57,679 bases of DNA from Nitrososphaerota archaeon (lineage in GTDB: Archaea; Thermoproteota; Nitrososphaeria; Nitrososphaerales; Gagatemarchaeaceae): assembly GCA_029785085.1 (NCBI GenBank), contig JAFMAI010000006.1, positions 1-57,679 on the forward strand, written 5' to 3'. Each line of letters begins with the position of its first letter. Position 1 is the first letter of the stretch. A model generated the notes under the pieces. The model searched no databases. It saw nothing but the letters and a program-made list of their open reading frames with translations, and was not told the origin of the DNA. The position numbers and the translations under genes are program-made. Shown here one piece after another: positions 1 through 57,679 of this stretch.

Positions 1-1581
1 GCACCCACCGGGGGCGGGTTCGGAGGGAAACAGGACGCGCCGGACGAGGTCTGCTCGATGGCGGCCCTCGGCGCCTGGCTGACGAAGAAGCCCGCCCTCC
101 TGGCGTTCTCCAGGAAGGAGTCGACGGCGTTCCACCCCAAGCGCCACCCCATGGTCTTCGAAAGGGAGATGGGGGTCTCTTCCGACGGCAGAATAACGGC
201 GGTCAGGGCCAACATACTCTCCGACGGCGGAGCCTACGCCTCCCTGAGCGAACGTGTGCTCTTCGTGGCTACCACGGTGGCTGCCGGCCCCTACGATGTG
301 CCCAACGTGCATGTGGACGGCACGGTGGTCTACACCAATAACGTCCCCATGGGCGCCTTCAGGGGGTTCGGGAAGCCGCAGGCGGTCTTCGCCGCGGAAC
401 TGCAGATGGACGAAGCGGCGGAGAAGCTCCGGATGGACCCCGCCGAGTTCAGGCTCCGCAACGTCCTCAGGAGCGGGTCGACCACCCCCACAGGGCAGGT
501 CCTGACAGGCGGTGTCGGGCTGGAGGAGTGCCTTCTCCAGGCGAGGGCGGCGTCGGGGTGGGGGAGGAAGCGCGCGGCGGGGCGGGGGACGGGGGCGAAG
601 CGGCGCGGGGTCGGCATGGCCTGCTCGATTCATCCCGAGGGGCTCACGGGGGAGGCGGATGCGGCGACGGCGTCGGTCGAGGTAACCTCCGACGGGCGCG
701 TGATCGTGAGGACGAGCCTGACGGAGTACGGGCAGGGTATCCACACCGGCTTCGTCCGTATAGCTTCGAAGGTGCTGGGGACGAGCCCGAGGAGGGTGTC
801 GATCGAGAACCCGGACACGGCCCTGGTCCCCGACACCGGCCCTACCGTGGCTTCCCGGAGCACGGTCTTCGGAGGGAAAGCGGTCCTCCTCGCGGCGGAG
901 AAGCTCAGAGGGACTCTGTCGAAGGTCGCGTCCGAGATGCTCTCCTCTCCCGCCGAGGAGTTGGTCTTCGAGCGCGACGTGGTGAGGGGCCGGGAGGGAG
1001 AGGCGGGGTTCGATGAAGTCGTCTCCGAGTGCCTCAGGAGAGGGATCAAGCTGAACGAAGAAGGGAGAGTGGTGAAGCCGATGCCGTTCTGGGACAAAGA
1101 GGCCGGGCGCGGGGACCTGGCGCCCTCCTACTGCTTCGCCGTCCACGTGGCCGAGGTCGAGGTGGACGTGGAGACAGGGAAGGTGGACGTGGTGAACTAC
1201 ACCGCGGCCCACGAGTCCGGGAAGGTCATAGCCAGGGACCAGTTCGAGAGCCAGATCATCGGAGGGGTGGCCCAAGGGCTGGGGTACGCCCTAATGGAGG
1301 AGCTGATCATGAGCGGCGGGGTGATAAGGAACAAGACGTTCCTCGACTACCACATCCCTACAGCGGCCGATGTCCCCGACGTCAAGGTCCTGGTGGTCGA
1401 GGAGCCCGACGAGTTCGGGCCCTTCGGGGCGAAGGGGATCGGAGAGGGGGGGCTAGAGCCTGTGGCCGGGGCGGTCGCCAACGCGCTCTACGACGCCCTC
1501 GGGTTCCCCATCCGCAGGTTCCCATTCACCCCCGAGAGAGTCTCGGACGCCATCGAGGAGAAAGGGAGGCGGGTGAGGTGA
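1..1581 (+). CDS. Xanthine dehydrogenase/CoxL-family molybdopterin subunit (5' partial)
   Basis: Large molybdopterin-binding subunit of a three-subunit molybdenum hydroxylase that would oxidise a purine or similar N-heterocycle. The reading frame is open from base 1, so the N-terminal part lies outside the window. The first residues contain GGGFGGK, the cofactor-contact motif of the family. GAFRGFGKPQ near residue 118 resembles the GAFRGFGGPQ loop of xanthine dehydrogenases, not the AYxCSFR loop of true CO dehydrogenase. KGIGEGG near residue 480 carries the expected catalytic Glu. The stop overlaps the GTG start of the FAD subunit, so the order is L-M-S. The following adenine and guanine-type deaminases favour a purine substrate, but the exact substrate is inferred. 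Confidence 0.9.
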   Translation, partial: APTGGGFGGKQDAPDEVCSMAALGAWLTKKPALLAFSRKESTAFHPKRHPMVFEREMGVSSDGRITAVRANILSDGGAYASLSERVLFVATTVAAGPYDVPNVHVDGTVVYTNNVPMGAFRGFGKPQAVFAAELQMDEAAEKLRMDPAEFRLRNVLRSGSTTPTGQVLTGGVGLEECLLQARAASGWGRKRAAGRGTGAKRRGVGMACSIHPEGLTGEADAATASVEVTSDGRVIVRTSLTEYGQGIHTGFVRIASKVLGTSPRRVSIENPDTALVPDTGPTVASRSTVFGGKAVLLAAEKLRGTLSKVASEMLSSPAEELVFERDVVRGREGEAGFDEVVSECLRRGIKLNEEGRVVKPMPFWDKEAGRGDLAPSYCFAVHVAEVEVDVETGKVDVVNYTAAHESGKVIARDQFESQIIGGVAQGLGYALMEELIMSGGVIRNKTFLDYHIPTAADVPDVKVLVVEEPDEFGPFGAKGIGEGGLEPVAGAVANALYDALGFPIRRFPFTPERVSDAIEEKGRRVR

Positions 1582-2471
1582 GGCCTTTCCAGTACCTGGC
1601 CCCTTTCCCGAGCTTCAGGTACCTGGCGCCGAAGAGCGTCGGAGAGCTGCTGGACTCCCTCGAAGTCGGGGGGGAGGGCTCGGTTGTCATAGCCGGCGGG
1701 ACAGACCTTATGATGGCCCTGAAGGAGCGGACGACGACTCCGGACGCGGTCATCGACATTAGCCGCCTCGGCAGGGAGCTGGGAGGGATACGAAAGGGCG
1801 GGGGAGCGCTGCGCATCGGCGCCCTGACGACCTTCGCGGAGATAGAGGCGAGCCAGCTTGTCGACAGGTTCGCGGAAGCGCTTAAGACAGCCGCGGCCAA
1901 CGTGGGGACCCTCCAGATCAGGAACCTGGCCACCATAGGTGGCAACCTCGCCACGGCCTCCCCGGCCGGAGACTCGGCCCCCCCTCTGATAGCCTTGGGG
2001 GCGCGCGTGAAGATTCTGAGCAGGTCGGGCGAGAGGACGGTCCCTGTCGAGAGCTTCTTCAGGGGGGTCAAGAAGAACGCCCTCCTCAGGGGGGAGGTGG
2101 TGGCTGAGGTCGCCCTGCCGGCGCGGGAGGGGGTTTCGAGCGCCTGGGCGAGGGGGGCCGTGAGGAACGAGAACGCTCTGTCCACGGTCTCGGTGGCGGT
2201 CTCGGCGTCCATAGCTAACGGAAGGTTTGGGGAGAGCAGGGTGGCGCTAGGGGCGGTCGCGCCCACCCCGATGCTCGCGGAGAAGAGCTCCAAGCTGATG
2301 ACGGAGGGGGATGCCACGGCAGAGAAGGCCGAGGAGGTCGCGGCGCTCGCCGCGGAGGAGGCAAGGCCGATAACAGACATAAGGGCTAGCGCCGCCTACA
2401 GGAAGCGCCTGGTCTTCGTGCTCACCAGGAGGCTCATCGCGGGGCTCCTCTCGGAGGCGGGGGCCGCATGA
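1578..2471 (+). CDS. FAD-binding subunit of molybdenum hydroxylase (CoxM/XdhC-like)
   Basis: Medium subunit of about 297 residues that carries FAD between the iron-sulfur subunit and its acceptor. It begins MRPFQYLAPF from a GTG overlapping the stop of the preceding gene. AGGTDLMMALKE and TIGGNLATASPAGDSAPPL are the two FAD pyrophosphate-binding motifs of the CoxM/vanillyl-alcohol-oxidase fold, and the CO-dehydrogenase flavoprotein C-terminal domain follows. The frame stays open well upstream of 1578, but that part is a shadow of the CoxL gene, so the GTG is preferred. The stop overlaps the ATG of the small subunit (ATGA), implying translational coupling. Confidence 0.92.
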   Translation: MRPFQYLAPFPSFRYLAPKSVGELLDSLEVGGEGSVVIAGGTDLMMALKERTTTPDAVIDISRLGRELGGIRKGGGALRIGALTTFAEIEASQLVDRFAEALKTAAANVGTLQIRNLATIGGNLATASPAGDSAPPLIALGARVKILSRSGERTVPVESFFRGVKKNALLRGEVVAEVALPAREGVSSAWARGAVRNENALSTVSVAVSASIANGRFGESRVALGAVAPTPMLAEKSSKLMTEGDATAEKAEEVAALAAEEARPITDIRASAAYRKRLVFVLTRRLIAGLLSEAGAA

Positions 2472-2974
2472 GCGGCAAGGTCAGGGCGAGGTTCAAGCTC
2501 AACGGTGAGGACGTGACTGCCGAGATGGAGCCGAACCAGACTCTGTGCGACTACCTGCATGACGTGGCGGAGAAGACAGGGGTGAAGAAGGGGTGCGACA
2601 CCGGCGAGTGCGGGGCGTGCACCGTCCTGATGGACGACAAGCCGGTGACCTCATGCCTCGTCCTGGCGCCCCAGGTCGACGGCCGGGAGGTGGTCACGGT
2701 CGAGGGGCTCGGAACGAAGTCCCGGCCCAGCCCCGTCCAGTGGGCCTTCGTCGAATTGGACGCCGTCCAGTGCGGGTACTGCATCCCGGGGATGATCGTG
2801 ACCCTGTCCTGGATACTCGAGCACGCGCCCCAGGCCTCCGACAGCGAGGTCAGGCGCCTGATGTCGGGGAACCTCTGCAGATGCACAGGTTACCTGCAGC
2901 AGGTCGAGGCGGTGAGGAGGGCCGCAAAGAGGGCGGCGGCCGGCGGCGCCCCGGAACCGCACGACATTTATTAG
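2468..2974 (+). CDS. [2Fe-2S] subunit of molybdenum hydroxylase (CoxS/XdhA-like)
   Basis: Small iron-sulfur subunit of 168 residues, the usual length. The N-terminal plant-ferredoxin-type cluster is bound by Cys in GCDTGECGACTVLMDD and a later Cys in PVTSC. The C-terminal helical domain has the second cluster motifs CGYCIPGMI and LCRCTGY. It completes the L-M-S operon and overlaps the medium subunit by four bases. A T/A-rich stretch (TTTATTA) inside its last codons lies about 27 bases before the next ATG and could be a TATA box for a leaderless adenine deaminase transcript. Confidence 0.95.
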   Translation: MSGKVRARFKLNGEDVTAEMEPNQTLCDYLHDVAEKTGVKKGCDTGECGACTVLMDDKPVTSCLVLAPQVDGREVVTVEGLGTKSRPSPVQWAFVELDAVQCGYCIPGMIVTLSWILEHAPQASDSEVRRLMSGNLCRCTGYLQQVEAVRRAAKRAAAGGAPEPHDIY

Positions 2975-2996
2975 CCTCTGGCTAGAGCGGCCGTCA

Positions 2997-4778
2997 ATGG
3001 CCGTCGGGGTGCGCGAGTACGTCGAGGCGGCCCTGGGGAAGCGCCCGCTGACGCTGCTCATTAGAGGGGCGAAGCTGGTTAACGTGAACACGGGGGAGAT
3101 ATACCCAGCCTCCATAGGCTCCTACGGGGACAGGATAGTCTACGTCGGCCCCGGCGGGAGGGCCCCGCCCGCCGAGGATGTCATCGACGCCAGGGGGGCC
3201 TACGCCCTCCCCGGCTTCATAGACACCCACCTGCATGTGGAGAGCACGATGCTGACGCCGGCGAGGTTCGCGGAGGCGGTCATCCCCCACGGAACGACCA
3301 CGGCGTTCGCCGACCCCCACGAGATCGCCAACGTCCTCGGCAAGGACGGGGTGAGGATGATGGTGGAGAACGCGAAGGGGCTTCCGATGAAGCTGTACTT
3401 CCTGGCGCCCACCTGCGTCCCCGAGTCGCCGGCTGTCACATCGGGAGCCGAGATATCCCCCGCCGACGTCGCGGAGATGGTCTCCTGGGAAGGCGTCGCG
3501 GGGCTGGGGGAGGTGATGGACTTCGACGCCGTTCTCGCCATGACCCCCAAGATGGAGGAGATACTGGAGATAGGGCGGAGGCTCGGGCTGCTCATCGACG
3601 GCCACAGTCCCCTGCTCTCCGGCCGGGAGTTGTCGGGGTACATGGCCGCCGGCCCCGACTCGGACCACGAGAACTTTACTGTGGAGTCGATGCTGGAGAA
3701 GCTCCGCGCCGGGATGTACGTGAAGCTCCGGCCACCGTACGTCGCGAACACCAGGAAGTTCGTCGCCGCCCTGAAGGAGCTGCCCACGCCCTGGAATGTC
3801 ATCATGGTCACGGACGACGTGATGCCCGACAACCTGGAACGGCTGGGTCACCTAGACTACAACTGCAGGTCGTTCATAGAGGCAGGGATGGACCCCATTG
3901 AGGCGATCAGGAGCTGCACGCTCAGGCCCGCGCAGCACGTCAGGATGCCCCAGCTGGGGGCCCTGTCCCCGGGGAAGGCGGCCGACGTAGTCCTCGTCGA
4001 CAACCTGAAGAGGCTCAGGGTCCAGGCCGTGGTCTCGGACGGGGTCCTGGTCGCAAGGGGAGGGAAGATGCTGTCGCGGTGGGCCCCCAGGCCCTTTGGC
4101 AGGAGGGCCCTGGACACCATGAAGACCGGGACGCTCGGCCCCGACGACTTCGTGGTGAAGCCCCCGGTGGCGGACGGGGCGCTGACCGTCAACGCCATAG
4201 ACTTCGGCCTTGTCCGGTCGCCCAAAGACCCCGCCGAGGCTTTCATGGAGTCCGTGCTCACCACACTGACCAGGGCTGAGGTGAGGGCGGAGGGGGGCCT
4301 CCTGAAGCTCGACGACCTGGCGGTGGTGCTTGTCTTTGACAGGCACCGCGGCGTCAAGCGGCGCTCCTTCGGCTTCGCCAGGAACCTCATGAAGAGGGGC
4401 GCCATCGCCTCGTCTGTGGCCCACGACGGACACAACCTGGTCGTGATGGGGAAGGACCAGAGGGACATGCAGGCCGCCGCGGAGATGGTCACGAGGGGGA
4501 AGGGCGGAATCGCCGCCGTCGACTCGAAGCCCCTCGCCTTCGTGGACCTCCCCGTGGCCGGGCTGATGTCGGAGGAGGGGCTGGGCGAGGTCTCGAAGAA
4601 GATGAGGGGGCTGAGGTCAGCGTTCAAGAAGATGGGGGTCATAGACCACCCCTACATGCCGGTTGTGGCGCTCCTGACGCTGTCGGTCATACCTCACGCG
4701 AGGATCACGGACAAAGGCGTCTATGATGTGGACGGCCGGCGGTTCGTGGAGCCGTTCATCCCCGGTGAGAACCCTTAG
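2997..4778 (+). CDS. ade: Adenine deaminase
   Basis: Converts adenine to hypoxanthine plus ammonia. The 593-residue length and domain order match bacterial and archaeal Ade: an amidohydrolase barrel with the metal motif DTHLHVEST, then HGTTTAFADPHEIANV, GLGEVMDF, a DGHSPLL metal ligand region and VTDDVMPD. The C-terminal half is the Ade-specific domain (VAHDGHNLVVMG, then a GGIAAV segment). The ATG lies 22 bases after the Fe-S subunit. Its product hypoxanthine is the natural substrate of a xanthine-dehydrogenase-type hydroxylase, which supports a purine breakdown role for the block. Confidence 0.95.
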   Translation: MAVGVREYVEAALGKRPLTLLIRGAKLVNVNTGEIYPASIGSYGDRIVYVGPGGRAPPAEDVIDARGAYALPGFIDTHLHVESTMLTPARFAEAVIPHGTTTAFADPHEIANVLGKDGVRMMVENAKGLPMKLYFLAPTCVPESPAVTSGAEISPADVAEMVSWEGVAGLGEVMDFDAVLAMTPKMEEILEIGRRLGLLIDGHSPLLSGRELSGYMAAGPDSDHENFTVESMLEKLRAGMYVKLRPPYVANTRKFVAALKELPTPWNVIMVTDDVMPDNLERLGHLDYNCRSFIEAGMDPIEAIRSCTLRPAQHVRMPQLGALSPGKAADVVLVDNLKRLRVQAVVSDGVLVARGGKMLSRWAPRPFGRRALDTMKTGTLGPDDFVVKPPVADGALTVNAIDFGLVRSPKDPAEAFMESVLTTLTRAEVRAEGGLLKLDDLAVVLVFDRHRGVKRRSFGFARNLMKRGAIASSVAHDGHNLVVMGKDQRDMQAAAEMVTRGKGGIAAVDSKPLAFVDLPVAGLMSEEGLGEVSKKMRGLRSAFKKMGVIDHPYMPVVALLTLSVIPHARITDKGVYDVDGRRFVEPFIPGENP

Positions 4779-4789
4779 ATTGTGAAGCG

Positions 4790-6178
4790 ATGGGGGCTCC
4801 CGCCTTGGGTTCTGTGCTGATAGAAGGGGGGACCGTGGTGACCATGGACCGCGGCCGCAGGACACTGGAGGACGCCTCCGTGCTCGTGGAGGACGGAAAG
4901 GTCGCGGCGGTGGGACGGCGGGACTCGGTCGGAGGGAAGCGGGCGGAGGAGAGGATAGACGCCCGAGGGATGGCGGTGATACCGGGCCTCGTGGACACAC
5001 ACTTGCACCTGGCCCAGAGCCTGATTAGAGGGTACGCGGACGACCTCTCGCTGATCGGGTGGTTGAGGGAGCGGGTCTGGCCGATGCAGGGGAACTTCAC
5101 GAAGGAAGACGGGAGGGCGAGCGCCCGGCTCTCCCTGCTCGAGATGATGAAGAGCGGCACCACCTCGTTCGTCGGGGTGGACGTGGTCTCCAGGTACGGG
5201 TTCGAGGGGATAGCGGAGGAGGTCTCCGCGTCTGGGATGAGGGGGGCACTCGCGAAATCGATAATGGACAGCGGGAGCTACGGCGGGGAGAGGCGCATAA
5301 TGCACCCCGGGCTGATCGAGGAAAGAGCGGAGTCCCTGGCGGAAGCGAAGTCCATGGCCGGGAGATGGAACGGGGTCAGGGACGGCCGGGTGAAAATCTG
5401 GCTCGCGCCCCGCTCCTTGGGAGGGTGTAGCCGCGGCCTCTACGAAGAGGTGGCCGAACTAGCTGTCGGCCTGAAGACGGGTGTCACCATGCACCTGGCC
5501 GAGGTCAAGGAGGACGTCAGGTACGCCAAGGAGGCGTTCGGGATGACCCCGGTCGAGTTCGCGGAAGCCGTCGGCCTCGCGGGGCCGCACGTCCTCTTCG
5601 CGCACATGGTCTGGGCAGACGACAGGGAGATCGGCCGGCTGGCCGCGACGAAGACGAACGTGGCGCACAACCCTTCGTCCAACCTCAAGCTGGCGTCGGG
5701 GGTCCCCCGGGTCCCGGAGATGCTCGAAGCGGGGGTGAACGTCGGCCTCGGGTGCGACGGGGCGCCGTGCAACAACAGCTACGACATGGTCAGGGAGATG
5801 AAGCTCGCGGCCGTCATCCAGAAGGCGAGGCTCCTCGACCCGACGGCTATGCCCGCGCAGAGGGTGCTCGAGATGGCCACCATCGGCGGGGCCAGGGCCA
5901 TGGGGATGGAGAAGGACGTGGGCTCAATCGAGGTAGGGAAGAGGGCGGACCTGGTGCTGGTCGACCTCCGCAAGCCCCACCTCACCCCCCACCCGAATGT
6001 CGTCTCAAGCATCGTCTATTCGGCGATGGGGAGCGACGTGGACACGGTGATGGTGGAGGGCAAGGTGATAGTGAAGGGGGGGTCGAGCCTGACCCTCGAC
6101 GAAGCCGCCGTGGTGCGCGAGGCCAGCGAGAGGGCCGCCGGGCTGGCGGAGCGGAGCGGCATAAGGGCGGGGGACTAA
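4790..6178 (+). CDS. Amidohydrolase of the guanine/8-oxoguanine/SAH deaminase family
   Basis: Metal-dependent deaminase of 462 residues in the ATZ/TRZ-like amidohydrolase family. It has the N-terminal metal motif DTHLHLAQSLIRG, the barrel motif MHLAEV, the HMVWADD metal ligand region, VAHNPSSNLKLASG, and the catalytic Asp in GCDGAPCNNSYDM. The GCDGAPCNN form is common in 8-oxoguanine, guanine and related purine deaminases, while plain MTA/SAH deaminases share most other motifs. It sits 11 bases downstream of adenine deaminase on the same strand, so it is probably in the same operon and may deaminate guanine. The exact substrate cannot be told from sequence. Confidence 0.88.
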   Translation: MGAPALGSVLIEGGTVVTMDRGRRTLEDASVLVEDGKVAAVGRRDSVGGKRAEERIDARGMAVIPGLVDTHLHLAQSLIRGYADDLSLIGWLRERVWPMQGNFTKEDGRASARLSLLEMMKSGTTSFVGVDVVSRYGFEGIAEEVSASGMRGALAKSIMDSGSYGGERRIMHPGLIEERAESLAEAKSMAGRWNGVRDGRVKIWLAPRSLGGCSRGLYEEVAELAVGLKTGVTMHLAEVKEDVRYAKEAFGMTPVEFAEAVGLAGPHVLFAHMVWADDREIGRLAATKTNVAHNPSSNLKLASGVPRVPEMLEAGVNVGLGCDGAPCNNSYDMVREMKLAAVIQKARLLDPTAMPAQRVLEMATIGGARAMGMEKDVGSIEVGKRADLVLVDLRKPHLTPHPNVVSSIVYSAMGSDVDTVMVEGKVIVKGGSSLTLDEAAVVREASERAAGLAERSGIRAGD

Positions 6179-6297
6179 CTAGGCCGGGCCTGGCAGGACG
6201 GAGGGCGCGCCGAGGGGGGTCGCGCCTGCTCGGGAGCCGGAGGGGCGCCCAAGACGGACAGGGGGCCTAATCGGAGGGAACCGCCGCCGAGCCTCAG

Positions 6298-7281
6298 CTA
6301 TCCGGGCTCCTTCCGACCCTTCTCCCTCGGGGTCGGGTCCGCGGTGATCCGGGTCCCCGAACCCCCTTCAAGCGCCTCGGCTCCCTTCCTGAACGAGGCT
6401 ATGACCCCGAGAGCGCCTCCCCGCTCGACGAACCGGACGCAGGCGAGCACCTTGGGGCCCATGCTGCCGGCCGGGAAGTGTCCTTCGCCGGCGTGCCGCC
6501 GGGCTTCAGTCGCCGTCATCCTGTCGATCCCCCTCTCGCCTGGCTTTCCGTAGCTGAGCTTGACCTTCTCCACGTCCGTGAGGATGAGGAGGGCATCGGC
6601 GTCCACCGCCTCGGCGAGCTTCTCGGCCGCCAGGTCCTTGTCCACGACCGCGTCGACCCCCCGCAGCCTCCCCCGGCGGTCGGGGACTACGGGTACCCCA
6701 CCTCCCCCGGAGGCGACGACTATGGCCCCCGACCTGACCAGGGTCGAAATCGCCCCCGCCTCGACAATCCCTATGGGCTCGGGGGAGGGGACGACCCTCC
6801 GGAAGGCTCTCGCGCCGCGGGGCTTCACGCGCCTGATGACATACCCCCTCTCCTTGGCGAGCCTCTTCGCGGTCCCCTGGTCGTAGAACGGGCCTATCGG
6901 CTTGGTCGGGTCCCCGAACGCCCCGTCTTTGGCATCGACCAGCACCTGAGTCACGACGGAGACCACCGGGCGGGCGATCGAGCACTCCTTCAGGGCGTTC
7001 CCGATCTCCCTCTGCAGGAGATAGCCGATCTGACCCTGGGTCATAGAGTCCAGGACGTGCAGAGGCTGAGGGGGGACGTCAGCTGCCGACAGCTCCTGCT
7101 GCAGCGCCAGGTTTCCGACCTGCGGGCCGTTCCCATGGGTGAGGACGACCTGGTGGCCCGCCTTGACAATCTCGAGGATCTGCCGCGATGCCGCGAGCGC
7201 GTTCCGGACCTGGGCCGCGTACACCCCCTGCCGCGTTTTGCCGTCGAGCGCGTTCCCCCCCAGGGCGACGACGACCCTCAA
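6298..7281 (-). CDS. arcC: Carbamate kinase
   Basis: Makes ATP from carbamoyl phosphate and ADP, releasing ammonia and CO2. About 327 residues of the amino-acid-kinase fold: VVVALGGNALD at the N-terminus, LTHGNGPQVG, DAKDGAFGDPTKPIGPFYD (typical of ArcC), ASGGGGVPV, DKDLAA, LTDVEKV and FPAGSMGPK. The start is taken as TTG at 7281, directly before VVVALGGNAL and after a CTGGAG sequence. The frame remains open upstream into transposase-derived DNA, which is not part of the protein. Opposite the purine-catabolism genes, it is a plausible last step recovering energy from carbamoyl phosphate, although no ring-opening enzyme is present here. Confidence 0.93.
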   Translation of the reverse strand: MRVVVALGGNALDGKTRQGVYAAQVRNALAASRQILEIVKAGHQVVLTHGNGPQVGNLALQQELSAADVPPQPLHVLDSMTQGQIGYLLQREIGNALKECSIARPVVSVVTQVLVDAKDGAFGDPTKPIGPFYDQGTAKRLAKERGYVIRRVKPRGARAFRRVVPSPEPIGIVEAGAISTLVRSGAIVVASGGGGVPVVPDRRGRLRGVDAVVDKDLAAEKLAEAVDADALLILTDVEKVKLSYGKPGERGIDRMTATEARRHAGEGHFPAGSMGPKVLACVRFVERGGALGVIASFRKGAEALEGGSGTRITADPTPREKGRKEPG

Positions 7282-7382
7282 GCGGTGGAGCTCCAGGGGC
7301 CTGTCATTGCTGACGGTGCGTCTTCTTTGATAGTTAAGCCCTTGTCGCGGCTGCGTTGGCTCTGTCCCGTATTCTTGGTGGT

Positions 7383-7829
7383 TCATGAGGCTGTCCCGCC
7401 TTTGGTGGTGAGTGCGCCTCTCATCAGCGAGAGCCATTTGTTTTCTCCTTCCACCACCAAGCCCGCCCTCTGCGCGGGAGTCTGCCCCTCTAAGGCTTGG
7501 TGGGGCTTGACGAAGTTATAGTGAATCCTCGCCCCTTCCGCGAGAGGGGCCTTCATGCTCTTCCAACCCCTCTGAACCTTCACCCTCTCATGTAGCGTCC
7601 CGTTCAGCCTCTCAATCCGGTTGTTGTGGGCGTGGGGCTTCCCGACCCCCTCCGCGCGACCAACTCCGGCAACCTTGTACAGGAGAAGATAGTCGGCCAG
7701 GACATACCTGTCGTGGAGTCTCAGAGGCCTGAGCGGCTCCCGCTCGACCTTCAGGCCGAACTCCATCTCCGCTCTGACAGGATAGCCGTGGCCTACAGGA
7801 AGTGGCTCGGGGGACTGGGCCTGTCATTC
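7383..7829 (-). pseudogene. Transposase C-terminal fragment (DDE/integrase-core type)
   Basis: C-terminal remnant of an IS transposase. The reading frame gives AHNNRIERLNGTLHERVK followed by FVKPHQALEGQTPAQRAGL, the usual end of the rve/DDE catalytic core with its final Glu region. No N-terminal domain or first two Asp residues are present: the frame closes at a TGA near 7831, and nothing recognisable lies further upstream before the tRNA. It lies between carbamate kinase and tRNA-Thr. I did not find convincing terminal inverted repeats, so the element ends are undefined. It is probably inactive. Confidence 0.75.
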
Positions 7830-7872
7830 GGGACCGCATAGAAAGACTCCAAACCCTACCGTGGCAGGAGAG

Positions 7873-7946
7873 AGCCAGCGGCGAGCATCGATCTCGCGAC
7901 CTTTCGCTTACGAGGCGAACGCTCTACCAGGCTGAGCTACGCTGGC
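7873..7946 (-). tRNA. tRNA-Thr (CGT)
   Basis: Cloverleaf on the minus strand. Acceptor stem GCCAGCG/CGCTGGC, D-arm GCTC/GAGC, anticodon stem TTCGC/GCGAA with loop CTCGTAA (anticodon CGT), and T-stem GCGAG/CTCGC. The discriminator is T, as in archaeal tRNA-Thr. No intron, and CCA is not encoded. The T-loop reads ATCGATG instead of the usual TTCGANN, so position 54 is A. Confidence 0.9.
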
Positions 7947-7998
7947 TCGGGTTCGGCCCCTCTCGTCATGCAATAAAGCCTTGACCTGGATACAGGGC

Positions 7999-9171
7999 TC
8001 ATCGGACCAGGTCGAGATACTTGAGGCCCGTGCCTGTGTTGTAGAGCAGCACCTCCTCGTCCCTCGCGACCGCCCCCGCTTCGAGGAGCCTGCGATGCCC
8101 CGCGAGCGTGGCCGCGCCCTCCGGGCTCGCGAACACCCCTTCCTTGGCGAGCGACTTCATCGCTTCGAGTATCTCAGGGTCGGGGACGGCCACGGCCCCT
8201 CCCCCGCTCTCGCGCAGTACCGCCACAATCTGCTTGCCCGCGAACGGCCTCGGCACCCGGAGCCCAACCGCTATCGTAGTGCCGTCAGGGAAGCCTGGGT
8301 CGGGGGCATCCTTCCCAGTGTCCAAAGCATCAACTATCGGCGCGCACGCTTCCGACTGAACGGAGAACATCTTGGGCCTGTCGCTCCCGAGGAGGCCCAG
8401 TTTCTCCATCTCGTCCAACGCTTTCCACATGCCCAGGAGGCCCGTCCCGCCTCCCGTGGGGTAGATTATCGCCCCTGGGAGCTCGAAGTCTGTCTGCTCG
8501 GCGACCTCGTAGCCCATCGTCTTCTTCCCCTCCAGCCGGTAGGGCTCCTTGAGGGTGGACATGTCGAAGTAGCCGTCCATCTGCGTCCTCATCCTCGCCC
8601 CCGCGTCGCCTATGTTCCCCTCCACCTGCACCACCTCCGCGCCGTATTGGACGCACTCCTTCACTATCGATTGTGGAGTCTCCGTGGGCATGAAGACCCG
8701 GGCGGCCAGCCCTCCCCGGGCGGCATAGCACGCCAGGGCCGAGCCGGCGTTCCCAGCTGACGGCACGACGAGCTTCTTCAAGCCGAGGTCCTTAGCCTTT
8801 GACACGGCCACCGCCATCCCCCTGGCCTTGAAGGTCCCCGTAGGGATGAGCCCGTCGTCCTTGAGAAGCAGCCCAGACTTCAGCCTCACCACCGGGGTCA
8901 TCCCCTCCCCCAGCGTCACCACGTTCTGGGGCGCGATGCCGGGGAGGACCTCTGAATATCTCCAGAGGGTCTTCTGTCTCCGCCGGAGGCTCTCCTGGGT
9001 GAGCGTCTCCTTGGCCTTCTCATAGTCATACAGGCAGCTCAGGATTGACCCGCAATCGGGGCACGTGCCGAGCGGCCTATCCTGGGCGAATCCCCTCATA
9101 CAGGAGGTACACCTGACCTCCAGGATGGTGGACGCTTCAGTGGCTCGTCCCCGGCTGTTCATCATTCTCAC
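7999..9171 (-). CDS. thrC: Threonine synthase or close PLP-dependent paralog
   Basis: PLP fold-type II enzyme of 390 residues. The N-terminus has a zinc-ribbon (RCTSCMRGF, then CPDCGS). Then come TLGEGMTPV, the PLP lysine in PTGTFKARG, a SAGNAGSALA substrate loop and the phosphate loop TGGGTGLLG. Members convert O-phosphohomoserine to threonine. A second homolog lies in the aspartate-family operon near 49.5-50.8 kb, so this copy may be redundant or specialised (some archaeal paralogs, such as cysteate synthase, have changed substrate). It stands alone between two tRNA genes. A start a few codons later, at the Met of MNSRGR, is also possible. Confidence 0.85.
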   Translation of the reverse strand: MRMMNSRGRATEASTILEVRCTSCMRGFAQDRPLGTCPDCGSILSCLYDYEKAKETLTQESLRRRQKTLWRYSEVLPGIAPQNVVTLGEGMTPVVRLKSGLLLKDDGLIPTGTFKARGMAVAVSKAKDLGLKKLVVPSAGNAGSALACYAARGGLAARVFMPTETPQSIVKECVQYGAEVVQVEGNIGDAGARMRTQMDGYFDMSTLKEPYRLEGKKTMGYEVAEQTDFELPGAIIYPTGGGTGLLGMWKALDEMEKLGLLGSDRPKMFSVQSEACAPIVDALDTGKDAPDPGFPDGTTIAVGLRVPRPFAGKQIVAVLRESGGGAVAVPDPEILEAMKSLAKEGVFASPEGAATLAGHRRLLEAGAVARDEEVLLYNTGTGLKYLDLVR

Positions 9172-9237
9172 GCGCGTCCGTTCCGGCCATTAACCCTTCG
9201 CAGGCTTTTTAGAACGTCGGCCGGGGGCGAGGCTTGC

Positions 9238-9325
9238 GCGGGGGTCGCCCAGCATGGTCAACGGCGTGGGACTGAGGCTCCCATCCCTTAGGGGTTCGAG
9301 GGTTCGAATCCCTCCCCCCGCACCA
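9238..9325 (+). tRNA. tRNA-Leu (GAG), CCA encoded
   Basis: Type II tRNA with a long variable arm. Acceptor stem GCGGGGG/CCCCCGC, anticodon stem TGGGA/TCCCA with loop CTGAGGC (anticodon GAG), T-arm GAGGG TTCGAAT CCCTC and discriminator A at 9322. CCA follows directly at 9323-9325. No intron is seen. Confidence 0.95.
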
Positions 9326-9390
9326 CAACCCCCCGCCGCCAAGGAGACGGGACAGAGCCTTCGCCGCCGCAGCCAAGGTTTAAGCCCACG

Positions 9391-10281
9391 ATGCCCTGCT
9401 ACAACAGGGTGGAGCACAGGGAAGGATACGCGTCCGTGCTCGGGTTCGACCTCTTCTACAGGCAGTTCGGCGAGCCCGTGAGGGGGGACGTCCTCGGCCT
9501 CCACGGGGGCCCTGGGATGACACACGACTACCTGCTCTCCTTGGCTGACCTGGCGGAGCACGGCTACCGGGTGACCCTCTACGACCAGTTAGGCTGCGGC
9601 AAGTCGCAGGTACCGAAGGACCCTGCCCTCTTCGTGCCGGAGCACTACGTAGAGGAGGTGGACGCGTTCAGGAAGGAGATGAAGCTGGGCCGGCCGCATC
9701 TCATAGGCTCCAGCTGGGGCGGGATGCTCGCGATCGCATATGCCCTGAAGTACCAGGGGAACATGTCGACGCTGACCACTGTGGGGGGCCTTCACAGCGT
9801 CCCCCTCACCGTAAGAGAGATGCAGCGGATGAAAAAGAGGCTCCCCGCCGGCGTCCAGGCCACCATGGCGAAGTACGAGTCTCTGGGAGAGTACGCGAAC
9901 CCGGAGTACGCAGACGCGGTCATGGTCTACTACAAGAAGCACCTGTGCAGGCTCGATCCATGGCCAGACGAAGTGAGCTACTCTCTGAAACACGTCAGCA
10001 AACCGGTGTATGGGACGATGAACGGCCCGAACGAGTTCACTATAACCGGCAACATCCGCTATTGGGACGTGACCAGCCAGCTGCGCACCATAAGGGTCCC
10101 GACCCTCGTCCTCGGAGGGAGGTACGACGAGGTCTCGCCAGTGGTCGCCAGGGAGATCCACAAGCACGTCAAGGGGTCAGAGTTGACCGTCTTCCCGAAG
10201 AGCTCCCATCTCCCCTTCTGGGAAGAGCGGGGTGCCTTCATGAAAAGAGTCCTCCGCTTTCTAGGCTCGCACTACAGCTGA
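9391..10281 (+). CDS. pip: Proline iminopeptidase (alpha/beta hydrolase)
   Basis: Serine aminopeptidase that removes N-terminal proline and other residues; the archaeal member is tricorn-interacting factor F1. 296 residues, the usual length. HGGPGMTHDY is the family oxyanion-hole motif, DQLGCGKSQ follows, GSSWGGMLA holds the nucleophile Ser, RYDEVSP holds the acid Asp and SSHLPFWE holds the catalytic His. No signal peptide, so it is cytoplasmic and probably acts late in peptide breakdown. The ATG is 66 bases after tRNA-Leu. Confidence 0.92.
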   Translation: MPCYNRVEHREGYASVLGFDLFYRQFGEPVRGDVLGLHGGPGMTHDYLLSLADLAEHGYRVTLYDQLGCGKSQVPKDPALFVPEHYVEEVDAFRKEMKLGRPHLIGSSWGGMLAIAYALKYQGNMSTLTTVGGLHSVPLTVREMQRMKKRLPAGVQATMAKYESLGEYANPEYADAVMVYYKKHLCRLDPWPDEVSYSLKHVSKPVYGTMNGPNEFTITGNIRYWDVTSQLRTIRVPTLVLGGRYDEVSPVVAREIHKHVKGSELTVFPKSSHLPFWEERGAFMKRVLRFLGSHYS

Positions 10282-10361
10282 CGGCCCGCGGTCTTGGCCG
10301 AGAATCGACTCAATGGGCCCACCCAGGCAGCCATCGCTGTGAGGCACCGAGGGTGGGGGTA

Positions 10362-10892
10362 TCAGGACCTGGGCCGCTCTGCCGTCGTTCCAGCCACAGA
10401 TCCTTCTGCCGCCTCGAACTCTCGCACCGACCCCTCCTGTCCCTGCTCTACGAACTCAGGCTTCAGCGACCGCAGCACAGCTATCGCCTCGTCGGCCCTC
10501 AGGCGTCGCGTCCGGATGAGATAGGCCGCCAGCACGCACCCGGTCCTCCCTTCTCCTGCGAGGCAGTGCACCATGACCGCCTTCCCCTCCTTCCTGCGGT
10601 CTAGGATGTACCCTACCGCCCTTTCCATGGACTCGACGCTGGGGGGGAGGTGGTCGTGCATCGATACATGCCCAACGTCCAAGGGGTACCCGGCTGTCCA
10701 CGCCGCCGGCAGCGGCCGCTCCGTGAGCGTGAGGACACTGCGTATGCCGTTTTTCACCAGCCATCCCACCTGCTCCCTGGAAGCAGGGTACCCGGACCCA
10801 GCAAGGGAGGTGCCTTCAATCCAGACGAACCCAGTGGGCTCGTCAGCCGCCAACGCTCTGACCCTCCTTAGGAAGACCCCGCCGGTGCCCAA
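10362..10892 (-). CDS. Dual-specificity/tyrosine protein phosphatase
   Basis: Cys-dependent phosphatase of about 176 residues with the CX5R signature in VHCLAGEGRTGC near residue 110 and the general-acid Asp probably in SMHDHLPPS near residue 80. GIRSVLTLTE is the conserved beta-strand before the active site. It resembles small archaeal dual-specificity phosphatases; its substrate is unknown. The start is TTG. It lies on the same strand just downstream of the OB-fold gene (gap of 36 bases), so the two may be co-transcribed. Confidence 0.85.
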   Translation of the reverse strand: MGTGGVFLRRVRALAADEPTGFVWIEGTSLAGSGYPASREQVGWLVKNGIRSVLTLTERPLPAAWTAGYPLDVGHVSMHDHLPPSVESMERAVGYILDRRKEGKAVMVHCLAGEGRTGCVLAAYLIRTRRLRADEAIAVLRSLKPEFVEQGQEGSVREFEAAEGSVAGTTAERPRS

Positions 10893-10928
10893 AATCGGGA
10901 CTTTCTGGTCCCTGCTGTTTTAGAACCT

Positions 10929-11222
10929 TTAGGCTTGGACTACTTCGAGGCGCCCGTAGCGGCCGACGTTCAGCCGCAGCTCCCCGCGGAAGCTGTTCGT
11001 GTAGCCGTTGGTTATCCTCACCTTGGAGCCCTGCTTCACCATGTCAATCTGATCGTCCCAGAGTGAGAGCTTGATCTGGCCCGTTTCGTCCTTCAACATG
11101 CAGTCGGCCACCCTCGCCTCACCCCCGGTCCTCAGGTTGACGTTCCGGGGCTCTGCCATCTCGACGATCTCGCCTTCTGCGTCGACCCTCCTCATGCCGT
11201 CGCGCAGATCGTGTATGTTCAT
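10929..11222 (-). CDS. RPA-like OB-fold single-strand nucleic-acid-binding protein
   Basis: 97-residue single OB-fold protein resembling one domain of archaeal replication protein A or the SOSS-B family. Typical strands are AEGEIVEMAEPRNV, VADCMLKDETGQIKLSLWDD and GSKVRITNGYTNSFRGELRL, ending in VGRYGRLEVVQ. There is no zinc finger or second OB domain. Such proteins bind single-stranded DNA or RNA in archaeal repair or transcription. The start ATG at 11222 lies after an A/T-rich stretch (TTATTTAAC on the plus strand) that could contain its TATA box. Confidence 0.87.
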   Translation of the reverse strand: MNIHDLRDGMRRVDAEGEIVEMAEPRNVNLRTGGEARVADCMLKDETGQIKLSLWDDQIDMVKQGSKVRITNGYTNSFRGELRLNVGRYGRLEVVQA

Positions 11223-11319
11223 ATGAGTCGCTGGTCACCGGACAGCATTATTTAACATTGAAGCGCCTGTAGAGCCTTCGGAAACCGTTTAATGAGAAAG
11301 GGTTTGGCTGCCACACCAG

Positions 11320-12354
11320 TTGACAGCAGGACTAACAGAAGCCGGTCTCCTCATCCTGGCGTTCGCCGCACCTTTCGTCCTGCTCCTTGCTCTCTTTCCG
11401 TCCTATCTCAGAGCCCTCACAAGGCTGGGACGCGTGGCTGATGACGCCCACAAGAGCCCTCCGACCAAGGTTCCAATGCCAGCTGGGCCTCTGCTCTTCG
11501 CTGGCTTGGCTGTCGGCGAACTGGCTGTGGCCGTCGGGTTCCGGACCTACGTCCCGGTGGCGGTGGCGGCCGGCGCCGGCGTGGCCTTTGCCATCGGGCT
11601 TGTCGACGACCTATACGTCTTGGGGGGGAAGACAAAGCCTATTCTGCTCCTCCTCGCCGGCATCGCATTCGTCTCTCTGAGCGTACTGCAGCCCACGCTC
11701 TACCGGGCAGACATCTTCTTCCCCATCCTCGGGGACACGGCCCCTCACTTCATCATCTACACCGTCCTGGCGGTGGCCGCCTTCCCGGTGGTCGCCAACG
11801 CGTTCAACATGATGGACGCGTTCAACGGCGAGATTTCATGGTTCACCCTGCTCACCTCGCTGGCGCTGCTGGTCGGGGTCACTTCGCGCGCTCTGTTCCA
11901 GAGCAGTTTCTCGCCCTCTAGGGTGGCTTCTTCGCTCCCTCTGGTGGCGGTCGCAGCAGCCTTCCTGATCTACAACCGCTACCCCTCGAGGGCTTTCGAT
12001 GGCGACAGCGGCAGCCTCATGTTCGGGGCCGCGTTCGCAGGGCTCGCCGTCACCGGAGGGGTGGAGATAGCCGCCATCATAGCCATCGTCCCTGCCATCC
12101 TGAACTCCTTCTACACACTCTCCAGCGTCAGAGGCTTCGTCGAAAGGAGGAAGATGGCCTCCAGGCCCACTTACATCGGCGAAGACGGTCTGCTTCACGC
12201 GTCGATGGAGAAGGACGCGCCAAACACCCTGGTCAGACTCGTCCTCCTGACCTCGTCGATGTCTGAGCGCGAGCTGGTAGCTAACATCGTGTCGCTGACC
12301 GCAGTTGCCTGCGTGTTCTCGGTCATCATCTCTCTCATGACCTGGGTGATCTAA
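11320..12354 (+). CDS. GlcNAc-1-phosphate transferase to a polyprenyl/dolichyl phosphate (MraY/WecA/GPT family)
   Basis: Polytopic membrane enzyme that loads a sugar-1-phosphate from UDP-sugar onto a lipid phosphate, the first step of N-glycan or surface polysaccharide assembly. 344 residues with about nine or ten hydrophobic segments. Diagnostic motifs are VGLVDDLYVLGGKTKP (Mg-binding DD) and NAFNMMDAFNGE (the NMxDxxNG motif). The TTG start fits the first membrane segment; a G/T-rich region with an AATGAGAAAGGG stretch lies upstream. Downstream genes of sugar-nucleotide metabolism on the opposite strand support a glycan role. Confidence 0.9.
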   Translation: MTAGLTEAGLLILAFAAPFVLLLALFPSYLRALTRLGRVADDAHKSPPTKVPMPAGPLLFAGLAVGELAVAVGFRTYVPVAVAAGAGVAFAIGLVDDLYVLGGKTKPILLLLAGIAFVSLSVLQPTLYRADIFFPILGDTAPHFIIYTVLAVAAFPVVANAFNMMDAFNGEISWFTLLTSLALLVGVTSRALFQSSFSPSRVASSLPLVAVAAAFLIYNRYPSRAFDGDSGSLMFGAAFAGLAVTGGVEIAAIIAIVPAILNSFYTLSSVRGFVERRKMASRPTYIGEDGLLHASMEKDAPNTLVRLVLLTSSMSERELVANIVSLTAVACVFSVIISLMTWVI

Positions 12355-12376
12355 GCTGAGGCTCCTGCCTCTCTTC

Positions 12377-12607
12377 ATGATAGAGCTAGCTGCCTTTCTG
12401 CTCATCATCCTGGAGACCTATGTCTTCTTCACGTTCGTCGTCCCTCTGGGGCCCATCCCGCACACCCTCACGGACTACACTACCCTCGCGCTCCTCAAGA
12501 TGTTCCTCATCCTCGTATTGGGCGCCCTTTGGTTCGTTGTCCTAGACGGCCTGACCAAACTCTATGTGCGGACCAGGGTCAGGAACGCTCCCAGGCCTTC
12601 ATCCTAG
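12377..12607 (+). CDS. Small membrane protein, unknown function
   Basis: 76 residues starting MIELAAFLLIILE. Two hydrophobic segments (about residues 3-24 and 35-57) are followed by a basic tail (KLYVRTRVRNAPRPSS). It follows the phosphotransferase by 22 bases on the same strand and is likely co-transcribed, so it may be an accessory to it. No family recognised. Its 3' end overlaps the convergent acetyltransferase gene by 29 bases. Confidence 0.55.
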   Translation: MIELAAFLLIILETYVFFTFVVPLGPIPHTLTDYTTLALLKMFLILVLGALWFVVLDGLTKLYVRTRVRNAPRPSS

Positions 12608-13010
12608 CGTCGAACTCCTTCCTGCTGTACGCGACCCTGGCCGGGACCCCCATGACCACCTTCCCCGGGGGCACGTCTCTCGTCACCACGGCCCCCATGG
12701 CGACGACCGCGCGTCGCCCGACCGTGACGCCGGCCTTGATGACCGCTCTCGCGCCGACGACCGCTCCGTCCTCTATCGTGACCCCGATCATCTTCTTGCT
12801 GGGCGGATACGGGTCGTTGGTCAGCACCGCAGCAGGGCCTATGAATACCCCCTTCCCTATCCTGGACTTGGGGGGGATGTACGCGCTCCCTTCGATCATG
12901 GTCCCGCTCCCCACCTTCACGTCGTAGTCGACGTGGGCCAGCGAGCCGATCTTCACGTCGTCCCCTATCTCTGTCCCGGACCCCACGTAGGCGAAGTGCC
13001 ACACGCGCAC
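12579..13010 (-). CDS. Left-handed beta-helix acetyltransferase (WbpD/WlbB-like)
   Basis: Hexapeptide-repeat acyltransferase of at least 143 residues. Repeats such as IGSLAHV, IEGSAYI, IGKGVFI and VGARAVI build the beta-helix. WHFAYVG and VLTNDPYPPS match UDP-2-acetamido-3-amino-glucuronate N-acetyltransferases, and VVMGVPARV is the usual C-terminal motif. Homology seems to extend about 15 residues upstream (VINFIAPDAKLGKN), but that stretch has no ATG, GTG or TTG in frame before it meets the upstream oxidoreductase gene. The GTG used here is therefore only the first conventional start. It probably acts with the adjacent oxidoreductase on a diacetamido uronic acid sugar nucleotide. Confidence 0.87.
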   Translation of the reverse strand: MRVWHFAYVGSGTEIGDDVKIGSLAHVDYDVKVGSGTMIEGSAYIPPKSRIGKGVFIGPAAVLTNDPYPPSKKMIGVTIEDGAVVGARAVIKAGVTVGRRAVVAMGAVVTRDVPPGKVVMGVPARVAYSRKEFDARMKAWERS

Positions 13011-13062
13011 GTTCTTCCCGAGCTTCGCATCCGGCGCGATGAAGTTGATTACCTTCGTCCTC

Positions 13063-14001
13063 TCACCTGAGATAGATGGGCGTCCCCGACGCGCTTGACG
13101 CCAGCACCGCCTCCGCCACCCTGAGGACGTTGAGCCCGTCCCTCCCCGTGACCAGAGGGTGTCTCTTTTCTTCGATCGCGGAGACGAACTCTTTCAGTTC
13201 GAGGGTCAGCGGTTCCTGTACCGGTCTCGTTGGGACCGTGGTGACCTCGCCCTCGTGTATGCTGGTCTGCTGAGTCACGAAGTCGACGTCCACCACCCCT
13301 CCAGAGAAGACCGCGCTCATGGTCCGCACGCGGTGGGGGGTGATCCAATTGGTGACGAGGAAGGCGGTCCTCTGGCCGGAGAAGCCCAGCAGGATGGTCG
13401 CGAAGTCTTCGTGCTCCGGCGGGTCGCGCATGGACCCGACCCTGGCGTAGACCACCTTCGGCACCTCCCCGAAAAGCCAGCAGGCTGTGTCGATGTCGTG
13501 GACAGACGCGTCCTGCACGATGCCAACGTCGCTGATGCCCGCCCCCATCCTGTTCTCCCGGTGGAACTCCAGGAGGATGGGCTCCCCTAGCCTTTTCTCG
13601 GATATCATCCGCCTCAGGGCAGTGATGGGTGGGTTGAAGCGCTCGATGAACCCAACAGTCAGCGCCCTTTCTGCCTTCCTGGCCGCTTCGATCAGGGCTT
13701 CCCCGTCCTTCACCGTAGTCGACAGGGGCTTCTCGACGAAGGCGTGGAGCCCCGCCGCAAGCGCCTTGGTGGCGACCTGGAAGTGGGTCGTGGCTGGCGT
13801 GCAGATCGTGACGCCGTCCAACTGCTCCTTCTCGAGCATCGCCTCCAGCGAGAGGTAGGCGGGGACGCGATACTTCTTGGAAAGGGCCTCGGCCCTCTCC
13901 ACATTCATGTCGCAGACCGCGGCCAGACACTGGAGCTCGTTCAACACCCGGACGTGGTTCTTTCCCCACCCGCCGGTCCCTATGACGGCTATGCGCGTCA
14001 A
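13063..14001 (-). CDS. Gfo/Idh/MocA-family oxidoreductase (WbpB/WlbA-like)
   Basis: NAD-dependent sugar-nucleotide dehydrogenase of 312 residues. The Rossmann motif is VIGTGGWGKNHVRVL, the family EKP motif is in HAFVEKPLS, and the C-terminal alpha/beta domain has DASVHDIDTACWLFG with the conserved D-x-x-x-H-D. Close in type to enzymes that oxidise the 3-position of UDP-N-acetylglucosaminuronate before amination and acetylation. The acetyltransferase for that route lies just downstream; the aminotransferase does not appear in the window. The two genes probably form one transcript. Confidence 0.88.
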   Translation of the reverse strand: MTRIAVIGTGGWGKNHVRVLNELQCLAAVCDMNVERAEALSKKYRVPAYLSLEAMLEKEQLDGVTICTPATTHFQVATKALAAGLHAFVEKPLSTTVKDGEALIEAARKAERALTVGFIERFNPPITALRRMISEKRLGEPILLEFHRENRMGAGISDVGIVQDASVHDIDTACWLFGEVPKVVYARVGSMRDPPEHEDFATILLGFSGQRTAFLVTNWITPHRVRTMSAVFSGGVVDVDFVTQQTSIHEGEVTTVPTRPVQEPLTLELKEFVSAIEEKRHPLVTGRDGLNVLRVAEAVLASSASGTPIYLR

Positions 14002-14044
14002 CTGTTTTGCCGCCGCCAGAAAACAGGATTTAGGGTTATGCCGC

Positions 14045-15172
14045 TCACTCTCTCCTCAGGTCAGGGGTCGCCGAGATTATGGTGGTCTCTTCTCCCCTCA
14101 GGCTCTTCCTGGATGACTTCAGCGACTCCAGGTCGTCCTTGGAGCATGCTATCACCACGTTGTGCTTGAGCGGGTCGAAGGGCTCAGGCCCACCTCTGGC
14201 CCTCCCTGCGAGAAGCTCGACGTCTGTCACGTAGTCCCTGAGCCTCTGCTGTATGCTCTCGGCCACCTGCAGCCGCTCCCCGCGCATCTCATATCTGTCC
14301 AGCGACCAGAGCAGGGAGATCTTAGTCCTGCTGGCTTTCAACTGCTTCTCTTTGAGTGCTTCCCTGGTCTCGTCCACGACGTACCTGACGTAGTTGTCGA
14401 AGCTCTTCAGGGCCGCCCCGGCCAGATATGCCACGGCTTCGCCCGCCTCTTCGCTGGCTTGGATGGCCTTCAACTCATAGAGGTATCTTGTGAACTCATC
14501 CAGGTAGGCCTCCGAAGGCCTCTGAAGTGAGACCTTCGCCTCCCTGGCTTTCCGCGCAATCTCAATCTCCGTCACCGAGGCCACCGCTGTCTTCATCACA
14601 GACGCGGCATACTCGAGTTCGGCTGAGAACACGTTCTGCGAGCTCGGGGAGTAGCCCAGGGCCTGCAGCGGCCCCTTCTCCCGAATCCCGGCGAAGGCCA
14701 CGACCGCTGGCTTCTGTTCCCTCGGCCTGAGGGGCATGTAGGCATACGTGAGGGTGGCGCCGACCTGCAGCCCGGTCTGCTTTTCAACCAGCATAATGTT
14801 GTCCGAATTTCCCCCGGGGCCTGAAGGGATTGCGTTGACCAGACACACCCCCTTGGACAGATATTTCGCAAGGTCCCGCAGCTTGGAGCCCGCTTCGATG
14901 AGCGTCTCCTCTGACGGGCGCCTCAACTTTGGGGTGAAAAAGACGACCTGCGCCTCCCCAAGGACCTGCTCAAGTGGCTTGAAGCTGAGCAGAGGCTCCT
15001 CTGCCATCACAGCCTGCAGGTCCAGGTTCCTCTTCAGGAGGCTCGGGTCCAGCTCCATGGCCATCTGAAGCGTCTCGTCTACAATGGTGACCTGGGCGGT
15101 GTCGACAAGGTCAGCCGCCAGCCTATATGCTTCGCTGGTGAGTCCGTACATGGCAACCTTGATCTTTGGCAA
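14045..15172 (-). CDS. Divergent nucleotide-sugar dehydrogenase-like protein
   Basis: 375 residues with the outline of a UDP-glucose/UDP-ManNAc dehydrogenase: an N-terminal Rossmann strand (KVAMYGLTSEAYRLAADL) lacking the usual GxGxxG, then a middle region (VCLVNAIPSGPGGNSDNI, then LTYAYMPLRPREQ) that parallels the VxxSTVxPGTT and Y-x-P segments of the family. The helix that normally holds catalytic Lys and Asn reads SAELEYAASVMKTAVAS, without Lys at the expected place, and I see no catalytic Cys loop. The C-terminal third is mostly helical. It may be a non-catalytic or repurposed relative. It lies upstream of the Gfo/Idh gene on the same strand. Confidence 0.6.
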   Translation of the reverse strand: MPKIKVAMYGLTSEAYRLAADLVDTAQVTIVDETLQMAMELDPSLLKRNLDLQAVMAEEPLLSFKPLEQVLGEAQVVFFTPKLRRPSEETLIEAGSKLRDLAKYLSKGVCLVNAIPSGPGGNSDNIMLVEKQTGLQVGATLTYAYMPLRPREQKPAVVAFAGIREKGPLQALGYSPSSQNVFSAELEYAASVMKTAVASVTEIEIARKAREAKVSLQRPSEAYLDEFTRYLYELKAIQASEEAGEAVAYLAGAALKSFDNYVRYVVDETREALKEKQLKASRTKISLLWSLDRYEMRGERLQVAESIQQRLRDYVTDVELLAGRARGGPEPFDPLKHNVVIACSKDDLESLKSSRKSLRGEETTIISATPDLRRE

Positions 15173-15286
15173 AGGCTCCTATCGGCAAGCAACGGTTCGG
15201 TATTATACTTTGAAGTCCACCTTTGCATGAAACGCGGGCAAACGGATTAGTATGCACCCCTGGAATCGAGAAACGCGAGTGTCTCC

Positions 15287-16339
15287 ATGAGAGTCTGGTT
15301 TGACGTTCTGACCCCGAAACAGGTGCTTTTCTTCGGCCCCATGGTCGCAGAACTCACGTCTCTGGGGGCGGAGGTCCTGGTTACTTCACGCAGGTACAGG
15401 GAGGTCGGCCCCCTCGCCGCCCGGGCTGGCTTGAATATGACTTTCGTAGGTGAAAGGGGACGCAAAGGGAAGGAGGAACAGCTCCTGGCGGCGACCAGGA
15501 GACAGGAGGAGATGATACCGCTGGTGAAGCGGTTCGGGCCGAACGTGGCGGTCTCCACAGCGTCGGCGGTGTGCGCCAGGGTGGCCTTCGGCCTTGGGAT
15601 CAAGCATGTTGCTGTGAACGACTCTCCACACTCAGAAGTCGCCGGGCGGCTCTCCCTGCCCTTGAGCCATCGCCTCCTCTGCCCCTGGGTCATACCGTAC
15701 GGGGCCTGGGCGCCTTACGGCCTGCGGAGGGACCAGGTGACCACCTACCGGGCCCTGGATCCTGCAGCATGGCTGAAGAGGCCGCCTATCTCGGGGCCGG
15801 TCCCGGGGCTGGACCGTTCCAGGGACACCATCACGGTCAGGTTCCAGGAGAGCGACGCCCCCTACCTGGCCCGGGCTGACATGAACTGGTCTGACAGGGT
15901 GCTCGCCTCCCTGGCCGAGGAATTCTCTGACGCCAACATAGTGGCGCTGTGCAGATATGACTATCAGGTCGAGGAGGTGAAAGGCAGGTTCGGGTCGAGG
16001 GTCATCGTACCGGAGGAAGTGGTCGGGGGGCACGACCTGTTGGCGGTCACTGACCTCTTTGTCGGCATGGGTGGGACCATGAGCGCTGAGGCCGCCCTGA
16101 TGGGGGTGCCGACTATCTCGGCTTTCCAGGGCTCACTCTACACCGACAGGTACCTGATGAAGGTCGGCCTGCTTGAGAAGGCTGCGACGCCCTCTTCGAT
16201 AGTCTCCAAGGCCAGGCGCCTCCTCGAGGGCTCGACCAAGGCCAAGATAGCCCGCAGGGCACGGAGCGTCCTGGACTCGATGGAAGACCCTGTCCTCCGG
16301 GTAGCGACACAGATAGAGAAGACAGCCAAGCAAGCCTAA
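15287..16339 (+). CDS. DUF354 family protein (GT-B-like, UDP-GlcNAc 2-epimerase-like fold)
   Basis: 350-residue archaeal DUF354 protein. It starts MRVWFDVLTPKQVLFFGPMV, the usual DUF354 opening (VWxDxxTPK), followed by an N-terminal half with SRRYREV. The C-terminal half has DLFVGMGGTMSAEAALMGVPT, the glycine-rich donor-binding loop shared by GT-B glycosyltransferases and epimerases, and SLYTDRYL. The biochemical function is not established for the family; the neighbouring sugar-nucleotide genes suggest surface glycan synthesis. It is divergent from the NSDH-like gene, with a 114-base intergenic region containing A/T-rich promoter-like DNA (GGTATTATAC near 15200). Confidence 0.85.
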   Translation: MRVWFDVLTPKQVLFFGPMVAELTSLGAEVLVTSRRYREVGPLAARAGLNMTFVGERGRKGKEEQLLAATRRQEEMIPLVKRFGPNVAVSTASAVCARVAFGLGIKHVAVNDSPHSEVAGRLSLPLSHRLLCPWVIPYGAWAPYGLRRDQVTTYRALDPAAWLKRPPISGPVPGLDRSRDTITVRFQESDAPYLARADMNWSDRVLASLAEEFSDANIVALCRYDYQVEEVKGRFGSRVIVPEEVVGGHDLLAVTDLFVGMGGTMSAEAALMGVPTISAFQGSLYTDRYLMKVGLLEKAATPSSIVSKARRLLEGSTKAKIARRARSVLDSMEDPVLRVATQIEKTAKQA

Positions 16340-16367
16340 AACACCGCGCTAGGGTGCGTCCGTCCGC

Positions 16368-16441
16368 AGCCCGGTCGTCTAGTTGGTCAAGGATGGAGGC
16401 CTTTGGAGCCTTCGACCCTGGTTCGAATCCAGGCCGGGCTA
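16368..16441 (+). tRNA. tRNA-Gln (TTG)
   Basis: Acceptor stem AGCCCGG/CCGGGCT, D-stem GTCT/GGAT, anticodon stem GAGGC/GCCTT with loop CTTTGGA (anticodon TTG), T-arm CCTGG TTCGAAT CCAGG and discriminator A. No intron; CCA is not encoded. Confidence 0.93.
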
Positions 16442-16601
16442 GTCTTCGATCGCTCAGAATAGACTCATTGGTAAACACGACACAATTCCGACGAATTGAA
16501 CCCATCGGCGACGGGACCTTCGGGTCGGGCCACTGTGGTCGTAGTCTCAGCGTGGCAGGCTCGCCTCAAGCAGGGCACGTCCGAAAGCCTAGGTCAATCG
16601 T

Positions 16602-16628
16602 TCCCTAAATAGCCTAACCTGTTAGGGA
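16602..16628 (+). promoter_or_regulatory. Nested inverted repeat over a probable promoter
   Basis: Outer arms TCCCTAA and TTAGGGA enclose a perfect inner palindrome, CCTAAC CT GTTAGG (16613-16626). The left arm includes an A/T-rich CTAAATA that could serve as a TATA element for the surface-protein gene starting at 16641. The symmetry suggests an operator or a short hairpin in the leader. Function is inferred. Confidence 0.45.
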
Positions 16629-16640
16629 GCGGGCGGAACA

Positions 16641-17294
16641 ATGAAAAAGTTCCAAAGTAAGAGGACATCCGCGATACTTGCTCTTTCCCTCCTCGTCACG
16701 TCATCATTCGCCGTGCTAGCGCTCGCAGTCCCGGCAGCAGCCGCACAGACTTTTCTAACTTCGAACGGTACCCTCGACAGCACGTCCTCTTGTACTGCTC
16801 TCGGCGGAACGATATTCTCGGGGAATTCGTTCATCTGTGACATCTCTGCTCCTCTGGTCATCCCCGCGAACGTCACCGTCACAATAGCTCCCGGATGGGG
16901 GCTGGACTCCAGCGGTTCGGTTGAAAACGTGGGCACCATAGTCATCACTGCTCCCACTCCCTCATCTTTTGGCGTCGGAGGGGACCTTCAGAGCTACTAT
17001 GGGTCCTTCGACAATACCGGGACGATCCTCAACCTGTACGCGTTGTCGAACTATCGAGGAACCTTCGACAACTACGGACTGGTCTTCAGTTCCGGCTCGG
17101 CGACCGTGTACAATCTCGGGACCTTCACCGACTACTGCAGCGGTTCGGTGCTCGGGGGGACCATCCAGTACAACCCGGTAGCCCATTCCTGCTTTGACAC
17201 CGTCACATCCGCCATCTCGAGCCTCTCCTCGTCGCTATCCTCGGGGCTCTCTGCAATCGAGTCAGACCTTTCCTCCGGCTTCTCCACCGTCTAG
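16641..17294 (+). CDS. Secreted/cell-surface protein, N-terminal part before an in-frame amber codon
   Basis: 217 residues ending at TAG (17292-17294). A signal peptide is clear: MKKFQSKR, then a hydrophobic run, then PAAAAQT as the likely cleavage region. The mature part is rich in Ser, Thr, Gly and Asn with short beta repeats (GSFDNTGTILNLY, GTFDNYGLVF, ATVYNLGTF) and two or three Cys. It ends in a Ser-rich repeat (SSLSSSLSSGLSAIESDLSSGFSTV). The same frame continues directly after the stop with matching repeats, so this is probably the first part of a longer protein of about 368 residues. No family recognised. Confidence 0.7.
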   Translation: MKKFQSKRTSAILALSLLVTSSFAVLALAVPAAAAQTFLTSNGTLDSTSSCTALGGTIFSGNSFICDISAPLVIPANVTVTIAPGWGLDSSGSVENVGTIVITAPTPSSFGVGGDLQSYYGSFDNTGTILNLYALSNYRGTFDNYGLVFSSGSATVYNLGTFTDYCSGSVLGGTIQYNPVAHSCFDTVTSAISSLSSSLSSGLSAIESDLSSGFSTV

Positions 17295-17750
17295 GGCGAC
17301 ATCGCTTCCCTTTCCACGACGGTGACCAACGGCTTCTCGACAGTTGAGTCAGACTTGGGCGGGATATCGAACCAGCTCACTTCCCTGCAGTCAGCAGTCT
17401 CGAGCCTGGGAAAGCCCCCGCAGGTGGTCACGGGCAGCGGCGAGAGCACCCTGACCCCCACTTCAGACACCTCAACAGTCTTCACGGGCTCGTCCAACCA
17501 GCTAGGCACCGTGACCCTCACCCTGAACGCGACGGGTGTCGGTCATCAGGACTCGGTCACGGTCAGATACTACACTGACCCAGGCGACTCAGGCTTCTAT
17601 CTCCAGCAAACCATCGCCTCCAAGGGAGACGTCCCATTGTTCACAACCAGCGTCGCGGCGTGGAAGGTCGTGATAGTAGCATCGTTCGGCTCTGCGACGG
17701 GGAGCATCTCCGTCAACTGGGCATATTCGGCCGTCGAGCCGCCGTCCTAG
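17295..17750 (+). pseudogene. Continuation of the surface protein after the amber stop
   Basis: This segment is in the same frame as the preceding gene. It reads GDIASLSTTVTNGFSTVESD, repeating the GFSTV/ESDL motif found just before the TAG, so the two pieces belong together. The rest is a beta-rich C-terminal domain (TVTLTLNATGVGHQDSVTV, then WKVVIVASFGSATGSISVNW). No ribosome-binding site or ATG is evident immediately after the stop; an ACG-ACC-AAC-GGC stretch is followed by GTG and TTG codons at most. It may be a nonsense allele, a sequencing error or a readthrough extension. Confidence 0.5.
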
Positions 17751-17803
17751 GGGGCTTCCGCCCTATCTTTTTCTCGCAGCCCGAGACCAGGTGGATTGCA
17801 CAG

Positions 17804-18553
17804 TCACAGCAGGTTGGCTGCGAATCCTAGGACGAACCCGACGAAGACACCCGCGTAGGCTAGCCCCAGCCTGCCAGAGTCGGGCTCCGAAAGGAGGTTC
17901 CTGAGCATAGGGAGTATCACGTAGAGCATGGTCCCGACCGCGAGGCCGTAGAGGACCAAGTCGAATATGGTGGCGTTGTATATGTAACCCAGTGCCCCTC
18001 CGAGAACCGTCGGCGCCCCTCCGACGAAAAGCGCCCCGGCGAGCACCCTTCCATTCCCATCCATGGCGCCCAAGAAGGGGGAAGCGATGGGGAGCCCTTC
18101 CATCGAGTTCTGAAAGACGAACCCGACCAGTACGACCAGGGCCGCGCCGGTGAACCCTATGCCCACACTCAGGGCCCCGAAGAGCATCCCCTCGGTCAGG
18201 TTTTGAAACGCGATTCCGATTGCTATGACCATGGCCAGCTGGGACGGCGCCAGCCCGCCCTTCCTCCTGCTCCCCATCACAAAGAGGGCCGCGAACCCAG
18301 CCGCCATGGACGCGGCAAACACGAAATCGTTCACTGGCGAAGAGCCATATCCATAGAGGGAGCCTTCGTAGAGGGAGCCAGCTGCGTCAAGGAAGACGTC
18401 GCCTATCAGGAAGATGAGGATGCCTATGGCCACCGCGTTGAGGAAGCTCATCCTCCTCCTGTCCTGATTCCCCCGCATGACAAGCGGGAGGGAGATGAAG
18501 ATTGAGAACCCGATGACCGCGGAGAGCGCCACCGCGTCCATGAACCCTACCAT
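17804..18553 (-). CDS. ZIP-family metal transporter-like membrane protein
   Basis: 249 residues with about eight hydrophobic segments and a short hydrophilic RRKGG loop in the middle, matching the ZIP layout. The two metal-site helices carry IAFQNLTEGMLFG and FVFQNSMEGLPIA. Canonical ZIPs have His-Asn-x-x-Glu-Gly in the first and His-x-x-x-Glu-Gly in the second; here both His positions are Gln while Asn and Glu-Gly are kept. It is divergent from the radical-SAM gene, and the shared region near 18570-18600 is A/T rich (ATAACATATGTTATAAC, an inverted repeat). Confidence 0.78.
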   Translation of the reverse strand: MVGFMDAVALSAVIGFSIFISLPLVMRGNQDRRRMSFLNAVAIGILIFLIGDVFLDAAGSLYEGSLYGYGSSPVNDFVFAASMAAGFAALFVMGSRRKGGLAPSQLAMVIAIGIAFQNLTEGMLFGALSVGIGFTGAALVVLVGFVFQNSMEGLPIASPFLGAMDGNGRVLAGALFVGGAPTVLGGALGYIYNATIFDLVLYGLAVGTMLYVILPMLRNLLSEPDSGRLGLAYAGVFVGFVLGFAANLL

Positions 18554-18660
18554 CGGCAGGGTCGAAAAAATAACATATGTTATAACAGTTTGCCCTAACT
18601 CTAGTATCCGAGACCAGCCCGTGCAAACCTTAATGGCAAGAAAGCGGTCCGCAGACCGAC

Positions 18661-19752
18661 GTGTCCTTGCAGCCTCGCCTCCACGAGCCCTCAGGCAAGG
18701 CAGCCGAGCTGTTTCGTGACCTGCCTGGCGGGAAGATCCAGTGCACTGCCTGCGCGAGGTTTTGCCAGATGGGGGATGGCCAGGTGGGGCTCTGCGGGGT
18801 CAGGGGGGTCGTGGGCGGCAAGCTCTACCTCCTGGTCTACGGCAGTGTCATGGCCGGCCACGTCGACCCCATCGAGAAGAAACCGGTCGTCCACTTCAAG
18901 CCTGGCTCAAAGATACTCTCCATGGCTACCTCGGGCTGCAACTGGCTCTGCCGCTACTGCCAGAACTATGACATCAGCCAGAGAAGGAAGATCGAGGGGG
19001 CGGCCGCCAGCCCAGAGAGCCTCGTCTCCCAGGCGCTGGCCTACGGCTGCGAAGGCATGGCCTACACGTACAACGAGCCGGGGATCTTCATGGAGTACGC
19101 CCGGGACATAGGAAAGGCGGCGCGCTCTGCGGGGCTGTTCAACATATTCGTCTCCAACGGCTACGGCACCCTCGAATCGGTGGCCATGACCGACGACTTC
19201 CTTGACTGCATCACGGTCGACTTCAAGGGGAGCGGCGAGACGAAGTTCGTCCGCAGCTACATCGGCGTGCCGGACGCCGGGCCCATCTTCCAGTCCCTCC
19301 TCGAGTTCAAACGGCGCGGGCAGGTGCACATGGAGATCACTGACCTGGTCGTCCCACAGGTCGGAGACTCCCTCGGTGCCGCAGAGAAGCTCTGCAGCTG
19401 GGTCTATGACAACCTCGGCCCTGACGTACCCATCCACTTCCTGCGCTTCCACCCTGACTACAAGATGATGAATCTCCCTCCGACCCCGGTGGAGACCCTC
19501 GAGAGGCACGTGGCGGTCGGCAGGAAGGCGGGCCTGAACTACGTCTACCTGGGCAACGTCCCAGGCCACAGGGACGAGAGCACCTACTGTCCCGGGTGCG
19601 GCGCCACCCTGGTCAAGCGCTACGGCTACGAGATACTGGAGTACAACCTGGACGGCCGGAGCAGGTGCCGGGCCTGCGGCTACAAGACGCCCATAGTCGG
19701 GCCGCTCAGCAAGTCTGCCTCCGAGGGCAGGTTCTTTCCTGCGCTCAGCTAA
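18661..19752 (+). CDS. amrS: AmmeMemoRadiSam system radical SAM enzyme
   Basis: Radical S-adenosylmethionine protein of 363 residues. The [4Fe-4S] motif CNWLCRYCQN lies near residue 98, followed by AYTYNEPGIFMEYA and SNGYGT, which typify the AmrS (PFL-activase-like) group. A Cys cluster in the N-terminus (CTACARFCQMGDG) and a C-terminal zinc ribbon (CPGCG, then CRACGYKT) are also seen. The chemistry is not established; in other genomes the gene goes with the AmmeMemoRadiSam A and B partners, which are not in this window. GTG start. Its end overlaps the convergent thioredoxin reductase gene by eight bases. Confidence 0.9.
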   Translation: MSLQPRLHEPSGKAAELFRDLPGGKIQCTACARFCQMGDGQVGLCGVRGVVGGKLYLLVYGSVMAGHVDPIEKKPVVHFKPGSKILSMATSGCNWLCRYCQNYDISQRRKIEGAAASPESLVSQALAYGCEGMAYTYNEPGIFMEYARDIGKAARSAGLFNIFVSNGYGTLESVAMTDDFLDCITVDFKGSGETKFVRSYIGVPDAGPIFQSLLEFKRRGQVHMEITDLVVPQVGDSLGAAEKLCSWVYDNLGPDVPIHFLRFHPDYKMMNLPPTPVETLERHVAVGRKAGLNYVYLGNVPGHRDESTYCPGCGATLVKRYGYEILEYNLDGRSRCRACGYKTPIVGPLSKSASEGRFFPALS

Positions 19753-20686
19753 CGGCTTTGACTTCCAGCTTGTTCTTCACGAACTTCTCGGCGTCCAAGA
19801 GCGCCTTGCATCCGTCAGCAGCCGCGGTTATCGCCTGCCTGTACCGGAAGTCGTGGACATCACCCGCGACGAAGACGCCGGGGACGCTGCTCTCTGTCCC
19901 GTTGCGGACCGTCAGATATCCCTTAGAGTCCAGGTCCAACTGCCCCCTGAATATCTCCGTGTTCGGCTCGTAGCCGATGGCGACGAAGAGGCCGTCCACG
20001 GGTATCTCCCCCTCGCTCCCGGTCTTCAGGTTCTTGACCCTCACTCCTTCGACCTTCTTCTCTCCGACCACCTCGGTGACGGCCGAGTCCCAGACGAAGC
20101 TGATCTTCGAGTTCTCCAGCGCCTCCTTCTTCAGGGCTGCGCTCGCCCTGAGCTCGTCCCTCCTGTGAATCACTTGTACTGACGAGGCGAACTTGGTCAG
20201 GAACGTCGCCTCCTCCATCGCGGTGTCTCCGCCCCCGACCACCGCCACCTTCTTCCCCCTGAAGAAGAACCCGTCGCACACGGCGCAGTTCGATACGCCC
20301 CTGCCCATCAGCTTCATCTCGGACTGTAGGTCCAGCCTCCTGGGGTTGGCGCCAGTGGCTACGATGACCGTCAGGGCCTTCGTCACACCGGCCGCGGTGT
20401 AGACTTCAAACGGATATGTCCTGAAGTTGACCTTCACGACGTCGTCCTGGACAAGCCTCGCGCCCAGCCTCTCAGCCTGGGACCTCATCTTCGAGATCAG
20501 GTCAGGCCCGAGGACCGGGTCCGGGAACCCGGGGAAGTTCTCCACTTCGCTCGTCAGCATCAACTGGCCGCCGTACTTGGTCCCAGTGAATACCAGGGGC
20601 TCGAGGTCCGCTCTGCACCCGTAGATCGCCGCGGTCAGGCCTGCTGGCCCTGACCCTATGATTACTAGCTTCTCGGTCTTCTCCAT
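19745..20686 (-). CDS. trxB: Thioredoxin reductase
   Basis: FAD/NAD(P)H-dependent disulfide reductase of 313 residues. IIGSGPAGLTAAIYGCRA binds FAD, CAVCDG holds the redox-active disulfide, VVGGGDTAMEEA is the NAD(P)H motif, and VFVAGDVHDFRYRQAITAAADG is the C-terminal FAD contact. The HRRDELRAS segment is compatible with NADPH preference. It reduces thioredoxin or glutaredoxin-like proteins in the cytoplasm; no thioredoxin gene is adjacent. It stands as a single gene downstream of the large membrane protein on the same strand. Confidence 0.95.
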   Translation of the reverse strand: MEKTEKLVIIGSGPAGLTAAIYGCRADLEPLVFTGTKYGGQLMLTSEVENFPGFPDPVLGPDLISKMRSQAERLGARLVQDDVVKVNFRTYPFEVYTAAGVTKALTVIVATGANPRRLDLQSEMKLMGRGVSNCAVCDGFFFRGKKVAVVGGGDTAMEEATFLTKFASSVQVIHRRDELRASAALKKEALENSKISFVWDSAVTEVVGEKKVEGVRVKNLKTGSEGEIPVDGLFVAIGYEPNTEIFRGQLDLDSKGYLTVRNGTESSVPGVFVAGDVHDFRYRQAITAAADGCKALLDAEKFVKNKLEVKAVS

Positions 20687-20743
20687 GTCCCAGGCGTCCG
20701 AGACGCTTCCGCTTCATAAATCTGCCCCCGGCGGGCGCCGGCG

Positions 20744-22426
20744 CTAGATGAGCTTCGCTTCCCTCTGGACCGTGTGGAGCTCGTCGGAGAGCTGGTTGAG
20801 CGCCCTCTCGAGCCTCTTGGTGTACTGTGGGAGCAGCCTGTCATACACTTCCTTCCTCATCTGGCGGAGATAGTACTGCTGATAGAGGTTCAGCTTGTCC
20901 TTCGCCGCCCTGTCCACCTCGCGCTCCGTGGCCTGTATCTGGCCCACCACGTCGGAGAACCTTTGGCTGGTGGACTTCTGTTTGACCTCGTTGAGCCTCT
21001 GGAGCGCCTTGTTCCGGAACGAGTCCAGGCGGCCCCGGACCTCGTCGAAGTAGGCCTTGTCCAGCTCGTTCGCATCTCTGGCTGCAATCTCTGGCCAGAG
21101 CCGGTTGATCACGTTGGTCTTCTCGTCGAAGGCGGCTATCATGGCCGAGGCGAGTTCGGTTGAGGTCTCCTCTTCTTCCTCTTCGGCCTCCTTTCCTGGG
21201 AGCGCTGACGACCTGACGACGAACAGCCCCATCAGGAGCAGTATGAAAGCGACCGAAGCGAATGGGAGCCCCCCGTCCAGGAACAAACCGAGGGAGACGA
21301 CGTAGGAGAAGGACGCCTTACCGGTATGCCAGGGGTTGACGGCGCCGAGGCTCACAGGTGACACAGCGATGCCATAGGCACCCTGCTTCAGCGAGAAGTT
21401 GATTGAGTATGAGTCGATGAACGCCTGTACCGGCGGCGTCTCCGGGATGTTGATTGTCACCTTCCCGCCCGAGGCGGAGTAGTAGTTCGTCCCTAGCGGG
21501 TACCTGTACGTGAGGGTGAATTCGGTCCCGGTCTGGACACCGTCGCTCGGATAGCCTACCACGAACGACCTGAGGTCGATGGCTCCGCTTGTGAGCGACA
21601 TCTTGAAGGGGTTCTGCAGGACAGGCTCGTTGCCCGTCACCGTCAGTATGGTCACCTGGGTCGAGCTGGGTGCGAGGAGCGAGACGTAGAGCCTGGCGAG
21701 GGCCACGGTCCCTAGGTTCTCGAACTCGATCTTGTCAGTGACTTCAGGGGTCCCATCTGGCGCGATGGATATCGTCCGCTGGGCGTCAATGACCTTGAGG
21801 GGGTTGAAGTCCTGGGCCGAGTTGGACGACATGGTCCGAACCGAGGTGTTCGCAGTGCTGGGGAGGACGTTGGTGAGTTCGGAATAGTAGGTGTTGTTGG
21901 CCCCAAGTATGCTGGCCTTCAACCCCGACGGCGCCGACGTGAACGAAGCATCAGCAGGCATCTGAACCACGTTCACGAGGGACGCCACCCTTGTGCTGAT
22001 CGAAGGCGAAGACAGGACATCCACGGAAAGGCTGTCGTTCCTCGCTGTCGAGACCACGTTGTTCAGCAGCGCTTCAAGTACGAAACTGGAGTTCCCTCCG
22101 GCAGGGACAGACGTGCCGCCGCTGACCGTGAACGGGCCTCCGGTCGATGGGGGCGTGCTCATGGAGAATCCGGCAGTAAGGTTCGCATCCACGATGTTCG
22201 TGGACAGAGCCCCAAAGCCTATCGTGACTGTAGGCGTCTGCATGGCTGACGTTCCGTTGTTCGTGAACGTCACCGTCTCGCTTATGGTTGCGAATCCGTA
22301 CCTGTTCAGCGAGTATACGCTCCTCACGTCGACCCGCGGAGCACCTTGTGCGTGGACGGCTCCCTGCAGCGGGACGAGCGCGGCGACGAGCAACAGCAGA
22401 AGCACCAACGATGCGGAGTTCCTCAA
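20744..22426 (-). CDS. Type I membrane protein with ribophorin-I-like layout
   Basis: 560 residues. A signal peptide (MRNSASLVLLLLLVAALVPL, cut after about VHAQG) precedes about 360 extracellular residues that look like two beta-sandwich domains, then one membrane helix (ASVAFILLLMGLFVVRSSAL, near residue 390), an acidic EEEEEE linker and about 150 residues of charged coiled-coil helices. This order and size match eukaryotic ribophorin I (OST1), a subunit of oligosaccharyltransferase. The segment RTISIAPDGTPEVTDKIEF resembles the RVIEVSHWGNIAVEE region of ribophorin I, and IPETPPVQAFIDSYSI resembles its LPEGAKNIEIDS region. This is a pattern match from memory, not a proven homology. Several N-x-S/T sites lie outside the membrane. 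Confidence 0.6.
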   Translation of the reverse strand: MRNSASLVLLLLLVAALVPLQGAVHAQGAPRVDVRSVYSLNRYGFATISETVTFTNNGTSAMQTPTVTIGFGALSTNIVDANLTAGFSMSTPPSTGGPFTVSGGTSVPAGGNSSFVLEALLNNVVSTARNDSLSVDVLSSPSISTRVASLVNVVQMPADASFTSAPSGLKASILGANNTYYSELTNVLPSTANTSVRTMSSNSAQDFNPLKVIDAQRTISIAPDGTPEVTDKIEFENLGTVALARLYVSLLAPSSTQVTILTVTGNEPVLQNPFKMSLTSGAIDLRSFVVGYPSDGVQTGTEFTLTYRYPLGTNYYSASGGKVTINIPETPPVQAFIDSYSINFSLKQGAYGIAVSPVSLGAVNPWHTGKASFSYVVSLGLFLDGGLPFASVAFILLLMGLFVVRSSALPGKEAEEEEEETSTELASAMIAAFDEKTNVINRLWPEIAARDANELDKAYFDEVRGRLDSFRNKALQRLNEVKQKSTSQRFSDVVGQIQATEREVDRAAKDKLNLYQQYYLRQMRKEVYDRLLPQYTKRLERALNQLSDELHTVQREAKLI

Positions 22427-22483
22427 GAGTCCTTTGCAAGCGGCGCTACGTTCTTATTTTAAGCGTTTTTTGCCCTTCGAGGA

Positions 22484-23866
22484 ATGAGCGGCGCCAGCCG
22501 GCGGCATCCCTTCCTGCCAAACCTCGACGATGACTTCGTGGGCAGGATGCTCCGGAGGGTGGGCGCGGCTACCCTTGACGACCTCTTCTCCGACATACCT
22601 AGAGACATGAAGCTGGGCCGTGCGCTCAGGCTCCCCGAGGGAGGCTCGGAATACAGTGTCAGGCGGGAAATCCAAGCCAGACTCCGCCAGAACAAGACCC
22701 CTCCGGAGACGCTCTGCTTCCTGGGCGGCGGGGTCTGGCCTCACTATGTCCCCGCAGCCGTCGAGTCCATAACATCAAGGCAGGAGTTCTACACCAGCTA
22801 CACCCCATACCAGGCTGAGGTGAGCCAGGGCGTCCTGCAGGCCCTATTCGAGTACCAGAGCCTGATGTGCGACCTCCTTGGGATGGAGGCGTGCAACAGC
22901 TCGCTCTACGACTGGGCCTCCGCCGCCGGAGAGGCTGTCAGGATGGCTGGGAGGGTGACCGGGCGCAGCAAGGCCTTGTTGGGGGGCAACACCGGCCCGC
23001 AGAGGAGGGGGGTGATCAAGACATACACCGAGCCGATGGGGATGACGCTGGAGACGGTCGACTTCGATCGCGCCACAGGGAGGACTGACCGCGAGGACCT
23101 GAGGAGGAAGCTATCCGAAGACGTCGCCTGCCTCTACTTTGAGAACCCCAACTACTTCGGGGTCATCGAGGACGACGCTGCCGAACTGGTCTCCCTGGTC
23201 CATGGGTCAGGGGCCCTCGCCGTGGCAGGGGTCGACCCCATCTCGCTGTCCCTGATCAGGGAGCCCGGTGCTTACGGGGCTGACATAGCTGTGGGAGAAG
23301 GCCAGCCGCTGGGCATACCTATGAACTACGGCGGGCCCCACTTGGGGATCTTCGCGGCGAAGGACATCAAACTGGCCAGGAGCATGCCAGGGAGGCTCAT
23401 AGGGCTCACGACCCCGGTGGCGGACCAGCAGAGGAAGGCGTTCGCCATGGTCCTACAGGCTCGCGAGCAGCACATACGGAGGGAAGGCGCTATGTCGAAC
23501 GTCTGCACCAACCAGTCGCTGATGGCCGTCGCAGCAGCCAGCTACCTGTCTCTCCTGGGCAAGGAGGGGTTCCGGAGACTCGGAGAGACCGTCATAGCCA
23601 ACTCTCATTTCGCGGCGAAGAGGCTGTCGCGCATCGATGGGGTCGTCTCACCCCACTTCAAGGGGTCCTTCTTCAAGGAGTTCGTAGTCTCCTACAAGGA
23701 GGCGAAGGCTGAGTCGGTCTTCGGGAAGCTAGCGAAGCGAGGGGTCCTGGCCGGATCGCCGACGCACAGGGAGGTGGGCTCACAGTCCGGGCTCTACTGT
23801 GTGACTGAGGTCCACACCAGGGATGACGTCGAGAAGCTCGCGGCGGCGCTGGCGGAGGCAGTCTAG
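22484..23866 (+). CDS. gcvPA: Glycine dehydrogenase (decarboxylating) subunit 1
   Basis: N-terminal-type P-protein subunit of the glycine cleavage system, 460 residues, the usual length for the split form. It starts MSGASRRHPFLPN and has FLGGGVWPHYVP, YTPYQAEVSQGVLQALFEYQ and GEGQPLGIPMNYGGPHLGIF, all typical. It lacks the PLP lysine, which is in subunit 2. The next gene begins two bases after its stop, so the pair is coupled. The upstream region on this strand has CTTATTTTAAGCG about 30 bases before the ATG, a fair TATA box. No H- or T-protein gene is present here. Confidence 0.95.
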   Translation: MSGASRRHPFLPNLDDDFVGRMLRRVGAATLDDLFSDIPRDMKLGRALRLPEGGSEYSVRREIQARLRQNKTPPETLCFLGGGVWPHYVPAAVESITSRQEFYTSYTPYQAEVSQGVLQALFEYQSLMCDLLGMEACNSSLYDWASAAGEAVRMAGRVTGRSKALLGGNTGPQRRGVIKTYTEPMGMTLETVDFDRATGRTDREDLRRKLSEDVACLYFENPNYFGVIEDDAAELVSLVHGSGALAVAGVDPISLSLIREPGAYGADIAVGEGQPLGIPMNYGGPHLGIFAAKDIKLARSMPGRLIGLTTPVADQQRKAFAMVLQAREQHIRREGAMSNVCTNQSLMAVAAASYLSLLGKEGFRRLGETVIANSHFAAKRLSRIDGVVSPHFKGSFFKEFVVSYKEAKAESVFGKLAKRGVLAGSPTHREVGSQSGLYCVTEVHTRDDVEKLAAALAEAV

Positions 23867-23867
23867 G

Positions 23868-25343
23868 TTGAGGAAGTACACCCAGGCCTCCTGGGACGAG
23901 CCGCTGCTCAAAGAGCTGAGCAGGCCCGGGAGGGTGGGAAACAGCGTCCCCTCAGACCCCGTAATCAGCTCGAGATTCAAGGACCCGCTGAGCCTCGTCC
24001 CGCAGTCGATGAGGAGGGCCTCGCTCAATCTCCCGGAGCTCTCGGAGCTCCAGGTTCTGAGGCACTTCAATCGCCTTTCACAGATGAACTTCTCAGTGGA
24101 GCTCGGCATGTATCCGCTTGGGAGCTGCACCATGAAGTACAATCCAAAGGTCTCTGAGATGATCGCGTCATCAGACGCGATGAAGGGCGCTCACCCGCTT
24201 CAGCCCCCCGAGACCGTCCAGGGGATACTGTCGATTTTCTATGACCTCGAACGGGCGCTCAGTGAAATCACCGGGATGCACCGTTTCTCTCTCTCGACCG
24301 CGGCTGGTGCCCAGGGTGAGCTGGCAGGCGTCCTGATGATGCGCAAGTATCTGGCGGAGCACGGGGGGAGCGCCAGGGACGAGATACTGGTGCCTGACTC
24401 GGCCCACGGGACGAACCCGGCCAGCGCGGCCATGGCTGGGTTCAAGGTGGTGAAGGTCCCATCGGAGGCCGATGGGCAGGTCCGGGCGAGCAGGGTGAAG
24501 GAGCTCTCGTCGGAGAAGACGGCAGGGATGATGTTCACCGTCCCCAACACGCTCGGGCTCTTCGAAGGAGAGGTGAAGGAGGTGTGTGACGCGGTCCACG
24601 AGGCTGGGGGTCTGATGTACTATGACGGCGCCAACATGAACGCCCTGCTGGGGAGGGCCCGGCCCGGCGACATGGGGTTCGACGTCATGCACCTGAACCT
24701 CCACAAGACATTCGCGACACCCCACGGCGGCGGAGGCCCCGGCGCAGGGCCGGTGGGGGCGACAAGGAAGCTGGCGGACTATCTCCCGGTCCCGGTCGTC
24801 GCGAAGAGGAAGGCCGGTTACTCATTGGACTACGGGCTAAAGCGCACGATAGGCCCGCTCAAGGGCTTCGTCGGAAACTCCGCGGTCCTGCTCCGCGCCT
24901 ACATCTACATCCGTCTTCTCGGAGCGTCGGGTCTGAGGGACGTGTCTTCCATGGCCGTGCTCGCGGCGAACTACCTGTGGAAGAGCCTGGACCCTGAATC
25001 ATTCCCGGCGTCCCACGACGCGAAGCTCCTCAGAAAGCACGAGGCTGTGGTCTCGGTAAAAGGCGAGCTCCCAGGCTCTGCCATGACCGTGGCCAAGGCC
25101 ATCCTCGACCTCGGGATGCACGCGCCGACGGTCTATTTCCCGCTCATAGTCCATGAGGCGCTGATGATAGAGCCTACCGAGTCCGAGCCCGAAGAGATGT
25201 TGGACGAGTACGCGGCGGCCTTGAACGACATCTATGCGAAGCTGAAGGGCGGCGCGCTAGGCCAGGTGCCCAAAAACACCAGCGTAGGCAAGGTAGACGA
25301 AGTCAAGGCGTCGCATCCGCTGACCCTGCGCATCCACTGGTGA
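23868..25343 (+). CDS. gcvPB: Glycine dehydrogenase (decarboxylating) subunit 2
   Basis: PLP-bearing P-protein subunit, about 491 residues from TTG at 23868. That start gives LRKYTQASWDEPLLKELSRPG, which fits the family start far better than the longer open frame overlapping gcvPA. Motifs are LGSCTMKYNPK, DSAHGTNPASAAMAG and the PLP lysine in NLHKTFATPHGGGGPG. With subunit 1 it decarboxylates glycine and transfers the aminomethyl group to lipoylated H-protein. It is the second gene of a two-gene unit. Confidence 0.95.
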   Translation: MRKYTQASWDEPLLKELSRPGRVGNSVPSDPVISSRFKDPLSLVPQSMRRASLNLPELSELQVLRHFNRLSQMNFSVELGMYPLGSCTMKYNPKVSEMIASSDAMKGAHPLQPPETVQGILSIFYDLERALSEITGMHRFSLSTAAGAQGELAGVLMMRKYLAEHGGSARDEILVPDSAHGTNPASAAMAGFKVVKVPSEADGQVRASRVKELSSEKTAGMMFTVPNTLGLFEGEVKEVCDAVHEAGGLMYYDGANMNALLGRARPGDMGFDVMHLNLHKTFATPHGGGGPGAGPVGATRKLADYLPVPVVAKRKAGYSLDYGLKRTIGPLKGFVGNSAVLLRAYIYIRLLGASGLRDVSSMAVLAANYLWKSLDPESFPASHDAKLLRKHEAVVSVKGELPGSAMTVAKAILDLGMHAPTVYFPLIVHEALMIEPTESEPEEMLDEYAAALNDIYAKLKGGALGQVPKNTSVGKVDEVKASHPLTLRIHW

Positions 25344-25372
25344 GCCAAAGGCCTTATAGTCTCTAGAAACCC

Positions 25373-25675
25373 ATGTATTTCACCGTGCCCAGCGAACTTT
25401 CCAGGCGGGTCGAGGCCAGACTCGGCGAACTGGTTGACGAAGAGACGAAACGGAAGTTCGGAGAGCTCAACATCGTGACCGACGTTTCTGAGATGGCCAC
25501 CGGCGCAATAAGGATAAGGTTCCAGCCGCTGTCCGCCTACAGTCCCATCGCCGTGGACATCGGCCGGGGCATCAGGACAGCTGCCCTCTCTGTGGACGGC
25601 GTCCTGACGGTGACCGTCGAGTGCTCGGGGCACATGATGGACGAGTTGGTCAACAAGCTCGTCAACCAAGACTGA
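25373..25675 (+). CDS. Small protein resembling the MIP18/DUF59 fold
   Basis: 100 residues. The layout ELNIVTDVSEM, then GAIRIRFQPLSAYSPIAVDIG, then AALSVDGVLTVTVECSGH resembles MIP18/DUF59 proteins, which help iron-sulfur cluster assembly. The conserved D-P-E and the Cys of that family's TxxxCP motif are missing. The match is weak; a family-wide name is not justified. It lies 29 bases after gcvPB and could be in the same transcript. Confidence 0.5.
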   Translation: MYFTVPSELSRRVEARLGELVDEETKRKFGELNIVTDVSEMATGAIRIRFQPLSAYSPIAVDIGRGIRTAALSVDGVLTVTVECSGHMMDELVNKLVNQD

Positions 25676-25794
25676 CCGCCATCAGGCCGTCAGGGCTTCG
25701 ACGGGCTGGGGGTAAATAAAAACTACATTGTCGTCAACTAAATTCAGTGATTGGTTTGTTTATTCGAAGTGCGGTGTAGGTCTGCGCTTCAAGG

Positions 25795-26826
25795 ATGCTC
25801 GACCGAAAAACCACAGACGAAGTAGCCGTAATCGGAATAGGTAGCGCAGGGACAAGGATTGTCTCCCTGCTCAGCCGGAAACCCCTGTTAGTCGACAGGT
25901 ACGCTTATGTCTCCTGTGACGAGGAAGACTTTTCGACCGTTGATACCGAAGACGCCATTCACATCCAGTCCCCCATAGATCAGAAGCTCACTCCCTCCCT
26001 TGTCCGCGGGCTCGCGTTGTCCTGTCACGAGAGGATCAGAGACGCGGTCGGCAGCTCCAATGTTGTCTTCGTTGTCACGGGCCTTGGCGGCGCGACGGGG
26101 AGCGGGCTGGCGCCGGTCGTCGCCTCCATAGCCCAGGAGTGTGGCGCAACGACCGTAGGGGTGGCAGTCATGCCGTTCGAGTTCGAGAAGAAGATGAAGT
26201 TCTACGCCGGCGTCTCGTTGCGGCGTCTCCGCGCCGCCTCGAGAGGGGTGGTGGTCGTGGACAACGAGACGCTGATGCACTCGTCCCCGGATGAGTCTAC
26301 CCTGGCTAACCTCTACGACTCGGCCAACAAGGCCGCCGTCAAGGCGCTCGGCTCGCTGCTGGCGAAGTCGACCCTGGGCTCGAAGTCGGTGGGTCTCAAC
26401 AAGCTCCTGGGCGCCGTCCTCAGGGATGGGTATTCCCTGCTGGGCGTGTCGAGCAACGGGGGTGTAGAGAAGGCCGAGGATGCCCTGGCGGGAGCCGTGG
26501 TCTCTCTGGGGAGGATTGCTGACGCCAAGGAGGCGAGCAGAGCCGTCGTGAGCCTGAACGCAGACTCCAGCCTCTCAGCCCAGGAAGTGGGCCTGGCGGT
26601 GAGCCGGTTCGGGTCTCTGATTGACAACCAGTCGGTCGACGTGGAGTACGGCGTCGACTACTCAGGTTCGTCTCAGCTCCAGGTCAGCGTCTTGGCCTCT
26701 GGTTTCGGCACCACGAAGTACGACGGCTACGACCCTCTGGCAAAGATACTCGGTGACCGGGTCCTCGACGACGACATGGACACCTCTCTCCTCGAGGGCC
26801 TCGAGGCGCTCCCATCCTGCGGTTGA
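25795..26826 (+). CDS. Divergent FtsZ/tubulin-like GTPase-fold protein
   Basis: 343 residues of the tubulin/FtsZ superfamily. The N-terminal nucleotide strand is AVIGIGSAGTRIVSL, and the tubulin signature loop is GLGGATGSG (residues 96-104), with Ala in place of the first Thr-adjacent Gly of GGGTGSG-type loops. The region where FtsZ has its T7 synergy loop (NxDxxD) reads GLNKLLGAVLRDGYSLLGVS, without the acidic pair. GTP hydrolysis on polymerisation is therefore doubtful. Thaumarchaea are known to carry divergent FtsZ homologs while dividing with Cdv proteins, which agrees. The upstream 120 bases are A/T rich (GGTAAATAAAAACTAC), a likely promoter. It is convergent with MetRS, four bases apart. 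Confidence 0.8.
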   Translation: MLDRKTTDEVAVIGIGSAGTRIVSLLSRKPLLVDRYAYVSCDEEDFSTVDTEDAIHIQSPIDQKLTPSLVRGLALSCHERIRDAVGSSNVVFVVTGLGGATGSGLAPVVASIAQECGATTVGVAVMPFEFEKKMKFYAGVSLRRLRAASRGVVVVDNETLMHSSPDESTLANLYDSANKAAVKALGSLLAKSTLGSKSVGLNKLLGAVLRDGYSLLGVSSNGGVEKAEDALAGAVVSLGRIADAKEASRAVVSLNADSSLSAQEVGLAVSRFGSLIDNQSVDVEYGVDYSGSSQLQVSVLASGFGTTKYDGYDPLAKILGDRVLDDDMDTSLLEGLEALPSCG

Positions 26827-26830
26827 CCAG

Positions 26831-28534
<1,704 letters not shown>

Positions 28535-28574
28535 GGCTCGGAGGCGCGCCTCCGCTTTCGGTTTAAACCTTAGC

Positions 28575-29804
28575 TCAGATCTCCCAGCTCTGGGCGTACG
28601 CCTTCTGTTCCTTCGTCATGGCGCCTATCGAGATGCCCATCGACTTCAGCGCCGCCCTCGCCACCTCGTCTTCGAGCTCAGCTGGGACTCCGTAGACCCG
28701 CTTCTCCATCTTCGCGTGGTCGGCGTGGATTCGGATAGCCGCCATCATCTGGTTCGCAAAGGACATCTGCATCACCTCGGGCGGGTGCCCCTCCGCGGCG
28801 ACCAGGTTCGCTATCCTCCCCTTCGCAATCAGGTACACCCTCTTGCCTGACGGGAGGGTCACCTCGTCCACGTTCGTCCTGACCTCCTTCATCTTCTTCG
28901 CCTTGGCCAGCAGAGTCTTCACGTCGATCTCGACGTCGAAGTGCCCCGCGTTGGACAGCATAGCCCCCTCCTTCATCTTCTCTATGGCCGTGTAGGGTAT
29001 CACCCCTTTCATCCCGGTGGCGGTGACGAACAGGTCGCCCCCTGCCGCAGCGTCCTCGATGCTCGAAACGTCGAAGCCGTCCAGGTGCGCCTCCAGCGCC
29101 CTGACCGGGTCAACTTCCACGACCGTCACCCTCGCGCCCATCCCGCGGGCTCTCATGGCGACCCCCTTGCCGACCCAGCCGTAGCCCACCACGACCGTCC
29201 TGATTCCGGCAAGTAGGAGGGCCGTGGCCCTCATGATGCCGTCCAGTGTCGACTGCCCGGTCCCATATCTGTTGTCGAACATGAACTTGGTCTTGGCGTC
29301 GTTGACGGCGATGACCGGATAGGCCAGTCCCCCTTCGGCCTCCAGCGCCTTCAACCTGACCACCCCGGTCGTGGTCTCCTCTGACCCGCCGACAATGCCC
29401 CTCGCCTTCGAGCGGTGGGCCGCGATGTGCAGGTCCGAGCCGTCGTCTATGATCTGCTGCGGCCGGCTCCGGAGCACCTGGTCGATGCACCACGAGTACT
29501 CCTGCGCAGACTCTCCCCTCCAGGCCCACACCTCAGTCCTGGTGGACAGGTACGCCGCTATGTCGTCCTGGGTCGAGAGCGGGTTGGCCGCCGCCAGCTT
29601 CACCTCCGCTCCGGCGGAGAGCAGGGCGTCTATGAGCACAGACGTCTCCTTGGTTATGTGCAGGCAGACCCCTATCCTCACCCCTTCCAGGGGCTTCGAC
29701 TTCGCATACTTCTCCTCTAGACTGGTGAGAGCCCCCATGTGGGCCTTGGCCCAGAGGAAGTTCCTCTCTCCTTCACTGCTCAGCTTTTGGTCTGTGACTT
29801 TCAT
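28575..29804 (-). CDS. ahcY: Adenosylhomocysteinase
   Basis: Splits S-adenosylhomocysteine into adenosine and homocysteine. About 409 residues from ATG at 29804 (MKVTDQKLSSEGERNFLWAK). Motifs are HITKETSVLIDAL, NDAKTKFMFDNRYGTGQS, the NAD Rossmann motif GYGWVGKGVAMRARGMGA, and TATGMKGVIPYTAIEKMKEG. The ATG overlaps the stop of the preceding phosphorylase (ATGA), so a longer upstream reading is rejected. It ends an operon with two MTAP-family phosphorylases and apt, which would remove adenosine or MTA formed by methylation and polyamine synthesis. Confidence 0.96.
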   Translation of the reverse strand: MKVTDQKLSSEGERNFLWAKAHMGALTSLEEKYAKSKPLEGVRIGVCLHITKETSVLIDALLSAGAEVKLAAANPLSTQDDIAAYLSTRTEVWAWRGESAQEYSWCIDQVLRSRPQQIIDDGSDLHIAAHRSKARGIVGGSEETTTGVVRLKALEAEGGLAYPVIAVNDAKTKFMFDNRYGTGQSTLDGIMRATALLLAGIRTVVVGYGWVGKGVAMRARGMGARVTVVEVDPVRALEAHLDGFDVSSIEDAAAGGDLFVTATGMKGVIPYTAIEKMKEGAMLSNAGHFDVEIDVKTLLAKAKKMKEVRTNVDEVTLPSGKRVYLIAKGRIANLVAAEGHPPEVMQMSFANQMMAAIRIHADHAKMEKRVYGVPAELEDEVARAALKSMGISIGAMTKEQKAYAQSWEI

Positions 29805-30538
29805 GTTCGTATACCCCCTAGGGCCCCGAGGGCCCCCTCTATCAACTGTTTCACCAGACTCCCGGCTCCTTCCATCACCTTTGAGACCTCTTCGTGGCTC
29901 ACCGCGGGCTGCAGCCCGGCCGCCCAATTGGTGGCCACCAGCACCGACGAGTACTCCATATGCTTCTCCTTCGCAAGCACTACCTCTGGTACGCCGGTCA
30001 TCCCCACCACGTCGCCGCCGAGCGTCCTGTACATCCTGATCTCGGCAGCTGTCTCGAACCTCGGGCCCTCTACGCAGACGTACACGAGGCCCGGGCGCAC
30101 CTCCAGTTTTAGCTTCTTCGCGGCGGCGGCCAGCGCTTCGTTCACCCGGCGACTGTAGGGGTTGGTCATGTCAGTGTGAACCACCTCGTCTTCGAAGAAG
30201 GTTCCCTCTCTATGCTTCGTGAAATCCAGGAACTGCGCCGCCAGGCCCAGGTCACCTACCTTGAACCCATCGTTCATAGAGCCCACGGCGCTGGTCGCGA
30301 TCACCTCCCTCACGCCCAGGCTCTCCAGGGCCGCTATGTTCGCCCTGTAGTTGATGGCGTGGGGCGGGGTCCTGTGGCCAGGCCCGTGCCTCGGGATGAC
30401 CACGAACTCTCCTGAAGGGTCCTCGTACACCGTCGTGCGGCCGTAGCTGGTCTTCACGCCCCTGGGACGACCCAGATCGAAGTGCTGCGTCACCCCGGTC
30501 CCCACTATGACCCCCACCGGGGACCTGTCCCTAGTCAT
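29801..30538 (-). CDS. Purine nucleoside phosphorylase / MTAP-II-like enzyme
   Basis: 245 residues of the PNP/MTAP family. VGVIVGTGVTQHFDLG is the phosphate-binding start, IPRHGPGHRTPPHAINYRAN is the family motif, and EGPRFETAAEIRMYRTLGGDVVGMT is the nucleoside site. It differs from the neighbouring mtnP paralog and resembles archaeal 6-oxopurine nucleoside phosphorylases in being shorter. It overlaps apt upstream by eight bases and ahcY downstream by four. The substrate (inosine, guanosine or MTA) cannot be set from sequence. Confidence 0.88.
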   Translation of the reverse strand: MTRDRSPVGVIVGTGVTQHFDLGRPRGVKTSYGRTTVYEDPSGEFVVIPRHGPGHRTPPHAINYRANIAALESLGVREVIATSAVGSMNDGFKVGDLGLAAQFLDFTKHREGTFFEDEVVHTDMTNPYSRRVNEALAAAAKKLKLEVRPGLVYVCVEGPRFETAAEIRMYRTLGGDVVGMTGVPEVVLAKEKHMEYSSVLVATNWAAGLQPAVSHEEVSKVMEGAGSLVKQLIEGALGALGGIRT

Positions 30539-31061
30539 ACCTGGAGAGCGTGTAGACCTCGTATCCCGTCAGCTTCTCCCTCCCCTTCAGAAAGCTGAGC
30601 TCTGTCACAAAGGCGAGCCCGACTACCTTGCCTCCAAGCTTTTCGACCAGGGCAGCAGCAGCCTTTGACGTCCCTCCGGTCGCCAGAAGGTCGTCCACGA
30701 TGAGCACCCTCTCTCCCTTGGAGACGGAGTTGGCATGCATCTCGAGCCCCTGGCGGCCGTATTCGAGCTCATAGTTCACACTCACCTTCTTCGCAGGCAG
30801 CTTCCCCACCTTCCTCGCGGGGACGAACCCTATCCCGAGGCGGTCGGCAAGGGGGGCGCCGACTATGAACCCCCTGGCCTCGACGCCGACTACCTTGTCG
30901 AGCTTCGCCTTCTTCCACCTCCTTTCCAAGGCGTCTGTGACCCGCCTGGTCAGTCTGCCGTCCTCCCAGAGCGTGGTGAGGTCCTTGAACGCTACCCCCT
31001 TCTTCGGGTAGTCCGGGATGTTCCGGATTGCCTTCTTGATGTCAGTCTCGAGCTTCTCCAT
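30531..31061 (-). CDS. apt: Adenine phosphoribosyltransferase
   Basis: Converts adenine and PRPP to AMP. 176 residues from ATG at 31061, giving MEKLETDIKKAIRNIPDYPKKG, the normal N-terminus; the ATG overlaps the stop of the upstream MTAP gene. The PRPP loop is VLIVDDLLATGGTSKAA, and EARGFIVGAPLADRLG is the conserved purine-binding region. In this operon it reclaims adenine released by the phosphorylases. Confidence 0.95.
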   Translation of the reverse strand: MEKLETDIKKAIRNIPDYPKKGVAFKDLTTLWEDGRLTRRVTDALERRWKKAKLDKVVGVEARGFIVGAPLADRLGIGFVPARKVGKLPAKKVSVNYELEYGRQGLEMHANSVSKGERVLIVDDLLATGGTSKAAAALVEKLGGKVVGLAFVTELSFLKGREKLTGYEVYTLSRYD

Positions 31062-31867
31062 CAGGCGCTCAGTCTCGCATGTTCGAGCGCCGAGCCGCAA
31101 TCGCAGGTTCGCTCCCCGGGCACCCGCTTCACGATCTCTCCGATAAGTCGCGTCAGGTTCTCAAGGTTCCTGTTGAATACCCTGACCACTTCTTCGTGGG
31201 ACACCGGCTTCATGCTCGGATCGCCCTCCAGGCCCGCGTCGTAGTCGGTCACCAGAGATATGTTGAGGTAGCACATCTCCTGTTCCCGCGCGAGCACGGC
31301 CTCGGGATACTGGGTCATGTTGATCACATCCCACCCCTGCCGCGAGAAGAACCTGCTCTCCGCCTTGGTAGAGAACCGGGGTCCCTGGATTACGACCACG
31401 GTCCCTGAGGGATGGTACTCGAGCCCCAGGGCATCAGCGGCCTCGACCGCCGCCTTCCTCATCTGGGGGCAGTAGGGTGACGCGGAGCTGACATGCGTCG
31501 TCTCGGGCCCGTCGTAGAACGTGTCCTTCCTCCCTGACGTGAAGTTGACGAACTGGTCGCAGAAGACTAGCTCCCCTGGGGCAACTTCACCCTTCAGGCT
31601 TCCAACGGCGTTGGGGCCGATCACCCTTTTCACCCCGAGCTTCTTGAAGGCCATGACGTTTGCCCTGTATGGGACTGCGTGAGGGGGATATTCGTGGTGG
31701 ACTCCGTGCCTGGGTATGAACGCCACCTTCCGCCCCTCGATATCCGCCAGCGTCACTTTGCCGCTTGGCTTCCCGTAGCGGGTGGTCACGGTGGCGCTGC
31801 CTGTCCCTTTTGCAAGCTTGTAGAACCCGGAGCCGCCAAAGACGCCGAACTCTGCCGCCGGCTTCAC
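31061..31867 (-). CDS. mtnP: S-methyl-5'-thioadenosine phosphorylase
   Basis: 268 residues, first gene of the methyl-cycle operon. Motifs are FGVFGGSGFYKLAKG, IPRHGVHHEYPPHAVPYRAN, GPNAVGSLKGEVAPG and IQGPRFSTKAESRFF, then NMTQYPEAVLARE. It cleaves MTA into adenine and methylthioribose-1-phosphate. A C-terminal CDCGSAL with two Cys resembles the CXC motif seen in thermostable archaeal MTAPs. The divergent aIF2-beta gene shares its promoter region. Confidence 0.94.
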   Translation of the reverse strand: MKPAAEFGVFGGSGFYKLAKGTGSATVTTRYGKPSGKVTLADIEGRKVAFIPRHGVHHEYPPHAVPYRANVMAFKKLGVKRVIGPNAVGSLKGEVAPGELVFCDQFVNFTSGRKDTFYDGPETTHVSSASPYCPQMRKAAVEAADALGLEYHPSGTVVVIQGPRFSTKAESRFFSRQGWDVINMTQYPEAVLAREQEMCYLNISLVTDYDAGLEGDPSMKPVSHEEVVRVFNRNLENLTRLIGEIVKRVPGERTCDCGSALEHARLSA

Positions 31868-31961
31868 AGTCCGCCTCCTCAGGTTTCCGATTTAATCTTT
31901 GGCTTGAGAAGAGCTGCGCAGGCCAGAAGACTTGAAATACCTTGGTCTGACGATTCTGCGA

Positions 31962-32378
31962 ATGCCTCGGTCGTACGAAGATCTCCTCTCCAGGGCCAGA
32001 TCTGGCCTGGACAAGGATGCGAAGCAGTCCGGCGCCCTACGGCTCGAGCTCCCAGAGCCGGACGTCATCTGGGTGGGCAACAAGACGATCTTCCGAAACT
32101 ATGCCGAGTTCCCCAAGCTCCTGAGAAGAGAATCAAGCCGCGTCCTGATGTACCTCGCCAAAGAACTCGCAACGGCGGCCTCCCTTGACGGGGAACGAGC
32201 CATCTTCATAGGGCGGAAGGACCGCGATTCGTTCTCTCAGCTCTTACAGCGCTATCTCAAGGACGGTGTGATATGCCCAGTCTGCGGGAGCCCAGACACC
32301 CACCTGGACAAGGAGAAGCGCATGTGGTTCATGGTCTGCGAGGCTTGCGGGGCCAGGTCGGTCGCCAAGGTTGCGTAG
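31962..32378 (+). CDS. eif2b: Translation initiation factor aIF2, beta subunit
   Basis: 138 residues from ATG at 31962 (MPRSYEDLLSRARSGL). The core alpha-beta domain has TIFRNYAEFPKLLRRESSRVL, and the C-terminal zinc ribbon is CPVCGSP with a second CEACGARS pair. It binds aIF2-gamma and contributes to initiator tRNA delivery. A longer open frame with TTG ten codons upstream is possible, but the ATG gives the family-length protein. DUF424 follows three bases later. Confidence 0.93.
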   Translation: MPRSYEDLLSRARSGLDKDAKQSGALRLELPEPDVIWVGNKTIFRNYAEFPKLLRRESSRVLMYLAKELATAASLDGERAIFIGRKDRDSFSQLLQRYLKDGVICPVCGSPDTHLDKEKRMWFMVCEACGARSVAKVA

Positions 32379-32381
32379 AGC

Positions 32382-32693
32382 TTGGCCGAGAAGGGGTTCT
32401 CCGTCAGGACCGCGGAGTACAGAGGGTCTATACTGGTCAACATATGCGACGAAGAGCTGGTGGGGCGCACGGTCGCCGAAGGGAACCTGGAGGTGCACCT
32501 CTCCAAGGACTTCTACTCGGGCGAGGTGGTCAGCAGCGGCGAGGCCCTCAGGCTGATCCGGACGTGCTCGATAGTAAATCTCGCCGGGTCCAGGTCTGTC
32601 TCATTGGCCGTCAGCAACAAGGTCGGGGCGCCGGAGGCCATACGTGAAATCCAGGAGATCCCCTTCCTGATGATTTACAAGTTCTCGGGCTAG
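32382..32693 (+). CDS. DUF424 domain protein
   Basis: 103 residues starting from [23 protein letters not shown]. It matches the archaeal DUF424 pattern ([20 protein letters not shown], then a Cys in [14 protein letters not shown] and LAVSNKVG). DUF424 genes are very often next to aIF2-beta, as here with three bases between, which suggests a role linked to translation. No biochemical activity is known. Its end overlaps the convergent dnaJ by four bases. Confidence 0.88.
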
Positions 32694-33778
32694 CTGAGGC
32701 TTCCGAGCTTCTTCACCTGCTCCCTCTGCTGGTCAGTCAGCTTCCTCGGGACTTCGACCCGGACGACCACGTACTGGTTTCCATGGCCGCCCCTCCATCC
32801 GCCGAACTTCGGGAGACCCTTCTCCTTGACAATGAACCTCTCTCCGGGCTGGGTACCGTGAGGGATCGTCAGTTTGACGTCGCCGTGCAGCGTCGGGACA
32901 GTGAGTTCCGTGCCGAGCATGGCCTCCACGACCCCTATCTTGGCTTCCAGGAACACGTTGCTGGGGTCTTCCTCTCCCCTCCTGAAGACCCGGTGCGGTC
33001 CGATGTTCACCACGACGTAGAGGTCGCCGGGCGGGATGCCTCTCTCCCCGGCGTTCCCTTCGCCCCTGAGGCGGAGGGTGTACCCGTCTTCGATCCCGCC
33101 GGGAACCCTGACGCGGATCTTCCTGGTCTTCGCCGCTGTCCCGCGCCCTCTGCAGTCTTTGCAAGGGCTATCCACGGTGTATCCTCTCCCTCCGCACCTG
33201 CCGCAGGCGGTGATCCTGACTAAGCGTGCGAAGCCTGCTGACTGCACCTTCTGGACCTGGCCCGTCCCGCCGCAGGTGGTGCACTGACGAGGCGATGTCC
33301 CTGGCTTGGCGCCGCTCCCGTGGCAGGTGGCGCACACTTCGCTTCTAGGGACCTCGATCTCCCTCTCGGTGTCGCTGACTATGTCTTCCAGATTGAGCTC
33401 CAGGTGATAGGTCAGGTCCTCGCCGCGGCTGGGCTGCCGCGTCCCCCCTCCGCCGAAGAACTGCGCGAAGATGTCGTCGAAGCCCCCGAACCCTCCCCCT
33501 CTGAAGAACTCGCCGAAGTCGGCCCCCCTGAATATGTCCTCCTGGCTGTACTTCTGGTACACCCCCTCCCGCCCGAACGAGTCGTACTGCCTGCGCTTCT
33601 CGTCGTCTGAGAGCACGGCGTACGCCTCGGATATCTCCTTGAAGCGCGCCTCAGCGTCGGGGGCTTTGTTCCGGTCAGGGTGGAACTTGAGGGCGAGCTT
33701 CCTGTATGCGTCCTTGATCTGATCCTTGGTCGCGCCTCTCTGGACGCCGAGCACCTCGTAGTAGTCCTTCGTGGCCAC
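32690..33778 (-). CDS. dnaJ: Chaperone DnaJ (Hsp40)
   Basis: 362 residues. The J-domain begins [20 protein letters not shown] and has HPDRNK. A Gly/Phe-rich linker follows, then the zinc region with [24 protein letters not shown] and CKDCRGRG, and the substrate-binding C-terminal beta domains. It stimulates DnaK ATPase and delivers clients. Third gene of a grpE-dnaK-dnaJ cluster, the order found in archaea that acquired the bacterial Hsp70 system. Confidence 0.96.
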
Positions 33779-33790
33779 GGAGGCTATCTC

Positions 33791-35644
33791 CTACTTTCCT
33801 TCGTCCACAACCTTGTAGTCGGCGTCGCCGACCTTCTGGCCGCCGCCCTCGCTCTCGGAGGGCTGTCCCTGCTGCTGCCTCTGCGCCTGTTGCTGATAGA
33901 CTGACGCGCCTACCTCCTGAAGGACCTTCTTCAGCGCCTCGCTCTTATCCCTGATCGCCGCTGTGTCCTGTCCCTCGACCTCCTTCCTGAGCTCCTGAGC
34001 GGCCGTGTCTATCTTGTCTGTGCTCGCCTTGTCGACCTTGCCTTCCAGGTCTCTCTTCGTCCTCTCTGCCGTGTAGAGCACAGAGTCCGCCTCGTTCCTG
34101 ACCTCCGCATCGTCCCTCTTCTTCCTGTCCTGGTCGGCGAACGACTCCGCCTCCTTGACGAGCCTCTCCTTCTCTTCCTTCGACAGCTTGGTCGACGCGG
34201 TTATCGTTATCTTGCTCTCCTTCCCCGTCCCGAGATCCTTCGCCCCTACGGTGAGGATGCCGTTGGCGTCAATGTCGAAGGTCACCTCGATCTGCGGGAC
34301 GCCCCTGGGCGCCGGCGGTAGCCCGGCCAGGTTGAACATCCCGAGAGAGACGTTGTCAGCGGCCATGCTCCTCTCGCCCTGGACCACGTGGATGGTCACG
34401 GCGGTCTGGAAGTCAGCAGCCGTGGTGAACGTCTTGCTCCTCTTGGTCGGTATCGTAGCGTTCTTCTCTATCAGGTGCTCGGTGATCCCGCCGAGGGTCT
34501 CGACGCCCAGGGAAAGCGGCGTCACGTCCAACAGAAGTATGTCCTTGATCTCCCCCGCCAGGACGGCTCCCTGTATCGCCGCGCCTATGGCGACGGCTTC
34601 CATGGGGTCGACGCCTCTCTCGGCCTGCTTCCTGGCCACGTCCTCGACGAACTTCCGGACCAGCGGCATCCTTGTCATTCCGCCTATCAGTATCACCTTG
34701 TCAACCTGCTCGGGGGTGAGCTTCGCGTCGTTGATCACCCTACGTATGGTCTGCTCCGTCTTTGAGACCACCGGCCTGGCGACCTCTTCTAGCTTGGTCC
34801 TGGTCAGCGTGTAGTGAAGGTTCTTCGGACCGGAGGCATCGCTTGCTATGAATGGAAGGTCCACGTCGGTGGACATCAGGTTCGAGAGCTGGATCTTCGC
34901 CTGCTCTGCCCCCTCCTTCAGTCTGGCCATGGCCGTCTTGTCGGCGGTCAGGTCTATCCCGGTCTTCGAACGGAAGTCGTCGAGGAGGACCTGGATGATG
35001 GCCTTGTCCACGTCTGTCCCCCCTGTCTGTGTGTCCCCCGAGGTGGCGAGGACTTGGAACACCCCCTTTCCGAACTCCATGATGGTCGCGTCGTGGGTCC
35101 CTCCACCGAAGCTGAACACCAGGATTTTCATCTCCTTCTCGGACTTGTCGAGCCCGTAGGCGAGCGACGCAGCGGTGGGCTCGTTGATTATCCTAACGAC
35201 CTCGAGGCCTGCTATCTCGCCCGCATCCTTGGTCGCCTGACGCTGGTTGTCGTTGAAGTGGGCTGGTACGGTGATCACCGCCTTCTTCACAGGATAGCCC
35301 AGGAACGCGTCGGCGTCATGTTTGATCTTCTGGAGTATGTAGGAGCTGAGCTGCTCGGGGGAGTAGTCCTTTCCTGAGAGGCTGACCCGGTAGTCTGTCC
35401 CCATCTTCCTCTTGATCTCGAAGACGGTCCCGTCCGGGTTGGTCACCACCTGGCGCCTCGCGGGCTCTCCTACCAGGAGTTGTCCGTCCTTTGTGTAGGC
35501 TACCACCGAGGGGAACATCTTGCCCGCCGGGGTCGCCCCCTCGGCGCTCGGGATCACCACCGGCCTCCCTGCTTCCACCACCGCTGCCGCGGAGTTGGTT
35601 GTCCCCAGGTCTATCCCTATGACCTTCTCCCTAGTGCTACTCAT
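33791..35644 (-). CDS. dnaK: Chaperone DnaK (Hsp70)
   Basis: 617 residues from ATG at 35644 ([20 protein letters not shown]). The ATPase domain has [42 protein letters not shown] and [11 protein letters not shown]; the substrate domain has [17 protein letters not shown]. The segment normally IFDLGGGTFD reads [14 protein letters not shown], a small divergence in the phosphate-2 loop: DLGGGT is changed to SFGGGT, so the first acidic residue is replaced. The C-terminal lid ends in a Gln-rich tail. The start overlaps the end of grpE by eight bases. Confidence 0.95.
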
Positions 35645-36176
35645 CGGTTCTAGCCTCCACCCGGGCCGTTTTACGCGCCAATTCAACTTTTACCATGCTC
35701 GGTCTCAGGAGCTGACCTCGGAACGTGTATCCCGTCCTCAGCTCTTCGACCACCCGGTCCGGCCCTTCTCCCTCGCCCTGGGCCTTCCCAACAGCTTCGT
35801 GGATGGCTGGGTCGAAGGGCTTCCCCAGGGCGTCGATGGCCTCGACCCCCACCGACTGGAGCGCGGCACGGAGGTTCCCCTTGACCATCTTGATTCCTTC
35901 CAGCAGCTCAGCGTTTGCCGGTCCTTCAGCGTGCTTCAGGGCCAGTTCCAGCTCGTCCGACACCACGAGGAGCTTGGAGACCAGCCCCTTCGCCATTGCC
36001 TCTCCTGCCTCCTTCAGCTCCTTCTCTGCCCTCTTCCTGTAGTTCTCGAGGTCTGCCTGAGAGTACCTCAGGCGCGTCATGAGCTCATCGCTCCGCTTCT
36101 TCTCCTCTGAGAGGCGCTCCTTCAGCACCTCCAAGGCGTCCTCGTCGCCCTTCCCGGCTTCTTCAAACTCCAACAA
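35637..36176 (-). CDS. grpE: Nucleotide exchange factor GrpE
   Basis: 179 residues. A long N-terminal coiled coil ([21 protein letters not shown], then [15 protein letters not shown]) precedes the C-terminal beta domain ([20 protein letters not shown], then [21 protein letters not shown]), the GrpE signature. It releases ADP from DnaK. It begins at one of two adjacent TTG codons. First gene of the Hsp70 operon, divergent from the RIO kinase gene across an A/T-rich promoter. Confidence 0.92.
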
Positions 36177-36218
36177 TCCCGGCTCTGTACCCCTGTGAGG
36201 ACACCGCGTTTCGCTTCA

Positions 36219-36232
36219 TACGTATAAATTTT
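36219..36232. promoter_or_regulatory. Shared TATA region between grpE and rio1
   Basis: The stretch TACGTATAAATTTT is A/T rich and readable as a TATA box on either strand. On the plus strand it lies about 20 bases before the RIO ATG at 36246, suggesting a leaderless or very short leader. On the minus strand it lies about 45 bases before grpE. Confidence 0.45.
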
Positions 36233-36245
36233 GAACGATTCAAGG

Positions 36246-37025
36246 ATGCGCGTGGTCGACGCAGACGAAAGTGGCAAGATAAGAGAGAGGCTCCTGCGGT
36301 TCGAACGAGAGAGCAGATACCTCAGGAGGGACTCGGACGAGAGGAAGGTGCTGGAGGAGGTATTCGACCGGTCTACGATGCTGGCCGTCGAGGAGCTGAT
36401 AGCCAGGAAGGACCTCGGCGAGCTCCACGGCGTGGTGCGGGCAGGCAAGGAGGCCAGGGTGTACCTGGGGGAGGACAGGGCGGGCGGAGCGGTCGCTGTC
36501 AAGATCTACCTCATGTCTGCTTCCGACTTCAGGAAGCGCATGGGCTACATAGCCGGGGACAGGCGCTTCGGCAAACTGCCCGCCGGGTCAAGGGAGACCA
36601 TCTACCTCTGGACCAGGAAGGAGTTCAAGAACCTCCAGCTCGCCCAGGGAGCAGGTGTCCGCGTCCCCACCCCTGTCTCCTTCTTGAAGAACATACTCAT
36701 AATGGAGTACATCGGGACGCCTCCTGACCCTGCCCCCACCTTCTCAGAGGCGGAGGTCGGCGAAGAGGAGTACAGGTGGACGTTCAAGACCATCGGTGCC
36801 CTTTGGAAGGGCGCTGGGCTCGTCCATGCCGACCTCTCGGAATTTAACGTGTTCAAGACAGGCGGGGGGCCAGTCCTGTTCGACATGGGGTCCGCGGTCC
36901 TCTCTTCGCACCCCCAGGCACAGGGGTTCCTGAAAAGGGACGTCTCCAACATGGTCAGGTTCTTTAGGAAGAGAGGGATAGGAGAGACGGAAGCAGATGA
37001 GTGGATGAAGGAGATCTCAAGATGA
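36246..37025 (+). CDS. rio1: RIO1-type serine/threonine protein kinase
   Basis: About 259 residues from ATG at 36246 (MRVVDADESGKIRER). The alternative TTG five codons earlier overlaps the TATA region and is less likely. The RIO nucleotide loop is RAGKEARVYLGED, the metal and catalytic loop is LVHADLSEFNVFK, and the DFG-equivalent is LFDMGSAV. RIO1 acts late in small ribosomal subunit maturation. Its stop overlaps the ATG of the KH protein, a pairing common in archaea that links both to 16S rRNA processing. Confidence 0.94.
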   Translation: MRVVDADESGKIRERLLRFERESRYLRRDSDERKVLEEVFDRSTMLAVEELIARKDLGELHGVVRAGKEARVYLGEDRAGGAVAVKIYLMSASDFRKRMGYIAGDRRFGKLPAGSRETIYLWTRKEFKNLQLAQGAGVRVPTPVSFLKNILIMEYIGTPPDPAPTFSEAEVGEEEYRWTFKTIGALWKGAGLVHADLSEFNVFKTGGGPVLFDMGSAVLSSHPQAQGFLKRDVSNMVRFFRKRGIGETEADEWMKEISR

Positions 37026-37621
37026 GCTTCGAGCAGGTGGTGCGGATACCGGTCGACAGGGTGGGCGCTGTCATAGGCAAGGAAGGGGCGACCAAGAGAT
37101 ACCTCGAGAGCGAAATGAACGTCAGCCTCCAGGTGGACAGCAAGGAGGGGCTGGTGTTCATGAAATCAGGGTCGGCCCTGGGGACCGACCCCTTCTCGGC
37201 GACCAGGGTCATCGAAGCGATAGGACGCGGATTCTCCCCCCAGAAGGCTCGCAGGCTGCTGGACGAGGGGATTGCCCTGGAGGTGATAGACCTCCGCGGC
37301 TACGCGGGACGGAGCGCGAAATCCCTCGAGAGGATAAGGGGCAGGGTGATAGGTCTGAAGGGAAAGTCTCGCCGCGTAATCGAAGAGTTGACCTCCTGCA
37401 ACCTGTCTGTGTACGGCAGGACCGTGGCCATAATCGGAGAGGCCGGCGAGGTCCAGCTGGCGTCGGACGCTGTGAGGTCCCTGGCGTCGGGGAGCCAGCA
37501 CAAGACTGTCTACAACACGCTCCAGAAGGCCAGAACCAGGAAGAAGATGGAGAGGATGTTCCTCTGGGAGGGTACTTCGCCGGAGACCCTTGAAGAAAAA
37601 CTCCGGAAGCTTGAGCACTAG
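37022..37621 (+). CDS. Two-KH-domain RNA-binding protein (Dim2/Pno1-like)
   Basis: 199 residues from the ATG overlapping the rio1 stop. KH domain 1 has VGAVIGKEGATKRYLE (GKEG loop), and KH domain 2 has RGRVIGLKGKSRRVIEELT (GLKG loop). The layout matches archaeal Dim2p/Pno1 homologs, which bind the 3' end of pre-16S rRNA. Its last residues are charged. The next gene, top6B, lies about 130 bases downstream with a structured spacer between. Confidence 0.92.
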   Translation: MSFEQVVRIPVDRVGAVIGKEGATKRYLESEMNVSLQVDSKEGLVFMKSGSALGTDPFSATRVIEAIGRGFSPQKARRLLDEGIALEVIDLRGYAGRSAKSLERIRGRVIGLKGKSRRVIEELTSCNLSVYGRTVAIIGEAGEVQLASDAVRSLASGSQHKTVYNTLQKARTRKKMERMFLWEGTSPETLEEKLRKLEH

Positions 37622-37640
37622 CATATATCCGGTTCAGGTT

Positions 37641-37729
37641 GATACCTGCGGGCGGGCTCTCAGGAAGAGAGCAGGAACAGTTAGATTGAAATCTTCACAC
37701 TTGAGTCGGCGACTGGGACGGCAGGTATC
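37641..37729 (+). ncRNA. Candidate structured RNA or leader upstream of top6B
   Basis: A perfect 9-base inverted repeat, GATACCTGC (37641-37649) and GCAGGTATC (37721-37729), encloses three small hairpins: GCTCTC/GAGAGC (37656-37672), AGATT/AATCT (37683-37694) and AGTC/GACT (37704-37714). Together these could fold as a four-way junction. The segment lies between the KH gene and the probable start of top6B. A TATA-like CATATATCC at 37622-37630 precedes it. No T-loop or C/D-box arrangement was convincing, so its class is unknown and it may be a chance fold. Confidence 0.3.
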
Positions 37730-37751
37730 GGAGATCTGGAGGTGATGACTA

Positions 37752-39378
37752 CTGAGTAGCAAGGCCACATTCGCGGAGATTTCGCCCTCAGAGTTCTTTC
37801 TACCGTAACCGTGACCTGGCCGGATTCACCAACCCCGCGCGCGCCCTTTACATGGCCATCAGAGAGCTAGTCGAGAACTCCCTGGATTCTGCTGAGATGA
37901 TAGGGACGCCGCCGGACGTCTATGTCAGGATAACGCCCATGGACCCCAACCTGTCGCTCCCGGACCCGAAGCCCTACGGGCTCACCGTCATCGACAACGG
38001 CACGGGGGTGGCGCCGCAGCACGTACCAAGCGCCTTCGGGAAGGTCTTCTACGGGTCGAAGTACGTATTGAGACAGTCCCGGGGGATGTTCGGCCTGGGA
38101 GGGACCATGGCCATCCTATATGGCCAGATCACCACCAACAAGCCTGTGACGGTGACCACCTCCCCCGACGGGAAGCGCAAGTACGGCTTCCAGATGATGA
38201 TAGACATAGGGGAGAACAGGCCCACCGTCCTCAAGCGATTCAACAGCGACGCCGACGGCTCAACGGGGACCCGGGTGGACATAGTCCTAGAGGGCGACTA
38301 CCTCCGCGCGTCCCAGAAGATAGGCGACTACTTCAAGCAGACCGCCCTGGTGGCCAGCTATGCCAACCTGACATTCGTCGACCCCACCGGCCAGATAACC
38401 TACTACGAAAGGGCAACCACCACGATGCCTTCCCCTCCCAAGGAGACTCTGCCACACCCCTACGGCGTGGACGTCGAGGCGTTCAAGCGAATAGTGAAGG
38501 TGTCGGAGGAGCACGACATGAAGACGTTCATGGTCACGCACTTCCACAGAGTGGGGGACAGGATAGCGACCAAGTTCCTGGAGTTCGCAGGGGTGAACTC
38601 GAAGCTCCCTCCGAAGAGGCTCAGCACCAACCAGATAGTAGCCGTGGTGGATGCACTCCAACGTTTCCCCGACTTCCTCCAGCCCGATGCTGCCGTGCTC
38701 TCGCCCATCGGCGAGGAGATCCTCATGGCGGGCATCGCCAAGGAGCTCCAGCCCGAGTTCTCCACCGTGGTCATGCGGCCTCCCTCGTCATATTCGGGCT
38801 TCCCGTTCTTGGTCGAGGTCGGGGTGGCCTACGGAGGGAAGGTGCTGCAACCCGGGGTCAAGCTCTTCAGGTTCGCGAACCGGATCCCGCTCCTTTACGA
38901 CGAGAGCTCCGACGTCAGCTTCGAGGTCCTCAACGAGGAAGTGGACTGGCGAAGGTACCACGTCCCGTCCGACGCCCCGGTCGGCGTGATAACACACATC
39001 GCGAGCACTAGGATTCCGTACAAGACGGTCGGCAAGGAATACATCGCGGACAGGCCGGAGATCCAGAGGGAGATCAGGAACGCAGTGCGGGAGGCGCTGC
39101 GCAGGCTCGGGATCTTCCTATCCCACAAGGGGAGCATGGAAGCGGTCCAGAAGAAGATGAACATCTACGGGAAGTACCTACCTCTGATCGCCCAGTTCTC
39201 CACCGAACTGGCAGGGAAGAAATCGCTCCCGAAGTACAGGCAGCTCATAGGCAGCGAGTCTGACGGGGATGAGACTAATGAAGCCGGTCAGCCCGAGGGG
39301 GGACCGGCAGATGAAGCGGAGGGAGAAAATGTCAACCAAGAAAAAAGCGACCAAGAAGCAATCGACAGGTTCAGCTGA
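37752..39378 (+). CDS. top6B: DNA topoisomerase VI subunit B, with an N-terminal frameshift
   Basis: ATPase subunit of the type IIB topoisomerase. From ATG 37852 onward, 508 residues carry the GHKL motifs: RELVENSLDSAEM (Mg-binding Asn), VIDNGTGV, FGLGGTMA and GTRVDIVLEGDY. Family members begin earlier, and the missing part is visible upstream in two frames: SSKATFAEISPSEFF (37755-37799), then, after one extra base at 37800, YRNRDLAGFTNPARALYMA. The joined protein fits the family, so either the gene has a +1 frameshift or the sequence has a one-base error. The upstream part has no ATG, GTG or TTG; CTG at 37752 follows a strong GGAGGTGAT site. Top6A overlaps its end. Confidence 0.88.
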
Positions 39379-42025
39379 GACGAGGCAGAACACGGTCCAG
39401 GGCCTCCTCCACGAGCTGGGAGGGAGCGTCTACACCGACCTGGACGAGGGGCGCTTCCCCAGCCTGACCCTGGCCAGCCGCTCGGTCCGGAACATAGTCT
39501 ACGACAAGAAGCTGCAGCAGTTCGTGCTTGGCGCGACCACGGTGAAGAAGTCGTCGGGGAACATCAAGCACATCCGCCCGTTCACCCAGCTGGTCTGGCT
39601 CGCCTCCTTCGCAAAGAAGCTGGTGGACGAGAAGCGCACGTCCACCCTCAGAGACGTGTTCTATTCGGCCCAGGCGTTCAACGTCGAGTTCCAGGACCAG
39701 GCAGAGTCGGACGAGCTGATCACGGACCTGGAGGTCCTGATGCAGATGGCCAGGGAGGGGATGAACATCTACCCGGAGGAAAGGAGCGCCATCTTCGGGA
39801 ACATGACCATAGAATATACCGTCCCAGGCTACGAAGGGAAGACCGCTGACCTCTCGGCTAACCCCGACGGGGTGATGATCGGGCCGGCGCTCACCACAGC
39901 AGAGTTCAGAGACACTGACGCGGAGATCGTCCTTGCGATAGAGAAGGGCGGCCTTTTCACCAGGTTCATCGAGGAGAGGGTGCACCAAAAGTACAAGGCG
40001 ATACTGATCAACACCGCAGGGCAGCCCCCGAGGTCGACGCGGTTCCTCATCAGACGGCTGAACCAGGAGCTCGGCCTCCCCGTGGGGATCCTCTGCGACG
40101 CTGACCCCTGGGGGGCCCACATAGCCATGGTCATCAAGAGCGGCTCTGTTCAGAGGGACGAACCAATCATTGTCCGTGATTCGACCGGGAGGATACAGCC
40201 CGTCCCTATCGGGCAGTTCGTGGACGATTGCATAGAGAAGTACGGCTACTACTACGACTCATCAGGGAACGAGATTTGCGGTGCCATACCTTATGAAACC
40301 CTCACCGTTGATGCCGATACCAAAGTCAGATTCAAGCCTCTTTCAGCTGCGATTCGCCACAGAAACACCGGACCGCTCTACCGTCTCGTTTCATCCAGCG
40401 GGAGAACGGTCGAAGTCACCCCGAACCATAGCGTCTTTGTGCTAAGGGACGGACAGATACAACCAGTTCCGACCACGGACCTGAAGGCTGGCGAACTGCT
40501 GGTGATTGGCAGAAGCGCTTCGCGGAAGAACTGCCCGCCCGCCATGGTGAACGCGGTTTCCGAACTCTTGGGATTATCCCAGGAGGCGAAAGTACCAAGG
40601 CTGTATGTGCATCTTCCCGGCCAAGGCTCGAGACATCACTCCAGGCGGAAGCTGACGTCCTTCCGATCTGGCCTGAAGAGGCCCAATCTCTCTAGGCTGC
40701 GTTCTGCTCACATCAGTTGCCGCGAAAGCAGGAATCCTGACCGACTCCCTGCACTCATCTGGCTAACTAAGGGGTTCTCGAGACTCTTGGGGTACTACAT
40801 CTCTGAGGGGAGGGTCGTGAAATCAAAAGGAATCCCCCGCGCCGTGGAGCTCTCCTTCGGTCTGCACGAGCCTGAGGTCGTAGAAGACGCCGAACTCTGC
40901 ATCAGAGAAGCCTTCCCCGAATCCACAATCAGAAGGGTGGTCGACGTAGAAGGGAACGGGTTAAGCCTGCGTTTCGGCGGAACACCGACGGCCCTCCTCT
41001 TCCTGCGGCTCTGCGGCACCGGGTTCGCGCACAAGCACCTGCCTTCGGTCATCTTCTCCGCAAAGAAGTCTCAGGTCCTAGAGTTCCTCAAGGGCTGCTT
41101 CGGGGACGGCTACATAACAAACTCCGGGGGGGTAGTGTGGAAAATGAAGAATCCATCTATGATGTCTGAGCTCGCGTATCTCATGACGATGAACGGGATA
41201 TTCCCATCGACTGGGAAAGGGGGGGTCTCCCTGGTTGTCTCAGGTGCCTCGGAAGTTGAGAAGGTGGCGTCTACAGTGTTGCATGACAAAGACAGGGCTC
41301 TGATCCTAGCACACGTCCAGTCGACGGAGAGGAGCTCTTACCTAATGCCCAAGGCGTTTCCAGTCGTAAACACCGGTTTAGTTCATATGAAGAAGGAGAT
41401 ATACCGCCATGCTAACCACCATTCCCAATCACAGATACTGTACCGACGGATTTGCGAGGTGATTCAGCATGACCGCGAGGGTGGGACGAACCGCGAGCAC
41501 GTCATTGGGGTGCTTGCCCACATGCTGGAATGCGACCAAGCTCCCATTGAGCGGGGTTCGAGAGATCTGGCTACATCGTTGTTGAACCTTGCCGAGAGCG
41601 ACGTCGCGTTTGACCCCCTGGTCGCCATCGAGCAGACATCCAAGAAAGACGAATACGTATACGACGTCTCAGTCCCTGGCGTCGAGAGGTTCATTGGAGG
41701 CAGCTCTGGAATACTGCTTCACAACTCGGCCAACGCGGCCCACCTGAGGGAACTGACCACCCCCAACTCCAAGTGGCTCGGGGTGTACGCGAGCGACATC
41801 CAGAAGTACAAGCTCCCTTCGGACAAGCTGACCGAGGTCGACATCAAGCGGCTCTACGAGTTGAAGTCCGATCCAAGGTACACCGAGAAGATGTGGCACG
41901 ACGAGCTCGAGACATTCCTGAAGTACAAGCGGAAGAGCGAGCAGGAGGCCTTCGCCAGGTACGGCCTTAGCTACATCGTGGACACCTACCTCCCTGAGAA
42001 GCTGGAGATGATGAAGAGCTCCTGA
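39329..42025 (+). CDS. top6A: DNA topoisomerase VI subunit A containing an intein
   Basis: DNA-cleaving Spo11-like subunit. From ATG at 39329 (MSTKKKATKK, after GCGGAGGGAGAAA) the precursor is 898 residues; without the intein it is 371, the normal length. The catalytic Tyr is Y112 in TLRDVFYSAQAF, and the Toprim Mg site is D257/D259 in CDADPWGAHIA. The intein (residues 273-799) interrupts the sequence IKSG/SANAAHL, about 14 residues after the Toprim Asp pair. The C-terminal extein resumes as SANAAHLRELTTPNSKWLG, matching the family. Its start lies within the last codons of top6B, so the two subunits are coupled. Confidence 0.93.
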   Translation: MSTKKKATKKQSTGSAETRQNTVQGLLHELGGSVYTDLDEGRFPSLTLASRSVRNIVYDKKLQQFVLGATTVKKSSGNIKHIRPFTQLVWLASFAKKLVDEKRTSTLRDVFYSAQAFNVEFQDQAESDELITDLEVLMQMAREGMNIYPEERSAIFGNMTIEYTVPGYEGKTADLSANPDGVMIGPALTTAEFRDTDAEIVLAIEKGGLFTRFIEERVHQKYKAILINTAGQPPRSTRFLIRRLNQELGLPVGILCDADPWGAHIAMVIKSGSVQRDEPIIVRDSTGRIQPVPIGQFVDDCIEKYGYYYDSSGNEICGAIPYETLTVDADTKVRFKPLSAAIRHRNTGPLYRLVSSSGRTVEVTPNHSVFVLRDGQIQPVPTTDLKAGELLVIGRSASRKNCPPAMVNAVSELLGLSQEAKVPRLYVHLPGQGSRHHSRRKLTSFRSGLKRPNLSRLRSAHISCRESRNPDRLPALIWLTKGFSRLLGYYISEGRVVKSKGIPRAVELSFGLHEPEVVEDAELCIREAFPESTIRRVVDVEGNGLSLRFGGTPTALLFLRLCGTGFAHKHLPSVIFSAKKSQVLEFLKGCFGDGYITNSGGVVWKMKNPSMMSELAYLMTMNGIFPSTGKGGVSLVVSGASEVEKVASTVLHDKDRALILAHVQSTERSSYLMPKAFPVVNTGLVHMKKEIYRHANHHSQSQILYRRICEVIQHDREGGTNREHVIGVLAHMLECDQAPIERGSRDLATSLLNLAESDVAFDPLVAIEQTSKKDEYVYDVSVPGVERFIGGSSGILLHNSANAAHLRELTTPNSKWLGVYASDIQKYKLPSDKLTEVDIKRLYELKSDPRYTEKMWHDELETFLKYKRKSEQEAFARYGLSYIVDTYLPEKLEMMKSS
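40145..41725 (+). mobile_element. Intein with LAGLIDADG homing endonuclease in top6A
   Basis: 527 residues beginning Ser1 (SVQRDEPIIVRDSTG) and ending LLHN before extein Ser+1. Block B is TPNHSVFV, with His at intein residue 95. LAGLIDADG helix 1 is RLLGYYISEGR (from about residue 213) and helix 2 is FLKGCFGDGYI (from 314). Block F is EYVYDVSVPGVERF, and block G is GILLHN followed by S. All splicing residues expected of a class 1 intein appear present, with Ser rather than Cys at position 1. Codon use inside looks less G+C-rich than the flanking exteins, which suggests transfer. Confidence 0.93.
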
Positions 42026-42082
42026 CCTGCTTCAAGAGCGAAGAATCGCTAAAATACCCTTCCCCGCTGCCTGAAAAGGCCA

Positions 42083-42292
42083 ATGACGTTTGAAGCAGAG
42101 CAGTCCAGGGTGGATGCCCTGGTCAGGCTCATGGGCATCATAGTGCTAGCGTTCGGCATCCTCCTGCTATACTACACATACGCCAACGCAGGGGTCCCCG
42201 GTCAGGCCGCCGAGATAGTCGCCATCAACTACTCTCTTGGCCTTGTCCTTTCGGTGGTGGGCGTCTTCGCGGCGTTCGCGAAGTTCAAGTGA
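42083..42292 (+). CDS. Small two-helix membrane protein, unknown
   Basis: 69 residues starting MTFEAEQSRVDALVRL. Two membrane segments (GIIVLAFGILLLYYTYA and YSLGLVLSVVGVFAAFA) are separated by a short polar loop. ATG start after GAAAAGGCCA. It precedes inositol-phosphate synthase by six bases and is probably co-transcribed with it, which may hint at a lipid-related role. Family not recognised. Confidence 0.6.
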   Translation: MTFEAEQSRVDALVRLMGIIVLAFGILLLYYTYANAGVPGQAAEIVAINYSLGLVLSVVGVFAAFAKFK

Positions 42293-42298
42293 GATAGC

Positions 42299-43339
42299 TT
42301 GCCAATCAAGGTGGCGCTGGCGGGGGTAGGAAATTCCGCCTCTGTGCTGGTCCAGGGCCTGAGGTTCTATTCAGGAGACGAAAAGAAGGGACTCTGGCAC
42401 CCGAACGTGGCCGGGTTCAAACCCAGAGACATACAGATAGTCGCCGCCTTCGACATTGACTCCAGGAAGGTGGGGCTGGAGCTCTCAAAGGCCGTGTTCG
42501 CGCCCCCCAACGTGGCCAAGAAGTACGTCTCCATCCCTCGGAGCAAGGTCACGGTCAGGGGCGGCATCTCGAGGGGGGACGTCGCACCTCACCTCAGCGG
42601 TGTAAGGCTCGAGCGGATGAGCTCAGACGACGTGTCCGAGGGGCTCGAAGACTCTGGGGCGGATATCCTTGTCAACATGATCTCTTCAGGGTGCACCTCC
42701 TCGACCGAGGACTACGCGAGGGCAGCCCTGCGAGCCGGTTGCGGCTTCATCAACTGCACCCCGGCCCTGGCCCTGAAGAACAACAAGCTGGTCGCTGACT
42801 TCCAGAAGGCCAAGCTCCCGCTCGTGGGGGATGACCTCATGAGCCAGTTCGGCGGCACCATATTCCACAAGGGCCTGCTGGGCCTCATGGTAAAGCGAGG
42901 CATCAAGGTCTCGAAGAGCTACCAGCTTGACGTGGGCGGCGGTTCAGAGACGATGAACACCATAGACGAGGGGATCAAGATGGCCAAGAGAGGGGTGAAG
43001 ACCTCTTCCGTTGCCGAGGAGGTCCCGTACAAGTTCGAGACCATCGCAGGGACCACCGACTACGTCGACTACATGGGCAACGACAGGACCAGCTACTTCT
43101 GGTTCACAGGGAGCACCTTCATGGAGAGCGGGGTGACCGTCGACGTGTATCTCCGTTCTTCCGACGGGGCGAACGCCGGGAACGTGCTCTTCGACGTCAT
43201 AAGGGCGACATACAGATGCATGAAGGTCGGGAAGCTGGGGACGGTCGGGGAAATCTGCGCCTACGGGTTCAAGTCACCTCCGCGGCCGATGCGTCACGAG
43301 GAAGCTTTCACGAAGTTCGCCGCGCTCTACGTCCGCTGA
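42299..43339 (+). CDS. ino1: myo-Inositol-1-phosphate synthase
   Basis: Converts glucose-6-phosphate to L-myo-inositol-1-phosphate, the head group of archaeal phosphoinositol lipids. 346 residues from TTG, MPIKVALAGVGNSASVLVQG. Motifs are the NAD loop GVGNSAS, NMISSGCTSSTEDYA, NCTPALAL, VGDDLMSQFGGT and LDVGGGSETMNTID. This is the shorter archaeal and bacterial form. After it, 43340-43575 shows no gene. Confidence 0.94.
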   Translation: MPIKVALAGVGNSASVLVQGLRFYSGDEKKGLWHPNVAGFKPRDIQIVAAFDIDSRKVGLELSKAVFAPPNVAKKYVSIPRSKVTVRGGISRGDVAPHLSGVRLERMSSDDVSEGLEDSGADILVNMISSGCTSSTEDYARAALRAGCGFINCTPALALKNNKLVADFQKAKLPLVGDDLMSQFGGTIFHKGLLGLMVKRGIKVSKSYQLDVGGGSETMNTIDEGIKMAKRGVKTSSVAEEVPYKFETIAGTTDYVDYMGNDRTSYFWFTGSTFMESGVTVDVYLRSSDGANAGNVLFDVIRATYRCMKVGKLGTVGEICAYGFKSPPRPMRHEEAFTKFAALYVR

Positions 43340-43575
43340 AGCGCTTTCCACAGTGGCTTTTACAGGGCTTCAGCTTCCGCTTCCAACTCATGGAGGCCGG
43401 CCGGGGCAATATGCCTACGGGTTCACTTCCCCTCACTCAGCTTCATTCGTTTGCCGCGGGTCGGATCTGCGCACCAGTTTACCAGTAAACCAAGGAATGT
43501 TAGTGGGTTCTAATCCTCTGTGATCTGAACCCAGCGCACTTGGCCACGCTCAAGACCTGGATATCCCGATCGTGT

Positions 43576-44019
43576 TTAGACGCTCTCCTTTATTGTCTGG
43601 AATGCAACGCAGGTCTGTGTCTTCTCGATCCCCTTCATCATTCTCAGCTTATCGACGACTAGGGTGCCAACCTCCTCTACCGAGCCTGCCCTCACCTTGA
43701 GCACTATGTCCCATTCGCCCGAAATCACAATTACCTCGTGGACCCCCGGAATCTTGGACATCTGCTCCGCAAGGCTGCGCTGGGAGACGTTCTCAGCATT
43801 CCTGAAAGAGACAAGGACGAGAGCGGTAACCTGCTTTCCTATCTTCGAATAGTCAGGAATCGCAACGAATTTTCTTATGACACCGGAGTCAACGAGTCTC
43901 TTCAGTCTCTCTTGGACCGTCGCTCTGGGAATCCGGAGTTCGCTTGAGATTTCAACCACCGACTTCCTGCCGTCTTCGAGCAGCTCTGCCAGTATCTTCT
44001 GGTCTTTGGTGTCTAGCAT
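43576..44019 (-). CDS. Lrp/AsnC-family transcriptional regulator
   Basis: 147 residues. The N-terminal winged HTH is in KILAELLEDGRKSVVEISSEL with recognition segment IPRATVQERLKRL. The C-terminal RAM ligand-binding domain has VLVSFRNAENV, then VHEVIVISGEWDIVLKVRA, then KTQTCVAF. It is divergent from the asparagine synthetase gene with 104 bases between, so an amino-acid-sensing control of that gene and of itself is plausible. Asn as the ligand is inference from context only. Confidence 0.9.
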   Translation of the reverse strand: MLDTKDQKILAELLEDGRKSVVEISSELRIPRATVQERLKRLVDSGVIRKFVAIPDYSKIGKQVTALVLVSFRNAENVSQRSLAEQMSKIPGVHEVIVISGEWDIVLKVRAGSVEEVGTLVVDKLRMMKGIEKTQTCVAFQTIKESV

Positions 44020-44044
44020 ACCAGCAAAACGCTGGGAAAAAGGC

Positions 44045-44099
44045 CCTTATATGATTTACATTCCGACAAAGTGCCACGGATTATGTCAAAGTGTTTATA
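44045..44099. promoter_or_regulatory. Divergent TATA boxes for the Lrp and asparagine synthetase genes
   Basis: Plus strand: GTGTTTATAG with TATA centred near 44097, 27 bases before the ATG at 44124, which implies a leaderless asnA transcript. Minus strand: a CATATAAGG box at about 44045-44054, some 30 bases before the Lrp start at 44019. The 40 bases between are where an Lrp-type operator would lie. Confidence 0.5.
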
Positions 44100-44123
44100 G
44101 ATATCGGTAGAATTCGTCTCTAC

Positions 44124-45101
44124 ATGACTGTGACGGTCGAGACGACAGGGGCCTTCGAGATTCCGAAACCTCTGAACGAATTGTCCGAGAGCGAAATCGT
44201 AAGGAAGGCGCACATCGGCAGGGTGAGCACCGAGGTGCTCAGGTACCTAACCGACGCCCTCACGGGCAGAGGATTCACCTGGCTGCTTCCCGTGATCTTC
44301 TCTAAGTCGACAGATCCCTTGTGGCCGGACCCCGGGGCGTCGATTGAGAAGAGGGTCGAGACAGAGATTTATGGCGAGACCGTAAGGACAACTCTGAGCA
44401 TGATAATCCACAAGCTTGTCGCGAGTTCGACTGCTTATCCAAGGTTCTTTGTTCTCTCTCCAAACGTGAGGATTGAGAAGAGGGAGAGAAAGGCGACGGG
44501 ATGGCATACGTACGAATTCACCCAGCTCGATTTCGAGATAAGGGGTGCTGGTTCCAAAGACGTCAAACGCCTATTCGAAGCCGTCATAGCAGGACTGATA
44601 CGGCACGCCAAGAAGCAGGCTAGACGGGATCTGACATACCTTGGCAGATACGGCAGCCTCAAGGCGCCAGTGACACCGTTCAAGGCCCACGACAGGGAAG
44701 ACCTCATGGCGAAGTACGGAGCCGAGTGGGAGACGAGATTGCCTCAAGAGATTCGTGAGCCGGTCTGGGTGACAAACATCCCAAGGGAGTTCTACGATTT
44801 TGAAGACCCAGCGACGGGCAGGTGGGACAACTATGACCTCTTCGTACCGAAATACGGCGAAGTGCTCTCGGGGGCCAGACGCGAATGGGAGTACGGCAGG
44901 ATTACGGCAAAGATGGAGCGCGATGGCGTGAAGAAGGAGAGCTACACTCTGCTTCTCAGGATGGCTAAAGAAGGCAAACTCAAGCCATCGGCGGGCGCTG
45001 GAATTGGCGTCGAAAGACTCACGGCCTGGCTTGCTGGAGCCAAGCATATAGGAGAAGTTCAGGCCTTTCCGAAGGTTCCGGGAGTAGTTTACGACCTCTA
45101 A
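44124..45101 (+). CDS. asnA: Archaeal asparagine synthetase (AsnRS-like, AS-AR)
   Basis: Class II aminoacyl-tRNA-synthetase-fold enzyme without an anticodon-binding domain, about 325 residues from ATG at 44124. Archaeal members make asparagine from aspartate and ammonia. Motif-2-like FTQLDFEIRGAG, motif-3-like AGAGIGVERLTAWLAG, and FSKSTDPLWPD are visible. The ATG lies 27 bases after a TATA box; an upstream GTG in frame overlaps the TATA region and is rejected. A Lrp-family gene is divergent from it. An AsnRS paralog of other function cannot be fully excluded. Confidence 0.87.
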   Translation: MTVTVETTGAFEIPKPLNELSESEIVRKAHIGRVSTEVLRYLTDALTGRGFTWLLPVIFSKSTDPLWPDPGASIEKRVETEIYGETVRTTLSMIIHKLVASSTAYPRFFVLSPNVRIEKRERKATGWHTYEFTQLDFEIRGAGSKDVKRLFEAVIAGLIRHAKKQARRDLTYLGRYGSLKAPVTPFKAHDREDLMAKYGAEWETRLPQEIREPVWVTNIPREFYDFEDPATGRWDNYDLFVPKYGEVLSGARREWEYGRITAKMERDGVKKESYTLLLRMAKEGKLKPSAGAGIGVERLTAWLAGAKHIGEVQAFPKVPGVVYDL

Positions 45102-45209
45102 GGAAGTTCTGTGAAAGGCAATCCGAAGGTTATCGACGCCATTGCCTGTGTTTCCATCGCAAAATCGCCCGTTTCCCACTGCAGCGGAAAGGGGCTTCGG
45201 GACGACGAC

Positions 45210-45848
45210 TCAGTGGTCAGGCGCTTCTTCTCTGAAGTTCTCGGCTACGATTTTGAGTATCTCGCTCAGGTCCTTCCCGTCGACGACTACGTCGGCCCGC
45301 TGTCTTACAATCTCCTGGACGTTAAACGCGATCTTGAGGTCCACCAGGTTGAAGAGGTCGAGGTCGTTGGCCCCGTCCACGACGGCCACCTTCTTGTCAT
45401 CTTTCAGCATGTCACCAAAGGCCGTGTTCAGGATTTGAGCTTTGTTTGAGCTCACTAGAAGCCCGTAGCCAATCAAGCGCCCCTCGTGGAAGATGAGCTC
45501 GTTGGAGAAGACGTGGTCTAGGTCCAGCTCGGCCTTCACTCTATTGGCCAGCAAAGAGAAGCCACCAGATACGCCAACCCGAAGTGCACTCATTTCCTTG
45601 AGCTTCCTGACCATCTCCTGCGCGCCTTTCATCGAGGGAAGTCTCTCGGAGATGGAGACGCAGACCTGCAGCGGCAAGCCTCTGAGCAGTTCGATCCTCT
45701 TCTGGAGGCTCTGCTCCCAGTTCATCTCTCCACTGATTCCTTTCCGAGTAATCTCATGGACCTCCTTCTCCTTCCCTACGAGCCTTGCCAACTCTGGGAG
45801 AAACTCACCGTCCACTAGGACTCCCTCAACATCGAAGATTATGATCAC
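45210..45848 (-). CDS. HAD-superfamily phosphatase (phosphoserine phosphatase-like)
   Basis: 212 residues. Motif I is IIIFDVEGVLVDGE (second acidic residue Glu, as in several archaeal SerB-like proteins), motif II is GVSGGFSLLANRVK, and motif III/IV is VAVVDGANDLDLFNLV. The helical cap between motifs I and II is typical of the PSP group. Its substrate may be phosphoserine, but the DVEGV form makes this uncertain. It converges with asparagine synthetase and diverges from the threonine operon. Confidence 0.85.
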   Translation of the reverse strand: MIIIFDVEGVLVDGEFLPELARLVGKEKEVHEITRKGISGEMNWEQSLQKRIELLRGLPLQVCVSISERLPSMKGAQEMVRKLKEMSALRVGVSGGFSLLANRVKAELDLDHVFSNELIFHEGRLIGYGLLVSSNKAQILNTAFGDMLKDDKKVAVVDGANDLDLFNLVDLKIAFNVQEIVRQRADVVVDGKDLSEILKIVAENFREEAPDH

Positions 45849-45965
45849 TGGTCTATCCTGCTGCTGCCGCCGAAATCACTGGTGGGGCACACTGAAGTTG
45901 AGTAATGCTGGGATAAACGAGAACTAAAGGGTTATGACCCCAGGGAGTCTTAGCGGGATAGTGGC

Positions 45966-46187
45966 TTGAAGAGGAAGAGAGTGGCAATACTGGGAGCGAC
46001 AGGGATGGGTGTCGGAAGGAAATACGGAAAGGCGATACGCTCGCGAACCGGTCTTCAGATCTCCCCCGAGGTTGCGGAGATGTGGTGAAGCCGACGAAGC
46101 CGAAGTCCATAGATGCCGACCTTGTCTTCTCCCCTCTGTCCACCCGGGCCGCCGAATTGCTGCACGATAGGGGCTTTCTTGAGTAGA
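45966..46187 (+). pseudogene. asd: Collapsed remnant of aspartate-semialdehyde dehydrogenase
   Basis: From TTG at 45966 the sequence reads KRKRVAILGATGM, the Rossmann opening of archaeal ASADH, then jumps to GVGRKYGKAIRSRTG and PEVAEM. About 30 family residues between ATGM and VGRKYG are missing. Near 46080-46086 the frame shifts, and the next frame gives VVKPTKPKSIDADLVFSPLS, then RAAELLHDRGFLE and a stop at 46185-46187. This order and wording match the first 110 residues or so of ASADH. The catalytic Cys and dimerisation domains are absent; homoserine dehydrogenase starts inside its last codons. A functional asd must lie elsewhere if the pathway is intact. Confidence 0.75.
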
Positions 46188-47180
46188 GAGATCAGAGTCA
46201 TCATCGTCGGCCTGGGCACGGTCGGAACGGCTCTTGCCCGAAGAATCCGCTCGGAGCGGTACGGCGACGACATCAGAGTCGTTGCGGCGGTAGATTCCAA
46301 GAGTGCCGCAGTGGATGACGGGGGTCTGGATCTGCGCAAGGTCCTACTGAGGAAGAGAAGGACGGGGATGGTCGGGGACGACACGGAGCATCCAGAGCCC
46401 CTGGCTGTAATCAGAGAGATCGACGCGCACGTCCTCGTCGAGCTGACCCCCAGCAACCCCGTCAACGCGGAACCCGCTCTTTCGCACATCAGTGCGGCCC
46501 TTGCTAGCGGGAAAGACGTCGTGACAGCCAACAAGATGTCCCTGGCCCTTTGTTACAGGCAACTGCTGGCCGACGCGAAACGCCGAGGCCGGGCGCTCAG
46601 GTACGGTGCTTGCGTCGGCGGAGGTCTTCCGGTGACTGATCTAGGCGAACTGATTGCACTGGCGGACGAAGTGACGGCCATTGACGGGGTTCTCAACACC
46701 ACTTCCAACTTCATCCTGTCTGAGATGGAAGAGCGTAGGGTTGAGTTCGAATCGACGCTCAGCGAGGCGAAGAGGCTGGGGTACGCCGAGGCCGACCCGG
46801 GGCTGGACATAGACGGGGTGGACTCAGCGTGCAAGATAGTAATCCTGGCGAACCACGTCCTGGGCAAGAGCTTCACCCTCGAGAGTGTCCGCCCTCTCGA
46901 AGGGATAAGGGGAATAGCTCAGGCCCGGATGGAGAAGGCCCGAAGGAAAGGGAGGAGGCTCAGGATGGTCGCCTCCGCCGCCGACGGCGTGAGCGTCAGA
47001 GTCGAAGAGTTGCCCGAAGCCGACTCTCTCTGCGTCCGAGGCACCGACAACGCGGTCCGGTTCGACTGCAGGCTCTCTGGTCCGAGAGTCATCGAAGGTC
47101 CTGCGGGGGGCGGGGCTGCCACGAGCACGGCGGTCCTCAGGGACCTCCTGGCCATACGGAAGCTGAGGTTCGGTGGGTGA
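46179..47180 (+). CDS. hom: Homoserine dehydrogenase
   Basis: Reduces aspartate semialdehyde to homoserine. About 333 residues from TTG at 46179 (SREIRVIIVGLGTVGTALARR), after GATAGGGG. Motifs are the NAD(P) loop GLGTVG, VVTANKMSLAL, YGACVGGGLPV, LNTTSNFILSEM and EADPGLDIDGVDSACKI with the catalytic Lys. It has no C-terminal ACT domain. The start lies in the last codons of the asd remnant, and aspartate kinase follows 15 bases later in the same frame. A longer frame from ATG 46113 reads asd remnant DNA and is rejected. Confidence 0.95.
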   Translation: MSREIRVIIVGLGTVGTALARRIRSERYGDDIRVVAAVDSKSAAVDDGGLDLRKVLLRKRRTGMVGDDTEHPEPLAVIREIDAHVLVELTPSNPVNAEPALSHISAALASGKDVVTANKMSLALCYRQLLADAKRRGRALRYGACVGGGLPVTDLGELIALADEVTAIDGVLNTTSNFILSEMEERRVEFESTLSEAKRLGYAEADPGLDIDGVDSACKIVILANHVLGKSFTLESVRPLEGIRGIAQARMEKARRKGRRLRMVASAADGVSVRVEELPEADSLCVRGTDNAVRFDCRLSGPRVIEGPAGGGAATSTAVLRDLLAIRKLRFGG

Positions 47181-47195
47181 CTCGACGCGCGAATC

Positions 47196-48581
47196 GTGAT
47201 GAAGTTCGGGGGGAGCCTGCTTGCGAGCAAGGGAGGCGTCAGGAGGGCGGCAAGGGTCATCGCTACACGAGCGAAGGAGGACCAAGTGGTCGCCGTGGTC
47301 TCTGCTCTGGGAGATGTGACCGACCTTCTGCTCAGGGCAGCGCGGGACTCCAAACATTGGAAGGAGAGTCAAATCAACCTCTTCGTCGATGGGCTTCGGG
47401 ATTACCATTCCAGGGTGCTTCGGGATGCGGGCATACGTCGTGCAGTTGAGGGTTCGGCAAGGGCCGAGGCCCTCCTTGAGGGACTGAGAGTCACCCTTCT
47501 GGGTGTCTCGATCCTCGGAGAACTTACCCCACGTTCTATGGACCTCATACTTTCATTCGGGGAACGACTGTCGGCCCCCATCGTAGCCGATGCCCTGAAA
47601 GCGGAGGGCCTGGAAACCAAGGCGCTCACCGGCGGAGAGGCGGGGATAATCACAGACGGCTCCCACGGCGAGGCGCTGCCGATCGAGAAGGTGGCGAGGC
47701 GCGCGGTGAAGAGGCGCCTGAACCAGCTGGTCTCGAGAGGCGTCGTCCCCGTCGTGACAGGCTTCGTTGCCGCGACCGAGAATGGCGACCTTGTCACCCT
47801 CGGAAGAGGGGGCTCCGACTTCACGGCTACACTGCTGGGGACCTACTGGGAAGCGGACGAAATCTGGATCTGGACCGACGTGGACGGTATCATGACTGCG
47901 GACCCACGGCTAGTCCCGGGGGCAAGGGTCGTCCGCGAACTGAGTTACGTCGAGGCAGAAGAGATGGCCGTCTTCGGCGCTAAGAACATGCATCCTCTCG
48001 CCCTGGGGCCGGTCAGACTCTCGAAGATCCCCGTCCGCATCAAGAACGGTTTCAGCCCCGACTCTCCCGGAACTTTGATCTGGTCTAGCCAGAAGAAGAG
48101 CGCCGAGGTCGTAAAGTCGATAGCGCTCGTAAGAGATGTGGGTATGCTGACGGTCTCCGGCGAGACTCTCGCAGGCCGGCCCGGGACGGCCGCAAACATC
48201 TTCCGCAGCCTGGCCGATTCTGGTGTGAATATCCTAATGATCTCTCAGAGCGTCTCCGAGTCGAACATCAGCGTCGTGCTGCGGAGAGGGACGCTCGATA
48301 GGGCGGGGAAGGCCCTGCAGAGGGGCCTGTCAGGGCTGGCGGGGAGCGCGCGGGTCGACCTGGAGCCGGACGTCGCGGTCGTCGCGGCCGTTGGCGCCGG
48401 GATGAAGGGGACCCCCGGGGTGGCCGCGAGGGTCTTCTCCGCCGTGAGCCGAGCGGGCGTCAACGTGCGGATGATCGCGCAAGGCTCGTCGGAGCTCAAC
48501 GTCTCGTTCGTTGTCGGTTCGGAAGACGCAGTCAAAGCGGTCAGGGCTCTGCACACCGCCCTAATCGCCAATCCGAGATAG
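47196..48581 (+). CDS. lysC: Aspartate kinase
   Basis: Phosphorylates aspartate, the first step to threonine, methionine and lysine. 461 residues from GTG, starting VMKFGGSLLASKGG. The kinase domain has LSFGERLSAPIV, VTGFVAATENGDLVTLGRGGSDFTA (shown in parts here) and WTDVDGIMTADPRL. Two C-terminal ACT domains (MLTVSGETLAGRPGTAANIF and VAAVGAGMKGTPGVAARVF) suggest feedback control by an amino acid. It is the third element of an operon headed by the asd remnant. Confidence 0.95.
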   Translation: MMKFGGSLLASKGGVRRAARVIATRAKEDQVVAVVSALGDVTDLLLRAARDSKHWKESQINLFVDGLRDYHSRVLRDAGIRRAVEGSARAEALLEGLRVTLLGVSILGELTPRSMDLILSFGERLSAPIVADALKAEGLETKALTGGEAGIITDGSHGEALPIEKVARRAVKRRLNQLVSRGVVPVVTGFVAATENGDLVTLGRGGSDFTATLLGTYWEADEIWIWTDVDGIMTADPRLVPGARVVRELSYVEAEEMAVFGAKNMHPLALGPVRLSKIPVRIKNGFSPDSPGTLIWSSQKKSAEVVKSIALVRDVGMLTVSGETLAGRPGTAANIFRSLADSGVNILMISQSVSESNISVVLRRGTLDRAGKALQRGLSGLAGSARVDLEPDVAVVAAVGAGMKGTPGVAARVFSAVSRAGVNVRMIAQGSSELNVSFVVGSEDAVKAVRALHTALIANPR

Positions 48582-48591
48582 GTCGAGTCCT

Positions 48592-49548
48592 GTGGCCAAA
48601 TCGAGACCGCTCTCGGTGGAGGTCCGGACGCCAGCATCGTCAGCGAACCTGGGCCCAGGGTACGACGTCTTCGCAATCGCGTTGGAGAGACCAACGGATG
48701 GGCTGAAGCTTCTGGCAGAGGATTCCTCTCGCCTGAAGGTGGACATCAGGGTCAGGGGGGCAAGAACGGTCCCCCTAGATGCTAGAAAGAACGCATCCAG
48801 CGCCGTCGCTCTGAAGATTGCGAAGGACTTCGGGATCCGCTCTCACATATCGATGGCGCTCGAGAAGCGTGTGCCCATCGGAGTAGGCCTGGGAAGCAGC
48901 GGAGCCTCGTCAGCAGCAGGCGCCTTCGCTATGAACGAATGTTTCGGGCTGGGGCTGAAGCTTCCAGAGCTCGTCAATTACGCAACTCATGGCGAGTTCG
49001 TCTCATCCGGGTCGGAGCACTGCGACAACGTGGCAGCCGCCCTCCTAGGCGGGTTCACCGTCGCCAGGCCGAGCCCAGCCCTTGAGGTCACCAAGTTCGA
49101 CCCGCCGGAGTCGCTCAGAATCTGTCTCGCCACGCCGACCGTCACGCTGCCGAGAAGGAAGACGGAATACGCCAGGTCCATCCTCCCTGAGCGGGTTGAG
49201 CTGGAAAAACTCGTCCAAAATACGGCCTCAGCTTCCATGGTGGTCGCAGGCTTCGCCAGGAAGGACATCCGCATGATAGGTCGAGGGATGGAGGACGGAG
49301 TGGTGGAGCCAACCAGGGCGGCGATGATTCCCGGTTACGGCAGAGTGAGGAAGATGGCCCTCCAGGCGGGGGCCGTGGGGGTATGCATAAGTGGGGCCGG
49401 GCCGACCGTGCTGGCTCTGGTTGACGGCTCCAGCGTGAGGCCCGCGGAGGTGCTGAAGGAAATGAGGAGGGCTTTCGGAATGGAGGGGGTGGAAGCGGAA
49501 GGATACTGGACATCTGTCGGAGGGGGGGCTCGCCGCGTCGACGGATAA
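48592..49548 (+). CDS. thrB: Homoserine kinase
   Basis: GHMP-family kinase producing O-phosphohomoserine. 318 residues from GTG, MAKSRPLSVEVRTPASSANL. The N-terminal TPASSANLGPGYDVFAIAL and the phosphate loop PIGVGLGSSGASSAAGA are diagnostic, and the C-terminal motif is GVCISGAGPTVLAL. Located 10 bases after lysC. Its last 35 bases overlap the probable beginning of threonine synthase and include a run of seven G (49522-49528). Confidence 0.95.
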   Translation: MAKSRPLSVEVRTPASSANLGPGYDVFAIALERPTDGLKLLAEDSSRLKVDIRVRGARTVPLDARKNASSAVALKIAKDFGIRSHISMALEKRVPIGVGLGSSGASSAAGAFAMNECFGLGLKLPELVNYATHGEFVSSGSEHCDNVAAALLGGFTVARPSPALEVTKFDPPESLRICLATPTVTLPRRKTEYARSILPERVELEKLVQNTASASMVVAGFARKDIRMIGRGMEDGVVEPTRAAMIPGYGRVRKMALQAGAVGVCISGAGPTVLALVDGSSVRPAEVLKEMRRAFGMEGVEAEGYWTSVGGGARRVDG

Positions 49549-50773
49549 CAACGGATGGGCGATTCGATGCATTCAGTGCGGCAAGTACACCGCGACCGAG
49601 CCGCCGGACTTTCGATGCCCCTCCTGCGGGGACCTGCTCGAGCTGGTCCCGGTCGGCAGAAAACCCGCCAGGAGGTCGCTGCTTCGCGGGCAGGTAGCGC
49701 TCGGTGTCTGGAGATATGCCAGGGGCTTGCCATTCGCGAGGGACGTCAAGCCCATCTCGCTCCAGGAAGGGGGAACTCCGCTGGTCCCGTCGTCCGGCAT
49801 CGGGAAGGGACTGGGGTTGCAGGAACTCTACATCAAGAACGAGGGGCAGAACCCAACGGGGTCTTTCAAGGACAGGGGGATGACGGTCGCGGTTACGAAG
49901 GCGAGCCAGAGGGGCGCAAGGACGCTCGTCTGTGCGTCGACGGGGAACACCTCCGCTTCCCTTGCGGCATACGCGGCAAGAGGGGGCCTGGAAGCTGTGG
50001 TCATTGTTCCTTCGGGGAAGGTGGCCGCGGGGAAGCTCGTCCAGGCCACCGTCCACGGGGCGAGGATCCTGAGGGTGAAGGGGAACTTCGACGAAGCCCT
50101 GGGGTTAGTCCTCGAGGTAGTCCGAGAGAACCCCGCGCTGTACCTGATGAACTCGATCAACCCCTACAGAATCGAAGGGCAGAAGACCCTGGCCTACGAA
50201 GTCTTCGAGCAGCTAGGAGGCCGCGTGCCGGACTACGTGGTGCTGCCCGTCGGGAATGCTGGGAACATCAGCGCAATCTGGAAGGGGTTCCTGGAGCTGA
50301 AGTCCTGGCGGATCTCGGACAGGCTCCCCAGGATGGTTGGCGTCCAAGCGGCCGAAGCGGCGCCGATAGCGGAAGCCTACGAGAAGAAAAGGGACCACGT
50401 GAAGCCGTGGGGGGATGCCAGGACGGTCGCCTCAGCCATACGGATAGGGAAACCAGCATCGTGGAAGAAGGCGCTTCGCGCGATCAGGGATTCGGGAGGC
50501 CTGTCGATGACGGTTACGGACAGGGAGATCCTCCAAGCCGTCGACGAGCTCGCCTCGAAGGAGGGCCTGTTCGTCGAGGCCGCGAGCGCGACGCCGGTAG
50601 CGGCGCTCAAGCATCTGCGAAGGACGTTGGGCCCACGCGCAACGATCGTCTGCGTCGCGACCGGAAACGGGCTGAAAGACCAGGAGTCCGTGAAGGTGGA
50701 CCTGGAAAGGACTCCGGAACTGTCAGGTGGTCCAGACCTCCTGAAAGCTCTTCGGGACAGCACCCCCGGCTAG
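49514..50773 (+). CDS. thrC: Threonine synthase (start uncertain)
   Basis: Makes threonine from O-phosphohomoserine. Coding homology starts near 49555 with a zinc ribbon, WAIRCIQCGKYTATEPPDFR and CPSCGDLLELV, followed by SLQEGGTPLVPS, the PLP lysine in NPTGSFKDRGMTVAV, CASTGNTSASLAAYAARGG and the phosphate loop VGNAGNISA. No ATG, GTG or TTG is in frame before the zinc ribbon. CTG at 49514 or ATT at 49562 would be needed, or the frame is entered by a shift at the G7 run in thrB. The first conventional start, TTG at 49727, would remove the zinc ribbon. About 419 residues from the CTG. Confidence 0.85.
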   Translation: MSEGGLAASTDNNGWAIRCIQCGKYTATEPPDFRCPSCGDLLELVPVGRKPARRSLLRGQVALGVWRYARGLPFARDVKPISLQEGGTPLVPSSGIGKGLGLQELYIKNEGQNPTGSFKDRGMTVAVTKASQRGARTLVCASTGNTSASLAAYAARGGLEAVVIVPSGKVAAGKLVQATVHGARILRVKGNFDEALGLVLEVVRENPALYLMNSINPYRIEGQKTLAYEVFEQLGGRVPDYVVLPVGNAGNISAIWKGFLELKSWRISDRLPRMVGVQAAEAAPIAEAYEKKRDHVKPWGDARTVASAIRIGKPASWKKALRAIRDSGGLSMTVTDREILQAVDELASKEGLFVEAASATPVAALKHLRRTLGPRATIVCVATGNGLKDQESVKVDLERTPELSGGPDLLKALRDSTPG

Positions 50774-51087
50774 GCTGGCTGCGAGGAGTGCGGATTCAAA
50801 GGGAAAGGCCCTGACCGCCCCCCAGCGCCACTGGTGGGACTACGATATCTGGGTCCCAAAGCGATTCGCACCTCTCTGTTCGATTCGAGGCTTGGAGAAT
50901 CGCGGGCACGAGTTCCGTTCTGCTCGAGGCTTGATTGTAGATAGAGAGCTGTTCTGGAAAGTGAAGATATGGGGAGACTGCCAAGTTACAGCAGTAATCC
51001 ATGATCTGTAGGGCTTCGGCCACGTTGTTGGTTAAGTTGGAGGCAGCGGCACAAACTCTGCGCAGGCGCCCAGTTCACTATTCAGTC
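50774..51087. other. Gene-free stretch between thrC and the ATPase relic
   Basis: No protein family, tRNA or clear repeat was recognised here. Short open frames exist on both strands but show no motif. It lies at the border between the threonine operon and the degraded region to the right. Confidence 0.5.
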
Positions 51088-51753
51088 CTAGGAGGAAGCG
51101 AGATTGGCGTCGACAGCGGGTATGTACGTGACAACCTTGTCCTCCTCTGTCAGTCGCAGTAAGTTCAGATTGCACAGTTTCTGGGCGGCATAACTGAGCG
51201 CTGGTTCGCTCTTGAAGCCATAGGCACGGAACTTGCTCAGCCTCAAACTCCCATTCGTGACTGCCTTCCTGAGTACGTTCAGATGGTTGGTCCGTATGTC
51301 CAGATCCTCGGCCTTCCTCCTTGCTTCGTCGATCAAGATGTTCCTCGCCAACTTAACTGGGATGTCTTTGGCCTGGGGACGGTGGCATGGTAACTGTAGA
51401 CCCGCTCGGTAAGCTTGTTGAACATCGCTCTCGCCTCACCCCCCGACTGTTCGTGAAGCCACGAGATTACCTCGTGCGCCACAGGCTCATCCCCGCTCCC
51501 GATCGCATACCTCTTCTGGCGAACCTCAATTGCTCGTTCCACCTCTCCAAGAGTCAATGGCCTCACTCGGATCGACGGGGCCTGCAACTACCTCGCCCAC
51601 CCTGTGCGCCCTTGACTCCAGAATGCTCATGAACTGCTCCTTCGCTATCAAGACCCACCATACACCCATCCTTGCCAAGCTCAGCATGTAGTCCCTGGAG
51701 ATGTTGAGGAACTCGACGGCGGTGTCGTCATCCAACATGTCGAGGCTGTTCAC
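51088..51753 (-). pseudogene. Frameshifted, 5'-truncated AAA+/archaeal ATPase
   Basis: Three overlapping minus-strand frames join into one protein. The first gives SLDMLDDDTAVEFLNISRD and GVWWVLIAKEQFMSILESRA, like the Walker-B and sensor-1 part of AAA+ ATPases. The second gives LTLGEVERAIEVRQKRY and SWLHEQSGGEARAMFNKL (sensor-2-like). The third gives a C-terminal winged-helix-like end, RNILIDEARRKAEDLDIR to YIPAVDANLASS. Frame changes fall near 51560 and 51380. No Walker A is seen, so the 5' part is lost. Sequencing indels could explain the shifts, but not the missing N-terminus. Confidence 0.6.
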
Positions 51754-51797
51754 AGAACAACAAATAGTGCCTGTAAGGCGACACTGTCGATGTGAGC

Positions 51798-52181
51798 TTA
51801 GCTCAGGCTCACGAATGAACCAGATTCAGTCGTCGTGACGTCGAACCCTAACTTGACAATGATGTGCGTAGCCAAGTCGATCGGATACTGTTCCCATAGC
51901 CGGCCGAAATACGCCATGCGGCCAGAGAGTTCGGCGACCGGTAAGACCCTCCCCTCTGCACTCCTGACCGCGCTCCGAATGTCACTCTTCAGTCCAATCC
52001 GCCGTTTCGTCCTGAACGGCGCGGCATGCAGCCCTGCCACGACATAGCCCTTTCTCGAAGCCGCTTCTGCTAGGAGCCCGTTCTCGACCCCGAGCTGCTC
52101 AGCAAGGGCCCGAATGTCGATGGGATCATCCCGGTACCTGAACTGGAACGAGGCCTCCGCTCTGCGGCTCTTGGGCTTCAT
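51798..52181 (-). CDS. Hypothetical protein in the integrase-relic region
   Basis: 127 residues from ATG at 52181 (MKPKSRRAEASFQFRYRDD). The middle, IDIRALAEQLGVENGLLAEA, looks like a helix-turn-helix, and the C-terminus has a WEQYPIDLATHIIVKLGFDV segment. The ATG overlaps the stop of the upstream integrase relic (TGATG). No family recognised. It could be a small DNA-binding protein of an integrated element, or a remnant. Confidence 0.45.
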   Translation of the reverse strand: MKPKSRRAEASFQFRYRDDPIDIRALAEQLGVENGLLAEAASRKGYVVAGLHAAPFRTKRRIGLKSDIRSAVRSAEGRVLPVAELSGRMAYFGRLWEQYPIDLATHIIVKLGFDVTTTESGSFVSLS

Positions 52182-52718
52182 CACCTTGCGGGCCGCCCTT
52201 TCTGCCGCAGCTCTGCGCCATTGGTCCCCCTTGTGGCACGTGCGCGACCGCACTGTTCGGGATGGCTGTCTGCCCACAGAACCTTCTCGACTATCTCCCG
52301 CTCAAATGGGGTGGAATCATACAGCCTCGGAACGCCACCTTCGAAGACTCCGATAGAGTGAGGGTCATACAGCGAGCGACGACTCTGCGGGTTCTTCCCG
52401 ATGTAATTAGTGACTATGATGTATGGACAGTAGCCTGAGACTTTGCGAAGGATGAAGGACTGGACCATGTTCCTTGCGAGGTGCTGGTCCTTCTTGAACG
52501 CCAGAATCAACTTGGTCATTCCCGGCCTGCCCTCGTCTTTGGTCTACTTCGCAGCGAAGTCAGGACCCGGGCGATGGTGGATCCTCTCGGGGCTTAAAGT
52601 GGCCAAACTCAAGGAACCAGCGGGCGTCGCGCTCATGGTCAGTCTTCGTGGCTTCCGCTAGGCGAATGTCTCAGGGGATTATGATCTGTTCCTTTTCCGG
52701 CACGTAGAAGACGCTCAA
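52181..52718 (-). pseudogene. Decayed integrase, paralog of the intact one at 55.9-57.2 kb
   Basis: From TTG at 52718 the minus strand reads YVPEKEQIIIP, TGA, then DHERDARWFLEFGHFKP, which parallels VPDPKEDEVILP and DYKRDARWFLEFAGFADP in the intact integrase. After a frame change near 52565, PGPDFAAK, TAG and GMTKLILAFKKDQHLARN parallel PGPDFAVK and GMVRLVEAFRKDPAQAKR. Only the N-terminal, arm-binding/core-binding part is recognisable; the catalytic Arg, His and Tyr are not found. Two stops and one frameshift make it non-functional. The enoyl-CoA hydratase ends 25 bases to the right. Confidence 0.75.
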
Positions 52719-52742
52719 CGCAGGGTAGGTCTGGGGTGTTAT

Positions 52743-53354
52743 TCAGCTCGGTATAGGAAGCGGCGTCCGGCCCACTTCCTGGGCGAGTCTCTCTATCTCC
52801 ACCTTCAGGTCGCTCGCGGCTATCCCGTTGATCAGTCCCATCTCCTGGGCCTCCTTTGCTCCGAACCTCTTCCCCGTCATGGCCAGGTGCGCGAGCTGCT
52901 TCCTCCCGATCCTCAGCATCCCTATGGTCAGGGCGAGCGCCGAGCCTATCCCCTGCCTTCCCTGAGCGAGCGCGAACGTCGCCTCGGGAATCGCGAACGC
53001 CATGTCGCAGGCGAATATCAGCTCGGCCCCGGCCCCCACCGCAATCCCGTTGATGGCCGCCACCACGGGTTTGGGCGACCTGAATATCCTGTCGAAGACC
53101 GGCCTCATGGTGTCAAGGAAGAGGTTCAGCGCGTCGGTGAAGGTCGCCGCCTTGCTGAGGTCGCCGAGGTCCTCGCCCGCGGAGAAGTACTTCCCCGTCC
53201 CTGTAATCGCGATAAGGCTGCTCCCTGACGCGATGCCCTCGTTCAGCTTCTTCAGGATGTCCCGCCACATCCCGATGTTTATCGCGTTCGCCTTCTCTTC
53301 TCTGTTCAGTATGATCCAGTAGGCCCCGTTTTCTTCCTTTGACTCGACCAGCAA
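52743..53354 (-). CDS. Enoyl-CoA hydratase/isomerase family protein, C-terminally short
   Basis: 203 residues of the crotonase fold. LNREEKANAINIGMWRD, the oxyanion segment GTGKYFSAGEDLGDLS and KPVVAAINGIAVGAGAELIFACD are typical, and FALAQGRQGIGSALALT follows. The catalytic Glu in the position of the second active-site residue is not obvious (GRQGIG). Family members have about 255-260 residues; here the C-terminal helices are lost and the frame ends in GRTPLPIPS at the edge of the integrase relic. It may be truncated by integration, and function is uncertain. Confidence 0.8.
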   Translation of the reverse strand: MLVESKEENGAYWIILNREEKANAINIGMWRDILKKLNEGIASGSSLIAITGTGKYFSAGEDLGDLSKAATFTDALNLFLDTMRPVFDRIFRSPKPVVAAINGIAVGAGAELIFACDMAFAIPEATFALAQGRQGIGSALALTIGMLRIGRKQLAHLAMTGKRFGAKEAQEMGLINGIAASDLKVEIERLAQEVGRTPLPIPS

Positions 53355-53478
53355 GCGCCTTCGGGTTCTCGCTATTCCGGCTCGTCCTCTTAAGCCTGCG
53401 CCGGCGCCGCGGACCCGCCCCCCGAAATCCCGTCGCCCCTTAGGGGTTAGGTCTGGGCGGTCCGGGCGCGACTGGGGC

Positions 53479-54405
53479 TCATGCCGCCAGCGCCACCGCG
53501 TAGAGCAGGCCGAAGGCTGCCATCAGCTGAGCCGCCTTCCTGTCGGGGGCCACCAGGGGGAGCCTTGCCGCGAAGGCCTTCGTCAGGCGGAGCGCCAGGG
53601 GCGCGCTCAGGAGCACGATGAGCAGCCACGGGCGGTCCAGCAGGACGCTCAGGGCGACCGTCAGCACGTATGAGAGGGCGACCACCCAGTCGTAGGCCTC
53701 TAGGGCGCGCCTCTGTCCGAGGAGCGTCGCCACCGTCGTCCTCCCTATGGACCTGTCCTCGTCCACGTCACGCGCGTCGTCTACCAGCAGCACCGACGCC
53801 ACCAGCATGCCCAGCGGCACGGAATAGACGACCGCTTCGAGCGCCAGAGAACCCGTCTGCAGGTAGTGGGCTCCCAGGAACATGAGCGGGCCCCACACGA
53901 CGAAGACCAGGAGCTCGCCCATCCCCTTGTCCTTCAGCCTCAGGGGCGGCGCGTTGTATGAGAGCATCAGGACTACAGCCGCGGCGACTATCACCAGGGA
54001 AAACGGCCTTTCCATGGCTGTGAGGGCCACTCCGGAGCCCAGCCCAACCGCCATCATGGCAGCCGCGTAGACCACGGTCGCCCTCAGCGAGAGGAATCCG
54101 CTCAGGACCGGGTGGGGCTTCAGGGCTTGTGTCCCCGGGCGGTCGGCGCCCGTCATCACGTCGTAGCAGTCGTTCAACAGGTTTGCGCTGGCGTGTATGG
54201 GGACCACCATCAACAGGGCGAGGACGTAGAGCAGCGGAGAGACCTGGTGCCAGTCCGAGATGAACGTGCCCGCCGTGATGGCCACGGCGCTCATCAGGAA
54301 GCTCCAGGGGCCGGTGACCAGGAACATCTTCCTGGTCGTGGACGCGTTTTCGAAGCGGGAGCCGGCCTCCAGCTCCGCAGACTTCCTCTCGGCGCGGTCA
54401 GCCAT
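53479..54405 (-). CDS. UbiA-family prenyltransferase
   Basis: About 308 residues with eight or nine membrane segments. The two Asp-rich prenyl-diphosphate motifs are NLLNDCYDVMTGADRPG and DDARDVDEDRSIGRTT, with YNAPPLRLKDKGMGE as in MenA-like members. Members attach a prenyl chain to a quinone precursor or another acceptor, so a menaquinone or related lipid role is likely. Start ATG at 54405 gives MADRAERKSAELEAG and overlaps the end of the MFS gene by eight bases. The closest type is 1,4-dihydroxy-2-naphthoate prenyltransferase, without proof. Confidence 0.87.
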   Translation of the reverse strand: MADRAERKSAELEAGSRFENASTTRKMFLVTGPWSFLMSAVAITAGTFISDWHQVSPLLYVLALLMVVPIHASANLLNDCYDVMTGADRPGTQALKPHPVLSGFLSLRATVVYAAAMMAVGLGSGVALTAMERPFSLVIVAAAVVLMLSYNAPPLRLKDKGMGELLVFVVWGPLMFLGAHYLQTGSLALEAVVYSVPLGMLVASVLLVDDARDVDEDRSIGRTTVATLLGQRRALEAYDWVVALSYVLTVALSVLLDRPWLLIVLLSAPLALRLTKAFAARLPLVAPDRKAAQLMAAFGLLYAVALAA

Positions 54406-55528
54406 CGGCTCCGCTCCTCCTCGTCCAGGGGTGCTCCATGCTGACGCCCTTGGTCTCTCTGCAGAAGAGCACCGCAACGAAGGACAGCGCGCAGTACACG
54501 ACGATCATCAGGGAGACGTAGGGCCACCCCTGCAGGGCGCCTCCTGCCGCGGCCACCAGGGAAGCCGCGAAGAGAGGAGCCAGCCCGCCCCCGAGGAATA
54601 TGCCGATGGTGTGGCTCAGCCCGACGCCTGAGAACCTGTAGATCGGAGGGAACTGCTCGGCGAACCACGTCGTGGCCAGAGCGGTGTTGACAGTGGTGGA
54701 GAGGAGCATGAGTATCACCGCCGTGGCGATGAGAGAAGGGACGCTCGTGTTGAGCAGCATGAAGAAAGGAAAGGCCAGGACGCCCGGGGCCAGGGAGCCG
54801 GCGGCCATCACCATCTTCCTGCCCTTCCTGTCCGCCACCACCATGAACCCCACCACCTCGAATATGGAGACCACGCCCGCCACTATCAGCCCCATGATCA
54901 GCGGCGCGGAGCTCACCCTGAGGAGCGCGAGGTAGCCGGTCGCGAACGTGGTCAGAACGAAGAACGCGGCCGGGGTGGACATGGTGGCGACCGAGAGCAG
55001 CAGCACCAGCCTCCACTGGTCTCTCATGACCATGACCGCGGGCATCCTGAGGGTCTCCTTCCGCTGTACCAGGCTCTCGAATATCTCGGTCTCGGAGAAG
55101 CGGTATCTCATCACGGCCGCTCCCGCAAGCGCGACCGCGCCGAGCAGGAAGGCGGTGCGCCAGCCTTCTGCCAGGAACCGAGCCTTGCCCATCAGCCCGA
55201 GGAACGAGACAAAGACCCCGGCGGCGAAGACGGCTCCGATTATCGTCCCCTGGCCGACCCAGTTCCCCCAGAACGCCCTCCACTTGGACCTGCTCGCCTG
55301 CTCCGTGATCCACGTGGATGCGCCTCCCCACTCTCCGCCGAACCCGAAGCCGTGAAAGAACCTGAAGACCACCAACAGCACGCTTCCCATCACGCCTATT
55401 GTGATGTGGTCATCTTTGCTCGAATTCTTGGGCCCAAGGACGAGCCCTCTAGGGCTCCCATAGACGAAATAGCCCCTATCCCGAGTCTTCACGGCCATTT
55501 CGAACTTTGACGGCTCGTTTTGGGTCAA
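54398..55528 (-). CDS. MFS transporter of the metabolite:proton symporter type, 5'-truncated
   Basis: 376 residues. From about residue 45, the protein follows MHS/sugar-porter-like transporters: FRFFHGFGFGGEWGGASTWI (the GFGxGGEWGGA motif after TM4), then about eight further membrane segments with VADRKGRKMVMAAG between halves. The first three or four helices normally present are missing. In their place is MTQNEPSKFEMAVKTRDRGY, with no membrane character and no likeness to the family. The join lies near 55410, so a recombination has probably replaced the 5' end. It is likely inactive as a transporter, though translated frame and coupling to ubiA are intact. Confidence 0.75.
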   Translation of the reverse strand: MTQNEPSKFEMAVKTRDRGYFVYGSPRGLVLGPKNSSKDDHITIGVMGSVLLVVFRFFHGFGFGGEWGGASTWITEQASRSKWRAFWGNWVGQGTIIGAVFAAGVFVSFLGLMGKARFLAEGWRTAFLLGAVALAGAAVMRYRFSETEIFESLVQRKETLRMPAVMVMRDQWRLVLLLSVATMSTPAAFFVLTTFATGYLALLRVSSAPLIMGLIVAGVVSIFEVVGFMVVADRKGRKMVMAAGSLAPGVLAFPFFMLLNTSVPSLIATAVILMLLSTTVNTALATTWFAEQFPPIYRFSGVGLSHTIGIFLGGGLAPLFAASLVAAAGGALQGWPYVSLMIVVYCALSFVAVLFCRETKGVSMEHPWTRRSGADG

Positions 55529-55564
55529 ATCCTTCCCCGATTAGAGGATGAGGCTGGTAATAAA

Positions 55565-55594
55565 CTGTCGGGTAATATCCTGTCGGGTAATATC
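55565..55594. repeat. Short direct tandem repeat
   Basis: Two exact copies of the 15-base unit CTGTCGGGTAATATC (55565-55579 and 55580-55594), flanked on the left by GGTAATAAA and on the right by CTGTG, the start of a third partial copy. It lies between the broken end of the MFS gene and the small Cys-rich gene, where sequence has been rearranged. Could be a recombination scar or binding site. Confidence 0.6.
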
Positions 55595-55706
55595 CTGTGC
55601 CAGCATTCCACAGCTTGGTATCGAATCGAATCTGTGCCAAAACTGTCCGCGAGTATGGCTGCCGAACACTCCCACCAAGGGGCAGGAACCAACCACCAGC
55701 CTGCCC

Positions 55707-55862
55707 CTAGCGCGCGACCAGGCTCTTTCCGCTCCGGACCCAGGCCGCCTTTTCCATCACTTCGCAGATGACTTCACTACACTCCGAACACCTGATTGTT
55801 GTCCCCTCTTCTACGGGGTAGAACTCCCTCAGGGTCACCCTGCATCTGAGCCCGGCATACAT
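55707..55862 (-). CDS. Small Cys-rich (zinc-ribbon-like) protein
   Basis: 51 residues from ATG at 55862: starts MYAGLRCRVTLREF and contains IRCSECSEVICEV, giving a C-x2-C pair plus two further Cys, then a basic end SGKSLVAR. On the minus strand, CTTAAATCC lies about 27-35 bases before the ATG, a good leaderless TATA box. It lies directly downstream of the integrase on the same strand. Such mini zinc ribbons are common in archaeal mobile elements; the function is unknown. Confidence 0.55.
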   Translation of the reverse strand: MYAGLRCRVTLREFYPVEEGTTIRCSECSEVICEVMEKAAWVRSGKSLVAR

Positions 55863-55885
55863 GCTGTCACGGACGGCGTCCGGAT

Positions 55886-57211
55886 TTAAGGCGCTGAGTG
55901 CTCCTTCAGCAGCTCAGCAACCCCAGGGTGCTTCAGGAGCACCTCCAGCAGCCTGTCGTGCTTCTCAAGCCTCTCCTCGAGCCCCTTTTTCTCGTCTTTG
56001 AGGGTGAGGAGCTCCAGCTTCATGTCCTTGAGGTCCCCTTCATTTGCTGCTTCCACCTCTTCTAGTCTCTGGGTGAGGGCCGCTTCGTTCCTGTACGCCT
56101 CCCCTATTGAGAGGAAGGGCATCGCCCTCAGGTACTGCTCCACCGCCGGCTTCGGGAGGTGCCTGTCGTAGTGCTCCTTGGTCCCCGTGTAGTGGCCTAT
56201 CAGCTTCTCGACATACTCCTCGGCGATGTAGTCCTTGGCGACGTTGTCGTAAAACTTCCTGAACCCGTGAGCCATATGCACCTCATGTCGTCTCTTCTTC
56301 TCAGTTCTCAGTCCGCTACTCCACAGGAGGTCACTGATGGCATTCGCTATCCCCCTGGTCTTCCACCTCAGCCACTCATCTTCCCAAGCCCTCCTAGTGA
56401 CCACCGCGGGAGAGTCCGCCGTGATCTTCTGCCCCTCCCTGGCCCTGACCTCGAGGTATTCGGCCCGCTTTTGGTACGCCTCCTTCATGATCAAGGTGTC
56501 GTATTCGTCCCCTCCCTCCTCAGAGTAGACCGTCATCGCTCCGCACAGGAGCTCCGCCCCCGCCGGGAGAACATGCAACCCGTTCACCCCCAGCTTCAGC
56601 TCTCCGGGCTCCGGGACCACTACCTCCCCCGCCTTCCTGTACACCGGCCGCACGTCCTCCACGTCCAGGAAGGCGAAGGCCCCCACCCGTACCCCTGCGG
56701 AACACATGAAGAGGATGGCCACCTGCAGCTGTATCCACGCCCTCGGGAGCATCAGCCGTATCTCCTCCAGGCGGTACTCCCTGTCGTCCTTGGTGGTTCT
56801 CCCGCTCTCGATAAGCCTCATGAGCTTCTTCCACGGGAGGAGAATCTCGTTCATCTCGCAGGCGAGTATTATGGGCCTCAGCCTGTGCCTCGTCTCCGTG
56901 GTCCCAATCTTCTTCGCCAGGATGAGGGGGTTGTACTCCCGGATGAAGCGTATCACCAGCCTCTTCGCCTGGGCCGGGTCCTTCCTGAATGCCTCCACCA
57001 ACCTAACCATCCCCTCCTCCACCTCCTTCGAGGTGATCTTGACGGCGAAGTCGGGCCCGGGTTTGTGGTGTATCTTCTTCGGGTCCGCGAACCCGGCGAA
57101 CTCCAGGAACCACCTGGCGTCCCGCTTGTAGTCCTCCTTGGTGTGGGGGGACTTCACAGCCTCCCAGGGAAGGATTACTTCATCCTCTTTGGGGTCAGGC
57201 ACGGTTCTCAC
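55886..57211 (-). CDS. Tyrosine recombinase/integrase with C-terminal coiled coil
   Basis: 441 residues. The N-terminal SAM-like DNA-binding region starts near YKRDARWFLEFAGF. The catalytic set is Arg in CSAGVRVGAFAFLD, His-x-x-Arg in MAHGFRKFYDN, His in LIGHYTGTK and Tyr in EHYDRHLPK, so all core residues appear present. A long charged coiled coil follows (LTQRLEEVEAANEGDLKDM to LEERLEKHDRLLEVLL). It lies 40 bases downstream of the 3' end of tRNA-Asn on the same strand, the usual position for an integrase that uses a tRNA attachment site. A decayed paralog lies at 52.2-52.7 kb. Confidence 0.9.
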   Translation of the reverse strand: MRTVPDPKEDEVILPWEAVKSPHTKEDYKRDARWFLEFAGFADPKKIHHKPGPDFAVKITSKEVEEGMVRLVEAFRKDPAQAKRLVIRFIREYNPLILAKKIGTTETRHRLRPIILACEMNEILLPWKKLMRLIESGRTTKDDREYRLEEIRLMLPRAWIQLQVAILFMCSAGVRVGAFAFLDVEDVRPVYRKAGEVVVPEPGELKLGVNGLHVLPAGAELLCGAMTVYSEEGGDEYDTLIMKEAYQKRAEYLEVRAREGQKITADSPAVVTRRAWEDEWLRWKTRGIANAISDLLWSSGLRTEKKRRHEVHMAHGFRKFYDNVAKDYIAEEYVEKLIGHYTGTKEHYDRHLPKPAVEQYLRAMPFLSIGEAYRNEAALTQRLEEVEAANEGDLKDMKLELLTLKDEKKGLEERLEKHDRLLEVLLKHPGVAELLKEHSAP

Positions 57212-57250
57212 CCGAATAATTCGGGTACTGGTTTAACACGGTAAAGCGAG

Positions 57251-57358
57251 CGGCGACGGTCGGACTCGAACCGACGGCCAATTGGTCTCTGCCTGGCGAG
57301 CTAACAGCCAATTGCTCTACCACGCTGCCCAGTCTCTGGACTTCTGAGCTACGTCGCC
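57251..57358 (-). tRNA. tRNA-Asn (GTT) with two introns
   Basis: Minus strand. Acceptor GGCGACG/CGTCGCC, discriminator G. T-arm GTCGG TTCGAGT CCGAC. Anticodon stem ATTGG/CCAAT, loop CTGTTA-A with anticodon GTT. A 15-base intron (57287-57301, GCTCGCCAGGCAGAG) follows position 37, the canonical site. A second insert of about 19 bases (about 57325-57343) splits the D-loop between GCTCAG and CGTGGTAGAGC. Removing both gives a normal 74-base tRNA. The exact D-loop intron ends may shift by a base. Confidence 0.85.
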
Positions 57359-57475
57359 GCACCCGGTCCGTTCCGAGATGCGCTCAAAAACATTCTTAGT
57401 GTGAAGGCGGTGTTTGACGAGACCAAGGTCCACGGCTCCTGAGAATAGAAATGAGTATTCTGAGGAACTTTTCGG

Positions 57476-57679
57476 TCATTCGTGGAATATTACGCGATAC
57501 CTCTCAGGGACAAGGTCATGAATCAGTGCTTGCCGAGGTCTCAATTTCTGACCCGGTTTCTTGAATTCAAGAAAGTATACTGTATTGTCTTTCACGCCTA
57601 TTCTGTCACATACAACCAACGGCGAGAATACCGTCCAACCCATCCTCCTTAGCTCATTGGCAACATTCTCTTCATTGGC
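57476..57679 (-). CDS. PD-(D/E)XK nuclease-like protein, partial at the window edge
   Basis: 67 residues of the C-terminal part; the 5' end lies outside the window. The frame is open from the right edge, begins ANEENVANELRRMGWTVFSP, and has the nuclease core CDRIGVKDNTVYFLEFKKPG with D, then E-x-K, followed by RPRQALIHDL. The pattern resembles VRR-NUC or related restriction-fold nucleases. It ends in RYRVIFHE with TGA at 57476-57478. Its position beside the tRNA and integrase suggests it may also be an accessory gene. Confidence 0.6.
   Translation of the reverse strand, partial: ANEENVANELRRMGWTVFSPLVVCDRIGVKDNTVYFLEFKKPGQKLRPRQALIHDLVPERYRVIFHE

Follow-up and report, generated by a model that had tools for sequence, protein, structure and literature searches.

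A mobile LAGLIDADG intein beside the Toprim acids of topoisomerase VI subunit A in Gagatemarchaeaceae archaea

The MCM inteins a to d of Haloferacales offer a close parallel to the locus described here, as they likewise cluster at four sites of a single catalytic domain, with double occupancy and horizontal transfer (PMC10643990). Their host protein and lineage are different, and their homing was established by experiment, whereas that of the present intein (Top6A-a) is deduced from comparisons. In topoisomerase VI itself, the list of halobacterial inteins includes top6B and lacks top6A (PMC4071816); the haloarchaeal top6B intein resembles ours in that its host is the other subunit of topoisomerase VI, and differs from it in the gene. 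In another study, "several" Top6A/Top6B sequences contained inteins, which were removed by hand, the subunit not being given (PMC9348778), and because of this set, inteins of top6A may have been met before. None is named in the papers searched, in agreement with the earlier note on this DNA, which knew of inteins in archaeal top6B and of none in top6A.

In terms of architecture, the nearest relative is PI-PkoII (the Pko pol-2 intein), whose splicing domain and LAGLIDADG pair are arranged in the same order and which also has the motif LLGYY(I/V)SEG. It is the best match both in sequence (E 6e-24) and in fold (PDB 2cw7; Foldseek E 1.4e-28, TM 0.72), but it is hosted by a DNA polymerase and is only about 20% identical across the structural alignment. 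The best full-length profile match is the RNA polymerase A'' intein-containing family (NCBIfam NF011491, E 2e-30), which is confined to the intein part and lies far under the family's own cut-off.

The sequence analyzed, called here the window, is a stretch of 57,679 nucleotides from a Gagatemarchaeaceae genome (G000). This family corresponds to Group I.1c of the Nitrososphaerota and includes Ca. Subgagatemarchaeum SubAcS15-57 and SubAcS15-15 (PMC10640624). According to their record titles, the relatives of the window are Nitrososphaerota MAGs from acid-mine sediments, soils, and groundwater. For the FK/YP/MAS/YF series, the acid-mine habitat is our presumption from the sample names.

The top6A gene of this archaeon almost certainly holds a LAGLIDADG homing intein of class 1 and full size (table 1). 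A single stop-free frame spans the whole gene, insert included. The start was chosen by homology, although an in-frame ATG is also present at 39269; counted from the chosen start, the spliced protein has 371 aa, which reproduces the length given in the earlier note. The identity of the host is evident from the Top6A N-domain with its catalytic Tyr, the Toprim DxD, and the adjoining top6B, whose 3′ end overlaps the start of top6A by approximately 50 bp. In the precursor, the Pfam domains TP6A_N (PF04406), Toprim (PF21180), Intein_splicing (PF14890, E 1e-18), and LAGLIDADG_3 (E 8e-6) all exceed their cut-offs, the Toprim match being split by the insert into two pieces (profile positions 2-77 and 75-170). 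The spliced protein matches Top6A of M. mazei (2q2e) with E 1e-64. In this alignment D257/D259 correspond to D254/D256, and the insertion site maps to G269/A270 (numbers counted from the alignment), 13 residues beyond the second Asp of the DxD. The same distance was measured in the window, close to the 14 or so residues first estimated.

Table 1. Features of the top6B-top6A locus and the other inteins of the window genome (window coordinates, except for the last line, where contig and range are given)
Feature	Position	Strand	Evidence
top6B (subunit B), without intein; start codon putative	37756..39378	+	TIGR01052, NF003218 above cut-off
top6A (DNA topoisomerase VI subunit A); precursor with intein, 898 aa; start ATG 39329	39329..42025	+	profiles, homology
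N-extein of 272 aa, with RDVFY around the catalytic Tyr (Y112 in spliced numbering) and the first Toprim half	39329..40144	+	
Toprim Asp pair D257-A258-D259, 13 residues ahead of the insertion site	40097..40105	+	sequence; alignment to 2q2e
Top6A-a intein, 527 aa, Ser1 to Asn527	40145..41725	+	profiles, break against empty relatives, alignment, fold
Splicing block A, SVQRDEPIIVRD, Ser1 nucleophile	40145..40180	+	TIGR01445; alignment
Splicing block B core, T92-P-N-H95 (TxxH)	40418..40429	+	both residues constant across the 16 homologues
LAGLIDADG motif 1, LLGYYISEG, acid E221	40784..40810	+	profile; aligned to PI-PkoII LLGYYVSEG
LAGLIDADG motif 2, FLKGCFGDG, acid D321	41084..41110	+	alignment
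Splicing block F, VYDVSVPGVERFIGG, D507	41657..41701	+	profile, alignment
Splicing block G, GILLHN, H526 and N527	41708..41725	+	TIGR01443; both invariant
C-extein, 99 aa, starting with Ser+1, SANAAHLRELTTP	41726..42022	+	
Inteins in MCM, GlmS, B-family DNA polymerase, RadA, and NuoI-like 4Fe-4S protein of the window genome	C2:1-6500, C11:118500-126500, C11:23500-30500, C6:1-8000, C15:90000-96500		hosts recognized by eye

The insert has the complete anatomy of a class 1 intein, that is, Ser1, Ser+1, the TxxH of block B, the Asp of block F, and the terminal His-Asn, together with intein profiles and fold. The profile search for blocks A, B, F, and G, to whose outcome the earlier note had tied its proposal, gave matches above cut-off, including the NCBIfam models intein_Nterm (TIGR01445) and intein_Cterm (TIGR01443). 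Ser1, T92, H95, D507, H526, and N527 are invariant in the 16 aligned alleles of this site, and Ser+1 is also found in 16/16. Ser at intein position 1 is generally the less common choice. The remark made on this point at first sight holds in general, yet every copy of Top6A-a uses Ser1. Both LAGLIDADG helices are present with their acids (E221 and D321), as expected of an endonuclease of this type. The AlphaFold2 model of the intein, built from the alignment of the 16 alleles, reaches a pLDDT of 85.1 and a pTM of 0.82. Its structural matches after PI-PkoII are TliVMA, PI-PfuI, and other archaeal inteins, with I-DmoI also matching the endonuclease part. The boundaries and the 527-aa length are those first proposed for a full LAGLIDADG intein in this subunit.

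The insertion site (site a) is IKSG/SANAA. In blastn comparisons with intein-free relatives, the alignment stops at 40144 and restarts at 41729, the relative being contiguous apart from one Ser codon. Among the 44 scored genomes of the window's family (two more, in which top6A is not readable, were left out), 20 carry an intein at site a and 24 have the site empty, so that the conserved coding site proposed from the window alone is found in related genomes in both states. The filled genomes include near-clones, namely G018 and G029 with the window (99.95-99.98% DNA identity, hence not independent) and G006 with G014. Chance is excluded as an explanation for the boundary because the 16 aligned homologues share the same codon boundary.

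Two of the filled alleles are mini-inteins (278 aa in G034 and 313 aa in G032), in which the endonuclease domain is lost and all splicing residues are kept. In G025, the first LAGLIDADG acid is replaced by Gly (YYISGG). Outside Gagatemarchaeaceae, no filled site a was found among the matches listed when the search was widened to order and phylum, nor in the genomes followed up. In G054, G038, and G079, matches at order level that extended into the intein portion of the model were noise, as the respective frames are only 366-372 aa.

An insert produced by assembly, or a top6A that is a pseudogene, has a negligible probability. The data do come from MAGs, and the related MAG G035 consists of two strains, with site b (see below) filled on contig C62 and empty on C139, the filled copy being frameshifted by one base in a run of A. 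Against this stand the identical boundaries in 16 alleles of independent studies, the long contigs, the open frames, and the very low dN/dS of the exteins.

The Ser+1 codon (window 41726-41728) is TCN in 16/16 filled alleles. In the empty alleles it is AGC in six closely related haplotypes and TCN in the rest, AGC and TCN differing by at least two bases. Either co-conversion during homing or an escape allele represented by AGC would produce this pattern. A comparable Ser/Pro dichotomy is known from MCM-d (PMC10643990).

The alleles of site a are filled or empty in a way that is at odds with the phylogeny of the host gene. On the extein tree, the filled/empty state has changed at least 10 times. 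The closest exteins to those of the window belong to G023, G004, and G025, the inteins of which group with that of G024, whereas in the intein tree the window groups with G014 and G028. In AU tests, for which the clades were picked after the trees were seen, the intein data reject the extein clade (p 0.0003), and two intein clades are in turn rejected on the extein data (p 4e-5 and 1e-58). This strong conflict indicates that the element transfers between hosts. The synonymous distances are in line with it: the window genome and G014 have a dS of 0.70 in the exteins and 0.38 in the intein, and with G023 the dS is 0.44 in the exteins and saturated in the intein. On these sequence distances, the intein shared with G014 appears younger than the exteins, and the exteins shared with G023 appear younger than their inteins. 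The dS values and the conflicting trees together indicate that closely related hosts were filled by different donors. Top6A-a, as judged from sequence comparison, is an intein that moves between hosts.

A recent transfer was also considered on the basis of the 100% identity of the intein with those of G018 and G029, and it was rejected, since the flanks are just as identical. In the search for a phage, plasmid, or viral carrier, only two weak and partial phage matches were found (24-33% identity). Three haloarchaeal Top6A genes are located on plasmids, all of them intein-free, and no viral contig relative was found.

The dN/dS values are 0.05-0.13 in the splicing part, 0.14-0.31 in the LAGLIDADG part, and 0.01-0.06 in the exteins, which points to strong selection on the splicing part and to weaker but clear selection on the endonuclease part. 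It is unlikely that the intein splices but is otherwise a decaying, vertically inherited element with an inactive endonuclease in the window genome. In close pairs, the dN/dS of the endonuclease part does exceed that of the splicing part, by a factor of about two to six, and the acid lost in G025 and the domain lost in G032 and G034 would be steps of such a decay. Against it, the window intein keeps both acids, its closest pair has a dN/dS below 0.2, and the trees and dS speak for transfer between hosts.

The following course is proposed. The 898-aa precursor would fold and Ser1 would carry out an N-O acyl shift at Gly272, after which the N-extein would pass to Ser+1. Asn527 would then cyclize, aided by H526, T92/H95, and D507, and the 371-aa Top6A would be released from a precursor that is presumably inactive. 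The excised 527-aa protein would act as an endonuclease on top6A alleles that lack the intein, cutting them at the ATCAAGAGCGGC/TCGGCCAAC junction, and repair of the cut gene would copy the intein in. Mechanistically, this is standard intein splicing; the novelty, as far as the papers searched show, lies in the host protein and in the clustering of the sites.

One copy of top6A was found in the window genome; as this MAG is only 66% complete, it may lack a second, intein-free top6A or a gyrase that the organism has. The GyrA/ParC domain of gyrase and topoisomerase IV (PF00521) was found in 0/37 genomes searched, 20 of which are at least 90% complete, and in 12/14 control genomes. Its absence suggests that topoisomerase VI is probably the sole type II topoisomerase of these archaea and that splicing is probably needed for viability. 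The position of the insertion, beside the catalytic Toprim acids of the only type II topoisomerase detected, would also suit an intein adopted as a switch, which delays topoisomerase VI activity until conditions such as pH permit splicing. Conditional splicing is known in other archaeal inteins (PMC5790916). Nevertheless, such a role is very unlikely, as 24 empty family members, close relatives included, manage without the intein, and the patchy distribution suits a parasite.

Three more sites were found in Top6A (b, c, and d), all within Toprim. Site b (GVYA/SDI) is filled in G031, G032, G171, G181, G550 (Centralia_MAG_53), and G327, the last from a different group of the phylum; these inteins show 29-54% mutual identity and 23-26% identity to that of the window. 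The site-b intein of Centralia_MAG_53 has no clear LAGLIDADG acids left. Site c (TD/SDPWG), between the two catalytic Asp of the DxD, is filled in G153 and G181 with inteins that are 45% identical. Site d (TDCD/SYGF) is represented by G509, where it is split across two contigs; here, Ser stands in place of the usual Pro of DxDP.

In Top6B, inteins are found at RELVEN/S (G033 and G031), at THI/C (G033 and G035), and at a third site ahead of SSDVSF (G026). Mini-inteins suspected in Top6B of G037 and G053 (664 and 700 aa) were dismissed, the unmatched stretches of about 60-80 aa being too short. Double occupancy occurs in G171 (a and b), G032 (mini-a and b), G153 (a and c), and G181 (c and b), and triple occupancy in G031 (a, b, and B-a) and G033 (a, B-a, and B-b). 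With at least four Top6A sites around the Toprim acids, three in Top6B, and up to three inteins per enzyme in lineages with no other type II topoisomerase detected, topoisomerase VI could be regarded as a major intein hotspot of the Thermoproteota, and in some of them the control of DNA topology may require protein splicing or be gated by it; this generalization is decidedly doubtful.

The Spo11-related subunit of topoisomerase VI joins the intein hosts, with a site beside its metal-binding acids. A single uncultured archaeal family offers a natural series of empty, full, acid-lost, domain-deleted, and doubly filled alleles, which permits comparison of homing, interference between neighboring inteins, and target-site resistance. 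The two mini-inteins could be used as splicing tools.

Further inteins of the window genome are listed in table 1. The one in the NuoI-like protein is located just ahead of the cluster motif CVFCGLC. Finally, a tRNA-Leu(TAG) is called at 57250-57329 (minus strand) of the window; position 27 is an odd place for its anticodon, and the call is possibly truncated or mis-scored.
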